64,000 nucleotides of DNA, from assembly GCA_938041505.1 (NCBI GenBank), contig CALITC010000004.1, forward strand, positions 1 to 64,000. Direction: 5' to 3'. Numbering within the stretch: the first letter of the stretch is position 1; each line of letters starts with the position of its first letter. This document shows, piece after piece, positions 1 through 64,000 of this stretch. Position numbers and translations under genes: made by a program. Source of the DNA: an uncultured Patescibacteria group bacterium. GTDB taxonomy: Bacteria; Patescibacteriota; JACMRA01. The notes under the pieces are model-generated. The model had not been told where the DNA came from, did not search any database, and saw only the letters and a program-made list of their open reading frames with translations.

Positions 1-1272
1 GCTATACTTGCTATAATTATGGTGCTCAATTACATCATTGTAAAACCTTTTCAGTACGAATCACCGAGAGTGACATTGGCTGCAGAAGAAAATTCAAAAA
101 TTGTAAAAAAGTCAACAGTTTACAAGGGAGAAGTGATCAACCAACCAATCACGGAAAACTCTGCAGTAAACACTTTAATCAATGAAGACTACGACATTCT
201 ATCAAGTAATTACAGTGATATCGATTATGAAATTCTCACTGATAACGAACAGATTTTTAGTGTCTTAATCAAAGCTGACGAGTATAATTTTCCATACACT
301 TACTCTCTCAACAATCAAAAAAGAATTGATCTCAAAGAGCTGTTTTTAGAAGAATCATATATTAAGAACATTTTGAATCTAGCCACTGCAGGCCAAGACA
401 CATACGCCCATAATCTTGGAATAAAGGAAAAAACAATTATAGTGTACAATACAGAAAATCAAGAAAAACAAGTTGATGCAAGTCTTATTGCTGGTTTCAC
501 CAAAATGGAAGTCCTTGAAGATATCCATCGAGAATTAGCAACTACAGAATTCCAAAGAAGAGAAAAACAAAAACTAGCCATCAAAAACGAAAAGTTAACC
601 GCTGAACAGCTTGCAAAAACTAAAGACAACTATAATTGCCAAATCGAAAAATGTGTCGCTTTAACCTTTGATGATGGACCTGGAGAGTACACTGAGAGGG
701 TGCTTGATATATTAAAAGAAGATCAGGTGAATGCGACTTTTTATGTCCTAGGTCTGCAAATTAGTAAGTTTCCTGACATCACCAAACGCATAACACAAGA
801 AGGACACACCCTTGGAAACCACACATTTAATCACCCTGATCTACAAAGCATCAGTGAGGAAGAAGTATTTTCGGAAATTGCAAAAACTCAGAACCTTATA
901 TACGAATTAACTAACCATTTCCCCCTCACTTATAGACCGCCATACGGAAGCTCACGTGACATTTCTGCCAATTATTTAATGGATGAAATACTCTGGAATG
1001 TTGACACTCGCGATTGGGAAAACAAAGATACTGCAGAAATTATTCGTTTGGCTACTACAGATATAAAGCCGGGCTCTGTGATTCTCATGCATGATATTTT
1101 TGAACCAACAGTAGATGCCCTACCATCAATAGTAAAAATTTTAAAATCAAAAGGGTTTGTATTTGCAACTGTTGAGGATCTGTTGATAAATAACGAGTCA
1201 GACTTTACCCCTGCTGCTAGACAAGTTCAATCTCTAAACGAGATAACAGAAACTATTGACGTTTCAAAATAA
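1..1272 (+). CDS. Polysaccharide deacetylase (NodB domain), 5' partial
   Basis: Extracytoplasmic enzyme expected to remove N- or O-acetyl groups from a cell-surface polysaccharide or peptidoglycan. The last ~200 residues are a NodB homology domain: motif 1 TFDDGPG (catalytic Asp and metal Asp), metal-binding HTFNHPD, the RPPYG motif and a late LMHD motif are all present, so it should be active. About 190 residues before it match no domain I recognise. The frame is open back to base 1 and the codons before the track's ATG at 19 encode more hydrophobic residues continuing into VLNYIIV, so the real start lies outside the window and the N terminus is a membrane anchor. The gene at 1291 follows after 18 nt, suggesting one transcript. 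Confidence 0.88.
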   Translation, partial: AILAIIMVLNYIIVKPFQYESPRVTLAAEENSKIVKKSTVYKGEVINQPITENSAVNTLINEDYDILSSNYSDIDYEILTDNEQIFSVLIKADEYNFPYTYSLNNQKRIDLKELFLEESYIKNILNLATAGQDTYAHNLGIKEKTIIVYNTENQEKQVDASLIAGFTKMEVLEDIHRELATTEFQRREKQKLAIKNEKLTAEQLAKTKDNYNCQIEKCVALTFDDGPGEYTERVLDILKEDQVNATFYVLGLQISKFPDITKRITQEGHTLGNHTFNHPDLQSISEEEVFSEIAKTQNLIYELTNHFPLTYRPPYGSSRDISANYLMDEILWNVDTRDWENKDTAEIIRLATTDIKPGSVILMHDIFEPTVDALPSIVKILKSKGFVFATVEDLLINNESDFTPAARQVQSLNEITETIDVSK

Positions 1273-1290
1273 TCAATATACTATTGAGGC

Positions 1291-1869
1291 ATGATCTCAT
1301 TGGTGGACAAAGACAGTATAGCCTATGGTGTATACGCAGGTTGCCTTGAAGTACTCCTGTTTATTGTTCTGTTTGTTGCAGATTTTTATCTAAGAGAGGG
1401 TTACGAATTTGTTTTAAGTTTTTGTATCTTCACTCTTCCAATAATTCTTGGAGTTTTGTTTATCAAGCACTCAATTGTCAAAGCCCATACGGAACAGCCA
1501 AAAATTACTGGTTATATGCTTTTCAACGAAGGCTATACAACGGGTCTGACCGCTATAATTACTTTTGTTGCAATTATGCGGTTCTCCAGTATAGTCGCCT
1601 ACATTACCGAGATGGACTTTAGCAACTTGAATCGACACATATTCTTCTGGATATATCAAGATATTGTTATTATTGGTATGGGTTTAATTAGTAGCATTCT
1701 CATAAGCTACACCTTCTATCACCTAGTCTGCCACCACAAAAACCATAAACATCATCACACCTTACGAAGACTGCCAGGCAAAGTAAGTCCCAAAAAAACA
1801 CAAAATAAATCGACAAAAAAGAGTAAGAAGAAATCCAAAACCACCACAAAAAAAGCCCTTAAAAAATGA
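1291..1869 (+). CDS. Four-TM membrane protein with lysine-rich tail
   Basis: Unrecognised small integral membrane protein. Four hydrophobic segments can be seen (about residues 14-34, 40-58, 80-105 and 120-145), followed by a His-rich patch (HHKNHKHHH) and a very basic C-terminal tail made of KK and KSK runs that should sit in the cytoplasm. The hydrophobic layout resembles DUF4199-type proteins, but I see no diagnostic motif. It ends in TGA overlapping the ATG of the next gene (ATGA, 1866-1869), so the two are translationally coupled. The use of TGA as a stop here argues for the standard bacterial code. Function unknown; the His patch could bind metal, which is a guess. Confidence 0.75.
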   Translation: MISLVDKDSIAYGVYAGCLEVLLFIVLFVADFYLREGYEFVLSFCIFTLPIILGVLFIKHSIVKAHTEQPKITGYMLFNEGYTTGLTAIITFVAIMRFSSIVAYITEMDFSNLNRHIFFWIYQDIVIIGMGLISSILISYTFYHLVCHHKNHKHHHTLRRLPGKVSPKKTQNKSTKKSKKKSKTTTKKALKK

Positions 1870-2657
1870 ATTTAGAGCAAAAACTCATACATATATTCAA
1901 ACAAAATATTAACGAAGATCGGCGAGATTTCTTTCCAAAATTCTACCAAACATTCCCCGGTGGGTATGCCGAAGGCGATATCAGACTTGGAGTTACTGTA
2001 CCTCTAGTACGAGATACAATCAAAGACTTTAGACACTCACCTCTATCAGATATAAAAGCAACCTTACGCAGTAAATATCATGAGGTGCGTCTTGCAAGTT
2101 TACTACTATTGGTATGGAAATATCAGCACTCCAAAATCTCTGAAGAATCCAAACAAATTGTGGACATTTATTTGGACAATTTTGATTACATAAACAATTG
2201 GGATCTAGTAGATGCATCAAGCTATAAAATCCTTGGACATTATTATTATCACAATAATCTAAACCTCACCAAACATGCCAAAGCAAATCACTTCTGGGAA
2301 AAGAGAATTGGTATTGTAGCGAACTTTTATTTTATTAAAAACAACAACCTAGAGCCAATTTACACCTCAACTAAGTACATCCTTCAAGACAATCATCGAT
2401 ATACCAAATATCTCATAAAGCAAAATCACCTTACTCAAAAACAAGTACAACCATGGATCAGTTTGGTTCACAAAGCTACAGGGTGGATGCTACGCGAAGC
2501 TGGCAAAAGGGACAAAAAAAGACTAATAGAGTTCCTTCACAAACACAACAAACAACTACCTTCAGTGCTGCGATCTTACGCTACAGAAAAATTTTCCAAA
2601 GAAGAAAAGGCATATGTTCGTACCGGTTCTTTGCAAAAAAAAGAAAGCCTAAGTTAA
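1866..2657 (+). CDS. AlkD-like DNA alkylation repair glycosylase
   Basis: HEAT-repeat DNA glycosylase family that removes bulky or cationic alkylated bases without base flipping. The protein (263 aa, normal for the family) has the expected all-helical pattern. It carries HEVRLASLLLLVWKY in the middle repeats, NNWDLVD with the aspartate that corresponds to the catalytic Asp of AlkD, and the C-terminal SYATEKFSKEE helix typical of the family. Start ATG overlaps the TGA of the upstream membrane protein. Downstream lies a 16-bp palindrome and then the convergent thrS gene. Family assignment is firm; the substrate range is inferred from the family. Confidence 0.88.
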   Translation: MNLEQKLIHIFKQNINEDRRDFFPKFYQTFPGGYAEGDIRLGVTVPLVRDTIKDFRHSPLSDIKATLRSKYHEVRLASLLLLVWKYQHSKISEESKQIVDIYLDNFDYINNWDLVDASSYKILGHYYYHNNLNLTKHAKANHFWEKRIGIVANFYFIKNNNLEPIYTSTKYILQDNHRYTKYLIKQNHLTQKQVQPWISLVHKATGWMLREAGKRDKKRLIEFLHKHNKQLPSVLRSYATEKFSKEEKAYVRTGSLQKKESLS

Positions 2658-2704
2658 TCCCTAGACTTCTTTCCATTGCTGGACTTAAATACCGTTACTA
2701 CAAG

Positions 2705-2720
2705 TTCGACATATGTCGAA
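2705..2720. repeat. 16-bp perfect palindrome between convergent genes
   Basis: TTCGACAT followed by its exact reverse complement ATGTCGAA. It lies 48 nt after the alkD-like stop and 114 nt before the end of thrS, so it sits between converging genes. It could fold as a short hairpin (TTCGAC, ATAT loop, GTCGAA) followed by ATTTT and act as a weak terminator, or be a protein site. It resembles but does not match the Gram-positive LexA box. Confidence 0.4.
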
Positions 2721-2833
2721 ATTTTCCGAAAAAGCAACATATAATGTATTTAATAAATTCGCTTGAAAAGAAACGAATCTGAACTTATGCTGATATACAA
2801 AGTATTTTTTGTCAACAGCACTAATATGGTAAC

Positions 2834-4714
2834 TTAGATTGATTTTACAAACTCAGCTAATTCATCAAGTTTAATTTTCTTCTCGCCATCAGCTGTACGA
2901 ACACTCACCATCCTATTATCTACATCTTTAGGACCAGTAATAATGATCAGAGGGATTTTATCAAGCTCAGCGGTGCGAATTTTTTTACCAAGAGATTCCG
3001 CTTCGTCGTCGACAACCACCTCTATATCATTGTATTTAAGAGGTTTCATAAGCGGGTTATACTTCAACACAGTGACTATCTCCTGAACGTAGCCAAGAAC
3101 TTCTTCGGAGTTATTAACAGTCAAGATACGCACCTGTTCTGGAGCAATCCAAAAAGGGAAGCGGCCGCCAAAATGCTCAATCATAATAGCTAAAAATCTC
3201 TCCAAAGAACCACTAATCGCCCGGTGAATTACGACAGGACGCTCTTTATCGCCGTCTTCATTAATAAAATTCAAATCAAATTTTTCTGGAAGATTAAAAT
3301 CACACTGGATGGTCGCTAATTGCCATTCTCGATCGAGAACATCTTTAAACTGAAAATCTAGTTTAGGACCGTAAAACGCAGCTTCTCCTTCTACTCGAGT
3401 GTACGGCAGCTCATTCTCTTTTGCCGCCTCTTCTAGTGCAGCCTCAGCTTTATCCCAAATTTCATCACTTCCCAAATATTTAGAAGAATCCTTACCACGC
3501 ACAGAAAAACTTACCCAGAAGTCTCCAAGCATACCCATTGTCTGATAGAATTCTCGGATAACACTGACGATTTTAGAAACCTCTTCTCCGATCTGATCAA
3601 CCCTACAGAACAAGTGTCCATCATCTTGGGTTATGGCTCGCACTCGAGTAAGCCCACTAAGCTGCCCGCTCTTTTCATCTCGGTAAACAGTTGCTGGCTC
3701 AAAATACCGAATCGGCATCTCCTTATAACTAAACTGATTGTCTGCAAATATCTGCATATGGTGAGGACAATTCATCGGCTTCAAGATGAACTGATCCTCC
3801 TTCCCCTGCACTCGAAACAGTTCATCGCCAAATTTTGCTGCATGGCCAGAAGTTTCGTACAAATCAAGACGAGCGATATGCGGAGTCCATACCCTAGAAT
3901 AACCGACATCTTTGTGGAGCTGCCACAAATAATCTTCAACTCTTTGGCGAAGCTTCATCCCCTTAGGTTGTAGCAATGGCAAGCCAGCACCAACCTGCTC
4001 AGAGATCGTAAATAGCTTCATTTCTTTACCAAGCTTGCGATGATCTCGGTTCTTAGCCTCATTACGATTGAATATATACTCACCTAATATCTCATCATTA
4101 TCGAAAACTAAGCCATAGATTCTCTGAAGTTGGATACCTCGCTCTGCATCTCCACGCCAATACGCCCCACTTATTTTATCTAGCTTAAAACCAAGCGTCA
4201 TTTTTTCTTTATCGTTCTTCAGGCCATTAAGATCAACAAGACTTTCAATATGCGGCCCCTTGCATAGATCTTCAAATAATATTTCACCAGTAGAATCATC
4301 TACAAGTCTGTACAAAGTAACCTGTGAAGGTTTTTCCACACTATCTAACAACTCTTTCTCTTCGAGATGTAACTGTGTAGTGCCTTTGGTTGCAATATCC
4401 TGCAATAACTCAACTTTGAGTGGTTGTTTAGCATCTCTGAACATAACAATAGCATCTTCAATAGCCATGGTTTGCTTCTTGAATACAAGCGGTCTATAGA
4501 GAAGTTCTTTTATCTTACCTTCAATAAGCTCCAAGTCCTCAGGAATAAGTGTACGCGGTAACAAAAAATCATAATAACAACCATTAGAAATGACCGGACC
4601 CACTCCAAATTGAGCCTCAGGAAACATTTCATGAACTGCTGCTGCTAGTATATGAGCGAAAGAATGACGCTTAGTATCTAGTTGAAGATCGGCAGAGTTT
4701 TTTGGTACAGACAT
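2834..4714 (-). CDS. thrS: Threonyl-tRNA synthetase without TGS domain
   Basis: Charges tRNA-Thr. The 626-aa protein opens directly with the editing domain: HSFAH (the HxxxH motif) and the downstream SNGCYYDF. It lacks the ~60-residue N-terminal TGS domain seen in most bacterial ThrRS. The class II core follows, with the zinc-ligand Cys in MNCPHHM, motif 2 around YRDEKSGQLSGLTRVR, motif 3 in RAISGSLERFLAIMIEHFGG, and a C-terminal anticodon-binding domain ending LDELAEFVKSI. ATG start at 4714. It is monocistronic, converging with the alkD-like gene and followed on the other side by the TVP38 gene in the same direction. Loss of TGS occurs in some lineages and is not expected to abolish charging. 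Confidence 0.97.
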   Translation of the reverse strand: MSVPKNSADLQLDTKRHSFAHILAAAVHEMFPEAQFGVGPVISNGCYYDFLLPRTLIPEDLELIEGKIKELLYRPLVFKKQTMAIEDAIVMFRDAKQPLKVELLQDIATKGTTQLHLEEKELLDSVEKPSQVTLYRLVDDSTGEILFEDLCKGPHIESLVDLNGLKNDKEKMTLGFKLDKISGAYWRGDAERGIQLQRIYGLVFDNDEILGEYIFNRNEAKNRDHRKLGKEMKLFTISEQVGAGLPLLQPKGMKLRQRVEDYLWQLHKDVGYSRVWTPHIARLDLYETSGHAAKFGDELFRVQGKEDQFILKPMNCPHHMQIFADNQFSYKEMPIRYFEPATVYRDEKSGQLSGLTRVRAITQDDGHLFCRVDQIGEEVSKIVSVIREFYQTMGMLGDFWVSFSVRGKDSSKYLGSDEIWDKAEAALEEAAKENELPYTRVEGEAAFYGPKLDFQFKDVLDREWQLATIQCDFNLPEKFDLNFINEDGDKERPVVIHRAISGSLERFLAIMIEHFGGRFPFWIAPEQVRILTVNNSEEVLGYVQEIVTVLKYNPLMKPLKYNDIEVVVDDEAESLGKKIRTAELDKIPLIIITGPKDVDNRMVSVRTADGEKKIKLDELAEFVKSI

Positions 4715-4850
4715 GAAAATTTTAAAATAAATAATTGACTAATAAGTATAAAGACAGATTGAATTACAATACTACCTGTATACTAAATCACAATAAGGAT
4801 AGTTCTGCATTAAACCTAATGAAATCAGGTAAAATTGTCAAGAATACACA

Positions 4851-5555
4851 TTATTCATAAGATTGCTGCATACACTTTTTACATACATAACTTCCTAGCA
4901 AAGTAGCTACAAAGAGAATAAAAGCAATCACAAAAACAGACTTTCCTAGTATCACACTCGACCCCAAAAGCACAACGGTAATCATCCCAGGAAAGGTTCC
5001 CCAGAATGTTCCCCAGAAATAAGCTCTCCAAGGAATTTTGGTAAGACCAAACCCATAACTTACTAAGTCAAAAGGAACCCAAAGTAAACGAGATATAAAT
5101 ACATAAAAAAAACTTGCTTTTCCTAGTTTTTTCGAAGTTTGTTTTAGAAGAGGAATCTTGGACAAAGGGTCGCTATCACCTGCGAAGTATCGAGCAACCA
5201 AAAATGAGCTATTGGCAGCCATATTCTCACCGAATATCGTAATTAACATACCATAAAAAGGGCCAAATACAGCACCAGTTATAATTGTAAGGATGGAGGC
5301 TGGTAAAAACACAAAAGGCCGAAGCACATATATGACCAAAATAATAAGCGGCCCCAGCACAGCCTTACTCTTCAAAAAATCCTGTACTCGAAGCACATAG
5401 CTTTCCAGAACAACTCGCAACGCTTCCAAGGCACCCATCTCAGGGCGCTGTTCAATTGCCAAACTAGTCTGATATAAAATATAAACAATAAAAGCTGTAA
5501 TTGTAAATCCCCAGAGCATTAAAAGCCCTTTTTTGAAGTGCGATAACTCTAGCAT
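4851..5555 (-). CDS. TVP38/TMEM64 (SNARE-associated, DedA-like) membrane protein
   Basis: Polytopic membrane protein of the VTT/DedA superfamily, whose members are thought to act in lipid scrambling or small-solute handling. 234 aa with about five or six hydrophobic segments. The central stretch ITGAVFGPFYGMLITIFGE followed by NSSFLVARYF is the family signature, and the later SRLLWVPFDLVSYGFGLTKI segment is typical too. The start is ATG 5555; the promoter read on this strand puts the -10 box only 9 nt upstream. It is divergent from the flavin oxidoreductase at 5652. TVP38 proteins are often linked to MerA/Lpd-like oxidoreductases, so the pair may work together, though this is inference. Confidence 0.88.
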   Translation of the reverse strand: MLELSHFKKGLLMLWGFTITAFIVYILYQTSLAIEQRPEMGALEALRVVLESYVLRVQDFLKSKAVLGPLIILVIYVLRPFVFLPASILTIITGAVFGPFYGMLITIFGENMAANSSFLVARYFAGDSDPLSKIPLLKQTSKKLGKASFFYVFISRLLWVPFDLVSYGFGLTKIPWRAYFWGTFWGTFPGMITVVLLGSSVILGKSVFVIAFILFVATLLGSYVCKKCMQQSYE

Positions 5556-5564
5556 TAATCATAA

Positions 5565-5593
5565 TTAATAGATAAAAATATTAGAACTGTCAA
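5565..5593 (-). promoter_or_regulatory. Promoter of the TVP38 gene
   Basis: On the minus strand: TTGACA (5593-5588), 17-nt spacer, TATTAA (5570-5565). Nine nucleotides separate the -10 box from the ATG, so the 5' leader should be only a few nucleotides or absent. Confidence 0.65.
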
Positions 5594-5595
5594 CC

Positions 5596-5612
5596 ATACC
5601 CCCCTATGGTAT
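5596..5612. promoter_or_regulatory. Candidate CsoR/CstR-type operator
   Basis: ATACCCCCCTATGGTAT: an AT-flanked C tract with inverted ends ATACC and GGTAT. It ends at the first T of the -35 box of the 5652 gene and lies 3 nt from the -35 box of the divergent TVP38 gene. It matches the general form of operators of the CsoR family (copper-sensing CsoR, persulfide-sensing CstR). A near copy (56425) precedes thioredoxin at the same position relative to -35. No CsoR-family gene is in the window. Confidence 0.5.
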
Positions 5613-5640
5613 TGACAAAAGCAAAGTTATCGTTTAATTT
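5612..5640 (+). promoter_or_regulatory. Promoter of the disulfide oxidoreductase gene
   Basis: TTGACA (5612-5617), 17 nt, TAATTT (5635-5640). The ATG at 5652 is 11 nt beyond, giving a very short leader. The CsoR/CstR-like site abuts the -35 box. Confidence 0.6.
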
Positions 5641-5651
5641 TAGATTAATTT

Positions 5652-7031
5652 ATGTCTAAACTTATAGTAATTGGTTCAGGTTCAGGAGGGCTTACAGCAG
5701 CAATCGGGTTGGCAAAAGTAGGATACAACGTCACCATCATAGAAAAAGAACACATTGGAGGTGATTGCACTAACTTTGGATGCATTCCAAGTAAGACTCT
5801 TCTTCAAGAAGCAAAAAGACTTCATCAAGCATATAAAACTTTGAACAAAAAGCATGATAACGAATATTCAAAGTTAGCTGAAGGCGTTCTTCAAAGAACC
5901 AGGGATGTTGTTGGCTCATTCCAAGCTCACGAATCAGAAGAATGGTTGCAAGAAAATAACGTCTCTCTCGTAAGAGGGGAGGCTAAATTCACAAGCCCCA
6001 AATCAATACATGTAGGAGGTATTGATCTTAATTTTGATAAATGTGTCATTGCCACTGGCTCCAGGGCCGCCACACCTCCCCTCAAAGGCTTAGGAGACAC
6101 ACCGTATCTGACCAACAAAAATATATTTGATCTCAAAAAAGTGCCTAAGCGATTGGCTATAATTGGTAACGGTGTGATTGCAGTTGAGATGGGTGAAGCT
6201 TTTGCAATGCTTGGTTCTAAAGTAACCATTATAGGGAGAAGACAAACCATTCTCAATAGCTCTGACCCAGAAATGAAAGCCCGCCTTATGCACAAACTTG
6301 AAGATCTTGGCATTAAATTTTTGGGAGCAAGTACAAAAGAAGTGTCATATAAGAAGGGAATTTTCCATTTGAAAGGTGAGGAGTTGGATATTGAAGCTGA
6401 GCAACTATTAGTAGCAACCGGCCGCACACCCAATATAGACCTAGATCTAAAAAAGGCGAAGGTGGAATACACAGCCAAAGGTATTAATGCCAAAGCCACC
6501 ACTCAAACAAGCAACCGCAATATCTACGCTATAGGAGACTGCGTAAGCGGAGTTCCAAAATTCACCCACTTTGCATATCACATGGGGAAAGCAGTTAATA
6601 CTAATTTAATCATTCAAAAATACACAAAACTTCCTATACATATTGCTAAAATCAAGCCTTCTTACAACCCTGCGGTAATCTACACCTCCACAGAGCTAGC
6701 AGAAGCAGGTATGAGTGAAAATGAAGCCAAAAAAACCTACCACACTGTCAAAACATTCACTTTGGATTTCAAATCACTAGACCGTGCCATAACCAATAAC
6801 GAAGAAGGTGCGATAAAAATAATAACCGCTGGCTTTATGGGACGAGTAGTCGGAGTTTCAATCTACGCGGCACGAGCTGGAGAAATACTCCCTGAATTCC
6901 AAACCATGATAGTTGAAAAAAGAAACATGCTTTATTTTAATAAACTAATAAGAGCCTATCCAACATACACCGCAAACCTCGACGGATTCTTCAAACAGTG
7001 GTTATTCTCATTAGTCTCAAAAAAGAAATAG
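5652..7031 (+). CDS. FAD-dependent pyridine nucleotide-disulfide oxidoreductase (MerA/Lpd-like)
   Basis: Flavoprotein that moves electrons from NAD(P)H through a redox disulfide to a small substrate. Seen: N-terminal FAD-binding GSGSGGLTAAIGLA; the redox-active pair in GGDCTNFGCIPSK (CxxxxC); NAD(P)-binding GNGVIAVEMGEAF near residue 172; second FAD motif YAIGDCV near 295; C-terminal dimerisation domain. The usual catalytic His of dihydrolipoamide dehydrogenase (AHPT) is Tyr here (AYPTY), as in MerA-like branches, so lipoamide is probably not the substrate. There is no N-terminal metal-binding domain. Divergent from TVP38, with a candidate CsoR/CstR-type operator at its promoter, which points to metal, sulfur or thiol stress. 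The substrate cannot be read from sequence. Confidence 0.9.
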   Translation: MSKLIVIGSGSGGLTAAIGLAKVGYNVTIIEKEHIGGDCTNFGCIPSKTLLQEAKRLHQAYKTLNKKHDNEYSKLAEGVLQRTRDVVGSFQAHESEEWLQENNVSLVRGEAKFTSPKSIHVGGIDLNFDKCVIATGSRAATPPLKGLGDTPYLTNKNIFDLKKVPKRLAIIGNGVIAVEMGEAFAMLGSKVTIIGRRQTILNSSDPEMKARLMHKLEDLGIKFLGASTKEVSYKKGIFHLKGEELDIEAEQLLVATGRTPNIDLDLKKAKVEYTAKGINAKATTQTSNRNIYAIGDCVSGVPKFTHFAYHMGKAVNTNLIIQKYTKLPIHIAKIKPSYNPAVIYTSTELAEAGMSENEAKKTYHTVKTFTLDFKSLDRAITNNEEGAIKIITAGFMGRVVGVSIYAARAGEILPEFQTMIVEKRNMLYFNKLIRAYPTYTANLDGFFKQWLFSLVSKKK

Positions 7032-7052
7032 CTCCTGATGGAGCCATTTTTT
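7031..7052 (+). terminator. Intrinsic terminator after the oxidoreductase
   Basis: GCTCC, TGAT loop, GGAGC, then CATTTTTT. The stem begins at the last base of the stop codon. Confidence 0.75.
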
Positions 7053-7075
7053 AAACGAAGCTACCTACAAAAATT

Positions 7076-7801
7076 TTATTTTTTCTTTGCTTTTGTACTC
7101 ACTTTTTTGATGGTTTTTTTGGATGCTGGTTTTTTGGCTGGTACCTTCTTTTTTGTTATCTTCTTCTTGACTTCTTTTGGTGTCTCGTCGATCTTAGCAG
7201 CTCCGCTTGCTGCGTTTTGATTAGCTTTTGAACCATTCCGAAAAGCAAAGAAAAGTGCCAGTGCAGATAAGCCTAAAGCCAACCATCCAACAAAGCCTGG
7301 AAACCCACTTTCATTATTATTCTCAGCGTTGACGATGTCACTTACTTGAGTTTTGATCGGATCTAAAATCTCCACATCATCACCTTCTACGTCCACACCA
7401 TAAGAAAGCACATAATTATCCAGATAATTCTGCTCTACTTCCCACTCAATAGTTCCAGCTCCATCAGGAACCTCAGCTAAAAATTGAAATTCTTCTGCCT
7501 GACCACTTGGAATAAAAGTTCTACCACTCCATTCAATCGATGATACGTTGCCTTCATCATCTTGCTCAGATACATTATTCCAGCGATCTTTTGCAAAAGT
7601 ACGCACATTAGTCACTCCTTGAGGAATATAAATTTTAATACCGTTCGTTGGCTGCTCACGCTCACTTACAACTTGTACGGAAAAAAGCTGCTTTGCACCT
7701 AATTCAACCACTTCAGGCTCTATGGAAACTTCTGCAGAAGCCGTGACAAAACTTGATGCTAAAAGCAGCATGCTAGTAAAAATTATTAAAAAGTGTTTCA
7801 T
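7076..7801 (-). CDS. YcnI-like (DUF1775) secreted membrane-anchored protein
   Basis: Signal peptide (FLIIFTSMLLLASSFVTASA), a beta-rich domain, a late TM segment (GWLALGLSALALFFAF) and a lysine-rich C-terminal tail. The domain resembles YcnI/DUF1775: an E.VELG..QLFSV opening, an IPQGVTNVRTF strand and a W..G..FIPSGQAEEFQF pattern. YcnI proteins bind copper with an N-terminal His (AHVTV) after signal cleavage; here the corresponding stretch is AEVSI, so that ligand is missing and copper binding is doubtful. The track's start at 7810 is a TTG inside the -10 box; I chose the ATG at 7801, 8 nt downstream of the -10 box. It converges with the oxidoreductase. The basic tail makes a cytoplasmic C terminus likely. 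Confidence 0.72.
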   Translation of the reverse strand: MKHFLIIFTSMLLLASSFVTASAEVSIEPEVVELGAKQLFSVQVVSEREQPTNGIKIYIPQGVTNVRTFAKDRWNNVSEQDDEGNVSSIEWSGRTFIPSGQAEEFQFLAEVPDGAGTIEWEVEQNYLDNYVLSYGVDVEGDDVEILDPIKTQVSDIVNAENNNESGFPGFVGWLALGLSALALFFAFRNGSKANQNAASGAAKIDETPKEVKKKITKKKVPAKKPASKKTIKKVSTKAKKK

Positions 7802-7809
7802 ATGATACA

Positions 7810-7838
7810 ATCATATACCTCACACAAATACTAGTCAA
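7810..7838 (-). promoter_or_regulatory. Promoter of the YcnI-like gene
   Basis: Minus strand TTGACT (7838-7833), 17 nt, TATGAT (7815-7810), then 8 nt to the ATG at 7801. Leaderless or nearly so. Confidence 0.65.
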
Positions 7839-7850
7839 GTTCTGGGGTGC

Positions 7851-9395
7851 CTAACTTTCTTTTGGCCTCTCTTGAATCATCGCACCAAGGGCATTAAGCC
7901 TTTTAGGTAAATCTTGATAACCCCGGTATACTTGATAGGTATCTACTAGCGTTGAAGATCCTTTCGCCGCCATCATGGCAAGCATCAATATAACTGTAGG
8001 CCTCAGGGCATTTGGGCTGGTAGTGACAGACCCTGTGAGTTGAGTTGCGCCTGAAATTCTAAGCGCATGTTCTCCGATCATAGTAATTGAAGCACCTAGC
8101 TTGTTTAGATCTTCTACGAACATTTTATTTCGTCCATTAAACATCCAATCATGATATTGAGACTCTCCACTAGCTTGGGTGCAAATCAAAACAAAAAATG
8201 GCGCATTATCTGGATTAATACCTGGATAAGTGCTAGGTTTAATAACTAAATCCACAGCCTGAAGTTGACTTGGGTAAATCTCAATATCTATCAAGATAGT
8301 TCGGTCATTTTTAGATAGATATTCTTCAGAAATTTTACACTCTAGACCCATATCCTGCAGCCAAGCTATTTCAAACTCGATATATCTTCGAGGACAGCGA
8401 CGAATAGTAAGTTGTGAATTTGTAACAATTCCTGCTGTCAACAAAGTCATACACTCAATCGGATCTTCAGAATTGTAATATTCATAGTCTTCTTTATTAA
8501 TCTCTTTTTTCCCATGCACTACAAGCTCTCCTGAAGAGTCGTTCTCAATTTGCACACCCAAACCTTGCAAGAACTGAATCACTTCCATGACCATATAATT
8601 CGTACTTGCACCTCTAATAATAGTTTTCCCAGGAATCCCCGCGGCTGCAATTAATAAATTCTCAGTAGCAGTATCTCCCTTCTCTCGCATCAAAATAATA
8701 TTTGGTGCTAAGTTATCAGCCTTTACAGAAAAATACAATTCTGATTTATCACCCACCTCTTTCTTAACTGAGCTAATATCAACACCAAGCTGTTCCAAAC
8801 CTTTCAAATGAGGAGTGACCGTTCTGGTACCCAAATTACAACCACTTGGTATCGGTAAATAAAAATCCTGATCTCGGTGTATCAAAGCACCCATTAACAT
8901 GATCACAGTACGAGTCCTGGAGGCAGATGTATAGTTCATTTGATCTATACTAAACTTCTCTGGAGGTATTATTTCTATAGAGTTGGAGTTATCCTCAAGC
9001 CACTGGAAAGAGACCCCTATCGACTCAAATACTTCTAAAATTCTATAAACCTCTTCAATTCTAGGAATGTCATGAAGTACTGTCCTCCCTTTATTCAACA
9101 GGCTAGCGCAAAGTAAGCCCATCGCTCCATTCTTAGAAGTATTCACGGAAATCTCACCAGATAATTGTTGGCCACCTTCAATAAGGAAACTCTTAGCCGG
9201 CAGAGGTATGCAGTTGTTATGCAAAACCTGAATATAACTACGAACATCTGACTCGCTCAGCACCATCTCGCCAGCTTCCCATTTAGAGAGCTCATCAGGC
9301 GTAATTTTTAACTCTTCAACCATCGTATCAAAGTCAATCCCAGACTCTTCTCTAATAAGCTTCAACCATGACCCAGATACTATATTGTTTTCCAT
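7851..9395 (-). CDS. XRE-type HTH fused to UDP-GlcNAc enolpyruvyl transferase (MurA-like)
   Basis: Two parts. About residues 10-60 form a helix-turn-helix of the XRE/Cro type (LIREESGIDFDTMVEELKIT, then DELSKWEAGEM). The rest is an EPSP-synthase/MurA fold: SKNGAMGLLCASLL retains the Lys-Asn pair, the flexible loop keeps the catalytic Cys in PSGCNLGTRTV (about residue 182), and PGINPD keeps the base Asp. MurA adds phosphoenolpyruvate to UDP-GlcNAc, the first committed step of peptidoglycan synthesis. Several usually invariant stretches have drifted. The track's ATG at 9404 touches the -10 box, so I chose ATG 9395. Whether the HTH binds DNA or is only a protein-interaction domain is unknown. 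Confidence 0.85.
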   Translation of the reverse strand: MENNIVSGSWLKLIREESGIDFDTMVEELKITPDELSKWEAGEMVLSESDVRSYIQVLHNNCIPLPAKSFLIEGGQQLSGEISVNTSKNGAMGLLCASLLNKGRTVLHDIPRIEEVYRILEVFESIGVSFQWLEDNSNSIEIIPPEKFSIDQMNYTSASRTRTVIMLMGALIHRDQDFYLPIPSGCNLGTRTVTPHLKGLEQLGVDISSVKKEVGDKSELYFSVKADNLAPNIILMREKGDTATENLLIAAAGIPGKTIIRGASTNYMVMEVIQFLQGLGVQIENDSSGELVVHGKKEINKEDYEYYNSEDPIECMTLLTAGIVTNSQLTIRRCPRRYIEFEIAWLQDMGLECKISEEYLSKNDRTILIDIEIYPSQLQAVDLVIKPSTYPGINPDNAPFFVLICTQASGESQYHDWMFNGRNKMFVEDLNKLGASITMIGEHALRISGATQLTGSVTTSPNALRPTVILMLAMMAAKGSSTLVDTYQVYRGYQDLPKRLNALGAMIQERPKES

Positions 9396-9404
9396 ATCTA
9401 ACAT

Positions 9405-9433
9405 ATTATATAGATCAAATACAAGATGATCAA
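9405..9433 (-). promoter_or_regulatory. Promoter of the XRE-MurA gene
   Basis: Minus strand TTGATC (9433-9428), 17 nt, TATAAT (9410-9405), then 9 nt to ATG 9395. A second TTGACA lies a little upstream. This placement rules out the start at 9404. Confidence 0.65.
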
Positions 9434-9488
9434 CCTATTGTCAACTTATCAAAACCCTATAAAAGCACTTTCCGTATAGAGATAATGT

Positions 9489-9517
9489 TTGACAAAATAT
9501 TAGATTTCAATCTTACT
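9489..9517 (+). promoter_or_regulatory. Promoter of tRNA-Ser
   Basis: TTGACA (9489-9494), 17 nt, CTTACT (9512-9517); the mature tRNA begins 20 nt later. Confidence 0.6.
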
Positions 9518-9537
9518 TTAGAAAGATCATAAGTATT

Positions 9538-9627
9538 GGTGAGGTGGCTGAGTGGTCGAAAGCGGCACACTGCTAACGTGTTAAAGGGTAAAACCTTTCG
9601 TGGGTTCGAATCCCATCCTCACCTCCA
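9538..9627 (+). tRNA. tRNA-Ser(GCT)
   Basis: Acceptor GGTGAGG pairs exactly with CCTCACC; the anticodon loop CTGCTAA gives anticodon GCT; a long variable arm (AAGGGTAAAACCTTT) is typical of class II tRNA-Ser; T-loop GTTCGAATC; CCA is encoded. Acceptor pairing places the discriminator base as T, which is unusual for serine. The ORF drawn across it is spurious. Confidence 0.95.
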
Positions 9628-9632
9628 CAAAA

Positions 9633-9675
9633 AACATCCATTTGATTATAAAAAATTTCAAATGGATGTTTTTTT
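9633..9675 (+). terminator. Terminator after tRNA-Ser
   Basis: ACATCCATTTGA and its complement TCAAATGGATGT flank a 12-nt A-rich loop, followed by a T run. On the other strand it could also stop transcripts from the 9690 gene. Confidence 0.8.
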
Positions 9676-9689
9676 CGTTCCGATACAAT

Positions 9690-10184
9690 TTAACAACCCT
9701 GCGCTTGCTGTGATGCATCCGAAGTATTACACAGAACATCAGTCCTAGAAACAAACTGTCCAACAATAAAGACTATCGTATAAGCTAGTACCGTGATAAC
9801 TAAACCTATGATCGCATTCTTAAGAGTATCGAGACCTGCTTTGTATTTGCTATTATCGCCAGCAGATGTAATCATTAAGAACCCACCAATAACGATGAAA
9901 ATAACCGCCACAGCCGCAGAGATATAAGTAAGTGTAACCGCAATAGAAATAATTATAGAAACAACATTATTTCCAACCGCTTCAGGATCTGCAGTACCTT
10001 CTCCTCTAGGTGTACCCGCTAAACAAGAATTTGTATTGAAGGTATCACAAACATCTTGAGCATACGCCTCCAAACCCAAAGACTGGGCAAAAACAGGGAC
10101 GAATAGAGCTAAAATCCCTCCAAGTAGGATAGACCAGAAGATAATCTGCTTCAGTCGGTATTTAATCACTGAGTTATCTCTCAT
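9690..10184 (-). CDS. Two-TM pilin-like (TrbC/VirB2-type) protein
   Basis: 164 aa with a signal-like N-terminal hydrophobic stretch (IIFWSILLGGILALFVPVFA), a short Cys-containing extracytoplasmic loop, then two long TM helices joined by a short polar turn containing SAGDNSKYKAG. This layout matches TrbC/VirB2 major pilins of type IV secretion systems. A second protein of the same plan lies at 23075. A promoter TTGACA-17-TATTAC lies upstream on this strand with a leader of about 16 nt. In the CPR such genes often stand alone near other scattered secretion parts. The pilin role is inferred from topology, not from a catalytic motif. Confidence 0.75.
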   Translation of the reverse strand: MRDNSVIKYRLKQIIFWSILLGGILALFVPVFAQSLGLEAYAQDVCDTFNTNSCLAGTPRGEGTADPEAVGNNVVSIIISIAVTLTYISAAVAVIFIVIGGFLMITSAGDNSKYKAGLDTLKNAIIGLVITVLAYTIVFIVGQFVSRTDVLCNTSDASQQAQGC

Positions 10185-10298
10185 AATTAGGTTTTATATA
10201 TTAAGTAATATATTAATACTAACACGTTGTCAACGCCTACAATAAATTAATAAAGTCAGTTGACAGCTAGATAAGAAAAATTATGAGAAAAAAGACTT

Positions 10299-10327
10299 TT
10301 GACAAAATACTATAACTCGTCTCATAT
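10299..10327 (+). promoter_or_regulatory. Promoter of the hexokinase-like gene
   Basis: TTGACA (10299-10304), 17-nt spacer, TCATAT with an overlapping ATATAG. The TTG used as start in the ORF track is the first half of this -35 box. Confidence 0.55.
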
Positions 10328-10346
10328 AGATATTACAGGAAGTAGT

Positions 10347-11393
10347 ATGTTTGAAAATATTTTAACCCCATCAGATCAATTAAAGAAAGAGTGTCGCAAA
10401 TTGACAGAGCATGTGACTACAACGCTAATAAAAAGACCTTCAGGAGGGCTATCTAGATTAGCTACCAAAAACAATGTCATCTTCAATACCAACGATCAAA
10501 ATATACAATTGGTAATTATTGGAGGTAGTAGAACAACAACATGTATCTACAATCAAGAAACAAGAGAACTGGGAGAAGAATCGACCTCACCCACCCCTAC
10601 TCTCGATGATAGAGAAATCCTAAAATCTCATATTCAAAAAATTTACAAAGGGGCATCTACATTAATCGTTAACTTTGCGTTCCCAGTAAAACCAACAATA
10701 CGAGATGGAAAACTCGAAGGTGTCTTAGTGCGCGGCACAAAACAGCACTCCTTAAAAAATTTGGTTAACAAAGAGATTGGCTCATTCGTCGAAGAGGTTT
10801 TAGGAGAAGATGTAAATGCGATTATCATTAATGATATCACAGCCCTGCTATATGGCTTTCAGGAACGAGAAGTTTTTTTGGCTGGTATCGTAGGCACAGG
10901 GGTAAATTTTGGACTTACTCAAGACGAGTACTCGATTAATCTAGAAGCGGGAAATTATAGCGATTTTTCTCCAAGCAAAAGCACGTTATTTATCGACAAA
11001 GAAAGCAACAATAGAGGACAACAACTTTGGGAAAAAGCCATTTCTGGAAAATATTTAAAGGACCATTTTAATTTCTGGGCACAAGAATACGGCGTTCCAA
11101 AACGCCTTACAAATTCGACTCAATTGGATACTCTCACAGAGCCAAAAGCTCGAGAATTAGGTAACAAAATTATACAAGCTTCTGCCCAAAAAACAGCCGT
11201 CACTATGGCCGCAATTGCAGAAGCAACCGGTTTTAACGATTTTGTCTTGGAAGGTAGTGTTATGTGGAAGGCATATGGCTACTTTGATCAAGTCACTAAG
11301 ACACTCTATGATTTAGGTCATTCAGAAACAAGTTGCATCGAATCTAACAGACCATTTCATAACCTTATTGAATTTGTTAAATATTCAAAATAA
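10347..11393 (+). CDS. Hexokinase-like sugar kinase
   Basis: Actin-fold sugar kinase expected to phosphorylate a hexose with ATP. Hexokinase family patterns can be followed: NFAFPVKP (compare FSFPV), VRGTKQHS, NDITALLYG where hexokinases have the catalytic Asp in ND, GIVGTGVNFGL as the ATP-binding glycine motif, and NLEAGNYSDF in the place of N.EWG..GD. It is 348 aa from my start, shorter than eukaryotic hexokinases and longer than ROK kinases. The track start (TTG 10299) lies in the -35 box; ATG 10347 gives MFENILTPSDQ and fits the promoter. A G6PD-like gene and a GH13 phosphorylase-like gene elsewhere in the window would use hexose phosphates. The exact sugar is unknown. Confidence 0.75.
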   Translation: MFENILTPSDQLKKECRKLTEHVTTTLIKRPSGGLSRLATKNNVIFNTNDQNIQLVIIGGSRTTTCIYNQETRELGEESTSPTPTLDDREILKSHIQKIYKGASTLIVNFAFPVKPTIRDGKLEGVLVRGTKQHSLKNLVNKEIGSFVEEVLGEDVNAIIINDITALLYGFQEREVFLAGIVGTGVNFGLTQDEYSINLEAGNYSDFSPSKSTLFIDKESNNRGQQLWEKAISGKYLKDHFNFWAQEYGVPKRLTNSTQLDTLTEPKARELGNKIIQASAQKTAVTMAAIAEATGFNDFVLEGSVMWKAYGYFDQVTKTLYDLGHSETSCIESNRPFHNLIEFVKYSK

Positions 11394-11403
11394 TTCAGCC
11401 TGA

Positions 11404-12384
11404 CTACTCAAGGACTTTATATGTTCCTCCATCACTCTGCTCAACCTGGCCAAGAAGCTCAAGTTTTGTAATTTCACCAGCAATATTGTCTGTCAGCTTA
11501 AAATAGGCAATGAGCTCATCAAGTGTAAGGTAACGCACTTTCGATTCCGAAACATTAGCTTCAATATGAAAATGACTTAGCAAACTATGGCTATCCGTAA
11601 GCACTGGACTACCTTGCTCAATAAGTAGTCTATTCCCTGCCACAGATGCTTCAAAATAGTCCACAGTAGGAGTTAAAACTGTTTTACGCATCTTCTTTGC
11701 GCACTCAGCCGTAATTAAGCTACCAGATTTTATAGCTGCTTGAGCAACTAACATTTGATCCGATAACGCTGCAATAATTCTATTGCGTTGTGGAAACGAG
11801 TATTTGGTTGGCTTAAAACCGGGCGGGTATTCACTTAAGATTAATCCTTTTCGATCGATAATTTGTGTTTTTAACGATAAATTACTCTTAGGGTAGAATG
11901 TTTCATCGTCAAGACCTCCACCAAGAACTCCGATGGTAACTCTGCTATTTTTAACGGCAAGCTCGTGTGCGTATTTATCTACACCAAAAGCCAGCCCGGA
12001 TATAATTGCCACGCCTTGTGCCATCAAAGGCGGTAGCATGTTATCTAATATTTTTAAAGTATGTTTACTCATTTGCCGAGAACCCACAACACCCAGAGAA
12101 GGGGTATCTAAGGCTCTAAGTTCACCTTCATACCAGAGCACCAAAGGTGGTTTATCTAGAGCATGAAGCTTGGCCGGGTAGTGAGGATCTAAGATCGATA
12201 GGCATTGAAAATCTCCGATAGGGACAATACCTTTTTTGTTAAATTTATCTTGCAATTTGGGAAATAGTTTGTATTCATCACTGGCAGCATCGACAAGAGT
12301 CCCATATGCCTCGAGCAAGCGATTGTATTGTACAAAACTCAGACCACCACTCACAAGAGCAATTAATAATTCGCGTTCATTCAT
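11404..12384 (-). CDS. dprA: DNA processing protein DprA
   Basis: Binds incoming single-stranded DNA and loads RecA during natural transformation. The Rossmann-like DprA core is complete: GSRQMSKHTLKI, AIISGLAFGVDKYAHELA, TIGVLGGGLDDETFYPKSN, ILSEYPPG, FPQRNRIIAALSD and KSGSLITAECA. The C-terminal ~60 residues (TLDELIAYFKLTDNIAGEITKLELLGQVE) form the winged-helix DML1-like domain. Length (326 aa) is normal. It converges with the hexokinase-like gene, 10 nt apart. Together with the pilin-like proteins it suggests DNA uptake, which is common in CPR genomes. Confidence 0.95.
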   Translation of the reverse strand: MNERELLIALVSGGLSFVQYNRLLEAYGTLVDAASDEYKLFPKLQDKFNKKGIVPIGDFQCLSILDPHYPAKLHALDKPPLVLWYEGELRALDTPSLGVVGSRQMSKHTLKILDNMLPPLMAQGVAIISGLAFGVDKYAHELAVKNSRVTIGVLGGGLDDETFYPKSNLSLKTQIIDRKGLILSEYPPGFKPTKYSFPQRNRIIAALSDQMLVAQAAIKSGSLITAECAKKMRKTVLTPTVDYFEASVAGNRLLIEQGSPVLTDSHSLLSHFHIEANVSESKVRYLTLDELIAYFKLTDNIAGEITKLELLGQVEQSDGGTYKVLE

Positions 12385-12453
12385 GATTAATACTCCATTA
12401 ACCCATAAAAAGTGATTTTTGTAAAGATAAAAGCCTACTAGGTTAAGGTTAAA

Positions 12454-13776
12454 CTAGCCTTTAGTAACCAGCAAAAGTATACCGCCCACGATCATCAGTA
12501 GCACCAGACCAATCACTACGTATCTCCAGCCATCATTTGTAGATACATCCAATGCAAGGTTGTCTTTTTGTTCTTCTTCAGGCATATAAAGCACTGTCAG
12601 AGAATCAGTAGCCTCTGGAGCAAGTTTTGTAAAATCAGAATTAACCAGCTGAACTCGCACCGTTTTTTGACCCTCTGTGTCATAAATAACACCTAACTCA
12701 TTAAAACTAAATTCAGATTTTGGCCAAATAGTTTTGACAGGGGTATTGTCTACGAATATTTGCAAATACCCTTTCTTTCCATCTACCTCAGCTCCAGTTT
12801 CAAAATCAGACAACAACTCAAAATTATCTACTTGTAACAAGAACTTCTGATTGCCATCCAGACTCTGATCCAATCTATCTTTGCGTGGCTCCACAATTGC
12901 AAGTCGCGGCAACCCAACATTTATCGAATCATTAAAATTCGTCTTTGTACTCAAAGTAGACTGATATGGTAATACATCTCCTGTTACATTGGTTAGCGCA
13001 AATATCAGTCTCAGATTATCGCTATCAGGGATTTTATCAAACTCAATATCTTCAGAATCAAACACTACAAAATGAACACCACCTTCTTGTTCTACACTGT
13101 TATTAATAGTTGCGATAAAATTCTCATTTTTTACCTCATTGAAATATATATTGAGTTTTCCAAGTCCATCCTCAGGCTTTGTTGTGCTAGATAAACGAAA
13201 ATTAGAGAGTTCTATCTTAAACTCATGGTTAATGCCGTCAGCTAAAACTATACCTGGCTTAGGAGCTACAATATCCACCTGAGGTTTGGTCGTAACATTG
13301 GCAAAATCAAAACTAAAACCAACCTTAGTAAGAGGTACAGCTGGAGCTTTTGTTGTACTATCGATGTAGACTATAATAATCTTATTAGGCCCATCTTCTA
13401 ATTTATCCTTAAACAAAGATGTTGGGATTGGACTAGAGCCATGCTCAAACAATAGGTTCTCCTCTTGCGAATCATCACCCTTATATATCTTCAACCAACC
13501 ACCACCTGCCGCAGGAAAGTCTCGATAGCTAAGATCTAAGCTCGCGGCATTCCAGCGATACCTGATTTCATCATCAAGCGTAAGTGTGCCATCAAAAACC
13601 CAATTATTATTACCGGCTTTATTGACATCCAAAGTTTCTCCGTTTTTAGTAACGCGAGGAATTTCCAACAAAATCTTGTTAGTACTAGATTGTGCAATGG
13701 CCGCTAGACCAGTAAGTAAAAAACTCCCCAAAACTATAATCGTCACCAAATATTTCATTACATTCTTCCAAGTCAT
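12454..13776 (-). CDS. Secreted, C-terminally anchored beta-rich protein of unknown function
   Basis: 440 aa. N-terminal signal peptide (VTIIVLGSFLLTGLAAIAQ), a long extracytoplasmic region made of alternating beta-strand-like segments with two or three repeats of the form PRLAIVEPRKD / PQVDIVAPKPG followed by QKFLLQVDNFELL / HEFKIELSNFRLS, and a single C-terminal TM helix (VVIGLVLLMIVGGILLL) ending in TKG. The repeated IVAPKPG...HEFKIELSNF units look like Ig-like or Ig-fold surface modules. A promoter TTGACA-17-TATCCT precedes it with a leader of about 14 nt. It lies between dprA and secA on the same strand. I do not recognise a family. Confidence 0.75.
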   Translation of the reverse strand: MTWKNVMKYLVTIIVLGSFLLTGLAAIAQSSTNKILLEIPRVTKNGETLDVNKAGNNNWVFDGTLTLDDEIRYRWNAASLDLSYRDFPAAGGGWLKIYKGDDSQEENLLFEHGSSPIPTSLFKDKLEDGPNKIIIVYIDSTTKAPAVPLTKVGFSFDFANVTTKPQVDIVAPKPGIVLADGINHEFKIELSNFRLSSTTKPEDGLGKLNIYFNEVKNENFIATINNSVEQEGGVHFVVFDSEDIEFDKIPDSDNLRLIFALTNVTGDVLPYQSTLSTKTNFNDSINVGLPRLAIVEPRKDRLDQSLDGNQKFLLQVDNFELLSDFETGAEVDGKKGYLQIFVDNTPVKTIWPKSEFSFNELGVIYDTEGQKTVRVQLVNSDFTKLAPEATDSLTVLYMPEEEQKDNLALDVSTNDGWRYVVIGLVLLMIVGGILLLVTKG

Positions 13777-13843
13777 GTAGATACGTTACTAAAAAGGATA
13801 GACTAGCATATTGTCGTTGTCAAACGTTACCTTCTCAACCAAT

Positions 13844-16558
13844 TTACTCAGCGTCCATAATGGCCTTCGGAACCATATCAGGAGAAACTCTAAATATAGT
13901 ATAAGCCGCTTCTCTATCAATTTCATTAAGCAAAGTCATAAAAATTGTCATTCCATCTTGCTTGAATTCAACAAGCGGATCTTTTTGAGAATAACCACGC
14001 ATTCGCACACTATCACTTAAGTGATCAATACTTACCAAGTGCTCAGTCCACAAAACATCAATTGCTCGCAAGAATATATATCGCGTCATAGCACTTTGAG
14101 ATTTTACATCGAATGTAGACCATCGTTCTTTGAGGGTATTCACAATCTTGTCTGTAAGTGTATTGGTAGTTTTATCGATACCGTACTTGTAGTCCTTAAG
14201 GAGATTTTTCAAAGAATCAACCTTGAACTCATCCAGCTTAACTATACCTGTTAGTTGCTCAGATAGCGCAGAGACCTTCTCATCAAACTTCTTAGACTTT
14301 GGACCATCGGCTAAGGCATCTTGGACCGAGAGATAGACTGTTCGTTCCAGTGCGTCATGAACTTCTTGATCATATGAAAAATCTTCGTTCATCAATACTT
14401 TTTTGCGCCGAGAATAAATAACTGTGCGCTGCCTATTGATAACATCATCATATTCTGTGACGTGTTTGCGCACATCGTAGTTCTGACCTTCGATTTTTTT
14501 CTGAGCCTCTTCGACCAAGTTCGATAAGAGCTTGTTCTGAATCGCCTCGTCATCTGCCACAGGCAGAATATTATAGTATCCAATACGGTCACCTCCAAAG
14601 ACTCGAAGAATGTAATCTTCCAAAGAAATATAGAACTGACTCGCTCCTGGATCTCCTTGTCGTCCACTACGACCTCGAAGTTGGTTATCAATACGCCGGG
14701 ACTCATGTCGCTCAGTACCAATTACAAATAAACCTCCCAGAGCTTTGACTTCTTCATGATCTGCCTTCCACTGCTTGAGGTCTTTTTTATCTTCAGGAAC
14801 CTCACCCCCAAGTTTAATATCAACACCGCGACCAGCAATATTTGTCGCCAAGGTAACAGCTCCTTTGATACCAGCACTACTCACAATACGCGCCTCTTGT
14901 TCGTGATTTTTTGCATTCAATACTTGATGCTTAACCCCAATATCTGATAGAGCTTTGCTAAGAGATTGGTTCTTATCAATCGAAGTTGTACCAATTAGCA
15001 CAGGTTGGCCAGTCTCATTAATCGCCTTAATATCTCGAGCAATTGCTTTGAATTTACCAGGTTCGTTCTTAAAAATCTTATCAACAAAATCCTTACGCAC
15101 AATTGGCCTATTAGTTGGAATAGATACTACAAGCAATTTATAGATCTTAAATAGCTCCTCAGATTCGGTAGCTGCTGTACCAGTCATACCTGCAAGCTTA
15201 TCGTAGAGACGGAAATAATTTTGGAAGGTAATTGTCGCTACAGTTTTGCTTTCTGGTTGAATATTAACCCCTTCTTTGGCTTCAATAGCTTGATGCAAGC
15301 CTTGATTATAACGCCGGCCAAACATAAGTCGTCCAGTATTCTCATCCACAATCACAATCTCCCCGTCTCGGACCACATATTCTTTCTCCCTCTTGAACAC
15401 CGCTTCAGCTTTGAGAGCTTGATCAAGATGGTGAACAAGAACTACATTCTTCGGGTCAAGGTATAGATTCTCCACCCCTAGAATTCGCTCCACTTTCTCC
15501 ATTCCAAGTTCGGACAATGTCACAGTTTTTCGCTTCTCATCGACTTCATAATCAATATCTGGAGTTAGCTTGCGAGTAACTGTAGCAAATTGCTTATAAC
15601 GGTTACCAGAGTCACTAGCTTGTGAGGAGATAATCAAAGGAGTGCGAGCTTCATCAATAAGAATCGAGTCAACCTCATCTATTATCGCTACCTTGTGACC
15701 AGCTCGTTGTGCAACCTCCTCTGGGGTATTAGCCATATTGTCACGCAAGTAATCAAAACCAAATTCAGAATTTACCCCGTATACAATATCTACTACGGCT
15801 TTGTTATCAGCATCATAGTAAGCTCTTTTACGTTCACAAGGAACCAAATGCTCCACATCAAGGACCGTTCGAGAATCCTGCTGCTCGCCATCTTCTAATG
15901 TATCAACTTGCCCAAGATCTCGCTTTCGATCAGAGGCATCATCTGCTTGCGCTCCTAACTTGAAATAAAACGAAGCTTGGTTTTGGATAACTCCGATAGT
16001 CAGACCCAAATAATCGAATACCTGCCCCATCCAACTAGCATCACGACGCGCTAAATAATCATTCACCGTTACCAAATGCACCTGATTCTCTTCAGGTAAA
16101 GCATTGAGATAGGTAGCCAAAGTTGAAACCAAAGTTTTACCTTCTCCTGTTTTCATCTCAGCCACACGCCCTTCATTAAGCACCATTCCCCCAAGAAGTT
16201 GTACAGGGTAATGCTTTTGACCAATTGCGCGAAAAGCAGCCTCACGAACCACTGCAAACACCTCAGGCATCATTTGTCCCAACTTCTTGTCTAAGGCGTC
16301 ACCCTTGAGACCTTGTAATTGTTTACGAAAGTACGGAGTCTTCGCCTTCAGTTGCTTGTCAGTTAGCTTAGAGATAGTATCGTCAAAAGCCAAAACCTCA
16401 TCAACAACTTTCCAATATCTTCCTAGTTCACGTTTTTCCCCAACTAAAGCATCAGCAACTCGGTCAAAAAATCCGCTCTTTTTCTGAAGTTGAGAAGCGT
16501 CGATTACTTCACTATTAATTCGCGCCGACTTATCGTTAGTTTGTACTTTCTGATTCAT
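13844..16558 (-). CDS. secA: Preprotein translocase ATPase SecA
   Basis: Motor ATPase that drives unfolded preproteins through SecYEG. Walker A MKTGEGKT (about residue 135), DEAD-like IIDEVDSILIDEARTPLI, GMTGTA, ATNIAGRGVDIKLGG and RGRSGRQGDPG are intact. Between residues ~195 and 250 there is an acidic, low-complexity insertion (around QADDASDRKRDLGQVDTLED) between the first nucleotide-binding motifs and FDYLRDNM. The protein ends PKAIMDAE without the C-terminal zinc-binding SecB/lipid tail, so a SecB partner is unlikely. Length 904 aa. ATG start at 16558. Many signal-peptide proteins in the window are its likely clients. Confidence 0.97.
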   Translation of the reverse strand: MNQKVQTNDKSARINSEVIDASQLQKKSGFFDRVADALVGEKRELGRYWKVVDEVLAFDDTISKLTDKQLKAKTPYFRKQLQGLKGDALDKKLGQMMPEVFAVVREAAFRAIGQKHYPVQLLGGMVLNEGRVAEMKTGEGKTLVSTLATYLNALPEENQVHLVTVNDYLARRDASWMGQVFDYLGLTIGVIQNQASFYFKLGAQADDASDRKRDLGQVDTLEDGEQQDSRTVLDVEHLVPCERKRAYYDADNKAVVDIVYGVNSEFGFDYLRDNMANTPEEVAQRAGHKVAIIDEVDSILIDEARTPLIISSQASDSGNRYKQFATVTRKLTPDIDYEVDEKRKTVTLSELGMEKVERILGVENLYLDPKNVVLVHHLDQALKAEAVFKREKEYVVRDGEIVIVDENTGRLMFGRRYNQGLHQAIEAKEGVNIQPESKTVATITFQNYFRLYDKLAGMTGTAATESEELFKIYKLLVVSIPTNRPIVRKDFVDKIFKNEPGKFKAIARDIKAINETGQPVLIGTTSIDKNQSLSKALSDIGVKHQVLNAKNHEQEARIVSSAGIKGAVTLATNIAGRGVDIKLGGEVPEDKKDLKQWKADHEEVKALGGLFVIGTERHESRRIDNQLRGRSGRQGDPGASQFYISLEDYILRVFGGDRIGYYNILPVADDEAIQNKLLSNLVEEAQKKIEGQNYDVRKHVTEYDDVINRQRTVIYSRRKKVLMNEDFSYDQEVHDALERTVYLSVQDALADGPKSKKFDEKVSALSEQLTGIVKLDEFKVDSLKNLLKDYKYGIDKTTNTLTDKIVNTLKERWSTFDVKSQSAMTRYIFLRAIDVLWTEHLVSIDHLSDSVRMRGYSQKDPLVEFKQDGMTIFMTLLNEIDREAAYTIFRVSPDMVPKAIMDAE

Positions 16559-16639
16559 ATTACCTAATTAAAAAAGTTTTGTTATATAGATTCAGTTAAA
16601 GAAAAAATTTTGTTTTAGTCAATCAAAAGCGCTAAACGA

Positions 16640-16671
16640 CAAAAAAACCTTATCTTCAATAAAGACAAGGT
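16640..16671 (-). terminator. Terminator downstream of the 16705 gene
   Basis: Minus strand ACCTTGTCTT, TATTG, AAGATAAGGT followed by six T. It separates the unknown gene pair from secA. Confidence 0.8.
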
Positions 16672-16704
16672 AAACTCTAAGCGCAACGATAACTCTAAAT
16701 ATAA

Positions 16705-17229
16705 TTAAGCCTTTAGTGCAAAGAGGTTTTGAATAAGTTGCTTGGTGTACGCACAAAACCTATCATAAACAGATAATTCAGTAATAGGGCTAATTGGAAG
16801 CTGATGAGGGAATCGATAACTAGCCACATAGACAGCTGCATTGTAAATCAAATCCCAATCAAAATTAGTGTCATTGATGGTTTTTCGGAATCTCATCCTA
16901 GGGTTAAATTCTTCAAAACATACTTGATATTTCCTATCGTGCAAAACTACCCAGTTATCATTCTCAATTATTTTGATGATTGCAGGACCACTACATTTAT
17001 TAACAAACAGACTTCTGTATAGCTTTAACTGTTCAACCTGTTTCGGAGAAAAATACGAATCAGAATATCTTTCCAAGCTCAATAGATAATCTCCTTCTAG
17101 AACAGTTCTAATCATGCAATAATCAGCGTAACTAAAGTAGTACCGAGGCTTCTCGAATACAGCATTGCCTGCACCAATTCTAAGCTTGTAAGACTTAGCA
17201 AAAAACTTCTCTTGAAGCCAATTATTCAC
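16705..17229 (-). CDS. Unknown protein, related to its upstream neighbour
   Basis: 174 aa, no signal peptide, no TM segment, mixed aromatic and charged composition with many Tyr and Phe. I do not recognise a family. The segment RFRKTINDTNFDWDLIYNAA can be aligned with LRKDLNTKESYVNKNFGWLG in the gene directly upstream (17260), and both proteins place a YxxLxR/YxxYL-type helix before a short Cys-containing turn, so they are probably diverged tandem duplicates. Start is GTG in the track; the gap to the upstream gene is 30 nt, suggesting an operon. It ends before a clear terminator. Confidence 0.6.
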   Translation of the reverse strand: MNNWLQEKFFAKSYKLRIGAGNAVFEKPRYYFSYADYCMIRTVLEGDYLLSLERYSDSYFSPKQVEQLKLYRSLFVNKCSGPAIIKIIENDNWVVLHDRKYQVCFEEFNPRMRFRKTINDTNFDWDLIYNAAVYVASYRFPHQLPISPITELSVYDRFCAYTKQLIQNLFALKA

Positions 17230-17259
17230 TGCCTTTTTTGAAGGAGTGATATCAATCTG

Positions 17260-17754
17260 TTAGAATCGCATACCGTTAAGGTAAGCCTGTATCATCTCAT
17301 CACACAACCCCAACCAGCCAAAATTCTTGTTCACATACGACTCTTTGGTATTCAGGTCTTTCCTAAGTACAACACTAGGGTTATACACCTCATACAATTC
17401 AGAATCAAACCCTATACGAAGAGGAATAACAGCGGCATTATCTCTAAAAAAACAGTATGGCATCAACTGATCTTCGATATCTGGATCTTGACACTCAAAA
17501 AGTTCTTCTAGCGTCTTACAATCAAAACCACACAAATATTGTCTATATGGCTCGTAATAATCTGGTAAAGATATTTTTGGATTATCCAAGTATTGATAAA
17601 TAAGCATAACCTCATACAGACTAAACTTCGTAAGTAAGCCTGAATTACGTATGATACTCAGTTCAAAGCTACCATTCTGAGAAATTGTTGAATATGTCGG
17701 ATGATTCGTTACAAAAGTATTACGATCAAGGAGTGTTTGAGTTAGACCATTCAT
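17260..17754 (-). CDS. Unknown protein, probable paralog of the 16705 product
   Basis: 164 aa, soluble, no recognised domain. Acidic C-terminal half with several Cys (LCGFDCKTLEELFECQDPD). The region ending NKNFGWLGLCDEMIQAYLNG matches in position and pattern the DWDLIYNAAVYVA segment of the next gene. ATG start at 17754. It is transcribed away from the 17930 gene, with about 175 nt between them. Nothing in the sequence tells the function. Confidence 0.6.
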   Translation of the reverse strand: MNGLTQTLLDRNTFVTNHPTYSTISQNGSFELSIIRNSGLLTKFSLYEVMLIYQYLDNPKISLPDYYEPYRQYLCGFDCKTLEELFECQDPDIEDQLMPYCFFRDNAAVIPLRIGFDSELYEVYNPSVVLRKDLNTKESYVNKNFGWLGLCDEMIQAYLNGMRF

Positions 17755-17929
17755 TCTTATTTAGCCTCCAATTAGAATATAAATTTTCGTTTCTATTTTG
17801 TTAACACTACCATATATTTATCAATATGTCGAAAGTATATCGAAAATATCAAAATTTGCCTAAATATAATAAATCTGCTACGGTACAAATATTTAGAATT
17901 AGGTAAACATTACAAGGAGTAAATAAAAC

Positions 17930-18451
17930 ATGGAAGAATGCTTAAACAAAATCCGGGAATACTCATCCCCAAATTATGAGTTATTATTAGCTGAAATGCG
18001 TTTAATTTTGGAACGTGTTAGCACTCAAGATGCAACCTTAGACGATCGTCTTTTTTTAAAAGAAAAACTGAGTACTCTGGCCAGGCTAATAAGTATGGAG
18101 AGTGATTACTTAGCCAGCAAATTCAACAGTATACGCACAAAAATTATCTATCTAGATAACGACCAGTTGGAAGAAAGTATCTGGTTAGACTATATTACTT
18201 CAAGCAAATCTAGAATTAATCTTGAAAACATAGCTCGGTTGCTAATCTCAACAATACCTAGATTAAGTAATAGCCAAAAAATGTTTCTAAAATTGATTAA
18301 CATTATGACACTGAACACCTGCAACAGACATAAAGCTGATTCTAGCCACATAACCCTTCCAAAAATAAAACCCGATGGAAATTTTGCCATTGACCTCAAC
18401 CGAGCAAACACAGCAATAGCTATCGAAGTACTAGAAAAACTTATTTCTTAA
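17930..18451 (+). CDS. Unknown all-helical cytoplasmic protein
   Basis: 173 aa, rich in Leu, Ser and charged residues, with predicted long helices throughout and no TM segment. One of the few genes here with a strong ribosome binding site (AAGGAG, 10 nt before ATG) and a real leader. The promoter is probably TTGCCT-17-TACGGT. It is followed by an intrinsic terminator that reaches into the 3' end of pyrG. I do not recognise a family; it has no resemblance to the two preceding unknown proteins. Confidence 0.6.
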   Translation: MEECLNKIREYSSPNYELLLAEMRLILERVSTQDATLDDRLFLKEKLSTLARLISMESDYLASKFNSIRTKIIYLDNDQLEESIWLDYITSSKSRINLENIARLLISTIPRLSNSQKMFLKLINIMTLNTCNRHKADSSHITLPKIKPDGNFAIDLNRANTAIAIEVLEKLIS

Positions 18452-18475
18452 ATTTTGAGAATCATCCACTCAATC

Positions 18476-18507
18476 TCCTGCAAGTTTTACGTTGCAGGAC
18501 TTTTTTT
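18476..18507 (+). terminator. Terminator of the 17930 gene, overlapping the end of pyrG
   Basis: TCCTGCAA, 8-nt loop, TTGCAGGA, C, then seven T. The stop codon of convergent pyrG (18487-18489) lies inside the hairpin loop. Confidence 0.85.
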
Positions 18508-20124
18508 CGTTTGGATTGAGGCTTTCATGAGACCAACAAACAGTGGATGTGGTCTATTTGGTCTGCTTTTGAATTCTGGGTGAGCTTGAGTGGCAACGAA
18601 ATACGGATGGTCTTTGGGGCTAAGCTCCATAATTTCCACAAGATAATCGCTCTGATTTGATTCGTTTTTGTATTCAAATTTTCCTGTAACTTTAAGGCCT
18701 TTTTGGGCTAATATTTCAACATATTGATTCTGCACTTCGAGTCTGTGGCGATGACGCTCAAGAATACTTTTGGCTTCGTATAAACTTGCCGCAATCGAGT
18801 CTTTTTCTAGCTCACAAGCGTACTCTCCAAGTCTCATGGTGCCACCTTTCCGTTTGATATATTGCTGCCCTGGAATAAAATCAATCAGTAACTTTTTGGA
18901 TTCATCTACCATCTCGTTCTCATCAAACATCTCTCTTGAGTACGCATCGACACCGCAAACATTTCTAGCAAACTCAATTACTGCCATCTGCAATCCTAAA
19001 CAAATCCCTAAAAACGGTAGTTTATTTTCTCGAGCGTATTTGATAGCTTTGATCTTACCCTCCATGCCTCGCTTACCGAATCCTCCCGGTACTATAAGCC
19101 CATCCATCTTGCTCAAAGCCTGGTCTAAGTCATCTCGATCACTGTCAACCAGCTCCACATCAACCTCCACCCCCTCTGCCACCGCCGCAGCTTTCATGGC
19201 CTCAATTACCGACAAATAACTATCACTCAATTGGGTGTACTTAGTAACCAGTGCGATCTTATACAGCGGCTCTCTTTCTTTGGAAAAATTTGTATAAAAA
19301 TCCGGGAATTCTACGTTTAATTTCTTGCCTATAAACTCCTCTAGATTAAGCTGAAGATCTGTCTGCCGCAAATACATCGGTACTCCATAAATACTATTTT
19401 GATCTGGCAAACTAATAACTTGATGTGTCTTCAGATTTGAGAATAAGGCTATCTTTTCTATTTGGGACTTTTGGAGGGGGCGCTCTTCTGTAGACTCACT
19501 CCTCATCACAATCATATCGGGTTGCAACCCCACACGTAACAATTCTCGAATAGAGACCTGCATAGGCTTTGTCTTATACTCCCCACTACACGCCAAAAAC
19601 GGCACATACCCAAGGTGCACATGGAACACCTCACCATCATGCTGTCGCCGGAACTGCCGAAAACTCTCCAGAAAAATCTCTCCTTCCATATCCCCAGTAG
19701 ACCCGCCTATCTCAATTATACGGACATCTTTGTCCATGTCTTTAGCAAAACAATCCTTAATATGATTGGTAACATTCGGTATCAGCTGCACCGTCTTCCC
19801 AAGGTAATCTCCAGCCCGCTCTCTCTCGAGAATTGCATTGTAGATTTTACCAGCATTCACCGAGCTTAATGAAGAAAGCTCCACATCCAAAAACCGCTCA
19901 TAATGACCTAGATCCAAATCCGTCTCCGAGCCATCATTGAGCACATACACCTCCCCATGTTCAAACGGTGACATAGTCCCTGGATCGATATTCAGATACG
20001 GGTCGAACTTTATCACATCCACAGTCATACCTGCAGATTTCAAAAAAAGACCTATAGAAGCTGCAGTAATACCCTTACCAATACCAGAAACCACTCCGCC
20101 AGTCACAAAAATATATTTAGCCAT
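18487..20124 (-). CDS. pyrG: CTP synthase
   Basis: Converts UTP to CTP using glutamine. The amidoligase half starts MAKYIFVTGGVVSGIGKGI (P-loop) and includes the ICFAKDMD...IIEIGGSTGDMEGE segment. The class I glutamine amidotransferase half has PGGFGKRG, the nucleophile Cys in FLGICLGLQM, and the late HPEFKSRP with the catalytic His-Glu. The track extends 28 codons further upstream, but every CTP synthase begins at this MAKYIFVTGG motif and the extra residues look non-coding, so I place the start at ATG 20124. Divergent from miaA. Confidence 0.96.
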   Translation of the reverse strand: MAKYIFVTGGVVSGIGKGITAASIGLFLKSAGMTVDVIKFDPYLNIDPGTMSPFEHGEVYVLNDGSETDLDLGHYERFLDVELSSLSSVNAGKIYNAILERERAGDYLGKTVQLIPNVTNHIKDCFAKDMDKDVRIIEIGGSTGDMEGEIFLESFRQFRRQHDGEVFHVHLGYVPFLACSGEYKTKPMQVSIRELLRVGLQPDMIVMRSESTEERPLQKSQIEKIALFSNLKTHQVISLPDQNSIYGVPMYLRQTDLQLNLEEFIGKKLNVEFPDFYTNFSKEREPLYKIALVTKYTQLSDSYLSVIEAMKAAAVAEGVEVDVELVDSDRDDLDQALSKMDGLIVPGGFGKRGMEGKIKAIKYARENKLPFLGICLGLQMAVIEFARNVCGVDAYSREMFDENEMVDESKKLLIDFIPGQQYIKRKGGTMRLGEYACELEKDSIAASLYEAKSILERHRHRLEVQNQYVEILAQKGLKVTGKFEYKNESNQSDYLVEIMELSPKDHPYFVATQAHPEFKSRPNRPHPLFVGLMKASIQTKKSPAT

Positions 20125-20191
20125 ACAACGATTAATTAACTCAAGCATTGGAGACCCTATTTTTTTGGTCAATATACAGGCTAATCCAGGG

Positions 20192-20220
20192 TTGACACAC
20201 TTATGCAATTAGCGTAGAGT
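20192..20220 (+). promoter_or_regulatory. Promoter of miaA
   Basis: TTGACA (20192-20197), 17 nt, TAGAGT (20215-20220). The track's TTG start at 20220 lies in the -10 box; the TTG at 20229 is 8 nt beyond it. Confidence 0.6.
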
Positions 20221-20228
20221 TGAAACAA

Positions 20229-21143
20229 TTGACCTTACTGCCAACAACATTGATCAGCATCAATGGACCGACCTCCTCCGGCAAAACCCGATTATCTTTG
20301 GATTTAGCTAATATTCTACCCGATTGCTGGGTAGTTAATTGCGACTCTAGACAAATATACAAACGCCTTGATATTGGCACCGGTAAGGAAGCAGGCCTAT
20401 GGGAGCCAAACGGTGTATTCGAAAAAGTTTACATGATAGAAAACGTTCCTCACCTATTGATAGACTATATCGATCCACAACAAAACTACTCCCTCACAAG
20501 GTTCATTGAAGATTTTACAAACCTATTCCATAAGCTGCAACCTGAGCATTGTATACTTATAGGCGGTACTGGGCTCTATCACCACACCATCTTAAACAAA
20601 CAATCAATCACTAAAACCAAACAAGAATTTCAGTCTGAGTGGAATCAACTTAAGCAAGAATTGTTTGAAACACCACTGAATAAGCTTCAAGAGCAAGCTA
20701 ATAACAACCATCTAACTCTCAACAATTCCGATTTTAATAATCCAAGACGATTGGTTAATAGAATACTCGAAGCCAAAGCAGAAAAAAGCAACTGGCTAAG
20801 CGAAATACAATTACCAGTATTTAAGAAGGTGATCGAAACCCATGTTGACATCACCAGACACAAGCTAGAATTAAACATCAAAGAGCGCCTAGCTAAACGA
20901 TCTCACCAAGGCCTTATCAAAGAAGTACAATCCCTGCAGGATCTTGGCACCAACCGACTACTAGAGCTGGGATTAGAGTATCGCCTCACTCAGCTCTATC
21001 TACTCGGACAATTAACTCATAAAGACTATACTACAGCTCTACTAAGTGAGAATCTCAAACTAGCTAAGCGACAACTGACTTGGATCAAAAAAAGTAATTC
21101 TTATCCTATTCATCGAGTAGAAGATGTTTTGAGTTTGTTATAG
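20229..21143 (+). CDS. miaA: tRNA dimethylallyltransferase MiaA
   Basis: Adds a dimethylallyl group to A37 of tRNAs that read UNN codons. Seen: P-loop INGPTSSGKTRLS, substrate motif NCDSRQIYKRLDIGTGK, DYIDPQQNYS, IGGTGLY, NNPRRLVNRILEA and the C-terminal LGLEYRLTQLYL helix. About 305 aa, normal length. The start is uncertain: TTG 20220 overlaps the -10 box, so TTG 20229 (predicted leaderless) or TTG 20250, which begins right before the P-loop strand, are better. Other tRNA-modification genes in the window are tsaD, the tsaE fusion and mnmA. Confidence 0.93.
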   Translation: MTLLPTTLISINGPTSSGKTRLSLDLANILPDCWVVNCDSRQIYKRLDIGTGKEAGLWEPNGVFEKVYMIENVPHLLIDYIDPQQNYSLTRFIEDFTNLFHKLQPEHCILIGGTGLYHHTILNKQSITKTKQEFQSEWNQLKQELFETPLNKLQEQANNNHLTLNNSDFNNPRRLVNRILEAKAEKSNWLSEIQLPVFKKVIETHVDITRHKLELNIKERLAKRSHQGLIKEVQSLQDLGTNRLLELGLEYRLTQLYLLGQLTHKDYTTALLSENLKLAKRQLTWIKKSNSYPIHRVEDVLSLL

Positions 21144-21612
21144 AAAAATATTTTTAAGCTAACACAGGTTCTCTCTTAACTTGTTAATGTTCCATTTTAC
21201 CTTGATGCAAAACCGAACCAGTCGGGCCGAAGGACTACCACTAGAGCAAGCCTCTATCCCTACAAACTACTCCGTAGTTTTGTTGGGAACCCGGCAAGTC
21301 TGGCTCACACCCTTAGAGAAAAAATCAAGACTTATTGGGACTATTTCTCATTCTAAGAACCACTCCATTCCATTATAGTTTCAAGAGGTCAAACTTATAC
21401 TAACAAAAAAGCATCTAAAAGCGGAAGTCTTTTAGCAAGAAAAAAAATCTTATTCTGGAGTAGACTTGCTCTACGGAGGAATAATCTTTTAAATAATCCA
21501 CCGAGGCCTCCACAGATTATGCGGGCTAGTATGGATGTAATATAATGCAGCTTATGCGATCAGCATAACGGAATGAAGTAGAATCCGATACGATATAATC
21601 TGGGGAGAGTAG
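21144..21612 (+). ncRNA. Gene-free 469-nt region with possible structured RNA
   Basis: Between the convergent miaA and FtsB-like genes I see no credible ORF but several helices: CCCTACAAACTAC / GTAGTTTTGTTGGG (21268-21297), TAGAG-CAAGC-CTCTA (21242), TTATGC-GATCA-GCATAA (21552) and a long-range match TAGAGCAAG (21242-21250) with CTTGCTCTA (21468-21476). No tRNA, tmRNA or SRP signature was found. Strand is uncertain; a CTAAAAG/CTTTTAG hairpin followed by T-rich sequence reads as a terminator on the minus strand (about 21398-21436). Confidence 0.3.
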
Positions 21613-21993
21613 CTAAAACTGGGTTAAATACTCAAACCATTTATTATAGTTGGACTTATTGGTTTCGTCTTCTTCTGGAATGTACTCGTCCTCAGTCGCT
21701 TCGTTGTCGCCTTCAATCGAGGAAGTGTCCAGTACGCGCTCACCTCGCACCTTATAAAGTTTTTCTTTGGCGTATTTTTCTTTGAATAATTCAGAATTGT
21801 AGTAGTCCTTCTTATTCTTCCCTTCGTTATTGGCATCTTCCAGCAAAGTCAGCACCAACTCATCTTCAGCAATCAACTTCTCTATACGATGAATCCGGTA
21901 CAATTGCGCGATATTAAAGAATATTCCTGCCAGAAGAAGGACATGAATCCCAAACCGCACCGCCGGTAAACGTACAAAAGTTTTGATAGTCAT
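21613..21993 (-). CDS. FtsB/DivIC-like septum protein
   Basis: Small bitopic cell-division protein type. A short N terminus, one TM helix (FGIHVLLLAGIFFNIAQLY), then a helix with heptad-like leucines (IHRIEKLIAEDELVLTLLEDA) and YYNSELFKEKYAKEKLYKVRGERVL, which follows the FtsB/DivIC pattern of a coiled coil, a tyrosine motif and a basic A/K..L..V..GE segment. The tail is acidic. The track start at 22044 lies upstream of the promoter; ATG 21993 sits 7 nt after the -10 box. An FtsW/RodA protein is encoded at 54767. Family call is by pattern only. Confidence 0.7.
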   Translation of the reverse strand: MTIKTFVRLPAVRFGIHVLLLAGIFFNIAQLYRIHRIEKLIAEDELVLTLLEDANNEGKNKKDYYNSELFKEKYAKEKLYKVRGERVLDTSSIEGDNEATEDEYIPEEDETNKSNYNKWFEYLTQF

Positions 21994-22000
21994 TATCTCA

Positions 22001-22029
22001 ATAATGAACGATAGAGAAAAATAGGTCAA
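22001..22029 (-). promoter_or_regulatory. Promoter of the FtsB-like gene
   Basis: Minus strand TTGACC (22029-22024), 17 nt, CATTAT (22006-22001), 7 nt to the ATG. Predicted leaderless. Confidence 0.65.
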
Positions 22030-22090
22030 CAAAAAAGCCTGCAAAAAAATCTACAAGCTTTGATAAATAAGAAATTAATCAAGCAAAAAA

Positions 22091-22540
22091 TCAACAAGAA
22101 GGAACAAGCCTATCATTGATAATTTTAAAACTGGAACAACCCGCCGAAGCTGGCTGTTTATCGGTTTGTCCTGTATTAACATTGTTGTTAATAATTAGGA
22201 CAGTATTACTTTGAGCATCTCTCTGAGCAGGAGGTTCCGTGTAAAACGGAACGTTTCGTTGGGGCTGGGCATATTGTTGTTGTGAAACACCAACATGTCT
22301 TACCTCAATGATTTGCTTCGGTGGTACAATTTCATTAAAAACTGCATCCACTGTATTCTTAATCAAGTGATCTTTGAAAGAATACCCAGGCTGAGAATAA
22401 CAGGTTTGCTCATTATAATATCTATGACTATTTCCATACTCTAAAGAGTGAGAATAATCACAACCAGCAGTGGCCGGAGAATCAGCTATTATGACACTTC
22501 CAGTGGCAAGCATGGGTATTAACAAGAAATTTATTTTCAT
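22091..22540 (-). CDS. Small secreted Cys-containing protein, unknown
   Basis: About 149 aa from ATG 22540: signal peptide (MKINFLLIPMLATGSVIIA), then a mature region with Tyr, Gln, Asn and Pro and four or five Cys (GCDYSHS, QTCYSQ, AGCSSF and a final C), consistent with extracytoplasmic disulfides. No family recognised. The track adds 14 residues before the signal peptide; ATG 22540 is one nucleotide after the stop of the upstream gene, so the two are coupled in an operon. Confidence 0.65.
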   Translation of the reverse strand: MKINFLLIPMLATGSVIIADSPATAGCDYSHSLEYGNSHRYYNEQTCYSQPGYSFKDHLIKNTVDAVFNEIVPPKQIIEVRHVGVSQQQYAQPQRNVPFYTEPPAQRDAQSNTVLIINNNVNTGQTDKQPASAGCSSFKIINDRLVPSC

Positions 22541-22541
22541 A

Positions 22542-22952
22542 TTAATACCTCTGCATATAAAATGGCATTGCTTGAACCGCACCAGGATTGTGCTGATTTT
22601 GATAAACCTGATTAAGAGGAATCAAATTTCCACCATTTCCATGTGAATTTGGGTTATAGAAAAAAACTCCTTGATTAATCAGATTTTGGCGCTGGACCTG
22701 TTTGTTAATCTTTTGTATTTTATTTCCAGGGATTCCAAATTGTGCTCTTTCTACTTGATATGGTGTTACGATTTGACTTCTATCAAACCTACCTCTACCG
22801 GATCGAAAATCTCCCGTGCACAGAACGTAATCTGCACCAGGAAAAGTACTACCCTCACATGCGGCTTGCACTTTTGATTGGGCAGAAGCAGGCAGGGAAA
22901 AAGCTAAACTAATACCTATTACACCAGCACACTTAACTAATCTTCTTTTCAT
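22542..22952 (-). CDS. Small secreted protein, unknown
   Basis: 136 aa. Clear signal peptide (VIGISLAFSLPASAQS), then a mature part with two Cys (ACEGSTF, LCTGDF) and a Gln/Asn-rich C-terminal half (NKQVQRQNLINQG, VYQNQHNPG). No family recognised. First gene of a two-gene operon with the 22540 product. The promoter is TTGACA-17-TATTTT on this strand, immediately after the terminator of the upstream pilin-like gene. Confidence 0.65.
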   Translation of the reverse strand: MKRRLVKCAGVIGISLAFSLPASAQSKVQAACEGSTFPGADYVLCTGDFRSGRGRFDRSQIVTPYQVERAQFGIPGNKIQKINKQVQRQNLINQGVFFYNPNSHGNGGNLIPLNQVYQNQHNPGAVQAMPFYMQRY

Positions 22953-23030
22953 GAATGTTGCTCCATATTAATAAGAGTTTCCTCTAACTATCAGATAAAA
23001 TATATTAAAAAAACACTTTTGTCAACAAAA

Positions 23031-23054
23031 AGAACCAGCATATGCTGGTTCTCA
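23031..23054 (-). terminator. Terminator of the 23075 pilin-like gene (22-bp palindrome)
   Basis: AGAACCAGCAT and its exact complement ATGCTGGTTCT, followed on the minus strand by five T. The T run leads straight into the TTGACA box of the next gene (22952). Confidence 0.8.
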
Positions 23055-23074
23055 ATTTTAACACTTGTAGAATA

Positions 23075-23509
23075 TTAACTAGTAACTTCTGTACTAGTAA
23101 CCAATCCACCAAGAATATTCACGATTGTGAAGGCCGCTACACATATAACTAAGCCAATCAAAGCGTTAAAAATGATAGTCTTACCTTTGGTTGCCCCAGC
23201 TCCAGATCCGCCTGGATCAACAATGAAGAGGAATCCTCCATATACTAGGAACAATACTGCGACACCTCCGGCGATAAACGTAAGTGTTTCAGCTACATTC
23301 ACTAGAATGTTTACAATTCCAGTCTCACCATCCTCAAAATCATCATCTCCAGTCAACGCACATCCTTCGTCGCTTAGACAAAGTTCGCCACGAGTTGGTA
23401 ACAAATCTCTCTGCGCGTTACCTACAATTCCACTCACCATTGTTGCGAGCATCATAAAGCCCAATACGCCATAGGCGAATTTCGAAAATAAAGTTTTTAC
23501 CTTAGTCAT
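23075..23509 (-). CDS. Two-TM pilin-like (TrbC/VirB2-type) protein
   Basis: 144 aa with an N-terminal signal-like segment (YGVLGFMMLATMVSGIVG), a short acidic loop with two Cys (LCLSDEGCALTG) and two TM helices around a polar turn (DPGGSGAGATKGK). The plan is the same as the 9690 product, and VAETLTFIAGGVAVLFLVYGGFLFI lines up with ISIAVTLTYISAAVAVIFIVIGGFLMI there, so they are paralogs. Promoter TTGCCA-17-TATAAT overlaps a promoter firing the other way. Likely a subunit of a type IV secretion-like or uptake apparatus, by inference. Confidence 0.75.
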   Translation of the reverse strand: MTKVKTLFSKFAYGVLGFMMLATMVSGIVGNAQRDLLPTRGELCLSDEGCALTGDDDFEDGETGIVNILVNVAETLTFIAGGVAVLFLVYGGFLFIVDPGGSGAGATKGKTIIFNALIGLVICVAAFTIVNILGGLVTSTEVTS

Positions 23510-23520
23510 AATAAAAATAG

Positions 23521-23549
23521 TTGTAATAGTATTATAACGAACTTATAAT
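23521..23549 (+). promoter_or_regulatory. Promoter for a 23.55-23.75 kb RNA
   Basis: TTGTAA (23521-23526), 17 nt, TATAAT (23544-23549). No ORF follows; the hairpin-rich sequence downstream does. Confidence 0.55.
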
Positions 23550-23559
23550 ATCTTGGCAA
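23531..23559 (-). promoter_or_regulatory. Promoter of the 23075 pilin-like gene
   Basis: Minus strand TTGCCA (23559-23554), 17 nt, TATAAT (23536-23531), about 21 nt before the ATG. It overlaps the plus-strand promoter at 23521-23549 almost completely. Confidence 0.6.
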
Positions 23560-23746
23560 GAGCCTCGCGGCGACTGAGCAGAAAAGCTAGCTCTTGTAAA
23601 GAGCGAACCGAATGGGGCTAGATATAGGTCGAACATGTTTCAACCGGCATAAGCTGTCGGTGATTGAGACACCTTTGCTATGTGCAAAGCACCGAACCGA
23701 AGGGGTAAGTATCGCTCCAATTTACTTCGAGCAGTTGTTTTTTAAA
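23556..23746 (+). ncRNA. Candidate structured small RNA, about 190 nt
   Basis: Preceded by a consensus promoter. Helices: CTAGC..GCTAG enclosing GCTCT-TGTAA-AGAGC; GTTTCAA..CCGGC-ATAAGCT-GTCGG..TTGAGAC (12 pairs); CTTTGC-TATGT-GCAAAG. Two of the hairpins are followed by nearly the same single strand, CGAACCGAATGGGG and CGAACCGAAGGGG. The 3' side ends GAGCAG, TTG and a T6 run. Size is in the 6S RNA range, but I cannot show a 6S fold. It converges with tsaD. Confidence 0.5.
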
Positions 23747-23765
23747 AATTATCGTTAACGCAACA

Positions 23766-24920
23766 TTACACCCTACTCAAACCCGAAAAGCCAATCATTA
23801 CCGCATTATCTCCAGTGAGATAGAGTGGCGGGATATAGACTTGCGTGCTTAGAAGGCCCACTTTCTCTCTCAGTAGCGGATTAGCACTCACACCCCCGGA
23901 TAAGCCTAGAGATTGGGGCATATACTGGCTTTGTGCCCTCCGCAACTTACGCACCAACTGCTCTACAATTACGTACTGTATAGAAATACACATTTCTTTA
24001 ATAAACCTGAGCTTTGGATCGTCAAGCAGCTCCAATTCTGTGCTTAGTAGCTGATTTATTTCAGTAGGATCTAATCGCTGCTCTTTTTCAAAACCATGCT
24101 TATCCAAATAATACCGCACCGCCGTCTTCAAGCCAGAAAAAGAATAATCAAAACTTGCACTCTTCAACATCCCGCGCGGTAAATCATGGATATTCTCAGC
24201 TCGTTTACCAGCAATTTTGCTAATACTAACCCCTGCAGGATATGGCAAACCAAGCAGCCTACCAGTTTTATCAAAGCTCTCACCAGCCGCATCATCCAAA
24301 GTCTGACCAACAACCTCCCAATCACGAGGCGAGGTAAGTAATAAAATCTGAGAATTACCACCACTTACAAGCAAATGAAGATGAGGGAAAACTTCCTTAT
24401 CAGGTAAATACTCAAAATTCATTGATTCCTGCCAAAAACAGCTGATGACGTGACCATGAAGATGATTAACCTCCTCAATAGCAGCAGACTGACCAAACTC
24501 TTTTGCCACAAAAAAGCGAAGTGCTCGAGCAAATTCCCGCCCTACTTTGAGCGCAGACACCAAACCAGGCTCTGTCGTCACAAATATCTTAGATAAGTGA
24601 GTAAAAATATCTTGATAATCATGAACATCAATATCGACAGGGTTGGTCTCTTCTCCAGATATTGTGGGTTGTACGCCCTGGCCAATTTTTGAGAGAAGTA
24701 ACTGTAGTAGTACGTGGATATGCTCTGCATGCTGGCGCGCACCTATCTCAGGCACCACACCTCCAAATTCTTGATGGATATTGATTTGAGATGAGACCAC
24801 GCTTGAGATGATTTGAGTAGAATTAAGACCTTCGACAAACCCTACGCTTTCGTCAGGAGTGTATTTGAGAAGTGCAAGAGATGTTTCATCGCAGCTAGTT
24901 TCGATCGCCAAGTAATACAT
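23766..24920 (-). CDS. tsaD: tRNA N6-threonylcarbamoyltransferase TsaD
   Basis: Transfers the threonylcarbamoyl group to A37 of ANN-decoding tRNAs (t6A). ASKHA fold with YLAIETSCDETS, GGVVPEIGARQHAEHI (metal-binding His residues), TEPGLVSALKVGREFA, EVNHLHGH, LLVSGGNSQILLL, LDDAAGESFDKTGRLLG, FSGLKTAVRYY and LSGGVSANPLLR. There is a ~25-residue insertion before VTTEPGL (around DIDVHDYQDIFTHLSK). Last gene of the operon ppiase-alaS-tsaD, 16 nt after the alaS stop. TsaE, its partner ATPase, is encoded as a fusion to the sigma factor on the divergent strand. TsaB and TsaC are not in the window. Confidence 0.96.
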   Translation of the reverse strand: MYYLAIETSCDETSLALLKYTPDESVGFVEGLNSTQIISSVVSSQINIHQEFGGVVPEIGARQHAEHIHVLLQLLLSKIGQGVQPTISGEETNPVDIDVHDYQDIFTHLSKIFVTTEPGLVSALKVGREFARALRFFVAKEFGQSAAIEEVNHLHGHVISCFWQESMNFEYLPDKEVFPHLHLLVSGGNSQILLLTSPRDWEVVGQTLDDAAGESFDKTGRLLGLPYPAGVSISKIAGKRAENIHDLPRGMLKSASFDYSFSGLKTAVRYYLDKHGFEKEQRLDPTEINQLLSTELELLDDPKLRFIKEMCISIQYVIVEQLVRKLRRAQSQYMPQSLGLSGGVSANPLLREKVGLLSTQVYIPPLYLTGDNAVMIGFSGLSRV

Positions 24921-24936
24921 TATAATGAATAGTTAA

Positions 24937-25857
24937 TTACTGCCTTGCATACCGTTCTACTACATCAACAATTGGACTAAGAACGTCCGTCTCATATGGA
25001 GTGTCAAAGCCATTAAGCACCGTAAGAAGTCGTTCAAAACCAGCTCCAGTATCTATGTTTTTTTGCCTCAATGGACTGATTGAAATTGGTTCGCTCTGAC
25101 CATCTTTTTCCCCTTCATACATCATGAAGACATTATTCCATATCTCTACAATCTGATTCTCAATAAAATCTTCTATTTCTCCATATGTTTGCGCATTAAG
25201 AGTGTCTACGGACTTTAGCTGATTCTTCTCAAGCAGGTAATACACCTCACTACAAGGGCCACACGGACCTTTGTAAGGCAAACCCCACCAGTTGTCTTTA
25301 CCTGAGCGCTTAGTAATTCGAAACACAAACTCATCACCTTCCAGGACTTTATCAGCCAAATCCACCTTAGAAAAATCAAATTCTTCACCAGTCGTTGGCT
25401 CTACCCCAGCGTTTTGGAATAAGTTCTGCCAGACTTGCACAGCCTCATCATCAACACCTACATTCTCACTACCTTTGTAGACAGTTACGAACAACCGGTT
25501 AGGATCCAAACCAAGATAATCAGGAGAAGTCAAAAATTCGAATGTCCACTCTATGATCTCCTTCTTAAAATAAGATCCCAAACTCCAGTTACCAAGCATT
25601 TCAAAAAATGTAAGATGCCTATTATCCCCAACTTCTTCAATATCTCCAGTTCGTAAACATTTTTGAGAATTAGCAATTCTGTCACCTTGAGGGTGGTTCT
25701 GACCAGTTAGATAAGGAATCATTGGCTGCATACCGGCAGTAGTAAAGAGCACTGTAGGGTCTTCCTTCGGAACCAAAGAACTCGAAGGCACGATAGCATG
25801 ACCTTTGGATTCCATGAACGAAAGGTACTTTTGGCGAAGTGTATTAGAAGTTAGCAT
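24937..25857 (-). CDS. alaS: Alanyl-tRNA synthetase, catalytic domain only
   Basis: 306 aa that match only the class II aminoacylation domain of AlaRS: RQKYLSFMESKGHAIVPSSSL, LFTTAGMQPMIPYLTG, SQKCLRTGDIEEVG, HLTFFEMLGNWSLGSYFK, GPCGPCSEVYY, EIWNNVFMMY and the DTGAGFERL motif 3. The protein stops at VVERYARQ, where normal AlaRS (about 870 aa) continues with the helical tRNA-recognition domain, the editing domain and the C-Ala domain. Those are absent downstream, since tsaD starts 16 nt later. It could be a genuinely minimal enzyme, one half of a split gene, or a truncated second copy. ATG start 25857. Confidence 0.88.
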   Translation of the reverse strand: MLTSNTLRQKYLSFMESKGHAIVPSSSLVPKEDPTVLFTTAGMQPMIPYLTGQNHPQGDRIANSQKCLRTGDIEEVGDNRHLTFFEMLGNWSLGSYFKKEIIEWTFEFLTSPDYLGLDPNRLFVTVYKGSENVGVDDEAVQVWQNLFQNAGVEPTTGEEFDFSKVDLADKVLEGDEFVFRITKRSGKDNWWGLPYKGPCGPCSEVYYLLEKNQLKSVDTLNAQTYGEIEDFIENQIVEIWNNVFMMYEGEKDGQSEPISISPLRQKNIDTGAGFERLLTVLNGFDTPYETDVLSPIVDVVERYARQ

Positions 25858-25881
25858 AGGTGTATTAGTTGCAAGCCCGAG

Positions 25882-26880
25882 TTAATTGATAACCACATCA
25901 TCAATTCTCAGCTCCTTATTCGGTCTTCCATCTTCCACAATCTCTCCACTACCATCTACCGGGTCAATTTCAGCGCTAATCTCATCCAAAACTCCGAAGC
26001 TTGTTGCTTGAACCTGACCGACTATTGTATAGCGTGGTTGAAGCGTCGTATCGGCAAGGGTAATGAAGAATTGGCTACTATTAGTATCTGGGCCTCGATT
26101 TGCCATAATCATCAATCCTTTTTGATAGGTAATCTGTCCTGTAGCCTCGTCAAGGTCCTTGTATAACTCAGAAGTAAATTCTGGTGTGTTAGCCAAGGTA
26201 GTTTCGCCGTCAACTTCTGCAAACTCTGGAGCTACTGTATAAATCTCATCTTCAATATCAGTACCGAATGCTGATTGTCCTCCAGTTCCATCTCCAGAAG
26301 GGTCTCCCCCTTGAATCACTTTGAAGTTATCTTGTTCTACAATACGGTGGAATTCCAATCCATCGTAGTAATCTCGAGATGCTAGCCTGACAATGTTTTC
26401 GACATTCTTAGGAGCAATTTTATCAAGTAAGTTGATTTGCAAATCACCAAAATTTGTTTTGAAATCGACACTCTGGTCTACAAACGACAAGTTTTCAGCC
26501 TCTTCGTCAAGCACAGCTTGGTCAGTCGGAGCTGGAGAGTCATCCTGAGCCTCTTCTTCTGCTTGCAAGACCTCATCTTCACCCATGACAACATTCGGGA
26601 TAAAATCAAACCCTATCCATGCAAAACCAGCAATAAGACCAGCCGCAAGAACCAACGAAGCAATTTTGTCAAAACTCCAGTAGCCGGGCTTGGGGGTCAT
26701 CGGAGTGGTTGACTTAAGAGGTATCTCTGTAACCACCTTTTGAGCTTGAGGCTTGGCAGCAGCAACTTTTGTCTTCTTGGTAAGATCTACTTCTTTCTTA
26801 ATAGCTTTCTTGGCAGTTTTAGCTGATTTTGACGCAGTCTTCCGTGTAGTTTTCTTTGTAGATTTCTTATTTTTAGCCAT
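25882..26880 (-). CDS. Membrane-anchored cyclophilin-type peptidyl-prolyl isomerase
   Basis: 332 aa. A ~60-residue lysine/alanine/threonine-rich cytoplasmic N terminus, one TM helix (IASLVLAAGLIAGFAWIGF), an acidic linker, then a cyclophilin domain from about residue 145: FKTNFGDLQINLLDKIAPKN, YYDGLEFHRIV, VIQGGDPSGDGTGG, IMANRGPDTNSSQFFITLAD and YTIVGQV. The catalytic Arg (FHRI) and the SQFFI motif are present. It should assist folding of secreted proteins outside the membrane. First gene of the operon with alaS (24 nt gap) and tsaD. The intergenic region with rpoD is 236 nt and contains the inverted pair AACTTGAC / GTCAAGTT. Confidence 0.92.
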   Translation of the reverse strand: MAKNKKSTKKTTRKTASKSAKTAKKAIKKEVDLTKKTKVAAAKPQAQKVVTEIPLKSTTPMTPKPGYWSFDKIASLVLAAGLIAGFAWIGFDFIPNVVMGEDEVLQAEEEAQDDSPAPTDQAVLDEEAENLSFVDQSVDFKTNFGDLQINLLDKIAPKNVENIVRLASRDYYDGLEFHRIVEQDNFKVIQGGDPSGDGTGGQSAFGTDIEDEIYTVAPEFAEVDGETTLANTPEFTSELYKDLDEATGQITYQKGLMIMANRGPDTNSSQFFITLADTTLQPRYTIVGQVQATSFGVLDEISAEIDPVDGSGEIVEDGRPNKELRIDDVVIN

Positions 26881-27058
26881 AACTTGACAATATGTATAGT
26901 ATTATTGTATACTAGGAAATAGTTTCAAAAACGTCAAGTTTACGGTATTTACAATGAATCACCCGGTACTACCTTCGAGCGTCAATACATCAATAGAGGT
27001 TCCAATTTACAAGATTTTTTTTATTTTTATGAGCTAATTAGCCCTTTCTGTTGACTAT

Positions 27059-27072
27059 CCAACTTGTTGGAC
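27059..27072. promoter_or_regulatory. Palindrome in the rpoD-tsaE promoter region
   Basis: TCCAAC-TT-GTTGGA starts 2 nt after a TTGACT (-35-like, 27052-27057) and lies where the spacer would be. The -10 box is weak (TTCTTT). A repressor or activator site is possible. ATG is at 27117, 45 nt on. Confidence 0.35.
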
Positions 27073-27116
27073 GTTCTTTTGTATTCAAAAATTTAGCAAT
27101 TTAACTACTACTTCCT

Positions 27117-29264
27117 ATGCCAAAAAAAACCATCGCCCAAACCCTAGCCAATACTTCAAAAAAAGAAGAGCCTGGTGTCAAAAAATCCTCAGCAAATCGA
27201 AAGAGATTAACCATCGGTTCTGCCAACAAAAATAAGAAAAAGATCCCCAAAATCACCAAGATATTCAAGAAAAAACCCGATGCCAACACTTCGGAGAAGT
27301 CCAAGCAGGCTTTAGAACAAGCCAAAACCCGTCGAGCAATCAAAAAATCTTCGCAAGAACTAGTTACACGCAAAGGTATTCTTGGGCTCAATCTAGTATC
27401 TACCGCAGACACCAATAGACAGCGCGCAATAGAAGATGATCAAATCGAACAACGCGGAAGCAAGAGATACAGGGTATCCGAAGACGGTGTCAAAGTAAAA
27501 ATGAAGAAGATCACCAAAAAGCGTACTTCAAAAACTCAAAACAGACGCCTCAAGAAGTTCATTGAAAATGATGCCTCACTCTACCCAGAGTTCCAAAAAC
27601 AATCCGTTGACTTCCAACAATCTGTAATTAAGATGGTCAAGCAAGGGGTAACCAGAGGGTTCGTTACCGAAGATGAACTTCTGTATCTTATCCCGCGACC
27701 CGAAGAGAACGTAACTTTGGTTGAGGATATCATGGATCTGTGTGAAGACTCTGGATCCCCTGTTAAGTTTGATTCTACTTTGGATGCACTTTGGTCATCT
27801 CTTGAAAACGAAGAAGAAATGAAACGCCGCGAAACCGAATTGGCTTCTAAGCTTAAGAGCTCTATTGGTGATATCTCAGGAGACGATCTCAAAGACGATG
27901 CTGTGCAGAACTACATTCGAGATATTTCCCGCTACCCTCTCCTAACCAAAGACAAAGAAGTCGAGCTTTCCAAAAGAATTGAGCAAGGCGACCAGGCTGC
28001 AAAACTCGCGCTTTGCAACGCCAACTTACGTCTAATCGTACACTCCGCCAAAAAATACATGGGTCGCAACCTAGCTTTCCTTGATCTTATTCAAGAAGGT
28101 AACATCGGTCTTCTCCGCGCTGTAGAGAAGTTTGACTGGCGTCGTGGATACAAATTCTCTACCTACGCTTCTTATTGGATTGATCAGAGTATTCGCCGCG
28201 CCTTAGCTGATCAAAGCCGACCAATTCGTCTCCCAGTCCACGTAGAAGAAAAACTCAACAGATATAAGAAAGAGAAGCGTAAACTCATCGATGAGCTTGG
28301 CCGAGAACCATCTGACGACGAGATCGCAGAGAAGCTAGAGGTGGATATCGACACCATCTACTACTTCAAGAGGATTTCGCAAGATACCGTTTCAATCGAC
28401 ACCATGGTCGGACACAACGAAGATAGCGATACTCAAATCATTGAAACCATCGAAGATGACCGCACTATGGCTCCAATTGACGCTGCTTCCAACAAAGTTT
28501 TGCGCGATTACATGATGAACATTGTTGACGATGTCCTAGAACCACGCGAAAAGAAAGTAATCTTACTCAGGTTTGGACTAGACGGTACTGGAGTTGCTCA
28601 CACCCTCGAGGAAATTGGTGAGGTTTTCCACGTTACGCGTGAACGTGTCCGTCAGATCGAAGAAGTCGCTCTTAACAAAATCAGACAGCATAAAGAAAGC
28701 TTCAAGTTAGTAGATTTCTTAGAAGGTATTCAGCCGCAGACCTTCGCCCCTACTGCTTTCAAGCGTGATGATGATGTCAAGCTCAACATTCAATTCAACA
28801 AAAAGATCGACTTCGAAAAATGTGTCAGCACCATCGTCCAACAAATCCAGGAAAACACCTGCTCCATTTATTTCCTCCGCGGAACCATGGGCACAGGAAA
28901 AACAACACTAGTCCAAGAAATTAGCAAACGGATCGGTGTCAAAGACGAGGTGTCATCTCCAACTTTTGCCATAATGCAAAAGTACGATCTAGAGAACAAT
29001 GCTAGCGCCACCAAAACCCATGAGTTCAAAAAAGTAAGCCACATGGATCTACATCGTCTCAATAAAGAAAAAAATGCGTTGGATGGTGAAATAGGTTGGA
29101 TCGAAGAAGAGCTCACCAATATCGACCAGATCATCTTCGTAGAATGGCCAGATAAGCTCCTCAAAAAACAAGCCGTCATCCAATGGCTAGGCCGCAAACA
29201 CTTAATCATCGAGTGTAAAATAGGTAAAAAAGGAGACCACTACTTCCGAATCAAAGAGCGTTAA
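27117..29264 (+). CDS. rpoD: Primary sigma-70 factor fused to TsaE ATPase
   Basis: One uninterrupted 715-aa frame. Residues 1-150 are basic low complexity. A region-1.1-like helical segment follows (to ~235). Sigma region 1.2 starts VQNYIRDISRYPLLT (~262); region 2 has NLRLIVHSAKKYMG and KFSTYASYWIDQSIRRAL (~300-355); region 3 RLPVHVEEKLNRYKKE; region 4 ends VTRERVRQIEEVALNKIR (~500-520). After a short linker comes TsaE: Walker A GTMGTGKTT (~590), SPTFAIMQKY (~612), HMDLHRL (~641) and VEWPDKL (~674). TsaE is the ATPase that resets the TsaBD complex in t6A synthesis. Base composition does not change at the junction. Divergent from the operon that ends in tsaD. Confidence 0.96.
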   Translation: MPKKTIAQTLANTSKKEEPGVKKSSANRKRLTIGSANKNKKKIPKITKIFKKKPDANTSEKSKQALEQAKTRRAIKKSSQELVTRKGILGLNLVSTADTNRQRAIEDDQIEQRGSKRYRVSEDGVKVKMKKITKKRTSKTQNRRLKKFIENDASLYPEFQKQSVDFQQSVIKMVKQGVTRGFVTEDELLYLIPRPEENVTLVEDIMDLCEDSGSPVKFDSTLDALWSSLENEEEMKRRETELASKLKSSIGDISGDDLKDDAVQNYIRDISRYPLLTKDKEVELSKRIEQGDQAAKLALCNANLRLIVHSAKKYMGRNLAFLDLIQEGNIGLLRAVEKFDWRRGYKFSTYASYWIDQSIRRALADQSRPIRLPVHVEEKLNRYKKEKRKLIDELGREPSDDEIAEKLEVDIDTIYYFKRISQDTVSIDTMVGHNEDSDTQIIETIEDDRTMAPIDAASNKVLRDYMMNIVDDVLEPREKKVILLRFGLDGTGVAHTLEEIGEVFHVTRERVRQIEEVALNKIRQHKESFKLVDFLEGIQPQTFAPTAFKRDDDVKLNIQFNKKIDFEKCVSTIVQQIQENTCSIYFLRGTMGTGKTTLVQEISKRIGVKDEVSSPTFAIMQKYDLENNASATKTHEFKKVSHMDLHRLNKEKNALDGEIGWIEEELTNIDQIIFVEWPDKLLKKQAVIQWLGRKHLIIECKIGKKGDHYFRIKER

Positions 29265-29577
29265 TTATTCTTTCGCCTCTCACAAATTTGTTATCAATAT
29301 CGAAACTACAACATATTTTAATAACCCCTGTATAATCAGGGGTTATGGCGCTATTGTTTACAAACTGATTAACACTTCCAGTTGAAAAATACTTCTTAAG
29401 ATCGGTGGCTATATGGGATATTTTACAGACTTCTTGAGCCTTTATTTGATTTTTTGGCTCACAGAACTCTCTCATTGCTGCCTCCCTGTTAGTTAATATG
29501 TTTATAAATGTCTGACGTGATCGATAACCATGACCTGTTGAAGTTATGCGTTCAATGACTGCACTGAGCTCGTTCAA
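29251..29577 (-). CDS. Small unknown ORF, possibly real
   Basis: 108 codons, converging with and overlapping the last 14 nt of the sigma/TsaE gene. Start would be TTG, with no ribosome binding site or clear promoter. Contains a perfect 10-bp inverted repeat (29321-29346). Composition is protein-like (acidic and basic helices, one CKISHIATDLKKYF segment) but nothing is recognised. It may instead be the downstream part of the sigma transcript. Confidence 0.35.
   Translation of the reverse strand: MNELSAVIERITSTGHGYRSRQTFINILTNREAAMREFCEPKNQIKAQEVCKISHIATDLKKYFSTGSVNQFVNNSAITPDYTGVIKICCSFDIDNKFVRGERIINAL
29321..29346. repeat. Perfect 10-bp inverted repeat
   Basis: ATAACCCCTG, TATAAT loop, CAGGGGTTAT. 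Strong hairpin 57 nt past the end of the sigma/TsaE gene but without a T run. Either an RNA end-stabilising hairpin or a protein site. Confidence 0.45.
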
Positions 29578-29779
29578 AACAGGTATTGTTTTTTCGATAA
29601 ACTCACCTAATTTATAAATTTTTGCATTTGTTTATATGGTTGAAACTATAAGTAAAAGGTTGTTGATATCGCTTTTATTTATCATCTGTATCAGGAAAAA
29701 TTACTACGTTACTATTCAAATAATACATATAAAATTTACTAGCACTTCTCGAATTCGCGCATAGCCTAAAGATTCAACT

Positions 29780-31738
29780 CTACAGCACGTTCTTGCGGTT
29801 AACTTCAACAACTTTCAATTTGATTCCAGTAGCTTGAAAATGAAATTGATCTTTGATTTTGTTTTCTAAGAAACGAAGATATGACCAGTGCAAAGTAGTT
29901 TTATCTTTAACCAGCAGTTCGAAAGTTGGTGGTTTGGTATCTGTATAAACCAAGTCATAGATGATTGGTCGCTTTTTGGTACGGAGTTTCTTAGGTGGTT
30001 TTTGCTTCATTAAGTAATTGAACAATCTACGAACTTCAGCTCTAGTTATCAAACGCTGTCGATTGTGCAAAGATAAATCAATCGACTTCCAGATTTTATC
30101 CAAACCTATTTTTTCTTTGGCAGACACCCAGACAAATGTATCCACCTTAAGGAAAGTAAACTTATGAGTAAAGCTACGCATAAAAGCAGTCTTGTCTTCG
30201 TCATCAAGTAGATCAGCTTTATTCACTATTACTACCAGACCATTGCGACTTTGGCGAGCAATCCCTGCTACCACCTGGTCTTGATGGGTAAGGGGCTGCG
30301 ATCCATCTACAATTAGACAAATCACATCGGCTTCGTAGGCAGCTTCCACAGTACGGTTGGTCGCAAAAGTTTCCGCTCCAAACGTACGCTGACCAGGTTT
30401 GCGAATACCGGTAGTATCTAGCAAAATATAGTTCTTATGCCTATGTTGAGTTTCTCCTGTTTTGGGATTGGTATAGAGAACATCACGCTCTAGTAAGTAA
30501 TCGTTGATACTTAGTGTAGTCCCGGCAATATCAGTGACAATTTGCAAATCTTGAGTACTTAGAGCATTAAACAAGCTGCTTTTACCCACATTTGGTTTAC
30601 CAAGCAGAATAATCTTGGGAACCTGAGGAATACGCTCCTCAAAACCGTATTCCATGGCCTCAATGCGATCAGGCAAATAACTCAGACCAAAATCACTATT
30701 GTGCAAAACAGTCCACATTCCAAGCTTGGTTCCAACGTCAATGTTTTCTGGTAAATCATCTACATACAGTGCCTTAGCAAAATCCAAGTCATATTTTTCC
30801 TTCAAAAGTTCATAGATTTTCTCATCGGGTTTGGAATATCCACATTGGCTACTGGTAATCCCTCCAGAAAACAGCTCCGTAACAGCATCCAGGACTTCGA
30901 CACTATCTATCGAATCAGCCTGTGTGTTGGAAATATAGTAGAGCTTTTTCCCAGAATCAACGATGGACTGGAGAACTTCCGCAGATCCAGCGATGAGCTC
31001 GCCTTGAGAATTAACCAACACCCCATAAACATCAACAACCACTGTATCAATTTCGTTGATAGCTGTTCTTGTCGAGTATGATTCAAATAGTGCAGGTTTA
31101 CCACTCTCATCAGTTTCGCGCACAACGGCATAACCGCCTTCTTGACTGCGCACTACCTTTCCCGACTTTGATCTTGTTCGTTTTTGTCTTTTTGTAGATT
31201 CATAATCGTTATTCGTATTTTTAGTAAAACCAAGCTCTTCGCACTTTGTCACCATTGCATCGAGCAACTCATTGAGTCCATATCCATTGGCAGCGCTTGT
31301 GTTAATAAACTCAAACCCACCAAGGCGAGCATATTGATCTATACTATTCTCCTTGTTGGGATCGTCTACCTTGTTAATAACCAGCATATATGGCTTACCT
31401 AATTTCCACACTCTTGACAATATGCTATCAGTAATAGTCTCTGGATTTTGCTTACGGTCGATAACCCAAATTAAAAAATCGGCCTTAGAAAGTGCCGCCC
31501 AACTCTTAACTTGAATTTCTTTCTCAATCTTAGCGTCAGCATCCGGAACCAGCCCACCAGTATCTACCAATTGCATCTCCATACCCTCCCAGTTGACTTC
31601 GGCAAAATTAAGATCTCGGGTGGTGTGCGCTTCTCTAGCTACAATCGCCTTCTTGGTAGAAGTAAGCCTATTAAGCAAAGTGCTCTTCCCAGAATTAGGA
31701 AGTCCAAAGAGCGCAATCAGCGGGAGTTTTTTAGGCAT
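29780..31738 (-). CDS. der: Der (EngA) GTPase with a HAD hydrolase between its G domains
   Basis: Der assists 50S ribosome assembly through two tandem GTPase domains and a KH domain. GD1: P-loop GLPNSGKST (12-20), HTTRDLNF, VDTGG and INKVD. GD2: GKPNVGKSS (~378-386), GTTLS, LDTTGI and NKADL (~504); the KH-like end is at ~570-652. In between, about residues 230-350 are a complete haloacid dehalogenase domain: DVYGVL (motif I, ~236), YISNT (motif II), a KPDEKIY Lys (motif III) and YVDDLPENI (motif IV, ~324). Normal Der is ~440 aa with a short acidic linker there. The DxYG form of motif I is like haloacid dehalogenases rather than DxD phosphatases. Promoter TTGACA-17-GATTAT, 11 nt before ATG. 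Confidence 0.95.
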   Translation of the reverse strand: MPKKLPLIALFGLPNSGKSTLLNRLTSTKKAIVAREAHTTRDLNFAEVNWEGMEMQLVDTGGLVPDADAKIEKEIQVKSWAALSKADFLIWVIDRKQNPETITDSILSRVWKLGKPYMLVINKVDDPNKENSIDQYARLGGFEFINTSAANGYGLNELLDAMVTKCEELGFTKNTNNDYESTKRQKRTRSKSGKVVRSQEGGYAVVRETDESGKPALFESYSTRTAINEIDTVVVDVYGVLVNSQGELIAGSAEVLQSIVDSGKKLYYISNTQADSIDSVEVLDAVTELFSGGITSSQCGYSKPDEKIYELLKEKYDLDFAKALYVDDLPENIDVGTKLGMWTVLHNSDFGLSYLPDRIEAMEYGFEERIPQVPKIILLGKPNVGKSSLFNALSTQDLQIVTDIAGTTLSINDYLLERDVLYTNPKTGETQHRHKNYILLDTTGIRKPGQRTFGAETFATNRTVEAAYEADVICLIVDGSQPLTHQDQVVAGIARQSRNGLVVIVNKADLLDDEDKTAFMRSFTHKFTFLKVDTFVWVSAKEKIGLDKIWKSIDLSLHNRQRLITRAEVRRLFNYLMKQKPPKKLRTKKRPIIYDLVYTDTKPPTFELLVKDKTTLHWSYLRFLENKIKDQFHFQATGIKLKVVEVNRKNVL

Positions 31739-31749
31739 ATATAAGCACT

Positions 31750-31778
31750 ATAATCGCAGATAAACCAGCATTTGTCAA
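31750..31778 (-). promoter_or_regulatory. Promoter of the Der/HAD gene
   Basis: Minus strand TTGACA (31778-31773), 17 nt, GATTAT (31755-31750), 11 nt before ATG 31738. Confidence 0.6.
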
Positions 31779-31779
31779 C

Positions 31780-31811
31780 AAAAAACCAGTTCCTTTATAT
31801 TAAAAAACTGG
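31780..31811 (-). terminator. Terminator before the Der/HAD gene
   Basis: Minus strand CCAGTT, an A/T-rich loop, AACTGG, then TTTTTTG. It lies 143 nt after the end of the 31954 gene. The T run ends in the TTGACA of the Der promoter. Confidence 0.65.
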
Positions 31812-31953
31812 CATTAGATTAACAGCTTAATTAAAAGCTTTTATAAGAATAAATCAAACAATAGCTAATAAGATACGATCTTTTAGCATAAAATACTCTA
31901 CTCAAGCTTGCTAAAAAATCAAAACCAACCTTTTCAATTGATCCATATAGATA

Positions 31954-33220
31954 CTACAAATCAAAAAGTTCACCAAGTACAGAATTTATACGCTCTTTTA
32001 CTACATCAAAAGATATGTCTTTGTGATTATCACTGACCAAAGTTTTGTCTTTGTATTCTTCACCACTATACCATTCTCTTATACAAGGTATCATTTTCTT
32101 ACCTCGTATAACAGCCCTACAAGACCATTCATCAAAGGTTTCTTGAGATACTCTTAAGGTTTGTTCTACCCAGTCAAATGCGCAAACCATTTGACGTTTA
32201 CCTAATAACTTATTATCAAACCTAAAATATACGGAAAAACCACTACAACTATAACCTTCGTAATCCGAATATGCCAAAACTCCCTTTCTTTCAAAGTCTA
32301 ATATGTATTCTCCATTCCTAAGAGTAAATTTGCGGTAATGTTCATAATAATCTGTACTATCTCGATGAGAAAACAATCTTGACCAAAGTCCTTCAAAAAA
32401 ACTTTTGTGAGTATAGAAAGCTAATATTTGTGGACTAATTGTGATATTATTATTCGTATTAGCTACAAGGGCACCGTTCAAATCTTGCACATGAAGTTGC
32501 ACAGCCTCCAAACTCTTTAGCTCAGACTTCAAAGTGATCAGTTCCATCTCAAGCTTAGCTCTAAACTCTTCAAGGGCAAGAGAACTCAAGTCTTTAACGA
32601 GTAAGCCCATGTCATGCAGACAAGCCTTCATCTTATTAAGCTGACCTTTGATCGATATTGGATCATCAAGACAACAATGGTTTCTTAACTGGATTAATTC
32701 TGCAAAAGCAGTGTAGACGCTTTTTTTTGAGCCAACAATTGCACTATGCAAGAAAATCATTGCATCAAGATCATATTTTTCATAATAAGAAGTTAACTGT
32801 ATCATATACTCAGGATCTAGGTCATTGTTAAGATCAGGGTATACTTTGAGAGAAAGCTCTCTATACAATAGCTTCAATCGCTCGGAGCCTTCTTTGCTTA
32901 ATTGCAAAACCTCCAATATCTTCAGTATCAACAAGTTCTGCTTTTGGTGTATATCGAGTCTGTATTGAAGCAAATATCTTTTGGCTAAAACGAGCCCCTT
33001 CAACATTAACTTGATTTATAATCTGTAGGTATTTTTTGGGATTAGCTATCTCTTGATCATACACAGTTGACTTCCATGTAAGAAGCTCATCTACTTGAGA
33101 TTTTGAATACCCTCTCCACAATAGCTGACCATACAATAGATTAATATATTTCTGTACCTCAAGAATTTCTTTATTCAAATGAAAAACTTCATTGTTTAAC
33201 ACAAGAGCAGTTGAACTCAT
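31954..33220 (-). pseudogene. Unknown gene split by a +1 frameshift
   Basis: Two ORFs, 32861-33220 (119 aa) and 31954-33006 (350 aa), overlap by 146 nt and read as one protein if one base is removed. In the overlap the upstream frame is convincing up to VDTEDIGG and the downstream frame from LQLSKEGSERLKLLYREL. Deleting one A of the AAAA run at 32906-32909 joins them as DIGGLQLSKEG, giving ~421 aa. LYRELSLKVYPDLN resembles the J-domain helix and HPD turn (Tyr for His). The middle is a coiled coil; the C terminus has an aromatic-rich beta region. Start ATG 33220 has a good AGGAG. It is either a real frameshift mutation, programmed shifting or an assembly error. Confidence 0.6.
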
Positions 33221-33323
33221 TTATTATCTCCTAAATTTGATTATAATGTAACTCCACACATAGTAATTACCATATAATTATATATATGTCAAAAGTACTA
33301 TTCTATATTTTCTACAGTTCTTG

Positions 33324-35132
33324 TTAGAAATACCCTCTCCAAGATATTAGTGCAGACTCGGTGGCGCTACCAAAATATCCAGTATTCCCACCAGCCCAAT
33401 TAAATGTCCCGGCGCTACGCATACATGCCTGTAATTGCCTCACTCTTTCACTGACTTCACCAGTAACCCATTCTTGTTCTTTCAGACTACTGCATTCGAA
33501 GATAGGAGCTGTGTTTCCTCGCCAGTTATTCAAAGCTTCATTGGTCACCGGACCAAAGTAATTAGTGATATACGGCCAAGTAAAGAATCCTCTATCTTTC
33601 ATGCACTGCTGCAACTCTCGTACTTCATTATTGACCGCACCAAATTCCCATGATTGATCACGCAACTGGTCACAACGATCTACTGGCTTCGGATTAAGCG
33701 CAGCACTCCAACGCGTCAAAGCATCCAGCGTTACCGGGCCAAAATACCCTGTATCACCATAAGGCCATGCAAAGAAACCTCGCTCGCGCATGCAAGACTG
33801 CAACTCTCTAACCTCACCGCTAACATCACCAATCTGCCAAGATTTCACTCGCAATTCTTCACATCGATCAATAGATTCTGGTGCTGGAGCAACCTCAGTT
33901 GCCACCTCTCCCGACTTGCTTGCACGGTAATCTTGGAGGGCTTTTTCTGTGATCGGACCAAAATATCCAGTAGAAGTACTATAATTAAACACACCTTCTT
34001 CTCTTAAGCATTCCTGCAACTTTACAACTTCATCGCCATTTTGACCAATCGTCCAATTCAAATCATACAAATCATCACAAGTAGTTACTTCTGGTGATGG
34101 CTCAGGAGCGGTCTCAGGAGCAGGCTTAACTCCAGCTACTTGGTCTGCACGATAATTCTGCAGAGCATTATCAGTAATAGTTCCATAATATCCTGTAATA
34201 AATAAGTAAGTGTAATAACCCTCTTGTCTTAAGTATTGCTGAATAAGTTCAACCTCATCACTTTGGTCACCAATTTTAAAATCTTTGTTAAGAATATCCT
34301 TAACTTGCTCAAAAGAAACAGTATGCTCTATATCATCTGGATCTATGTCTTTTTCGTAGATATTCACTCGATCAATTTCTTGAGCATCGTAAGTCTGACT
34401 ACTTGTACCCCAACCATTGGCGGTAATAATCTTCCAGAGGTTATAGTTACCCCAGTAGACGTGAGGTGTATAATTATATACAGAAGCTGTTGCCTCATTG
34501 GAAAGCAGTACACTGTACTCGTCTAAAGTAGATATTGTGTTATTAACCTTATACGGAGTGTTAGAGTTGCTATTTCCAGCTCGATTAAAATTATATTGAA
34601 GTTGATAGCTAGACCAGTTCAACTGATTTGCAAGACCAAAATACTGCGTATCGCACTCAGCAAAGTCTGGACATCCATACCCCATTGCCGTTCTAATTCT
34701 CCGCTCTGGATCATTTGCCGTATCGTAATCGGATCGAGATAAAAGAGATTGTTCTTTTTCCAAAAAAGCCAAAAGCATACCCGGATTCAGCCTTGGTGTC
34801 ACCCCATATTTGGAACTGGTGACACCTTGCGAAGCATTCCAAATCCAATAACTTGCAGATTTACCCTGATCTGAATAATCCTTAAGCGGTGAGTTAACCC
34901 GATCCAGATAGCTTTGAATAGAGCTCTGAGAATTAAAAACCCGAGTCGAAGAAAAAGTGCTATTATTAAGAACAAGTTCTTTGGAGAATATAGGAATGCC
35001 GTCATTAACCCCAAGAACACCAGCTTGAGATCCAGAAGTGCTTTGTTGCAATACCAGATACACACCACCTAGTACTACATTCATTAACACAAGTACTGCA
35101 CTTATAATTGATAATTTTTTGTATTTGAACAT
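33324..35132 (-). CDS. Secreted lysozyme-like protein with five peptidoglycan-binding repeats
   Basis: 602 aa. Signal anchor (IISAVLVLMNVVLGGVYLVL), then a muralytic-type domain (about 45-240): NPGMLLAFLEKEQSLL with the likely catalytic Glu, AMGYGCPD, TQYFGLANQLNWSSYQLQYN and NEATASVYNYTPHVYWG, a pattern seen in secreted hydrolase-like proteins of Actinobacteria and CPR. From ~285 come five PG_binding_1 repeats, each like G..S.EVR.LQ.CMR..G.F....TGYFGP.T..AL, with a Cys pair in repeats 2-5. It should remodel or bind peptidoglycan, its own or a host's. Repeats 3-5 are the most alike. Enzymatic activity is inferred. Confidence 0.85.
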   Translation of the reverse strand: MFKYKKLSIISAVLVLMNVVLGGVYLVLQQSTSGSQAGVLGVNDGIPIFSKELVLNNSTFSSTRVFNSQSSIQSYLDRVNSPLKDYSDQGKSASYWIWNASQGVTSSKYGVTPRLNPGMLLAFLEKEQSLLSRSDYDTANDPERRIRTAMGYGCPDFAECDTQYFGLANQLNWSSYQLQYNFNRAGNSNSNTPYKVNNTISTLDEYSVLLSNEATASVYNYTPHVYWGNYNLWKIITANGWGTSSQTYDAQEIDRVNIYEKDIDPDDIEHTVSFEQVKDILNKDFKIGDQSDEVELIQQYLRQEGYYTYLFITGYYGTITDNALQNYRADQVAGVKPAPETAPEPSPEVTTCDDLYDLNWTIGQNGDEVVKLQECLREEGVFNYSTSTGYFGPITEKALQDYRASKSGEVATEVAPAPESIDRCEELRVKSWQIGDVSGEVRELQSCMRERGFFAWPYGDTGYFGPVTLDALTRWSAALNPKPVDRCDQLRDQSWEFGAVNNEVRELQQCMKDRGFFTWPYITNYFGPVTNEALNNWRGNTAPIFECSSLKEQEWVTGEVSERVRQLQACMRSAGTFNWAGGNTGYFGSATESALISWRGYF

Positions 35133-35443
35133 TTTGTTTTTGTTATGTCTTTATTGACTATACAATAATTATATCACACATAATAATATACAGCAAGGAT
35201 TTTTTGACATTTTTCCATATATAAGTGATTTTTTAGATATATTCACTCGATTATTTGAGTCTTTAATAGATTATTGACGATTACGCTTTCAAATTCAGAA
35301 AGACGACCAACTAAAAGCCTGTATTTACAGTTCGTATTACTTGGATATTTGGCATCACATAAAATTATCGTATATACACAATATACTCTTATGAATAAAA
35401 AGTTAGAAAACAGTGTTTTGCTGAATCTAAAAACATAAACTAT
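35133..35443. other. Intergenic region without a gene
   Basis: About 310 nt of AT-rich sequence between divergent genes. The single 70-codon ORF in it (35243-35455) starts inside the GGDEF gene and lacks any protein-like pattern. No clear hairpins or RNA. Confidence 0.5.
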
Positions 35444-37216
35444 ATGTCTTATCATATAAGCCCATCAAATATAAAAGAAAAAATAGCCGAAACAACGCTA
35501 CAAAAAGAACTCTTGGATAATTTTTTTAAACTCCGGAGAGTCGACCTAGGCCAATACAAAACATTTTACGAAAAAACTATATATGAGCAAGACCTGCTTC
35601 AGGAAATAACATGGACTACACCCGAAGGAGAAAAGCTAACCCAACCTGGATACAAAATTTTTAACAGAAAAGCTCTTTTTCAGTTCATTAGAGAGAAAAT
35701 AATAGACACAGCAACCAACCGAATCATCGACAACCAAGCCAAGTTTGTATTCGTAGATATCAAAAATTTTAGAGCCACGAACATACCCGATAATAATGGT
35801 ATTTTGGGCGGAGATTATATCTTAAAAGAAGTGGTAACAAGGCTGATGAAAATTACTAAAAATTTTAAAGATAAGAACAACAGCGAAGATCAAGAGCAAG
35901 TGCGATTTGGAAGATATGGTGGTGACGAATTTCTGTTTTTCTTTAGCGGTTCAATAACTGATGACGCCATTAAAGAGTTCTTTGAAGCTATTATTCATGA
36001 ACTCAACTCCATCCAAGCGTATTTTAATTTTAGAGGTAAAATTATCAAGCAAAATATACAATTGAAAAATAATTTAAATATAATATCTGTTCCCGAGAAG
36101 ATTGAAAATGAAAAAATATTTATTCACTATCTTTATAGAAACATATTACTTGATCGCAGAGAAATAGATCTTACTAAACAAAATATAACCGACACCTCTT
36201 ATAAACACTTCCACCGCCTTTCAAAACAAGAGATTCTAACCAGGCTTCACGATCACAGTGATCAGTTGAGTCAACTAGTGACAATTGCTGAGACCATTGA
36301 CACTATTGAGCACAAACCACAATACATAAATAAATTTATCACCTACTACAACCACATGGTAGAAGATCCTCTATTTGAGAGGGTGGTACTCCAATACAAT
36401 GAATTTATAGAACAATTAAGCTCTCAACCTTTGAGTCATATTTTAGTTTTTGACCTAAAATTCATCAAGGAGCTTAACGATAATTACGGTATCGCTATGG
36501 GTGATAAGTTCATTCAACAAGTATTGCTACAAATCATGGATAAATTTGACCCCAGCGACAGAGAAGAGATTCTAGTAGGTCGAAGAGGTGGCACATTTAT
36601 AATTGGTATAAAAAGCCTCAAAAACTTTCAGCTAAAATCAATATTATTCATTCACCAGTTTGTGAAAAAACCATATATAGAGGTAACTGTAGCCGCTAGT
36701 AAAAAAGTAAATATTCCGATCGGATTTGCTAAGCTACGCCTTTCTCCAAACAATAGACGTCTTTATCAAGATGCTTTCAAAAACAAGAATTATGAAAAAA
36801 GCCTAGAGCACACCAAAAAACTTTGTGCTTATACTATGAGTATAGCGGAACTAAAGTGGTATCAAGAATTAGGTAAAATTATCCAACTCAAACCTAAAAT
36901 TTTTAGCCAGATAATTCAGCGTATAAGTTACCTCCAAAATAACTCAGTATCTCCTTCACCCGAACAGATAAATAAAATTAGTTTAGAAATACTAACCACT
37001 CTTTTCTTTAGTGGAAGCAGACTTATATCTTCTTCACAACCAATAGCTGAGAGATATCTCAATAGATTAGAGAATCTTATGAAAATCTCAATAAACCCTT
37101 TATCAAAAGGTCAAAAAACAATTCTCAACCGAACTTATAATATATTATACAATGAGCCATCAAGCAACATTTCCGCCGTTAATATTAAAACGAAACCCTC
37201 TAGTCCTAGCTTATAG
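35444..37216 (+). CDS. Tandem GGDEF protein (diguanylate cyclase-like)
   Basis: 590 aa, soluble, no TM segment. Two GGDEF-type domains: the first (about residues 90-215) has VFVDIKNFRATN, GGDYILKEV and a canonical GRYGGDEF signature (~157), so it could make c-di-GMP. The second (about 325-470) has LVFDLKFIKELNDNYG, MGDKFIQQVL and a degenerate GRRGGTF (~379), probably inactive or regulatory. There is no RxxD inhibitory site just before the first GGDEF. The C-terminal ~120 residues are helical and unassigned. No EAL or PilZ protein is visible in the window. c-di-GMP enzymes are rare in reduced CPR genomes. The tRNA-Thr gene follows. Confidence 0.88.
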   Translation: MSYHISPSNIKEKIAETTLQKELLDNFFKLRRVDLGQYKTFYEKTIYEQDLLQEITWTTPEGEKLTQPGYKIFNRKALFQFIREKIIDTATNRIIDNQAKFVFVDIKNFRATNIPDNNGILGGDYILKEVVTRLMKITKNFKDKNNSEDQEQVRFGRYGGDEFLFFFSGSITDDAIKEFFEAIIHELNSIQAYFNFRGKIIKQNIQLKNNLNIISVPEKIENEKIFIHYLYRNILLDRREIDLTKQNITDTSYKHFHRLSKQEILTRLHDHSDQLSQLVTIAETIDTIEHKPQYINKFITYYNHMVEDPLFERVVLQYNEFIEQLSSQPLSHILVFDLKFIKELNDNYGIAMGDKFIQQVLLQIMDKFDPSDREEILVGRRGGTFIIGIKSLKNFQLKSILFIHQFVKKPYIEVTVAASKKVNIPIGFAKLRLSPNNRRLYQDAFKNKNYEKSLEHTKKLCAYTMSIAELKWYQELGKIIQLKPKIFSQIIQRISYLQNNSVSPSPEQINKISLEILTTLFFSGSRLISSSQPIAERYLNRLENLMKISINPLSKGQKTILNRTYNILYNEPSSNISAVNIKTKPSSPSL

Positions 37217-37273
37217 AGTGTTGACAATTTTCAAATTCCCATCAATTATAGCAGGCGAACACCAACCAATAAC

Positions 37274-37349
37274 GCCAATATAGCTCAGTTGGTAGAGCGC
37301 AGCCATGGTAAGGCTGAGGTCACCAGTTCAATTCTGGTTATTGGCTCCA
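37274..37349 (+). tRNA. tRNA-Thr(GGT)
   Basis: Acceptor GCCAATA pairs with TATTGGC; anticodon loop ATGGTAA gives GGT; T arm CCAGTTCAATTCTGG; CCA encoded. A promoter TTGACA-17-TATAGC starts at 37220. Confidence 0.95.
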
Positions 37350-37454
37350 GAAAAAATCGCCGAGAAGGCAGTTAAGTTTCTTTATAAAATTACTCACCAA
37401 ATAGTGTTTGATGTTATAAATAAATATAATCTTCTCTCTCAAGAACGTATAAAC

Positions 37455-37483
37455 TTGATATTTTCAAGAAAATAGTACATAAT
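37455..37483 (+). promoter_or_regulatory. Promoter of the G6PD-like gene
   Basis: TTGATA (37455-37460), 17 nt, CATAAT (37478-37483), 7 nt to ATG 37491. Predicted leaderless. Confidence 0.6.
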
Positions 37484-37490
37484 TATATTC

Positions 37491-38621
37491 ATGAATATAA
37501 CTGTACTCTTATTGGGCATTACTGGAGATCTAGCAAAAAGAAAAATAATCCCAGCAATCGCACAATTTTCCAAACAGTCTTCTCATCAAATTAATCTTAT
37601 CGGCTATTCTAGATCAGTTGCAGATGGAGAAGATATACAAAGAATTATTGACGAACACGATGGCAAAGTAAACCTCTCTTTTGTCCAGGGAAGCTATGAC
37701 GACACTTCAAAATTTGAAAAGATAATCGAGGCTACCACTCAAGGAGATGATCGATTAATTGCCTACCTTGCCGTCCCACCAAAAGTAATTGCGCCGTTTA
37801 TAAAAAACGTTTGCCCCTTGAGACCTCATAACATCGATGTGGTTATAGAAAAGCCATTTGGAGAAAATCTTGAACAAGCTAAGGAAATCATCGCGGCGGC
37901 AAAAGGCTGTGTTCTAACTGATTGTATTTTCTTTTTCGATCATTACAAATTTAAGTCTTCCACTTTTTTAAGTAAAACACAGTCCGAAGAGCTAGTTAAC
38001 TTTGCCGGTGTCAGGCCATATAAAATCACTGTTCACGCTCTAGAATCACTCGGTGTTAGTGGAAGAGCTGGGTACTATGATTCTGTAGGAGCCCTCAAAG
38101 ATATGTGGCAACATCTGCAATCAATGGTGGAAATATACAAAGAGACATTCGGTATTAAACTCGATTGGAATACCTTCAAAGTAAATCGTAAAATCCTAGG
38201 CCAATACGAAACATATAGAAGCGAGGTTAATGACAAATCCAATACAGATTCCTTCTTCCATGTTGAGGGTGATCTCGATGGTATCCATGTAGAATTTGAG
38301 AGCGGTAAGCAAATAGGATTTAAAGACACAGCAATCAAAGTTGAATTCGATGATAATGCAACTATCAATTGGAATTTAGATCCAGTAAAATACGTTGAGG
38401 TCACCAGTGGTATTCGTAAACTTAACGAAATTATGCTTGAAGAAAATAAGATTCTCGACCACGCAAGACTATTAACAAATCTTATCGATAAGGACTACAG
38501 TAGATTTATTAGCTACGAAGATGTACTTACTACGTGGCAAACTTACAACAAAGTTGCAGATTTTAAAAATGAATCAGAGCTTCTCATATACAAGAACGGT
38601 ACAAACCCTTTGGCTCAATAA
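37491..38621 (+). CDS. Short glucose-6-phosphate dehydrogenase-like protein
   Basis: Family that oxidises glucose-6-phosphate with NAD(P). Rossmann start LLGITGDLAKRKIIPA (8-23), YLAVPPKV, VVIEKPFGENLEQA, FFDHYKFKS with the substrate-binding/catalytic His (~150) in place of DHYLGK, and ESLGVSGRAGYYDSVGALKDM. At 376 aa it is more than 100 residues shorter than normal Zwf (about 490); the C-terminal alpha/beta domain is reduced. The Lys after DHYLG is displaced. It may be a reduced G6PD or a related sugar-phosphate dehydrogenase. No 6-phosphogluconolactonase or gluconate dehydrogenase is nearby. Start ATG 37491 fits a leaderless promoter. Confidence 0.85.
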   Translation: MNITVLLLGITGDLAKRKIIPAIAQFSKQSSHQINLIGYSRSVADGEDIQRIIDEHDGKVNLSFVQGSYDDTSKFEKIIEATTQGDDRLIAYLAVPPKVIAPFIKNVCPLRPHNIDVVIEKPFGENLEQAKEIIAAAKGCVLTDCIFFFDHYKFKSSTFLSKTQSEELVNFAGVRPYKITVHALESLGVSGRAGYYDSVGALKDMWQHLQSMVEIYKETFGIKLDWNTFKVNRKILGQYETYRSEVNDKSNTDSFFHVEGDLDGIHVEFESGKQIGFKDTAIKVEFDDNATINWNLDPVKYVEVTSGIRKLNEIMLEENKILDHARLLTNLIDKDYSRFISYEDVLTTWQTYNKVADFKNESELLIYKNGTNPLAQ

Positions 38622-38685
38622 AAATACTACAGTGAATAAATTGACCTAAATGATTTAAAATTTTGAACACAAATGGTAAAAAATT

Positions 38686-38707
38686 CACCCTTTCGGGTGT
38701 CTTTTTC
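38686..38707 (+). terminator. Terminator after the G6PD-like gene
   Basis: CACCC, TTTC, GGGTG, TC then five T. It abuts the 3' end of tRNA-Asn on the other strand. Confidence 0.75.
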
Positions 38708-38711
38708 TTGG

Positions 38712-38786
38712 TGGCTCCGGAAGTAGGATTCGAACCTACGACCAATTGATTAACAGTCAACTGCTCTACCGCTGAGCTATTCCGGA
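38712..38786 (-). tRNA. tRNA-Asn(GTT)
   Basis: On the minus strand, acceptor TCCGGAA pairs with TTCCGGA; anticodon loop CTGTTAA gives GTT; T arm GTAGGTTCGAATCCTAC; discriminator G; CCA encoded. A promoter TTGACA-17-TACTTT lies upstream (38827 to 38799). Confidence 0.96.
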
Positions 38787-38928
38787 TTGTATATATCGAA
38801 AGTACTATTTCTTTTAGAATTTGTCAAGACTAAAGAAAGTTAATCAAGCAAATAAAGAAGATACATGATCATTAAAAATCAAAACTCAGCGAATTGTAAG
38901 TCCTTTACAAAAACTACTTTGATTAACA

Positions 38929-38957
38929 TTGACCAAAAACTTAGAGTATAGAATTCT
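38929..38957 (+). promoter_or_regulatory. Promoter of the DnaQ-like gene
   Basis: TTGACC (38929-38934), 17 nt, AATTCT (38952-38957), 7 nt to ATG 38965. The track's TTG start is the -35 box. Confidence 0.55.
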
Positions 38958-38964
38958 AACACTC

Positions 38965-39564
38965 ATGAGCAAAGCAAAATATATAATTATTGATACTGAG
39001 ACAACCGGTCTTTGGACTAACCACAACGGCCTTATGGAGTTTGCAGCTGCAATCCTAGATGAAAAACTAACAATTCTAGAAACTATCGAATTCGACATCA
39101 AGCCTCCTGAAGACAGAAAAGTCGAGCAAGTGTCTTTGAAAATGACTGGTTTTACAAAAAAACGAATCAGTGAAGGCCTCCCTTATGCAGATGCAGCTGA
39201 CAAAATTCACAAATTTATATCTCAGCATTTTTTAACAAGTAAACCAACTTTTATCGGTCAGTTTTACCCATTCGACTATGCATTTGTTGTAGATCTTTTC
39301 ACCTCGACTAACCGCGTTGATAAATTAGAAAGCTTCATGTCAAATCAGTTTATAGACACCAAATCATTCGTCATCATGGCTAATTTAAGAAGTGAATTAA
39401 AAAACGAACAGCGCCCATTCCCCTGCACTTCGTTATCAAGTCGAGGCGGTCTAAAAGAGAAGTTTGGAATAAGCTCAACCGACTACGAGGCACACACAGC
39501 TCTCGGAGATGTCTTGGCCACCCATGCCGTGTTACTTCAACTCACCCAATTTAAGAATATCTGA
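38965..39564 (+). CDS. DnaQ-like DEDDh 3'-5' exonuclease
   Basis: 199 aa from ATG 38965. DEDD catalytic residues: YIIIDTETTGL (first Asp and Glu), IGQFYPFDYAFV (second Asp), and HTALGDVLATHAVL (His and last Asp). This is the proofreading-type exonuclease fold (epsilon subunit, RNase T, ExoX relatives). The length matches a stand-alone nuclease rather than a polymerase fusion. The track start (TTG 38929) is within the promoter. The last 33 nt overlap the convergent HAD gene. Proofreading, DNA repair or RNA trimming are all possible; the sequence does not tell which. Confidence 0.88.
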   Translation: MSKAKYIIIDTETTGLWTNHNGLMEFAAAILDEKLTILETIEFDIKPPEDRKVEQVSLKMTGFTKKRISEGLPYADAADKIHKFISQHFLTSKPTFIGQFYPFDYAFVVDLFTSTNRVDKLESFMSNQFIDTKSFVIMANLRSELKNEQRPFPCTSLSSRGGLKEKFGISSTDYEAHTALGDVLATHAVLLQLTQFKNI

Positions 39565-40131
39565 CGGTTCAAGCAAAAGCTGAATATTAGAATTAAAATC
39601 TTCGATAGTCTCTCTGGAGTTAAATCCCCAGGTATCAAGCCATATCTGATGAGGTTCTAAATATGAGACAACCTCTTTATAGTCCCCCAAAGTATCTGAA
39701 ACAAAAACTATATCATCTTTTGATACCCCATCTTTGAAAACAATATCCTGCAATGCTTTTACTTTGGTTCTACACGTATCATACCCATAAATTTGAGTAA
39801 ATTCATGAACGTTATCGGCAAGTAAGTCAGTGCAAATTCTTGAGTGGTTTCGACTAATGATGTATTTTGACCCCGGTAATTGATGTATATTTTTCAACAC
39901 GTCTTCGAACAGGAGATCTTCTTGGTTTAATAGGTATTTCTCAAAACGCTGCATATAAAAATTTTTGACAAACATCTTGATAATTGACTGCTTTCCGTTA
40001 TTCAAACTATGCTCTCGCATATAAAGGCGAGCTTTCTGAGGAGAAATTTTCATAAACTTACTCAAGAATGTTGCATAAGCTTCAAAGGTATCTCCAATCA
40101 CCCCATCAAAATCAAAAACAAAGGTCTTCAT
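39532..40131 (-). CDS. HAD-superfamily hydrolase
   Basis: 199 aa. Motif I FVFDFDGVIGDT (nucleophile Asp and acid Asp), a helical cap, motif II in IISRNHS (Ser), a Lys in TCRTKVKAL (motif III) and motif IV FVSDTLGDYKEV. This is a phosphatase of the phosphoglycolate/beta-phosphoglucomutase type, where the substrate cannot be named from sequence. Start ATG 40131 is 6 nt after TATACT, so the mRNA is probably leaderless. It converges with and overlaps the DnaQ-like gene by 33 nt. Confidence 0.85.
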   Translation of the reverse strand: MKTFVFDFDGVIGDTFEAYATFLSKFMKISPQKARLYMREHSLNNGKQSIIKMFVKNFYMQRFEKYLLNQEDLLFEDVLKNIHQLPGSKYIISRNHSRICTDLLADNVHEFTQIYGYDTCRTKVKALQDIVFKDGVSKDDIVFVSDTLGDYKEVVSYLEPHQIWLDTWGFNSRETIEDFNSNIQLLLEPSDILKLGELK

Positions 40132-40137
40132 ATATTA

Positions 40138-40166
40138 AGTATATCAACAATACCATTTTTTATCAA
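40138..40166 (-). promoter_or_regulatory. Promoter of the HAD hydrolase gene
   Basis: Minus strand TTGATA (40166-40161), 17 nt, TATACT (40143-40138), 6 nt before the ATG. Confidence 0.65.
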
Positions 40167-40219
40167 GTACATAAGGAGTTCTCTTCCAGTAAAAACAAAG
40201 AAAGAGAGTAAAAAAGCGA

Positions 40220-40500
40220 AATATCACCTCTATTAACTGCCCAAGATAGGGAAGGTCCTCAACGATCTGTGATCAAAAGGGAACAAGCGTTCAACTGATG
40301 AAATATCGTTACTTTTTTATCTAAGTACAACGCAAATTATTTAATTTGTTGTTAATGGGTAGAATCATAAAGCTTTGAACGTAACGATAACATCTACTCA
40401 CAGAGGCTTCCGAAGATCTAAGATCTACGGAAATGAGAGGGGTACGACTGAAATAATGCCGCTTTTGGGCTAAGCCCATAACAAAATTATGTAAATCGTA
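40220..40500 (+). ncRNA. Structured RNA, candidate RNase P RNA
   Basis: A ~370-nt gap with no ORF but rich in complementary segments. AGG-U-CCTC (40253-40260) pairs with GAGG-CTT (40403-40409) leaving one bulged U, the hallmark of RNase P helix P4; the flanking AGGGAAGGTCC and ACAGAGGCTT resemble conserved regions I (GAGGAAAGTCC) and V (ACAGAA..GGCTT). ACCTCT (40226) and AGAGGGGT (40436) could close it. Also TATCGTTAC/GTAACGATA, CGTTCAA/TTGAACG and an ACAAC..AAATT hairpin at 40327. The core would be only ~225 nt, short for RNase P, so the call is tentative. A tail hairpin TGGGC-TAA-GCCCA follows. Confidence 0.42.
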
Positions 40501-40509
40501 GACCGACAG

Positions 40510-40586
40510 TGGTGGGTATGACCGGGCTTGAACCGGTGACCTCAGACTTATAAGATCTGTGCTCTAACCAGCTGAGCTACATACCC
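40510..40586 (-). tRNA. tRNA-Ile(TAT)
   Basis: On the minus strand, acceptor GGGTATG pairs with CATACCC; anticodon stem CAGAT/GTCTG around loop CTTATAA gives anticodon TAT, which reads AUA; T arm CCGGTTCAAGCCCGG; discriminator A; CCA encoded. Most bacteria read AUA with a lysidine-modified CAT tRNA instead. Confidence 0.93.
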
Positions 40587-40738
40587 GCAGTACTTATCTA
40601 ATACATAATAAGATTCCTTAGTCTTGGTTTTCTGTCAAGGAAGTTGTTCTCTCAACACGCCCTAATATTGACAACATAAGCAGCTTTGTTCACTATTATA
40701 TACAATATACCAAGGAAGAAATTAATGAGGTTCCCATT

Positions 40739-42181
40739 ATGTACATAATCCACAAAATTCTATTTGCTGTCACTGTCTGGTTTATTTCACTCAGCATAGT
40801 TTTAGTTTCTTTCGCCGGTGGAGTAACGAACCCTAGAACAATTCAGGAAAAGTTTGACTCTGCGGACTACAAAACTATCTTACAAGAAATCGACAACTCA
40901 CCACTCACAGAAGAAATTGAATACCAATACACCCTACCATATATTATACTTCTTTCCTTTCAAAACAACCTAGATTCTGACACAGTCCAAAGGGTATTGG
41001 ATGAAAATATAGAAAATGCAGTTAGTTGGTTTAAAGGAGAGACTGATCAACTAAAGATCAGCAACCCAGACGACACCAACACTATCCTATCTGACAATTT
41101 AGACGAAACTTCTAAAGAATTCATCAATGCTAATAAAGCTAGAATAAACGTTTGCAGCGCAGAACAAAACCAAGATATTCAAGAGAACGGATATTCCGCA
41201 ACTAATTTTTGTATACCTGCTCAAGTGCGTAATGAACAGGTAAGCCTCACCACCTACGCAGGAATTCAAGAAAGCAATTCTTTGTTAAGTAATTTAATTC
41301 TAGGCTTTGACGAAAATAATAGCGAGATTAATCCTGACAACATTAATTATCTACAGGGTTGGGTGAACACTCGAAATACCCTACTTTTTGCTCAACAAAG
41401 CAGACCATTTTTGATTATTAGCTCTCTGGCACTCATAAGCTTGCTTTATTACACCCAAAAAAACAGAAATGAAAATATTGGTTTAGAAGCTATAAACCTG
41501 ACGGGATACATAGCAATCTGCACATCTTTGTTATCAATCATAGGTTTCGTACTTTTTAACAAGGGTAATCTCACAGCTTTTGTAGAACAAAACAGCCTAC
41601 CTGGCCTATCCATGAAAATTACAGAGGTATTAAGTGCAGGCACATACGATGTACTGACAAGAGCGTTACTACCTTCACTTTTGATCGGCATAGGACTGGG
41701 ATTAATGGCAATAATTAGCTTTGCTTTTTACTCAAAGAAAATAAAATCCGCATCTAACGAAAGTGAAATTTTACAAATCCATGAGCAAGATGTCTTTGAC
41801 CAAAGTGTATTGTTAGCCACCTTACCTGATACAGCAAATTCCACCACACCAAACGAAAAAACAATGGAAATTGTCGAGCAAATCAAAGACATGCATGCAA
41901 AAATCGATACCGAGCCATTAGAAATCGAACCTGTCTTCAAACCAAAGAAAAGTACCCTCAAAATAGAAAGCCTATCTAGACTGAAGAATAGAAGCAAAAA
42001 TTACACAAAACGAACAACTACCACCAAAGCAAAACCCGTAATTTCTCAAGCCACACAGACCACGAGCCCAGTAATCAACACACCGCCAAAAAACCCTACA
42101 ATTATTTCCAACAACGAAAACAAACCACTGATCCAGACCAGTAGCCCTAATAAAGACGGTAACAACCCACTAAGATTTTAA
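40739..42181 (+). CDS. Membrane protein with large extracytoplasmic domain, unknown
   Basis: 480 aa. An N-terminal signal-type helix (ILFAVTVWFISLSIVLVSFAG), a ~190-residue helical acidic domain with two Cys (INVCSAEQ and NFCIPAQ), then three TM helices (PFLIISSLALISLLYY, LTGYIAICTSLLSIIGFVLF and LLPSLLIGIGLGLMAIISFAFY) and a ~120-residue cytoplasmic tail that turns basic, with TTTTKAKP and Pro/Thr/Asn-rich low complexity at its end. No known family. It has an AAGGAAG ribosome site and a TTGACA-17-CACTAT promoter. The stop codon ends one base before the convergent hrcA. Confidence 0.7.
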   Translation: MYIIHKILFAVTVWFISLSIVLVSFAGGVTNPRTIQEKFDSADYKTILQEIDNSPLTEEIEYQYTLPYIILLSFQNNLDSDTVQRVLDENIENAVSWFKGETDQLKISNPDDTNTILSDNLDETSKEFINANKARINVCSAEQNQDIQENGYSATNFCIPAQVRNEQVSLTTYAGIQESNSLLSNLILGFDENNSEINPDNINYLQGWVNTRNTLLFAQQSRPFLIISSLALISLLYYTQKNRNENIGLEAINLTGYIAICTSLLSIIGFVLFNKGNLTAFVEQNSLPGLSMKITEVLSAGTYDVLTRALLPSLLIGIGLGLMAIISFAFYSKKIKSASNESEILQIHEQDVFDQSVLLATLPDTANSTTPNEKTMEIVEQIKDMHAKIDTEPLEIEPVFKPKKSTLKIESLSRLKNRSKNYTKRTTTTKAKPVISQATQTTSPVINTPPKNPTIISNNENKPLIQTSSPNKDGNNPLRF

Positions 42182-42182
42182 C

Positions 42183-42962
42183 TTACTCCTCTGAATTTTT
42201 CCCAAGGATTTCTGATAAGTTTTCAATCATCGCTAAATTTTCCTTTTTTGCCAGTAAATGAATCGGTGAAATCACCCCCACTACACTCTTCTCCCCATTT
42301 TCCAAATACACCTCTGTGGATACCATTGCATAGCCTTTCCCTAAAGGAATTATGGGGTGCTCGCCACCAATTATTGTTTGGAATTTGTGGGCGTTTTCCC
42401 CAGCACCATCAACAAGCTGCTTTTTTACCTCATCTGACGTCAACAAATACTTCTTATGAGAATCTAAATTATCCAAAAAATCTAATATATCAACTACCCT
42501 GCCTTCGCTAGGTGCCTCTAGAAGATTACGAGCTCCAGAATAGGTCTCACTCTGATCATTTACAGAAAAACCAACTCCCCCCGATGTAAGTGCCAAGAGG
42601 CGGCTTATTTCTTTGCTTAGGTTAGCTTGCTTTTGTTCCATTTCTTGAAGCTGCTGTTTGAGTTCGACCTGCTGGCGTGAGGTTACTTGTAAACCAACAA
42701 TTAATTGATTTATAAACATCTTAAAAGCTTTCTCTGTTGGTTTGGATGAGCTATTGGTGAACGGCTGGTAAAGATATTCTTTGTCACGAAGACGAACCAG
42801 CTCATTTCTGATTGTTGCAGACGAAAAATCAAAATTATATTTTTGCTTCAATTCGACAGAACCCAGTGTATGATTATGATCGCAGTACTCTTTAACGACA
42901 GCAAACAAAATAGACTTCTGACGAGCTGTTAAATCCTTATCACGCTTCACAATGGACTTCAT
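42183..42962 (-). CDS. hrcA: HrcA-like heat-shock repressor
   Basis: Represses chaperone genes by binding CIRCE elements. The N-terminal winged helix is clear: LTARQKSILFAVVKEYCDH, LGSVELKQKYNFDFSSATIRNELVRLRDKEYLYQPFTNSSSKPTEKAFKMF in separate segments match the HrcA SSATIRNEM..LE..GYL..PHTSAGR pattern. A coiled coil follows (RQQVELKQQLQEMEQKQANL) and then a short GAF-like regulatory part. At 259 aa it is shorter than typical HrcA (about 340). No CIRCE (TTAGCACTC-N9-GAGTGCTAA) was found in the window, and no groE or dnaK. Its -35 box lies across the def stop codon. Confidence 0.85.
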   Translation of the reverse strand: MKSIVKRDKDLTARQKSILFAVVKEYCDHNHTLGSVELKQKYNFDFSSATIRNELVRLRDKEYLYQPFTNSSSKPTEKAFKMFINQLIVGLQVTSRQQVELKQQLQEMEQKQANLSKEISRLLALTSGGVGFSVNDQSETYSGARNLLEAPSEGRVVDILDFLDNLDSHKKYLLTSDEVKKQLVDGAGENAHKFQTIIGGEHPIIPLGKGYAMVSTEVYLENGEKSVVGVISPIHLLAKKENLAMIENLSEILGKNSEE

Positions 42963-42970
42963 ATAATACT

Positions 42971-43000
42971 ATAATATACTTGTAAGTGTAGTTTAGTCAA
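42971..43000 (-). promoter_or_regulatory. Promoter of hrcA, inside the end of def
   Basis: Minus strand TTGACT (43000-42995), 18 nt, TATTAT (42976-42971), 8 nt to ATG 42962. Confidence 0.55.
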
Positions 43001-43493
43001 CCACAGAGTTCTCCTCGAGCTCTTTCTCATCAACCTTTTCACCTCCTAGATTGATAAATAAATTTCCATTTAAATGATCCACTTCGTGCTGCACAACACG
43101 AGCCAACCAATCTTTGGCTTTTAAAGTTCTCTTTTTTCCTTTCTCATCGTAATACTCAACTGTAATATTCGCAGGTCGCCAAATCTTATAATATTCACCT
43201 GGAAACGATAAGCACCCCTCTGTCATTTGGTACTCCATCTGAGAATAAAAAATAATCTGTGGGTTGATCATGACAATATCTTTAGCCTGAGCTCCTTGCT
43301 CTGAAGAAGCAAGATTAATAATACATATTTGCTTGCTGACACCGACTTGAGGCGCTGCTAATCCAACACCTTGAGACTTTACTGTGGCCCACATATCTCG
43401 AATGAGAGTCTCAGTAGCTTCGTTCAATGGAAAAGTAACTTCCTGAGCAACCTGGTCTAAGACAGGATTTGGATACGTAATTATAGATAACAT
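42993..43493 (-). CDS. def: Peptide deformylase
   Basis: Removes the formyl group from nascent N-terminal methionine. All three family motifs are present: GLAAPQVGVS (motif 1), EGCLSFPG (motif 2, metal-binding Cys) and QHEVDHLNG (motif 3, HExxH). 166 aa, normal. Predicted leaderless: TTGACA-17-TAATAT with 6 nt to the ATG at 43493. hrcA follows, with its own promoter. clpP is divergent, about 125 nt away. Deformylase acts co-translationally at the ribosome exit. Confidence 0.96.
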   Translation of the reverse strand: MLSIITYPNPVLDQVAQEVTFPLNEATETLIRDMWATVKSQGVGLAAPQVGVSKQICIINLASSEQGAQAKDIVMINPQIIFYSQMEYQMTEGCLSFPGEYYKIWRPANITVEYYDEKGKKRTLKAKDWLARVVQHEVDHLNGNLFINLGGEKVDEKELEENSVVD

Positions 43494-43499
43494 ACCAGC

Positions 43500-43528
43500 A
43501 TATTATAACAAAACTATTTTTATGTCAA
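43500..43528 (-). promoter_or_regulatory. Promoter of def
   Basis: Minus strand TTGACA (43528-43523), 17 nt, TAATAT (43505-43500), overlapping TATAAT, 6 nt to ATG. Confidence 0.7.
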
Positions 43529-43581
43529 GAATTATTCTCTTATCTATTTTCAATAAATAAACTAGCAACCTTATACCTTGC

Positions 43582-43610
43582 TTGACAACATATTTTGATT
43601 TTAGTATCTT
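43582..43610 (+). promoter_or_regulatory. Promoter of clpP
   Basis: TTGACA (43582-43587), 17 nt, TATCTT (43605-43610), 8 nt to ATG 43619. The track start (TTG 43595) lies in the spacer. Confidence 0.65.
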
Positions 43611-43618
43611 CAAAACAT

Positions 43619-44194
43619 ATGCCTTTAGTACCTATGGTTTTAAAACGATCTTCTGCAGGAGAAAGATCAATGGATTTATATTCTCGCCTTCTTGATGAGC
43701 GGATTATTTTAGTCGGAGAACAAATCTCTGACGAACTTGCAAGCATTGTTGTTTCGCAATTGTTATACTTACAGAGCGAAGACGCAACCAAAGATATTAC
43801 AATGTACATCAATAGTCCTGGTGGAAGTGTCGTATCTATGTGGGCAATGATTGATACGATGAACCTTATCAAACCGGATGTTTCTACAATCTGTACAGGA
43901 CTTGCAGCTTCTGCAGCTTCTTTGATGTTGGCTAACGGTGCCAAAGGAAAGCGATTCATTCTACCACACGCTGAGGTGATGATTCACCAACCTCTTGGCG
44001 GCGCGCAAGGTCAAGCAAGCGACATCGAGATCACCGCAAAGCATATCATTCGCACCAAAGATTTACTCCATAAGTTCATGGCAGATAAAACGGGACAGCC
44101 AATCTCAAAAATCGAAAATGATATGGACCGTGACTACTTCATGAATGCCAAAGAAGCTCTTGAGTACGGTATAGTAGATAAAATCTTATCTTAA
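43619..44194 (+). CDS. clpP: ClpP protease subunit
   Basis: Serine protease chamber of Clp complexes. 191 aa from ATG 43619 (MPLVPMVLKRSSAGERSMDLYSRLL). Catalytic triad: Ser in TGLAASAASLMLANG, His in HAEVMIHQPLGG, and an Asp in MDRDYFMNAKEALEYGIVD. The oxyanion SPGGSV turn and the handle GQASDIEITAKHI are also present. The track adds eight codons that fall between -35 and -10. A small membrane protein follows after 5 nt. ClpX/ClpC partners are not in the window. Confidence 0.97.
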   Translation: MPLVPMVLKRSSAGERSMDLYSRLLDERIILVGEQISDELASIVVSQLLYLQSEDATKDITMYINSPGGSVVSMWAMIDTMNLIKPDVSTICTGLAASAASLMLANGAKGKRFILPHAEVMIHQPLGGAQGQASDIEITAKHIIRTKDLLHKFMADKTGQPISKIENDMDRDYFMNAKEALEYGIVDKILS

Positions 44195-44199
44195 GGACT

Positions 44200-44541
44200 A
44201 TGCAAGATCTTAATCCTCAAAGGTTTTTGTTAGGTCTGGTTTTAGTACCATGGATTTATGTATGGGGTCTTTATGGTGTCTTATTCACTATTCTCCAATT
44301 ATTTTACCAGTCAGCTTCTTACAAATCGGTTGCTTTTCCTTGGTTAGAATTTTCCAATGTCGATGAAAGCCTTAATTCTATATTTTGGTACGCAATTACT
44401 TTTAGTCTTTTATCGTACACATTGAGCTATTTCCTCAGGATTTCATATCCGAGAATCAGGTTTGTGGTGGTAACTGCCAACATGTTGTGTATCTTAATTC
44501 TATATTATGCGATGTTCCCAGCTTTAACCCACCTTTTCTAG
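44200..44541 (+). CDS. Small three-TM membrane protein, unknown
   Basis: 113 aa. Three hydrophobic segments: FLLGLVLVPWIYVWGLYGVLF, SIFWYAITFSLLSYTLSYFL and FVVVTANMLCILILYYAMF. Starts 5 nt after clpP and probably shares its transcript. It ends before the tRNA-Arg promoter. No family recognised and no catalytic motif. The clpP link might suggest a membrane-protein turnover role, but this is only position. Confidence 0.65.
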   Translation: MQDLNPQRFLLGLVLVPWIYVWGLYGVLFTILQLFYQSASYKSVAFPWLEFSNVDESLNSIFWYAITFSLLSYTLSYFLRISYPRIRFVVVTANMLCILILYYAMFPALTHLF

Positions 44542-44563
44542 CAAGTTGAGTATCTCAATTTGG

Positions 44564-44592
44564 TTGACAAAAAAGCTCTCTTATAGTATTAC
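44564..44592 (+). promoter_or_regulatory. Promoter of tRNA-Arg
   Basis: TTGACA (44564-44569), 17 nt, TATTAC (44587-44592), 18 nt before the mature 5' end. Confidence 0.65.
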
Positions 44593-44610
44593 TTTATAAG
44601 TAAACAATCT

Positions 44611-44688
44611 GCATTCGTAGCTCAGTTGGATTAGAGCATCTGGTTTCGGCCCAGAAGGTCAGGGGTTCGAGCCCTCTCGAATGCACCA
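44611..44688 (+). tRNA. tRNA-Arg(TCG)
   Basis: Acceptor GCATTCG pairs with CGAATGC; anticodon stem TCTGG/CCAGA around TTTCGGC gives anticodon TCG; T arm AGGGGTTCGAGCCCTCT; discriminator A; CCA encoded. Confidence 0.95.
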
Positions 44689-44696
44689 CTTAAGAA

Positions 44697-44741
44697 AACT
44701 AGAGTATTCTGTTTTAATCGATCGAATACTCTAGTTTTTTT
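44697..44741 (+). terminator. Terminator after tRNA-Arg
   Basis: CTAGAGTATTC, 14-nt loop, GAATACTCTAG, then seven T. Confidence 0.9.
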
Positions 44742-44922
44742 GAACAAAAAATAGTGCTAACTATACAATAGAAGCACTACAGTGAATAATTACAATCAAA
44801 TCCAGTTTTACTACCAATCAATCGCGTTGCAATTAGCAGTTTTGAATTCCATGTATCCAATTACTAATTGGGACTGGACAGGATTGCTTTTAATATCCAA
44901 AACCGGATCTTGTATTTTGTAA

Positions 44923-45822
44923 CTAGCATTTTCCATTTTTTTTAGGCTTCCGTAAAACTATCCAAGCAATTAGGGTGCAGCCAATAATCCAGCTTACTAA
45001 GCTCCCAAAAGAAAGCAAAAGGGCATTATTAACCACAGTACTCCAAGGGATAGAAAGAACCACCAACCCAAACATAACTGGAAAAGCTATCAATGGGGAC
45101 GTGAACGCAGTTTTTGGGGTAATGGCAGTGCCATCTTGTGGATGCATACAGATATCTTCGAGACTATAGTGAAAGCCTATCACATGTCTCAAAGATATTT
45201 TATTTGTTTCATGAGAATCCCATGTAACCGGTACTAAAAGCAAAGTCCAAAATAACGCATACAAGCTAGCAACTATAAAACCCGGTATCCAAAATATTAT
45301 CAACAGAAATACTACGCAAATATACACAAAAATAGATATGCCAAGCAACCATCTATACTCGCAAGAGTCTTTTGGCTGTCTTTTGGGGAAAACTTTTTTT
45401 ATCATATTTTTTTTCCACTCAGGAATAATAGCGAAATAATCTGCTGAAACTGTCAGTTGTTGTTCGAAAACTACCAGTTCTTTATGTTTGTAGAAGCCGG
45501 TCATCCAACTAGATAAGTCAGCACCCTTGGGAAAAAGATTATGTTTATGGATATCAAAGCCACTATCTTCTTCCAAACAATATGGAAGCACTTTGACCAC
45601 CCAATCACCAGGTGACGGAAAGACAACCAAATGAATTAAATTATTGATTGGAACTGCTGCACGATACTCTTCTTCAGAATCTTGCTTGCTCCCGTAAAAC
45701 AAAACCATAGGACTTTCTAATGGACACCTAGGAAGGACATCATAATTATTGATATTATCAATACCCCAAGTGATTTTCAGCGAAGCGGCATTGGCAACTG
45801 GCTCAAATGTTACGTTAATCAT
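44923..45822 (-). CDS. Membrane protein with N-terminal beta domain, unknown
   Basis: 299 aa from ATG 45822 (the track uses a TTG two codons earlier). An AGGAG ribosome site lies 8-9 nt before this ATG. The first ~150 residues have no signal peptide and look like a beta-sandwich (ITWGIDNINNYDVL, LIHLVVFPSPGDWVVKVLP); then two close TM helices (YRWLLGISIFVYICVVFLLIIFWI / IVASLYALFWTLLLVPVTW) and two more at the C terminus. Cys are present in several loops. No family recognised. It follows the terminator of the 45890 gene. Confidence 0.65.
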   Translation of the reverse strand: MINVTFEPVANAASLKITWGIDNINNYDVLPRCPLESPMVLFYGSKQDSEEEYRAAVPINNLIHLVVFPSPGDWVVKVLPYCLEEDSGFDIHKHNLFPKGADLSSWMTGFYKHKELVVFEQQLTVSADYFAIIPEWKKNMIKKVFPKRQPKDSCEYRWLLGISIFVYICVVFLLIIFWIPGFIVASLYALFWTLLLVPVTWDSHETNKISLRHVIGFHYSLEDICMHPQDGTAITPKTAFTSPLIAFPVMFGLVVLSIPWSTVVNNALLLSFGSLVSWIIGCTLIAWIVLRKPKKNGKC

Positions 45823-45838
45823 TAACAAACACTCCTAA

Positions 45839-45870
45839 TAAAAAAATTACCACATACAGAGGTAATTTTT
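45839..45870 (-). terminator. Terminator after the 45890 gene
   Basis: Minus strand AAATTACC, a loop, GGTAATTT, T-run. It overlaps the region where a TTGACA-driven promoter for the next gene would lie. Confidence 0.7.
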
Positions 45871-45889
45871 AAAACAAGCTTTGTCAACC

Positions 45890-47197
45890 TTAGATAGGGT
45901 TACTAGAATCGATTTCTGAATTAGTTGAACCTTCTTCAGTTGGTGTTGTATCTTCACTCTCGATATCATCTTCTGCAGTCTCAGTAGAATCCTCTGCAGA
46001 AGTTACATCACATTTTTCTGTTGGAACCCCACTGCCAAGAATATCTGCAGATAGAGCACCTGCTCCTCTCATCAAAGCGATTGTTGGTTCATGAAGTTGA
46101 TAAAGGGTAGTATTTTTCTCTAGAACAGCTAACGCGGTAGATGAGTATTTCTTACCAGCTCCGTTGATAGATGGATCAAAACACCCTGCAATCTCTTGCC
46201 CATCGGTAAAACTATCAAGATCACTATCGTCACTGCCAGGATCTGTGTAGTACACAAACAATTCATCACCGTCAGCCACTTTGTCATTATCGGTATCGCT
46301 CTTGAGAGGGTCGGTGTCAAAGTTGTACTCATCAATGTTATCCAATCCATCTTTATCAGGATCGACACTCGGACCACACACAGAAACATTCAAACATTCT
46401 CCTGATTGATCATCAATATTCGGCACGAAGAATTTGCGTAAATTCCACTCGTTTGGAGTAGATGAAGCGTTGAACTTCCGAGCTTGAGTAGATATTGAAT
46501 CAGCTCCACCGGTGAGTGATTCGTCAATGACAGGCTGTTCTTCACTATCACTATTATCACCTTCATCAGACCCAGAAGTGCTATCGTCAGAACCGCCATC
46601 TTGGTTAGTACTAAGTGATGGTAAATTATCCTGCGAAGTGTCAGAATCACTATTCGGGCCGTAGTTAAGATAGAGCAAGAAACCTGCAACACCAAGCAAA
46701 AGCACAACAAGGGAAATAGCAATGATTAAAAACAACTTATTTCCTGTTTTTTTCTCTTCGAAAGTATTAATTGGAGCAGCAACTCCAGTATTGTCTAAAG
46801 GTGGAACAAGACTGGGGTCAGCAGCAGGACCAACGCCCGTAGCTGGATCACTTAAATTAAAGTTGTTTGGGTCAGTTGAGCCATACGCATCAGGTGAAGC
46901 GGCAGTCCCGGCATCTGGAGCGGCAGCATACGAACCAGCACCATAGGTGTCAGTAGCAGGAACCTGTGCTGAAGGGTCAAAAGTATGCTCTACACCAGCA
47001 TCAAAAGCAAAGTCTTGATTGGCGCTAAAATCAGGTTGTGGCTGAGTAGCACCTACATTAGACTGCGGCTGCTGAGTAGGATCAAAATAAGTATATTGAT
47101 CGCCAGCGTCCCCTACAGGAGGTTGAGCTTCTGGCTGAGGTTGAAAGTTTGGGTCAAATTCCGGTTGCGCGTTGTTTAAGTTCTGTTCGTCAGCCAT
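45890..47197 (-). CDS. Anchored protein with calcium-binding (thrombospondin type 3-like) repeats
   Basis: 435 aa. About 150 residues of Gln/Pro/Ala/Asp-rich, disordered cytoplasmic N terminus (QPQPEAQPPVGDAG), one TM helix (LFLIIAISLVVLLLGVAGFLLYL), an acidic Ser/Asp linker, then repeats of the D.D.DG.D type: DPDKDGLDNIDEYNFDTDPL, KSDTDNDKVADGDEL, DPGSDDSDLDSFTDG. These bind Ca2+ in thrombospondin type 3 and dockerin-like modules. A Cys pair flanks the repeats (CLNVSVCGP, AGCFD). The C terminus is acidic and Ser/Thr-rich. Probably a surface adhesion or scaffold protein; partners unknown. Confidence 0.8.
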   Translation of the reverse strand: MADEQNLNNAQPEFDPNFQPQPEAQPPVGDAGDQYTYFDPTQQPQSNVGATQPQPDFSANQDFAFDAGVEHTFDPSAQVPATDTYGAGSYAAAPDAGTAASPDAYGSTDPNNFNLSDPATGVGPAADPSLVPPLDNTGVAAPINTFEEKKTGNKLFLIIAISLVVLLLGVAGFLLYLNYGPNSDSDTSQDNLPSLSTNQDGGSDDSTSGSDEGDNSDSEEQPVIDESLTGGADSISTQARKFNASSTPNEWNLRKFFVPNIDDQSGECLNVSVCGPSVDPDKDGLDNIDEYNFDTDPLKSDTDNDKVADGDELFVYYTDPGSDDSDLDSFTDGQEIAGCFDPSINGAGKKYSSTALAVLEKNTTLYQLHEPTIALMRGAGALSADILGSGVPTEKCDVTSAEDSTETAEDDIESEDTTPTEEGSTNSEIDSSNPI

Positions 47198-47309
47198 AAA
47201 AAATATTCTTATATATTATACTTATAATTCTAAAGAACTTATACCGGCTTGTCAAAATATTTTCTATTGTGTATTCTATATACTAACTACCAACCTTTAT
47301 TTATAATAT

Positions 47310-47975
47310 ATGGCTACCGACCCAAAAGCAGAAGCAGCGTCGACTCTTAACTTTGTAGAAGTCGCAGAAATCCGCGATAGCAGTATTATTTTACGCGAAG
47401 GTCAAATGCGTGGAGTCATTGCAATTTCATCTGCCAACTTTGCGCTCAAAAGCTCGGAAGAACAAGAGATTATCATCGGTACCTATCAAGGGATACTTAA
47501 TTCCCTCGAATTCCCAATCCAGATCCTTATCCAAAGTCGGCGTCTCGACCTTACCAACTATCTTAACAAACTCAAAGATATCGAGGACAAACTCACCAAC
47601 GATCTCTTGCGAGACAAAATGCAAGAGTACCAGGTCTACATCAAAGAACTCTTAAATGAGGTCAATATCATGAACAAAGATTTCTACATTATTGTAGGTT
47701 ACGAGCCAACCACCCTTAAAGAAGGTTTATTTGGTAGATTTTTCCGTGCCCTTAACCCAACTCGGGTTATCAAACAAAAGCAGGAAGACTTTATCAATAA
47801 TCGCAAGCTACTCATGTCTCGAGTCGATCAAGTAGCTGGTCGCTTTGCAGGGTTGGATCTCAAAGTAAGCCTCCTCAACACTGAGCAACTTATTGCACTA
47901 CTCTACAACTCCTACAACCCTGACATTACCAAAGCTATCCGCCTAGAAGATGTAGCCAACATTGATATTGCGTAA
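47310..47975 (+). CDS. TraC/VirB4 N-terminal domain-like protein (T4SS-related)
   Basis: 221 aa, soluble. VEVAEIRDSSIILREGQMRGVIAISSANF, IIGTYQGILNSLEFPIQILIQSRRLDL and KDFYIIVGYEP match the N-terminal domain of TraC/VirB4 family ATPases, which in CPR genomes is often encoded as a separate protein from the ATPase half. No Walker A or B motif is present and no ATPase gene follows, as the next gene is convergent. It should be a cytoplasmic part of a type IV secretion-like machine together with the two-TM pilin-like proteins, though these are far apart. Promoter TTGTCA-17-TATTCT. Confidence 0.75.
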   Translation: MATDPKAEAASTLNFVEVAEIRDSSIILREGQMRGVIAISSANFALKSSEEQEIIIGTYQGILNSLEFPIQILIQSRRLDLTNYLNKLKDIEDKLTNDLLRDKMQEYQVYIKELLNEVNIMNKDFYIIVGYEPTTLKEGLFGRFFRALNPTRVIKQKQEDFINNRKLLMSRVDQVAGRFAGLDLKVSLLNTEQLIALLYNSYNPDITKAIRLEDVANIDIA

Positions 47976-47979
47976 GCCA

Positions 47980-50133
47980 CTAGTGATCAACACCAATCAT
48001 AAATTGAAGTATATTTTCGTCATTCAAAGTTCCTGGGGCGTTCTGTTTTGAGAAACTCCCATCCAAGGTTATTTTTTTATCAATCACTGTTTTAGCTCCA
48101 ATAATTAGGCTTTTGGTCTCATCAATTTTCGATAGATTAGTATAAATTAAGCTCTGGAATACTCCCCAGTTATTTTTGAGAAAAGCTCGCCCTACCATTC
48201 CTTCGTATGAATTATCAGAATCCTTGATAATTTTGTCTACTCCAAAACCAAAAGCATTATTGTAGACTATATCCAGGCTACCCTTTGATCGAGTCTTATA
48301 GGATACGTCATTACCTCCAAGATCAAACTCCTTAGTCGCCCCAAGTTTTAATTTAATTTTATCAGAAACAGAGATTGGTGCAGATACTTTAATCACCGCT
48401 TCATTAGGTTTGTTTAGCCCTGGCTTTGCGGACAAATTCACCTCACCTTGCACATGGGTTTTGCGTTTTTTACCAACTCGGGCTTGTAATTTTCCTTGCG
48501 GATAAACGTCTTCACCATCGTAGCTGAGACTTATTTTACCACCAGCGATCAAGTCTTTATACCCATAGCTAAGGGCTCCACCAGCTTCAATAATATTCTT
48601 ATTTTTATACACGGTAGCCTGAGTAATCTCAGTATCAAGATCTTGACTGAATTGTGATGCTTGAACTTCAGCAATAACTCTCCGGCCGTTCAAAGTTCTA
48701 CCGTCTTCAGTTGGGATTGCCCTGTCACCATTAAATTCAACGATTCCTTTATACGACCCATCAGTACCTCCACCAACTGTAAACACCTTCTCAAAATCCG
48801 ATTTATTTTTCTTCAATGTTGTGACTGATCTTTCCACATCTTGCCGAATTGAATTACCAAAAAACAGCTTTCCTGCTATACCTTCTTTACTATTTGCCTC
48901 GACGACTGTTTTGGAAAAACCGATATTTTTTTGTACTCCACTAGTCAAATCATTTTGAAAATCATAGAGTGCTTGGACTTTAGGAGTATTTTGTACCCGA
49001 ATAGGCTTAGTTGGTTCTGTACCACTAGCCACTCTTTGAGCATGCTGAGATTTGGCCTCGCGAACATCATTTTTTAATGGACTATCAATGATAGCTGAAA
49101 GGAGGTTGATTCCGGTTTGCGCAGCGGCTGTACCCTGGTTGGTATTTGCCATGTCTAGAGTTTGACCCAACACCACCTCTTCAATATGAGTCTGGTCTTG
49201 AGTCGTACTAATACGCTTAGTAGTATGTTCGTTATCAAACCGCAAACCACGCTCTACTTCTTGATTCTTGGATAAGATAGCTGCACCAATTTCTTGGCCA
49301 ATTAAGGCTTGAGTTGTATGGCTAAGCCTGTTCACAACCTCCTGTGCAGCCAGCCCATCTTCTTCAAAAGTTGCGATATCTGCTGGTGCAATAATATCCC
49401 CGGATACGTGGTTCTTAATAATAGGCTTATTTAACCTAGACTTTTCTAGGATTGGAATAGAGGTATCTTCAACATACCCGGTACCCTTTTCGTTGAGCCC
49501 GCCAACATAACCAGGTTGATTATCTAACTTTGACACAAATTCACCATTATCGTTTTCAGTTGCCACAAAAGCTGATACCGATATAATGTTATCTTTAGTA
49601 TCTACAGTGCGAACAATGTTTTGCTTGATTTGACGTGCACCGCTCGATAACCTAGCAGTATTATTCTCAACAAGAATTTTTACAAAATCTTCATTTTTAT
49701 CACTATTATTTTCTAATAGAAATACTTTAGTATTAGATAACGAAACTTCGTTTCGACTCTCTAATTTTTGTTTAATTGGATCAATATTAACAGCCTTTTT
49801 TGAGGTTTTTTCTGGGACAGATAAGGAGTAGATATTCTTAATTTTATCAAGTCTTTTGTAGAGATTGGCTCGAGCCTCGTTCGATTTTGCTAATTCTTCA
49901 GGAGTTAGATCTTTGGTTAAAAAACTCGCATCCAGAAGTTTGGAGTTGCTGATTCTAGAACGCACTGCGGCATTCTCCACTTGCTTAATAACCTGCTCGT
50001 CAGATGCGGATTGTGCTTGAGCTTTACCACCTACAAGACCAGTAAACAACAAAGAAGCACCCACCATTGAGGCAAGTTTTTTGAATGAAAATCCTTCTTT
50101 TTTCTCACGTTTAGTGCTGTATTTCTCGAACAT
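47980..50133 (-). CDS. Large secreted protein with beta-strand-rich C terminus, unknown
   Basis: 717 aa. Basic N terminus then signal peptide (LASMVGASLLFTGLVGGKAQA). The first ~430 residues are mostly helical and polar. From ~500 on there is a series of alternating polar/hydrophobic strands (GALSYGYKDLIAGGKISLSY, QGKLQARVGKK, HVQGEVNLSAKPG, EAVIKVSAPISV, IKLKLGATKEFDLG, SLIIGAKTVI) ending in ILQFMIGVDH, which looks like an outer-membrane-type beta-barrel or a beta-solenoid. No family recognised. If the organism is a monoderm as CPR are thought to be, a barrel would be unexpected. Converges with the VirB4-like gene 4 nt away. Confidence 0.7.
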   Translation of the reverse strand: MFEKYSTKREKKEGFSFKKLASMVGASLLFTGLVGGKAQAQSASDEQVIKQVENAAVRSRISNSKLLDASFLTKDLTPEELAKSNEARANLYKRLDKIKNIYSLSVPEKTSKKAVNIDPIKQKLESRNEVSLSNTKVFLLENNSDKNEDFVKILVENNTARLSSGARQIKQNIVRTVDTKDNIISVSAFVATENDNGEFVSKLDNQPGYVGGLNEKGTGYVEDTSIPILEKSRLNKPIIKNHVSGDIIAPADIATFEEDGLAAQEVVNRLSHTTQALIGQEIGAAILSKNQEVERGLRFDNEHTTKRISTTQDQTHIEEVVLGQTLDMANTNQGTAAAQTGINLLSAIIDSPLKNDVREAKSQHAQRVASGTEPTKPIRVQNTPKVQALYDFQNDLTSGVQKNIGFSKTVVEANSKEGIAGKLFFGNSIRQDVERSVTTLKKNKSDFEKVFTVGGGTDGSYKGIVEFNGDRAIPTEDGRTLNGRRVIAEVQASQFSQDLDTEITQATVYKNKNIIEAGGALSYGYKDLIAGGKISLSYDGEDVYPQGKLQARVGKKRKTHVQGEVNLSAKPGLNKPNEAVIKVSAPISVSDKIKLKLGATKEFDLGGNDVSYKTRSKGSLDIVYNNAFGFGVDKIIKDSDNSYEGMVGRAFLKNNWGVFQSLIYTNLSKIDETKSLIIGAKTVIDKKITLDGSFSKQNAPGTLNDENILQFMIGVDH

Positions 50134-50152
50134 AAAATATTTGAAATAAAAA

Positions 50153-50178
50153 AGGTATCAAAGCAATTAATTGATACC
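50153..50178 (-). terminator. Terminator after the 50220 gene
   Basis: Minus strand GGTATCAA, loop, TTGATACC, then six T. Confidence 0.8.
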
Positions 50179-50219
50179 TTATTAGACTTATACTTAGTAG
50201 TAAATTAACAACTAGCTGT

Positions 50220-50513
50220 TTAAAAATCTCCTGCTGGTGGCAAGTTATTTTCAAAATCTACAGAGGCTTCTCCCTCTTCTGTAACCAGAATTGGGGAAGT
50301 GCCATCTGCAGGTAGTTCGGCGAACTCCTTGCTGAATGACGCCTCTACGGAAAACTCATCTCCTGGGTTTAGAGTATTTGTGATAAACGTCGCCACATAC
50401 CCTTCAGGAGTGATTGCAGTTGCGACTACTCCATCAGCTTTAGCTGGAGCAGCGGCAAGAACAATTAAACCAAGAATGGAGGAAAGCAGGCTAAGTTTTT
50501 GAAAGTTAAACAT
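50220..50513 (-). CDS. Small secreted protein, unknown
   Basis: 97 aa. Signal peptide (LSLLSSILGLIVLAAAPAKA) and a short acidic mature part of beta-like segments (GYVATFITNTLNPGDEFSVEASF) with no Cys. Good ribosome site (AAAGGAG). No family recognised. The likely promoter (TTGACA near 50651) would give a leader of about 100 nt, unlike most genes here. Between this gene and the one at 50878 lie ~360 nt containing a strong terminator of the latter. Confidence 0.65.
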   Translation of the reverse strand: MFNFQKLSLLSSILGLIVLAAAPAKADGVVATAITPEGYVATFITNTLNPGDEFSVEASFSKEFAELPADGTSPILVTEEGEASVDFENNLPPAGDF

Positions 50514-50740
50514 TATTAATGTCTCCTTTATTAATTACAACAAGTTAAATTATCAACAGGGTTTATCCACTCGAACCATAATGGCTTGGGTGAGCTAAAT
50601 CTATTTCCTAGTTGATAGTGTTTAAAATGACATATTATTTACATAATGTCAAGTACTTTTTTATATAATACTATCACTTTAATAAAATTTATCAAATTCA
50701 TAGCATATATATGCCCTGAATAAATTGTATACTTTTTCAC

Positions 50741-50782
50741 AAAAAACGCACTTTTTTGCTTGATGAGCATAAAAAGTGCGCC
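50741..50782 (-). terminator. Terminator downstream of the glutamine-rich 50878 gene
   Basis: Minus strand CGCACTTTTT, ~15-nt loop, AAAAAGTGCG then TTTTTT. It is the main feature of the gene-free 50514-50877 stretch; the rest holds nothing I can call except the candidate promoter at about 50623-50651. Confidence 0.85.
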
Positions 50783-50877
50783 TTTTGCGAACAAATAATT
50801 TCTTATAGGTTCAGTTATGGGTATTAAGTACAACGTATTGCACGGTGGCCCATTAGCCCAAATAGACTAATTTCATA

Positions 50878-51384
50878 TTAGTACTGATTCTGGGATTGGT
50901 TTTGTCCTTGGAACTGCTTTCCATCACCAAAGTTAGCCTGGCTTTGTCCTGCTCCTTGGAATTGAGAATTATTGAATCCTCCTTGGTTTTGGTTTTGTCC
51001 TTGAACTTGCTCCTGACTTCCATGCCAACTTGCTTGGATTTGAGTCTGGCCTGCGTGCTGTCCTTGACTATTACCAGCTCCATATTGATTCTGATTCTGC
51101 TCTTGAGTCTCAAACTGGTCTCCATTACCAACATTAAATTGGCTTTGTCCTGCACCTTGTGTCTGAGAATTCCAGTAACCAGTTTGGTTTTGGTTTTGAG
51201 AATTACCTTGACCTTGGAATCCATTTCCTAGCTGGAACTGTTCTTGTCCTGCTCCTTGAAATTGAGAATTATTAGATCCTGGATAGTGCCATGCATTCGT
51301 TGATAGAGATGCAAAAGCTAAGAAACCAAGAGCTGCTAATCCAGCAACTGCAAAGCTTGTAGAAACGAGTGTTTTGTTATTCAT
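50878..51384 (-). CDS. Secreted glutamine-rich four-repeat protein
   Basis: 168 aa. Signal peptide (FAVAGLAALGFLAFASLSTNA), then four imperfect repeats of about 33-35 residues, consensus G(Y/F).NSQ.QGAGQ.Q...G.G.QFQ.Q.QNQNQ. Gln, Asn and Gly make up most of it; charged residues are few. The composition and spacing resemble amyloid-forming curlin-like repeats (S-x5-Q-x-G..N..Q) but are not a clear match. It could be a secreted fibre or matrix protein. The leader is about 80 nt long with a CCATTCT..AGAATGG hairpin (51423-51455). Divergent from a second Gln-rich protein at 51577. Confidence 0.8.
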   Translation of the reverse strand: MNNKTLVSTSFAVAGLAALGFLAFASLSTNAWHYPGSNNSQFQGAGQEQFQLGNGFQGQGNSQNQNQTGYWNSQTQGAGQSQFNVGNGDQFETQEQNQNQYGAGNSQGQHAGQTQIQASWHGSQEQVQGQNQNQGGFNNSQFQGAGQSQANFGDGKQFQGQNQSQNQY

Positions 51385-51576
51385 ATGATATAGGCTTTAG
51401 TAAACGTATTGTTAATAATATTCCATTCTTTCATCTTTAGTAAAATCCAGAATGGAGTACTCGTAAACAAAAAATTATTTGGGTTTGTTGTCAAGAATTT
51501 TATCTAGAACCCCTTGACAGGTTACAAGAAAAAATCTTATGCTAAAAATTTATACTATTAACTAAAGCCTAATTGT

Positions 51577-52074
51577 ATGACTAAATCTTCACATTTTATA
51601 TTTAATACTACGTTGTTTTTTGTAAGTACACTATCTTTAGTGTTTTTGTCAGCCCTATCAATAAGTGGGCAAGCCTACGACCAAAATCAAAATATCTACC
51701 AAGATCAATTTCAGACTGGTGACTGCAATCAAAAACAAATTCAGAAACAATTTCAACGCCAAAACGGTAACAGATATTATAACGTCGATCTTAATATCAA
51801 TATAGAGTACCAACACCAATTTGGCTCAGATGAATGCTACCAAGCTCAATATCAGATCGGTGATCAAGCCTCAGAAGATCAGTACCAAATCCAAGACCAA
51901 GGTAACGAACAGCAAGGATCAGGGTATCAATCTTCGTGGCAATACCAACTCCAAGCTCAAACACCATGGAACAATATTCAAAGGCAACACCAAGACCAGA
52001 ATCAAAAAGGATATTGGAATTCAATATTCCAAAACCAGTTCCAGAATCAACTCCAAAATCAAAACGTAACCTAA
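51577..52074 (+). CDS. Secreted glutamine-rich protein, companion of the 50878 product
   Basis: 165 aa. Signal peptide (LFFVSTLSLVFLSALSISGQA) then a Gln/Asn/Tyr-rich mature part with two Cys (GDCNQKQ, DECYQAQ). Segments such as QDQFQTGDCNQKQIQKQFQ and QFQNQLQNQNV are low complexity, but the ordered 34-residue repeat of the neighbour is missing. Final residues ...QNQNVT. Divergent from the 50878 gene with ~190 nt between them; promoter TTGACA-17-TTATGC. The shared secretion signal, composition and divergent layout suggest joint function, for example a major and a minor fibre subunit, which is inference. Confidence 0.75.
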   Translation: MTKSSHFIFNTTLFFVSTLSLVFLSALSISGQAYDQNQNIYQDQFQTGDCNQKQIQKQFQRQNGNRYYNVDLNINIEYQHQFGSDECYQAQYQIGDQASEDQYQIQDQGNEQQGSGYQSSWQYQLQAQTPWNNIQRQHQDQNQKGYWNSIFQNQFQNQLQNQNVT

Positions 52075-52091
52075 TTTATTTGGGTATACTT

Positions 52092-53153
52092 TTATGCTAT
52101 AATTCCTCCACCAACTAATTGATCATCTTGGTAAAAAACAATACTCTGACCTTTAGCAATAGCCCTTATTGGTTCAAAAAATTCGACTCGTAAAGTATTT
52201 TTATCAATGTTTACTTTGCATTTATGAGATTTTTGGCGATATCTAGTTTGAGCAGAAATATTCTCGTTAGTATCTAACCAATAATCCGTAACCTGCAAAA
52301 AATTATTGAATATTTGATCTTCTTGAGCACCATGCACAACATTGACCACGTTCGAAACAACATCTATTGAATGTACAAACCAAGGACCACCCGACAAGCC
52401 AAGATTATGACGCTGACCGATAGTATACTGGAACGCCCCCTTATGCTCACCAAGAATATCTCCATTACTATGGTTGACGATGTCCCCAGGTTTTTCGCCG
52501 ATAGTCTGCAGAAGCAACTGCCGCACTGGAGTCTCGCCGACAAAGCACAATCCTTGAGAATCTTTTTTGTCAGCAGTTATCAGATCTAACTCTTCAGCTT
52601 TGGCACGGACCTCAGCCTTACTCGCAAACTCTCCAATTGGCATCAACACGTTACTAAGATATTCACGAGGAATTCTCCACACAAAATAAGACTGATCTTT
52701 GTTACTATCCAAGCCGCGGAATAATCGATGTCCATATTCAGTGTTTTGCACCCGAGCATAGTGGCCAGTAGCCACATAATCTGCTCCAAGCTTAAGCGCC
52801 CGCTTATAGAATACTCCAAACTTAATCACCGAATTACACATCACATCCGGGTTAGGCGTGCGCCCAGCCTTATACTCGGCAATCATATAGTCGACAACAC
52901 CTTGCTTATACTCTTCTTCAAAATTCCACACATAAAACGGAATCCCAAGCTTATCAGCAACCAGCCGAGCATCACGAGAATCCTCCTCCCAAAAACAGCC
53001 ATACAAATCTTTGTCCACACCCATTCCTTCGAGTTGCTCGATAGACCAACATTTCATAAACACACCCACGACATTATACTCCTGCTCCTTAAGCACAGCA
53101 GCAGCCACCGAAGAATCCACTCCTCCACTCAACATAACAAATACGGTTTTCAT
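52092..53153 (-). CDS. mnmA: tRNA-specific 2-thiouridylase MnmA
   Basis: Thiolates U34 of Glu, Gln and Lys tRNAs. PP-loop VMLSGGVDSSVAAAVL at the N terminus, catalytic Cys in NPDVMCNSVIKFG and second Cys in DSQGLCFVGE, plus GHYARV and YTIGQRHNLGLSGGPWFV. The track starts 17 codons earlier at a TTG-like start; ATG 53153 gives MKTVFVMLSGG, right at the PP-loop strand, and lies 7 nt after the -10 box. About 353 aa, normal. The sulfur donor pathway (IscS/TusA) is not in the window. Confidence 0.96.
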   Translation of the reverse strand: MKTVFVMLSGGVDSSVAAAVLKEQEYNVVGVFMKCWSIEQLEGMGVDKDLYGCFWEEDSRDARLVADKLGIPFYVWNFEEEYKQGVVDYMIAEYKAGRTPNPDVMCNSVIKFGVFYKRALKLGADYVATGHYARVQNTEYGHRLFRGLDSNKDQSYFVWRIPREYLSNVLMPIGEFASKAEVRAKAEELDLITADKKDSQGLCFVGETPVRQLLLQTIGEKPGDIVNHSNGDILGEHKGAFQYTIGQRHNLGLSGGPWFVHSIDVVSNVVNVVHGAQEDQIFNNFLQVTDYWLDTNENISAQTRYRQKSHKCKVNIDKNTLRVEFFEPIRAIAKGQSIVFYQDDQLVGGGIIA

Positions 53154-53160
53154 TAAGTAG

Positions 53161-53189
53161 TTATTACCATAGATCAAGGCTTTCGTAAA
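53161..53189 (-). promoter_or_regulatory. Promoter of mnmA
   Basis: Minus strand TTTACG (53189-53184), 17 nt, TAATAA (53166-53161), 7 nt to the ATG. Confidence 0.5.
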
Positions 53190-53265
53190 GGCCAATATTG
53201 ACATTTTATAGTCTTTGCTACAGTATATGATAGTCTAAACAGGTTATATAAATAAGGAGAGAATT

Positions 53266-54747
53266 GTGGACAATACATTCAGGGTTGGAATCTCAACATA
53301 TCCATGGGGATTTGAAGGAAAGATTTCGAGGTTGAATCACTTTTTACTCAAAGCAAATCTAGAAGATTCGCTGATTCATATTTTGCCATCTTATGAAGGC
53401 GAGCGAGACGGCGGATTTTCACCCATTAACCATAGCAATATAAATCCAAAATATGGCCAGTGGTCTGACATAAATACAATTAGTCTTACCAATCCAGTAC
53501 TGCTAGACATTATCATTTGCCACATAGACAAAGCGTCTGTAGAATGGCAAGATTTTCTTAAACATGGAAGCAAGTCTATCTACGCTGACATGTTCCTGAC
53601 CACAGATAAAATTTATCCTGGCGGGGTAGTGCCTGAACAAGAGCGACGTAGATTTTATTTCTTTGGTAACCCAGTGATAGGGCTAGTTGAAGAAATTGTT
53701 GGCGATGGTGAAACAATAGTCAGAGTACAGACCTTCTTGCGATTTCAACGAGACTTTAATTCTAATTCGCCATTAGTACTCAAATATATTGAGGATCTGT
53801 TAATACTCTGGGCAAGTAAAGGTGTTAAGTATTGTCGTTTTGATGCTATCAACACTGCAGTCAAAGAACAAGGAAACTATCCAGACTTCTACATGACACC
53901 TGGCACATACAAATACATAGAAGTACTGTGTAAGCTGGCGGCCAGACATGGTATAACACCTTTATTAGAGCTGCTAATTGCTGAGGGGGATTTTGAAAAG
54001 CTACCAGATAACTGCATGCTTTATGATTTCGAATATCAGAAGCACTTACCTTATATTCTATTTAGTCAAGACTTTAGTTATCTGCATCAATGGATTCAGT
54101 ATATTCACAAGAACAAAGGGAATCAAACCATCTTAAATGTACTATCCAATCATGATGGGTTCTGCTGGGGGTCTAAGTTTAGCTTGCTCACCACAGAAGC
54201 AAGACAAAATTTAATACGTAACGCTGAGGCAAGATTAACAACAGACGATCTCAAAGCAAGTGGATTCGAGGCAAACAATATTGCCAGCAATACCAACACG
54301 AGCATCTATAATCTATGTGAGAAGAATCTCCAACAATGGTTATTTGTCAACATTCTATTCTTGTTCCTTCCTGAAGGTATTCCATTATTCTACTACCACG
54401 ATCTCTTATGCGGTGAGAATGATTACAAAGCCTTCAAAGAAACAGGGGAAGGTCGCTATATTATGAGAACTAAGTTCAGTCAAGACTACATTAAGAACAT
54501 CTTAGAAGGTCAATCAGACAAATCAGAAGCCGTGCAAAAACTACTTGAACTAATCAGATTCAAGAATAACAATACAATCTTCGATGCACCATATACCATT
54601 GGATTCGAACAGGAACACGAATACGGTATAAGTTTTAGGTGGGAGCACGGAGAAGATTACTTTGAAATCCAACTTGACGCAAAGAACTATCAATGCGGCA
54701 TATTTTACCAAATAGACAACCAAAAAAGTGCAGAGCGAATAGCCTAG
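53266..54747 (+). CDS. GH13 sucrose phosphorylase-like enzyme
   Basis: 493 aa, cytoplasmic (no signal). Alpha-amylase family, GH13_18-like. LIHILPSYEGERDGGFSPINHSNI corresponds to the LPfyp..D.GFsp.dy entry motif; CRFDAINTAVKE has the R-x-D nucleophile (~192); LLELLIAE the acid/base Glu (~233); and VLSNHDG the HD transition-state motif (~292). Members of this subfamily phosphorolyse sucrose, glucosylglycerate or similar glucosides to glucose-1-phosphate; the substrate here is not certain. The start is GTG with a good AAGGAG site 7-8 nt upstream. Likely feeds the sugar pathway with the hexokinase-like and G6PD-like proteins. Confidence 0.85.
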   Translation: MDNTFRVGISTYPWGFEGKISRLNHFLLKANLEDSLIHILPSYEGERDGGFSPINHSNINPKYGQWSDINTISLTNPVLLDIIICHIDKASVEWQDFLKHGSKSIYADMFLTTDKIYPGGVVPEQERRRFYFFGNPVIGLVEEIVGDGETIVRVQTFLRFQRDFNSNSPLVLKYIEDLLILWASKGVKYCRFDAINTAVKEQGNYPDFYMTPGTYKYIEVLCKLAARHGITPLLELLIAEGDFEKLPDNCMLYDFEYQKHLPYILFSQDFSYLHQWIQYIHKNKGNQTILNVLSNHDGFCWGSKFSLLTTEARQNLIRNAEARLTTDDLKASGFEANNIASNTNTSIYNLCEKNLQQWLFVNILFLFLPEGIPLFYYHDLLCGENDYKAFKETGEGRYIMRTKFSQDYIKNILEGQSDKSEAVQKLLELIRFKNNNTIFDAPYTIGFEQEHEYGISFRWEHGEDYFEIQLDAKNYQCGIFYQIDNQKSAERIA

Positions 54748-54766
54748 TTCCAGCTAAATCAAATAA

Positions 54767-56050
54767 TTATTTCTTAAACACCTTTTTCTTCGGAAGAGGG
54801 TTTTTGTTAAACCTCATTTTTTTGTACCTCTCTTTATCTTCACCAGTCTTCTTAATACCTTGTGCGGAGATGTTAAGTAATATTCCAATCGATAGTAAAT
54901 TCAAAACAATCGCCGAACCACCTTCAGATACAAACGGGAGTGGCAGACCCTTGAGCGGCACGATACCAAGATTACCTCCAATATTAAGAAAAGCCTGCGT
55001 CACAATCCAGACACTAATACCCACAGCCAGTGCACGCCCACCAACATCGGGAGCTTCTTCTCCAATCTTAAGCCCTCGGAACATCAGCACCAGATACAAG
55101 CTAATGAAGATCACTGTCACGAAGAACCCCATCTCCTCAGCGATCACCCCAATAATCGAGTCGGTAGTACTCTCAAGGATAGTATTCTGCTGCTTCGCAT
55201 AGCTATTCCCATAACCAGTCCCCGTCAGGCCACCGTTACGAATTGCCCGCTCCACACCATCAATCTGATAAGAAGCATCAGTATTACGCTCAAAAACTGA
55301 AAGCACCCGTTGTCGCCGATACGAAGTCCCTAGTGCAAAGAAAAGCCCAAACCCAACCATAAGCAAGGTTACAGTGCTAATAATCTTCAAAGGCACTTTC
55401 CCTACAAACATTGCGGAGAAGAGAATTGTATAGATCAGCAAAACACTCCCAAGATCAGGCTGAACAATAATCAACCCTGCGCAAAGACCAAATACGTATA
55501 GCGGTCTTTTCATATCCATCCAAGTAATTGCAGGGTTCTTACGCTCGCTAAACTCTTGCAAAACTCCAGCAAAATATATAAGCAAAGCAATCTTAGCCAA
55601 CTCACTAGCTTGAATAACAATCAGCGGAGTTTGAATCCAGCGCACTGAACCATTGGCTATATATGGAGCGAAAATCGGATTATCAAACTGATTTACAAAA
55701 TTTACTAATTCTTGACCATTCAATCCTTGTAGTTGCGCAAGAGCACCAATCACACCTAAAAAAAGTAGAAGAAGAAGAGCAGCAACCAGAATAACTCTCT
55801 TAAATCTAAACAATCGGTGGTAATCAGTTCTCGCCAGAATATACATCAAAACTCCACCTACCCATACTCCAAAAATAAGCTGATACAAGAATTCTCGATG
55901 GAAACTTGCCAGTTGCTGAGGCGCCAAAGAACTGGCTAAAAATGCCAATCCAGAGATGGTTAGCAGTCCAACAACAAGTAACAACATCCAATCGTAATTG
56001 GACTTCTTAAACGTAAAGTCTTTCAAAATTGTTCTTCTTTTTTTTCTCAT
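54767..56050 (-). CDS. SEDS glycosyltransferase (FtsW/RodA/SpoVE family)
   Basis: Polymerises lipid II into glycan strands in division or elongation. About 10 TM helices; conserved GGLTGTGYGNSYAKQ, DSIIGVIAEEMGF and the late NLGIVPLKGLPLPFVSEGG, where most family members have SYGG (Tyr to Glu change). From ATG 56050 (MRKKRRTIL) it is 427 aa; the track start 54 nt upstream overlaps the promoter (TTGACA-17-TATTTT). The C terminus is basic. FtsW versus RodA cannot be settled without a tree or a neighbouring PBP. Confidence 0.92.
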   Translation of the reverse strand: MRKKRRTILKDFTFKKSNYDWMLLLVVGLLTISGLAFLASSLAPQQLASFHREFLYQLIFGVWVGGVLMYILARTDYHRLFRFKRVILVAALLLLLFLGVIGALAQLQGLNGQELVNFVNQFDNPIFAPYIANGSVRWIQTPLIVIQASELAKIALLIYFAGVLQEFSERKNPAITWMDMKRPLYVFGLCAGLIIVQPDLGSVLLIYTILFSAMFVGKVPLKIISTVTLLMVGFGLFFALGTSYRRQRVLSVFERNTDASYQIDGVERAIRNGGLTGTGYGNSYAKQQNTILESTTDSIIGVIAEEMGFFVTVIFISLYLVLMFRGLKIGEEAPDVGGRALAVGISVWIVTQAFLNIGGNLGIVPLKGLPLPFVSEGGSAIVLNLLSIGILLNISAQGIKKTGEDKERYKKMRFNKNPLPKKKVFKK

Positions 56051-56184
56051 ACGATTGATTCTATTACCCCCAAAAATAAACAACAAAAACACCCCTGTCA
56101 ACAAAACTCATCTTAAGCAAAATCATTTTGCAACAATACTAACTAAAGCTCATCCATGAGTTCTACGCAAAATGAGTAATTAAA

Positions 56185-56235
56185 AAGTAAAAACTCACAT
56201 AATGTTGCTTAACAATAAACAAGATTACGTGAGTT
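56185..56235 (-). terminator. Terminator after tRNA-Val
   Basis: Minus strand ACTCACGTAAT, ~20-nt loop, ATTATGTGAGT, then TTTTACTTTTT. Confidence 0.75.
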
Positions 56236-56244
56236 CTTAATCGC

Positions 56245-56319
56245 TGGTGGGTGATGAGGGATTTGAACCCCCGACCTTCTCCGTGTAAAGGAGCTGCGCT
56301 ACCACTGCGCCAATCACCC
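56245..56319 (-). tRNA. tRNA-Val(TAC)
   Basis: On the minus strand, acceptor GGGTGAT pairs with ATCACCC; anticodon stem CTCC/GGAG with loop TTTACAC gives TAC; T arm CGGGGGTTCAAATCCCTC; discriminator A; CCA encoded. Confidence 0.95.
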
Positions 56320-56424
56320 GTTAATAATGTGTGTACCAAAGCAATAAACACTAAATTGAAAATAATGTCAAGAGATCTTAGATAAACCAAAATGTTGAAA
56401 ATTGGAATTTAAAGGAAGAAATAT

Positions 56425-56440
56425 ATACCCCCTAGGGTAT
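56425..56440. promoter_or_regulatory. Candidate CsoR/CstR-type operator at trxA
   Basis: ATACCCCCTAGGGTAT, a near-perfect inverted repeat that ends 7 nt before the -35 box of thioredoxin. Same form and position as the site at 5596-5612. Confidence 0.55.
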
Positions 56441-56447
56441 TTTTCTA

Positions 56448-56476
56448 TTGACCAATTCATCCACAAAAACTATACT
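56448..56476 (+). promoter_or_regulatory. Promoter of the thioredoxin gene
   Basis: TTGACC (56448-56453), 17 nt, TATACT (56471-56476), 23 nt before ATG. Confidence 0.7.
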
Positions 56477-56499
56477 TACACCATAACTAAAAATTACAT

Positions 56500-56865
56500 A
56501 TGTCTCAATCAGAAAACATAACAGCAATCAATAAGGAATCATTCGAAGAAATCAAAAACAAAGAGGGTATCTACCTAATTGACTTCTGGGCAGAATGGTG
56601 CGGACCTTGCAAAACAATGAACCCAATTCTTGAAAACTTATCAGAGCAAATGCCTGAGATCAAATTCTTAAGTGTTAACGTCGATGAAAATCAAGAGATG
56701 AGCCAAGCATTTGGCATTAGCTCAATCCCAACCTTCTACATTATTAAAATGAAAGGTGATGGTAGCTTTGATATTAACGAAGACACTATTACAGTAATGC
56801 GAGGCTCGGCACCTGCTCTTGACTTCAAGATGGCTTTGGAGAAAGCTGTAGAAGAAAGTAAGTAA
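56500..56865 (+). CDS. trxA: Thioredoxin
   Basis: 121 aa. LIDFWAEWCGPCKTMNPIL contains the active-site WCGPCK; SIPTFYII carries the cis-Pro; LSVNVDEN is the second core strand. No signal peptide, so it is cytoplasmic. The insert between the last strands (KMKGDGSFDINEDTITVMRG) is longer than in E. coli thioredoxin. It is preceded by a CsoR/CstR-like operator, so it probably answers to copper, persulfide or thiol stress together with the 5652 oxidoreductase. The latter might even be the reductase for it, which is speculation. A small two-TM protein follows after 14 nt. Confidence 0.95.
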   Translation: MSQSENITAINKESFEEIKNKEGIYLIDFWAEWCGPCKTMNPILENLSEQMPEIKFLSVNVDENQEMSQAFGISSIPTFYIIKMKGDGSFDINEDTITVMRGSAPALDFKMALEKAVEESK

Positions 56866-56879
56866 CCAAGCACTGTCAA

Positions 56880-57149
56880 ATGTTCGCCATCATCAACCTC
56901 CTATTCATATTCGTTTCCGCGTTTATATTTATTTTTTTGTGTATTGTTCTCGCGAATTTGTTTCTCAAAAGCTACCAACCACAAAAAACCCTACTCTTCA
57001 TAGGAGGTATTTTGATAATATTTTTCATAAATTTTTTCTTTGCCTACGGCGCTATGCGAACCACGATCAACAAAATTCGTAACACCATGGACAACCCTCC
57101 TACAAGCATGCCCACTCCTAGCGAAAGCGACCTACCAAATACTTTTTAG
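56880..57149 (+). CDS. Small two-TM membrane protein, unknown
   Basis: 89 aa, starting 14 nt after trxA, likely the same transcript. Two hydrophobic helices (FAIINLLFIFVSAFIFIFLCIVLANLF and TLLFIGGILIIFFINFFFAYGAM) and a short Pro/Thr/Ser-rich tail. One Cys in the first helix. No family recognised. If it belongs to the trx regulon it might be a membrane component of thiol or metal stress response; only position supports this. Confidence 0.6.
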   Translation: MFAIINLLFIFVSAFIFIFLCIVLANLFLKSYQPQKTLLFIGGILIIFFINFFFAYGAMRTTINKIRNTMDNPPTSMPTPSESDLPNTF

Positions 57150-57215
57150 ATAAAAAAATACCCCTCTAACAATAAGAAAGAAAGGTAGGTCAAGGCATTG
57201 CAACATAATAGGCAT

Positions 57216-58622
57216 TTATACAAAATCAGTATCGTTCTGTGTTGCGAAACCAGAAGTAATTGAAGCGATTCTACCGTTACTTCCAAAGTTCCAAGCAGAA
57301 AATCTACCAGTTGGTTCATACTCTAGAATAGCGTTCTCAATTGAACTACCTGTAGTAGCCGAGAAACCCTTAATATTCCAATTCGCATCATAATCTCGCA
57401 GCACGTTTGTAGATACAAGCTGCCCATTCGAGTTATAATGATGGGCCGAAGCACGCTCCCAAGATCCGAAGTCATGAGTAAATATCAGCTCATCGCCAAT
57501 ATCACCATCAATGTTAGCTCCTCCGGTTAGTTCGGCGTTACCTGGAAGATCATCTACAAGAGTAGCGAATCCGCTCCGACGACCATCTTCAACAAAATTC
57601 ACAACAATTCTATTGCTTTCGATATCTTCAAAGATCAAGTCATCATCATTATCACCATCTAGGTCAGCGACGAGTTTAGGAATATATCGTGCACTAATCG
57701 ATGCAAAAGTTTCAACTTTGGCGATATTTCCGTTCCCATCAAGAATTATAGTCTGGATCAATCCTGAATCATCTTGAATAACGAGATCAGTGATTCCGTC
57801 GCCATTAAGATCGCCGTCAAACTCATGCACAAGATCTTGGTCAGAATCCAATTGCATCACGTCCTTGTATGAACTGAGGCGACCATTTTGGTTATTATGC
57901 AATACAACACGACCATTACTGGCATGCTCCATCACAAACCCTGTGGCGTCATTAGTACCAAAAATACCTTTAACCGACTTTTGGTAATCAAAGCCAGTTT
58001 GTTCAGTAGAGAAGTTGTGAAAGGTCTTTTGACCGGTCACAGAACCATTATCAAAAGTAAGGTAATAATTCTGGTTTCCTCTGGTCAAGAATACATCGCC
58101 AATTCCATCACCATTAAAATCATTAACAGCAGTAGGTTTGTTTTGTGAAACATACCTATCAAAGGTAAAATTCAAAGAAGTATTATTGATTCTTACGAAG
58201 TCTATTGGTATAGCGCTTCGAAGATTCAATGATCTGGATTGATAATTAAACCCTGTAAACCTTTCAACAGTCAACAAAGAGATTGTAGATTGATTCGGGA
58301 TTGAGCCAGCAGAAGCAAATTGTTGTCCTACTCTAATTAGTTCGCCAATTTTGAGCGATTTTCCATTAGCTCTTTTGATTGAGCCACCTTCTAGACCAGA
58401 ATACCTGGTAAAGACTTCGCTTCCGTTTACTACACTCATTACAACAACATAATTGCCTTGAGTGAGAGAATTACCGATATCAACTATCTCTCCGCCCAGC
58501 ATAGCGACAACGTCAGAGCTACCTGACACAAAAGTGTAAGCTTTTCTGCCGATATTCCAGTTATCATCTTTTTTTATAAAATACTGGGTCTCACTCTCGT
58601 AAGGGGATCGTGATCTTGTCAT
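57216..58622 (-). CDS. FG-GAP/VCBS repeat protein with degenerate M23-like domain
   Basis: About 468 aa from ATG 58622 (GAGGAA site 9 nt upstream; the track's TTG is five codons earlier). Residues ~35-115 look like a LytM/M23 fold (VVAMLGGEIVDIG...YVVVMSVVNGSEVFTRYSGLEGG) without the HxH zinc ligands. Then calcium-binding beta-propeller repeats: DFNGDGIGDVFLT, DLNGDGITDLVIQ, DLDGDNDDDLIFE and a weaker NIDGDIGDELIF, each followed by a blade. No signal peptide is visible at either start, odd for such a protein. Possibly a surface or secreted adhesion protein exported another way. Confidence 0.75.
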   Translation of the reverse strand: MTRSRSPYESETQYFIKKDDNWNIGRKAYTFVSGSSDVVAMLGGEIVDIGNSLTQGNYVVVMSVVNGSEVFTRYSGLEGGSIKRANGKSLKIGELIRVGQQFASAGSIPNQSTISLLTVERFTGFNYQSRSLNLRSAIPIDFVRINNTSLNFTFDRYVSQNKPTAVNDFNGDGIGDVFLTRGNQNYYLTFDNGSVTGQKTFHNFSTEQTGFDYQKSVKGIFGTNDATGFVMEHASNGRVVLHNNQNGRLSSYKDVMQLDSDQDLVHEFDGDLNGDGITDLVIQDDSGLIQTIILDGNGNIAKVETFASISARYIPKLVADLDGDNDDDLIFEDIESNRIVVNFVEDGRRSGFATLVDDLPGNAELTGGANIDGDIGDELIFTHDFGSWERASAHHYNSNGQLVSTNVLRDYDANWNIKGFSATTGSSIENAILEYEPTGRFSAWNFGSNGRIASITSGFATQNDTDFV

Positions 58623-58723
58623 AATTTTGTTCCTCAAATTTTTCTAATAAAATAAAATTTTGTGATAAATCACATTAGAAATTACCGCAAACTTAGCTTA
58701 TTTTTGTACTCTTGTCAATAGCA

Positions 58724-59074
58724 TTAGTAATAATAAGGCCATATGAATTCTCCAGGATCGCTATATTTAATCTCCTTGGAAAAAAGCCATTTATCATCCA
58801 CTCTAGAGAGAGTTAGTACTCGATTATTCATATGATCCTCGTACAAACAATATACTTTTGCTTCACCTTTTAGCCTATTATAACTAGTCAATTTAACCTC
58901 TGACAATGGTATGTCACTCTGCAAACATAGCTCTCTAGCCTCAGGCAACTTACCTAGAAAGAACTTCGTGTTAATCGGAGTACGGATATAAGGAAAAAAA
59001 GAAATGATGACTAACAAAATAGCGAGTAAAATAAATAGTAACCAAGCATTAGGATTCGTAGATCTCATCGACAT
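58724..59074 (-). CDS. Small single-TM protein, unknown
   Basis: 116 aa. One TM helix near the N terminus (AWLLFILLAILLVIISFFPYI), then a ~85-residue outside domain with two Cys (ELCLQSD and VYCLYEDH) and beta-like segments (VLTLSRVDDKWLFSKEI). This resembles small DUF4878/NTF2-like lumazine-type anchored domains but not clearly. It lies 24 nt after recJ on the same strand, so they may be cotranscribed. Confidence 0.6.
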   Translation of the reverse strand: MSMRSTNPNAWLLFILLAILLVIISFFPYIRTPINTKFFLGKLPEARELCLQSDIPLSEVKLTSYNRLKGEAKVYCLYEDHMNNRVLTLSRVDDKWLFSKEIKYSDPGEFIWPYYY

Positions 59075-59098
59075 AAAAAAGTATATAAGATGTATAAT

Positions 59099-60871
59099 TT
59101 ATTTATACGCCAACCAATGATTTTGTACAATTAATTCTAGCGAAGTCCTATTCCGCCACGTATTCTGGCTAACTTTGACTCCAAGCCATAATTGCACATC
59201 GTCCTTACCACCCATTTCCAAAAACTCTTTTACTTCACCGCTTAAATTAAACATAGTAAGATTCTGATTCCCTGTTTTTATCTTAGCGTGGTTCAACTCA
59301 GAACCCATAAACCGCACCTCAAAATCTTGTAACCGAAATACAAACTCCGGATAAGGAAAATCTTGACCATAAGGATCCATGCGGAGAACGTCTTGCATAA
59401 GCTCCTGATTGATATCCTTAACACCCAAAAGAAGCCGAGATCTATGAGGGATTTTGCCGGCAAGTGTCTGGGGAATTTTTGATAAATCCATTATATCTGT
59501 ATTATTTGCTTGCACAAATTGCAAATGATCGGTAAAACCTTGCTTAATCGCATCCAAATTCTCAGGATTCGCGCTAAATCCAGCAGCACACGGATGACCC
59601 CCAGCTTTTTCAAACAAATCAATAAATTTACTCATAGTATCTGGTAAATGGTAGCCTTCTGGGGCACGCAACGAAGCTGATATCTTACCTTCTTGCAAAC
59701 TTATCACTATCACAGGTTTGTCATACTGATTAACCAAACGCGAAGCGAGCAATCCAACCACCCCTTTACTCCAATCCCCAACTAACCACATGAATGGTTC
59801 ATTTTCTTGCTTTTTTGCCTCCTCTTCGACCTCACCAAGAATATCCTTAACAAGTTGCTTACGATCTTGATTGGTTTGTATAAGCTGCGCTGCAAGTTGG
59901 TTTGCCTCTTCGTTTGTTGAAGCCAGCAAAGCCCCAATCGATAATTGAGCATGACTTATTCTACCCGAAGAGTTTAGCACCGGAGAATAAAGGTAACCAA
60001 GATCTTGACTGTTGAGTCTGTAACCTTGTTCCATTTTTTCTCTTAAGCCTAGCTTATTCGTTAACTGCTCCAAACCAAAATGAGGAAATTTTTGACGCTG
60101 TAGAATTTGCAAACCGGTTTTGACAAGCAACCTATTCGTCGGCTCAACGATACTTTGGCAATCTGCGATCGTCCCAATAGCCACATAAGGCAAAAGTATA
60201 TTTAGTCGGGCCACATCAATATCCTTTCCAAGAATATCTCGCCTGTAATACCCAAGCCACACCAAAGAAAACCACGCCACACCAACACCAGTAATAACGT
60301 CAGGAAGCAAGTTTAAGGGCCTCTTTCCTATATCTAAAAAATTCTCAGTTTCGTTTTTTATAGACAAAGGCAAAGTGTTAAGACGCGGGTTGACTACAGC
60401 AACTGCTTTAGGTAATTCGCCATCTAGATGATGGTGATCGGTAATCAATAGATCAGCCTTAGAACCCAAAATAATATCTGCTTCTGCCCGTGAATTAATC
60501 CCGCAATCAACGGTGATGATAAGATCATATTCTTGAGATAGCTTGGCAGCCGCTTCCGTATTCATACCATACCCTTCTGTAAATCTGTCTGGGGCATAGA
60601 AATCCAAGTTTTCTGCGATTACTCCAAGCTCCAACAAACCCCAATACATCGTAGCTGTAGCCGTGACAGCATCTGTATCATAATCGCTATATATGCATAT
60701 TTTTTCTTTGGCTTCGATAGCCTGACTAACACGCCTACAAAAGACTTCAATCATATTGATGTAAGGCAGCTTCTGCAAACTATTAGAATCTAATTGAGTA
60801 AAAAAAGAATCCCAAACCTTAGGGTCTGCAGTGGTAAAACGAGATCTATAATCGGCAAGTATCTGGTGCAT
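59099..60871 (-). CDS. recJ: Single-stranded-DNA-specific exonuclease RecJ
   Basis: DHH/DHHA1 phosphoesterase that degrades single-stranded DNA 5'-3' in recombination and mismatch repair. Motifs: IYSDYDTDAVTAT (motif I), FYAPDRFTEGYGMN (motif II), LIITVDCGINS (motif III) and LLITDHHHLDGELP (DHH). DHHA1 region with GGHPCAAGFSANP, and an OB-like C terminus. 590 aa. Motif I has DYDTDAVT where most have DYDVDGIT. The ATG at 60871 is 11 nt after a -10-like TGTACT. Typical size. Confidence 0.95.
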   Translation of the reverse strand: MHQILADYRSRFTTADPKVWDSFFTQLDSNSLQKLPYINMIEVFCRRVSQAIEAKEKICIYSDYDTDAVTATATMYWGLLELGVIAENLDFYAPDRFTEGYGMNTEAAAKLSQEYDLIITVDCGINSRAEADIILGSKADLLITDHHHLDGELPKAVAVVNPRLNTLPLSIKNETENFLDIGKRPLNLLPDVITGVGVAWFSLVWLGYYRRDILGKDIDVARLNILLPYVAIGTIADCQSIVEPTNRLLVKTGLQILQRQKFPHFGLEQLTNKLGLREKMEQGYRLNSQDLGYLYSPVLNSSGRISHAQLSIGALLASTNEEANQLAAQLIQTNQDRKQLVKDILGEVEEEAKKQENEPFMWLVGDWSKGVVGLLASRLVNQYDKPVIVISLQEGKISASLRAPEGYHLPDTMSKFIDLFEKAGGHPCAAGFSANPENLDAIKQGFTDHLQFVQANNTDIMDLSKIPQTLAGKIPHRSRLLLGVKDINQELMQDVLRMDPYGQDFPYPEFVFRLQDFEVRFMGSELNHAKIKTGNQNLTMFNLSGEVKEFLEMGGKDDVQLWLGVKVSQNTWRNRTSLELIVQNHWLAYK

Positions 60872-60973
60872 AATATAAAGCTAGTACATCCCAGAAAGAT
60901 AGTTTTGTAAATAGAAGTCAGGCTTAATTTTTGACAACTGGTGCAAAGTACTCTTGACTTGCCTATATCGTCT

Positions 60974-61648
60974 ATGCCTGCCCACCGAAAACACTTTGAA
61001 GACAATGCCCGCTTCCAAGCTATCCAGCGAACATTGCAATTCTTCATAAATCACAACTTTGTTCTGTTTTTAGAAAATCAGTATGCAACCAAAGATATCT
61101 CTGACTTACCAAAATACATAATTGCCAAACAGGATAAGTTCACAACGCTCCAAACCATAAATAATCTAGAAGAAGGGTTTGATTTTATTACCACTTTATT
61201 AAGCAAACTAAATTCCACTCTAAAACTCTCAACAACAGAGACTGTCAAACTCCAAGGAGAATGGAACTACCTCGGTCAAACTCAAGAGCGAGAAGAATAT
61301 ATCCAAAAAATTAATGATCTATTCTGGGTCCATCAAGATAATGAGAATATCCAAAATCACCCAAAATTCCAAGAAATGATGGAATCACCGTGGAAATTAA
61401 TTACGCACAGCACTGACTTTGGTTTCTCACTCCCTAACCCATCAGATTCCTTTGAGGATTCAACCATACAATTTGTCGAAAAAATAATGCTTAAACTTAA
61501 CAACTGGGAAATAAACCCATTTTTAATCACCAACGAAACAAGCAATTTCCACTGGAACATACAGCTCAACAATCAATCCCTAATCGAAGGAACCTTCACA
61601 AAATCAGACGACGGTGAACTAATTCATGAGACTAATTTTAATTGCTAA
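60974..61648 (+). CDS. Unknown soluble protein
   Basis: About 224 aa from ATG 60974 (the track's GTG start lies between two TTGAC boxes that look like promoter). Helical N-terminal half (DNARFQAIQRTLQFFINHNFVLF), then a charged middle and a beta-like C terminus (NFHWNIQLNNQSLIEGTFTKSDDGELIHE). No signal peptide, no TM, no recognised domain. Divergent from recJ, 100 nt apart. Confidence 0.55.
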   Translation: MPAHRKHFEDNARFQAIQRTLQFFINHNFVLFLENQYATKDISDLPKYIIAKQDKFTTLQTINNLEEGFDFITTLLSKLNSTLKLSTTETVKLQGEWNYLGQTQEREEYIQKINDLFWVHQDNENIQNHPKFQEMMESPWKLITHSTDFGFSLPNPSDSFEDSTIQFVEKIMLKLNNWEINPFLITNETSNFHWNIQLNNQSLIEGTFTKSDDGELIHETNFNC

Positions 61649-61856
61649 TGGCGACAATCTATAATTACAGAACCTGTTGAGCTAATAACCACTACATTTT
61701 CCTGCCTTTATTCATAACCCTCCCATGCTTAACTGGATATCTCACTATTAGAGTTAGCATGATTAAGAATAAAGATACGAATTATTAACTCAACTGGTTC
61801 ACGAAGACGTTGACAAAAAGACATTTCTTGCTCAGAATATTACCAATATATCCTGT
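61649..61856. other. Intergenic region with rnc promoter
   Basis: Only the promoter TTGACA (61810-61815)-17-CAGAAT (61833-61838) can be called, with a leader of about 11 nt before rnc. Confidence 0.5.
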
Positions 61857-62597
61857 ATGAATAGTGAACACACATACGAATTCAAAAAGAAATCAGACCT
61901 CAAGAACGCAATGTCTATGATTGGCTACACGTTTACTGACGAAGCCTTGTTGCAAAGAGCCTTAGTACACAGATCTTATCTCAACGAAAAAGACAAAGAG
62001 CCTTCAATTACTCGCCATAACGAACGACTGGAGTTCTTAGGAGATGCGGTCTTAGAATTAATTGTATCAGACTACTTATTCAATGAGCTAGACGAAGACG
62101 AGGGAAAAATGACCAAGCTCCGCTCAGCACTTGTCAAAGACAGAAGCACAGCAGAAGTTGGACTTAAGATTGGATTAGACTCTGAGATACTCCTTTCTCG
62201 AGGCGAAAAAGAAGAGCTTGGGACAGCAAGACCGTCGATAGTCGCTGATGCTTTGGAAGCTGTTCTAGGAGCGATGTATCTAGACGGAGGCATAACCCCG
62301 TGTATAGAATTTATCAAAGATTACATCCTTGTACTCCTTCCTCAGATAATTAGTAATCAGACATACAACGATCACAAAACCTTAATGCAGGAATTTACAC
62401 AAAAACATACCAAGATAACCCCCCACTACAAAGTTATCTCTTCCGAGGGTATGGATCATGACAAGATTTATATTTGCGGTGTATGGGTTGGTAGTGAAAA
62501 AGTTGCAGAAGGTAGTGGTAAGTCCAAGCAAATCGCTGAAACTGAAGCAGCAAGAAAGGGTCTGGTCATTATGCAAAAACGATTCGAAGCAAATTAG
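61857..62597 (+). CDS. rnc: Ribonuclease III
   Basis: Cuts double-stranded RNA, including rRNA precursors. 246 aa: RNase III signature NERLEFLGDAVLEL with the catalytic acidic residues, RPSIVADALEAVLGAMYLDGG as the second acidic site, and a C-terminal double-stranded-RNA-binding domain (KTLMQEFTQKH ... GKSKQIAETEAARKGL). The N terminus carries ~10 extra residues. It has its own promoter. Confidence 0.97.
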   Translation: MNSEHTYEFKKKSDLKNAMSMIGYTFTDEALLQRALVHRSYLNEKDKEPSITRHNERLEFLGDAVLELIVSDYLFNELDEDEGKMTKLRSALVKDRSTAEVGLKIGLDSEILLSRGEKEELGTARPSIVADALEAVLGAMYLDGGITPCIEFIKDYILVLLPQIISNQTYNDHKTLMQEFTQKHTKITPHYKVISSEGMDHDKIYICGVWVGSEKVAEGSGKSKQIAETEAARKGLVIMQKRFEAN

Positions 62598-62668
62598 TAT
62601 AACCAAGTACACAAGAAAAATTTCGCTAACTAATCAATCTTGAACTTAATACCGAAAGATCTGCGCAC

Positions 62669-63316
62669 TTAAGAAGTATTTTGGCCAAGTAATTTGGAAT
62701 ACTCTCCATACAAAAGACCAAGCATGCCTGACCCATATTTCACCAAATCATCTAAATCCTGATTCGCAGGAAGGTTAGCAACTTTGCGTATAATGCCAGG
62801 AATTCTTTTAAATTGCTGCATCGCAAACTCATTCTCTTCGTTGACGTACGCCCCTCTATTAATCGCTATTAGCGATATTTCGCCGCGTTGAGAAGTCTCC
62901 AAACCAAATAATAAATGTTCTATGTCGTGAACCAATGGTCGATAAACCCTCACTTTATGCGCAAGTGTTGTTCCTCTTTCAGAAATTTTTTGTATTTGCA
63001 GTGGTTTAAGATTATTCTGCTCTAAGTAAACACAATAATCATACCTCAATGAACCTTCTGGGTATTTCTTAAGATTCTCATAAAGAAAAGGCTAGTTGCA
63101 TTCCATATCTTGCACAAAATTGAGCACCTCAGGAATACTCGAGTATTTCTCAGATAAAATTTGATAATACTCACTCGGTAATGATTCTCGATAAGATTTA
63201 AGCTCTCGGACAACTCTTTTACCTATTTTATTAGGCATTAACAAGTCGGTAAATTGATATCGAAAGTTAAATGGATATGCCGGTATTCTAAGGTCTAACG
63301 GTAAAAAAGTTTTCAT
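62669..63316 (-). pseudogene. Coq4-like gene interrupted by an in-frame TAG
   Basis: ORFs 63092-63316 (74 aa) and 62669-63049 (126 aa) are in the same frame, separated by a single TAG (63092-63094) and 14 sense codons (PFLYENLKKYPEGS). Read through, it is a 215-codon gene. The second half contains RPLVHDIEHLLFGL then TSQRGE: HDxxH, 11 residues, E, the metal-binding motif of the Coq4 family (ubiquinone biosynthesis protein, now seen as a ring-decarboxylating/hydroxylating enzyme). LPSEYYQILSEKYSSIPEVLNFVQDM fits the Coq4 N-terminal half. Start ATG 63316. It is 12 nt downstream of the VanY-like gene. It may be dead, a sequencing error, or use amber readthrough. Confidence 0.7.
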
Positions 63317-63328
63317 AGCACGATTTGC

Positions 63329-64000
63329 TTATTTCAAGACATCAACCCCTACATATACATATTCCCAAGCTTCTGGTTCAGGACCTTGGAGCAAGGCACC
63401 TTCAGGGTAGCTAGGAATAAAGCCAAATCGCTTAGCATTATAATAGTTGTTAGCATTAAGCCATGCAAAAGCTTGAGTATTCTTAAATTCTGTAAAGTCT
63501 TCTACAGAACCCAAATCAGTAAAGTCCAAAGTTAGACCTGTATGATGCTTTGAATATCCAGGAATAGAAGAAGTCTGCAGTACGCTATCAATAACTTCAT
63601 CTGCTTCCCCAGCAGCAATAGCCCTAACATCAAAAACATCTCCATTTACCGAAACTGCAGCTGAATTCAATCTGCTAGTAAAGATATCTTGCTGTGTATC
63701 GGGAGAGCGAAAGCCTGAGACCAACCCTAGACTGATACCATCTTCAAGTGCAGCAGATTTCAAAGCTTCATAAGCAGTGGCTGCTATAGGATGCAGTAAC
63801 TCATTCTCGACAGAAACAAGTACGTCAGCAGAAGCCTGGACTTGTAATTGATACCCTCTATCAGTTGCTATTTGAATAATTCTTCTATCAGCAGCGTTAT
63901 CCCCGGTGATAACAGAGTCCGTAATCGGCGAAGTGTCTGGTTTTGGTACTCTATACCACTGCTGCTTGAACTCCTCCCCAGAAAAAAACTTATAATCAAA
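63329..64000 (-). CDS. VanY-like D-alanyl-D-alanine carboxypeptidase, 5' partial
   Basis: The track begins at a TTG (63763), but the frame stays open all the way to base 64000 (79 more codons, including VENELLHPIAATAYEAL, which is family-like), so the start is outside the window. VanY/DacY peptidases trim the terminal D-Ala of peptidoglycan stems. Seen: SGFRSPDTQQ, SKHHTGLTLDF (zinc ligands His and Asp of SxHxxGxAxD). The last motif, normally E-x-W-H, reads EAWEY, so the third zinc ligand and the base region are altered and activity is uncertain. The Coq4-like gene is 12 nt downstream. Confidence 0.85.
   Translation of the reverse strand, partial: FDYKFFSGEEFKQQWYRVPKPDTSPITDSVITGDNAADRRIIQIATDRGYQLQVQASADVLVSVENELLHPIAATAYEALKSAALEDGISLGLVSGFRSPDTQQDIFTSRLNSAAVSVNGDVFDVRAIAAGEADEVIDSVLQTSSIPGYSKHHTGLTLDFTDLGSVEDFTEFKNTQAFAWLNANNYYNAKRFGFIPSYPEGALLQGPEPEAWEYVYVGVDVLK

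Follow-up and report, generated by a model that had tools for sequence, protein, structure and literature searches.

We report that a palindrome at positions 5596-5612 of the DNA studied here is probably the operator of a CstR-type repressor of the CsoR family (DUF156), which would sense thiols or reactive sulfur and control a dispersed thiol-redox regulon. The window, i.e. the whole 64-kb stretch that was analysed, belongs to a Patescibacteria draft genome of 1.12 Mb that is 69% complete (G000 below). Patescibacteria have tiny genomes, and little is known about how they sense stress. A search of the open-access literature turned up no paper that deals with CsoR-family regulation in this group. 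The CsoR/CstR family itself is already known, and the novelty would lie in a CstR-type member with a dispersed thiol-redox regulon in this phylum. The finding holds, and it is larger than a reading of the sequence alone could show. The genes and elements around the site are as follows.

4851-5555, minus strand: TVP38/DedA-type membrane protein with a VTT domain (Pfam PF09335, 74.5 bits against a cut-off of 33.9)
5565-5593, minus strand: predicted TVP38 promoter, TTGACA-17-TATTAA, with the -35 box at 5593-5588
5596-5612, no strand: candidate CsoR/CstR-type operator, ATACCCCCCTATGGTAT, 17 bp, 7-3-7 form with 2 mismatches
5612-5640, plus strand: predicted oxidoreductase promoter, TTGACA-17-TAATTT, with the -35 box TTGACA at 5612-5617
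5652-7031, plus strand: class I flavin disulfide reductase, MerA/lipoamide-dehydrogenase-like, with the active site GGDCTNFGCIPSK
7076-7810, minus strand: DUF1775 (YcnI-like) gene (Pfam E 5.6e-9)

The motif that an earlier note had picked out is real and lies exactly where it was placed, ATACCCCCCTATGGTAT being the sole match in the 64-kb window at up to three mismatches, where shuffled sequences lead one to expect 0.05. It matches the published type-2 CsoR consensus (PMC3902906), with the C- and G-tracts flanked by a TAC-N9-GTA dyad that spans 5597-5611. The site was described as abutting the -35 box of the oxidoreductase; it is indeed at that promoter, but it overlaps the first T of TTGACA, and the divergent TVP38 gene has its -35 box 2 bp away and not 3. 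The TVP38 and oxidoreductase promoters were absent from the output of a generic promoter scan on account of their weak -10 boxes. No Rfam element was found between 5000 and 6000 of the window.

The search was extended to the whole genome with the pattern ATACCCCN{3,6}GGTAT, which occurs at five places in G000 and at none in the reversed control, against an order-1 Markov expectation of about 0.15 per genome. One of these is the copy of the motif that the earlier note had reported upstream of trxA, and it was recovered there; three more lie outside the window, all on promoters, two of the three at redox or TVP38-family genes.

56425-56440, no strand: second candidate operator, ATACCCCCTAGGGTAT, 7-2-7 form with 1 mismatch, 60 bp before trxA
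56448-56476, plus strand: predicted trxA promoter, TTGACC-17-TATACT (generic scan match 10/12)
56500-56865, plus strand: trxA, thioredoxin (WCGPC)
Contig C26, outside the window: site at the promoter of an operon for a thioredoxin-fold protein and CcdA/DsbD
Contig C6, outside the window: site at the promoter of a second VTT/TVP38-family gene (VTT2)
Contig C2, outside the window: site at the promoter of NADP-glutamate dehydrogenase (gdhA)

All five sites are located on predicted promoters with a spacing of exactly 17 bp, and three of them have the 7-2-7 form. The gdhA and VTT2 sites fill the spacer between the -35 and -10 boxes, as a repressor would be expected to, and the CcdA site abuts TTGACA in a layout much like that of the window oxidoreductase. 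The trxA site, whose dyad has N8 between TAC and GTA, ends 7 bp upstream of the -35 box, which is a less obvious place for repression. It also has a short T run behind it and was flagged as terminator-like, an appearance shared by three looser G000 palindromes that we set aside (C3:605, C3:47220 and C8:33566). Nevertheless, it is highly improbable that the palindromes are transcription terminators or a product of chance. Two divergent units flank the trxA site, so no terminator is needed there, and the T run is absent from the window, gdhA, VTT2 and CcdA sites, all four of which are on promoters. Chance is countered by the genome-wide count and by the conserved position of the site in a second genus (G001, below). 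Wider searches added little: the loose pattern TACCN{5,9}GGTA was uninformative (86 places vs 57 in the control), searches allowing three mismatches returned mostly noise, and near-sites on contigs C19, C22, C24, C25, C13 and C9 of G000 had no convincing target.

The genome holds two proteins above the curated PF02583 cut-off. Both things on which the earlier note had staked its reading, a CsoR-family gene and further motif sites, were thus found.

Contig C13, 45.83-46.10 kb: L005, CsoR-family protein of 87 aa (PF02583, DUF156; 45.5 bits against a cut-off of 22.8)
Contig C22, L006:1489-1740: L006, second CsoR-family protein, above the PF02583 cut-off

The regulator is most likely L005 rather than its paralogue. 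At its sensor positions L005 carries Cys38 and Cys67, with the same spacing of 29 residues as in CstR and TTHA1953, and its residue at the place of the copper-sensor His is Gly63; its set is therefore C-G-C, with no metal-ligand His in helix 2. L006 has kept the His and lost both sensor Cys residues (S-H-S). A tree of 37 proteins grouped L005 with its orthologues from the family (clade 100/99), on the same side as Staphylococcus aureus CstR, for which we used what we take to be its sequence, and apart from the C-H-C sensors (split 96/94, with the limited resolution of 87 positions). L006 grouped with the C-H-C side.

The DNA-contact residues of L005 are unusual. At the conserved helix-2 Gln both L005 (Leu44) and its G001 orthologue have Leu, and the RLXR motif reads N-I-N-K, the first Arg being replaced by Asn. 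The corresponding Q81 of Streptomyces lividans CsoR is essential for binding, as Q81A abolished detectable binding (PMC3902906). However, the same Leu occurs in L041 of G055, a regulator from another family with a perfect operator 37 bp before it, so the Leu in L005 is not fatal to our reading. The assignment of L005 to the CsoR family comes from the profile match and not from the DNA-binding residues. As to the three-helix bundle of the CsoR fold, a low-confidence AlphaFold model of the G001 orthologue (pLDDT 68) had only CsoR, InrS, FrmR and CstR structures among its 20 best PDB matches (best E 0.04).

No operator was found before the L005 gene itself, whose neighbours encode SecY, CysS, a fasciclin/lectin protein, a Na/Ca exchanger, DUF427, a bactofilin-like protein, RecG-like and UvrB. 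Ten proteins in the 16 kb around L005 were scanned with Pfam, and none was a rhodanese, SQR or TauE. The bactofilin-like membrane protein has no Pfam match and follows the regulator gene in G000 (L005:1794-2846) as well as in G001 (L059:1203-2342), where a VIT1-family gene precedes the locus. The fasciclin and ricin-type lectin domain protein (L065:5439-6383) is encoded some 1.5 kb upstream of the G000 regulator.

To follow the sites beyond G000 we turned to genomes assigned to the same family by kinship placement, including G001, recorded as 'Candidatus Gracilibacteria' RU_4_5 and representing another genus, and G003, recorded as 'Paceibacterota' LF-bin-483. A single profile scan of genome contigs yielded the G001 and G003 regulators only. 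The oxidoreductase orthologue of G001 (57% identity) has an operator that abuts TTGACA and ends in TATTGACA, in the same layout as in the window. Operator-type sites are also found in G001 before a thioredoxin reductase gene (trxB) and a glutaredoxin-like gene (loci L186 and L183), the former abutting TTGACA-17-TATAAT and the latter lying over the start region, and a near-site stands immediately upstream of the regulator gene. Another G001 site, on C44, was discarded as it is located inside a gene. The trxA orthologue has a weak site in G001 (10/14), and no operator site was found at those of G002-G005.

In G003 the regulator gene and a fasciclin/DsbD-thioredoxin operon diverge from each other, with ATACCCCTAGGGGTTGACA in the gap; the synteny recurs in G004, where the site is weaker, and in both genomes the fasciclin gene is the divergent neighbour of the regulator. 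The regulators of G003 (L060:4087-4359) and G004 (L061:3904-4167) have lost both sensor Cys residues and gained one new Cys in helix 2 (RVCKD), a possible turnover of the sensing chemistry. G001, G003 and G004 have L005-clade regulators only, and sites at redox genes are strong in G001 and G003 and weak in G004. No strict site was found in G002, which has no regulator, or in G005, which has only an L006-like one; within the family strict sites are confined to genomes with an L005-clade regulator. This distribution bears on whether the sites are real operators bound by the Cys-less L006, or by an unrelated regulator. L006 too exceeds the PF02583 cut-off and keeps the DNA-contact Gln that is Leu in L005, but its type of regulator alone is accompanied by no strict site in G005, while redox-gene sites persist in the three genomes that have L005-clade regulators only, in G003 directly beside the regulator gene. 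We therefore consider such a binder unlikely and regard L005 as the candidate regulator in what follows.

Across the phylum, ATACCCCN{2,4}GGGTAT was present in 48 of 240 genomes, against five single matches in the control. We examined 59 distinct places outside the family of G000 for a csoR gene within 420 bp, and found one at 20 of 28 perfect and 5 of 10 imperfect 7-3-7 sites, but at only 1 of 20 sites of the 7-2-7 form. These counts point to the 7-3-7 palindrome as the csoR operator of the phylum, with the 7-2-7 form probably used in addition in the family of G000. The usual position of the palindrome, just upstream of csoR in other patescibacterial families, supports the original reading of the window site as a CsoR-type operator.

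In most sampled families the csoR genes preceded by the palindrome are of the C-H-C (copper) type, and at some places it precedes P-type ATPase genes. This could point to a copper regulon, in which a Cu(I)-sensing CsoR binds the sites and the genes serve copper tolerance, all the more as a DUF1775 (YcnI-like) gene lies nearby in the window. Yet neither G000 protein has the C-H-C set, which makes copper a poor fit, and no copper ATPase or chaperone is encoded in the five target units. A CstR-type thiol switch is a good fit. The YcnI-like gene, which was said to follow the oxidoreductase, is real, but it is on the opposite strand, convergent with the oxidoreductase and hence not co-transcribed with it, and has no site of its own; we rejected it as a member of the unit. 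The odds of a copper regulon are consequently slim, and of the 'small redox or metal regulon' proposed earlier the redox half is a better match than the metal half, as the candidate regulator has no copper-ligand His. We also entertain, tentatively and with less confidence than the CstR-type assignment, that in the family of G000 a repressor of the copper-sensor type was converted into a global regulator of thiol redox, such that the ancestral operator was kept and spread to dispersed redox genes, the shorter 7-2-7 form became tolerated and the sensor Cys pair was changed. G000 and G001 have kept C-G-C; G003 and G004 have lost both Cys residues, yet their regulators adjoin a DsbD-type operon with the operator, clear in G003 and weak in G004.

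With L005 as a CstR-type repressor, the following scheme can be proposed. In its reduced state the protein would sit as a tetramer on the C-tract/G-tract palindrome and block sigma-70 promoters that overlap or abut it, acting by repression rather than activation. Bound at 5596-5612 it would silence TVP38 together with the divergent flavin disulfide reductase gene; bound at the other sites it would silence trxA, the thioredoxin-fold/CcdA operon, the second TVP38-family gene and gdhA. Once Cys38 and Cys67 were oxidised, persulfidated or otherwise modified at their thiols, the repressor would come off the DNA, switching on enzymes that reduce disulfides or persulfides and supply reducing power. 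The oxidoreductase/TVP38 pair, trxA, CcdA and gdhA, along with trxB and the glutaredoxin-like gene of G001, are a thiol-reduction set.

L005 resembles CstR, the persulfide sensor of S. aureus, Streptococcus pneumoniae and Enterococcus faecalis, in its pair of Cys residues about 29 apart and its lack of a metal-ligand His, and by analogy a similar operator type and thiol chemistry as the signal may be expected. The two differ in their targets: S. aureus CstR controls one neighbouring operon encoding rhodaneses, persulfide dioxygenase, SQR and TauE (PMC5480029), while those in G000 are dispersed general thiol-redox genes, with no sulfur-transfer gene detected by Pfam within about 8 kb of L005. 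TTHA1953 of Thermus thermophilus is a CsoR-family repressor with Cys39/Cys68, also spaced by 29, and thiol-sensitive binding, whose targets are likewise dispersed, far from its own gene, and include the thioredoxin SoxW (PMC10318464); its operator (TACNNTACNNNNGTANNGTA) and its Sox regulon are different. The operator of S. lividans CsoR is alike, with the type-2 consensus ATATACCCCTNAGGGGTATAT and TAC-N9-GTA (PMC3902906), but that protein is a copper sensor with copZA targets, and it keeps Gln81 and RLXR, neither of which L005 has. Finally, in the HypR-MerA/RclA systems a thiol-switch repressor controls MerA-like flavin disulfide reductases that HOCl or HOSCN induces (PMC10715087); the type of enzyme is common to G000, the repressor family is not, and the window enzyme scored far under the RclA and HOSCN-reductase cut-offs.

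The window oxidoreductase has an intact CxxxxC centre and is nearest to MerA (318.9 of a cut-off of 454) and lipoamide dehydrogenase (304.1 of 408.8), but reaches the cut-off of none of the NCBIfam equivalog models listed. Its pairing with a TVP38 protein has precedent. DedA proteins of COG0398 are most often fused to the same domain pair as the flavin reductase (PMC10127716), and on a Metabacillus plasmid TVP38 and flavin reductase genes stand side by side, adjoining msrA and msrB. The analysis offers a concrete regulon in Patescibacteria with regulator, operators and promoters, predicted as set out above. It would tie a MerA-like flavin disulfide reductase and the TVP38/DedA proteins, which are poorly understood, to thioredoxin-based thiol homeostasis, and it suggests that a metal-sensor family may become a redox sensor with its operator kept.

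Two further observations concern other proteins of the window. YcnI binds copper through a His at the residue following its signal peptide; the YcnI-like protein at 7076-7810 has Glu after its probable signal peptide, so copper binding is doubtful. At 50878-51384 (minus strand) and 51577-52074 (plus strand) there are neighbouring secreted proteins that consist almost wholly of Gln/Asn-rich repeats.
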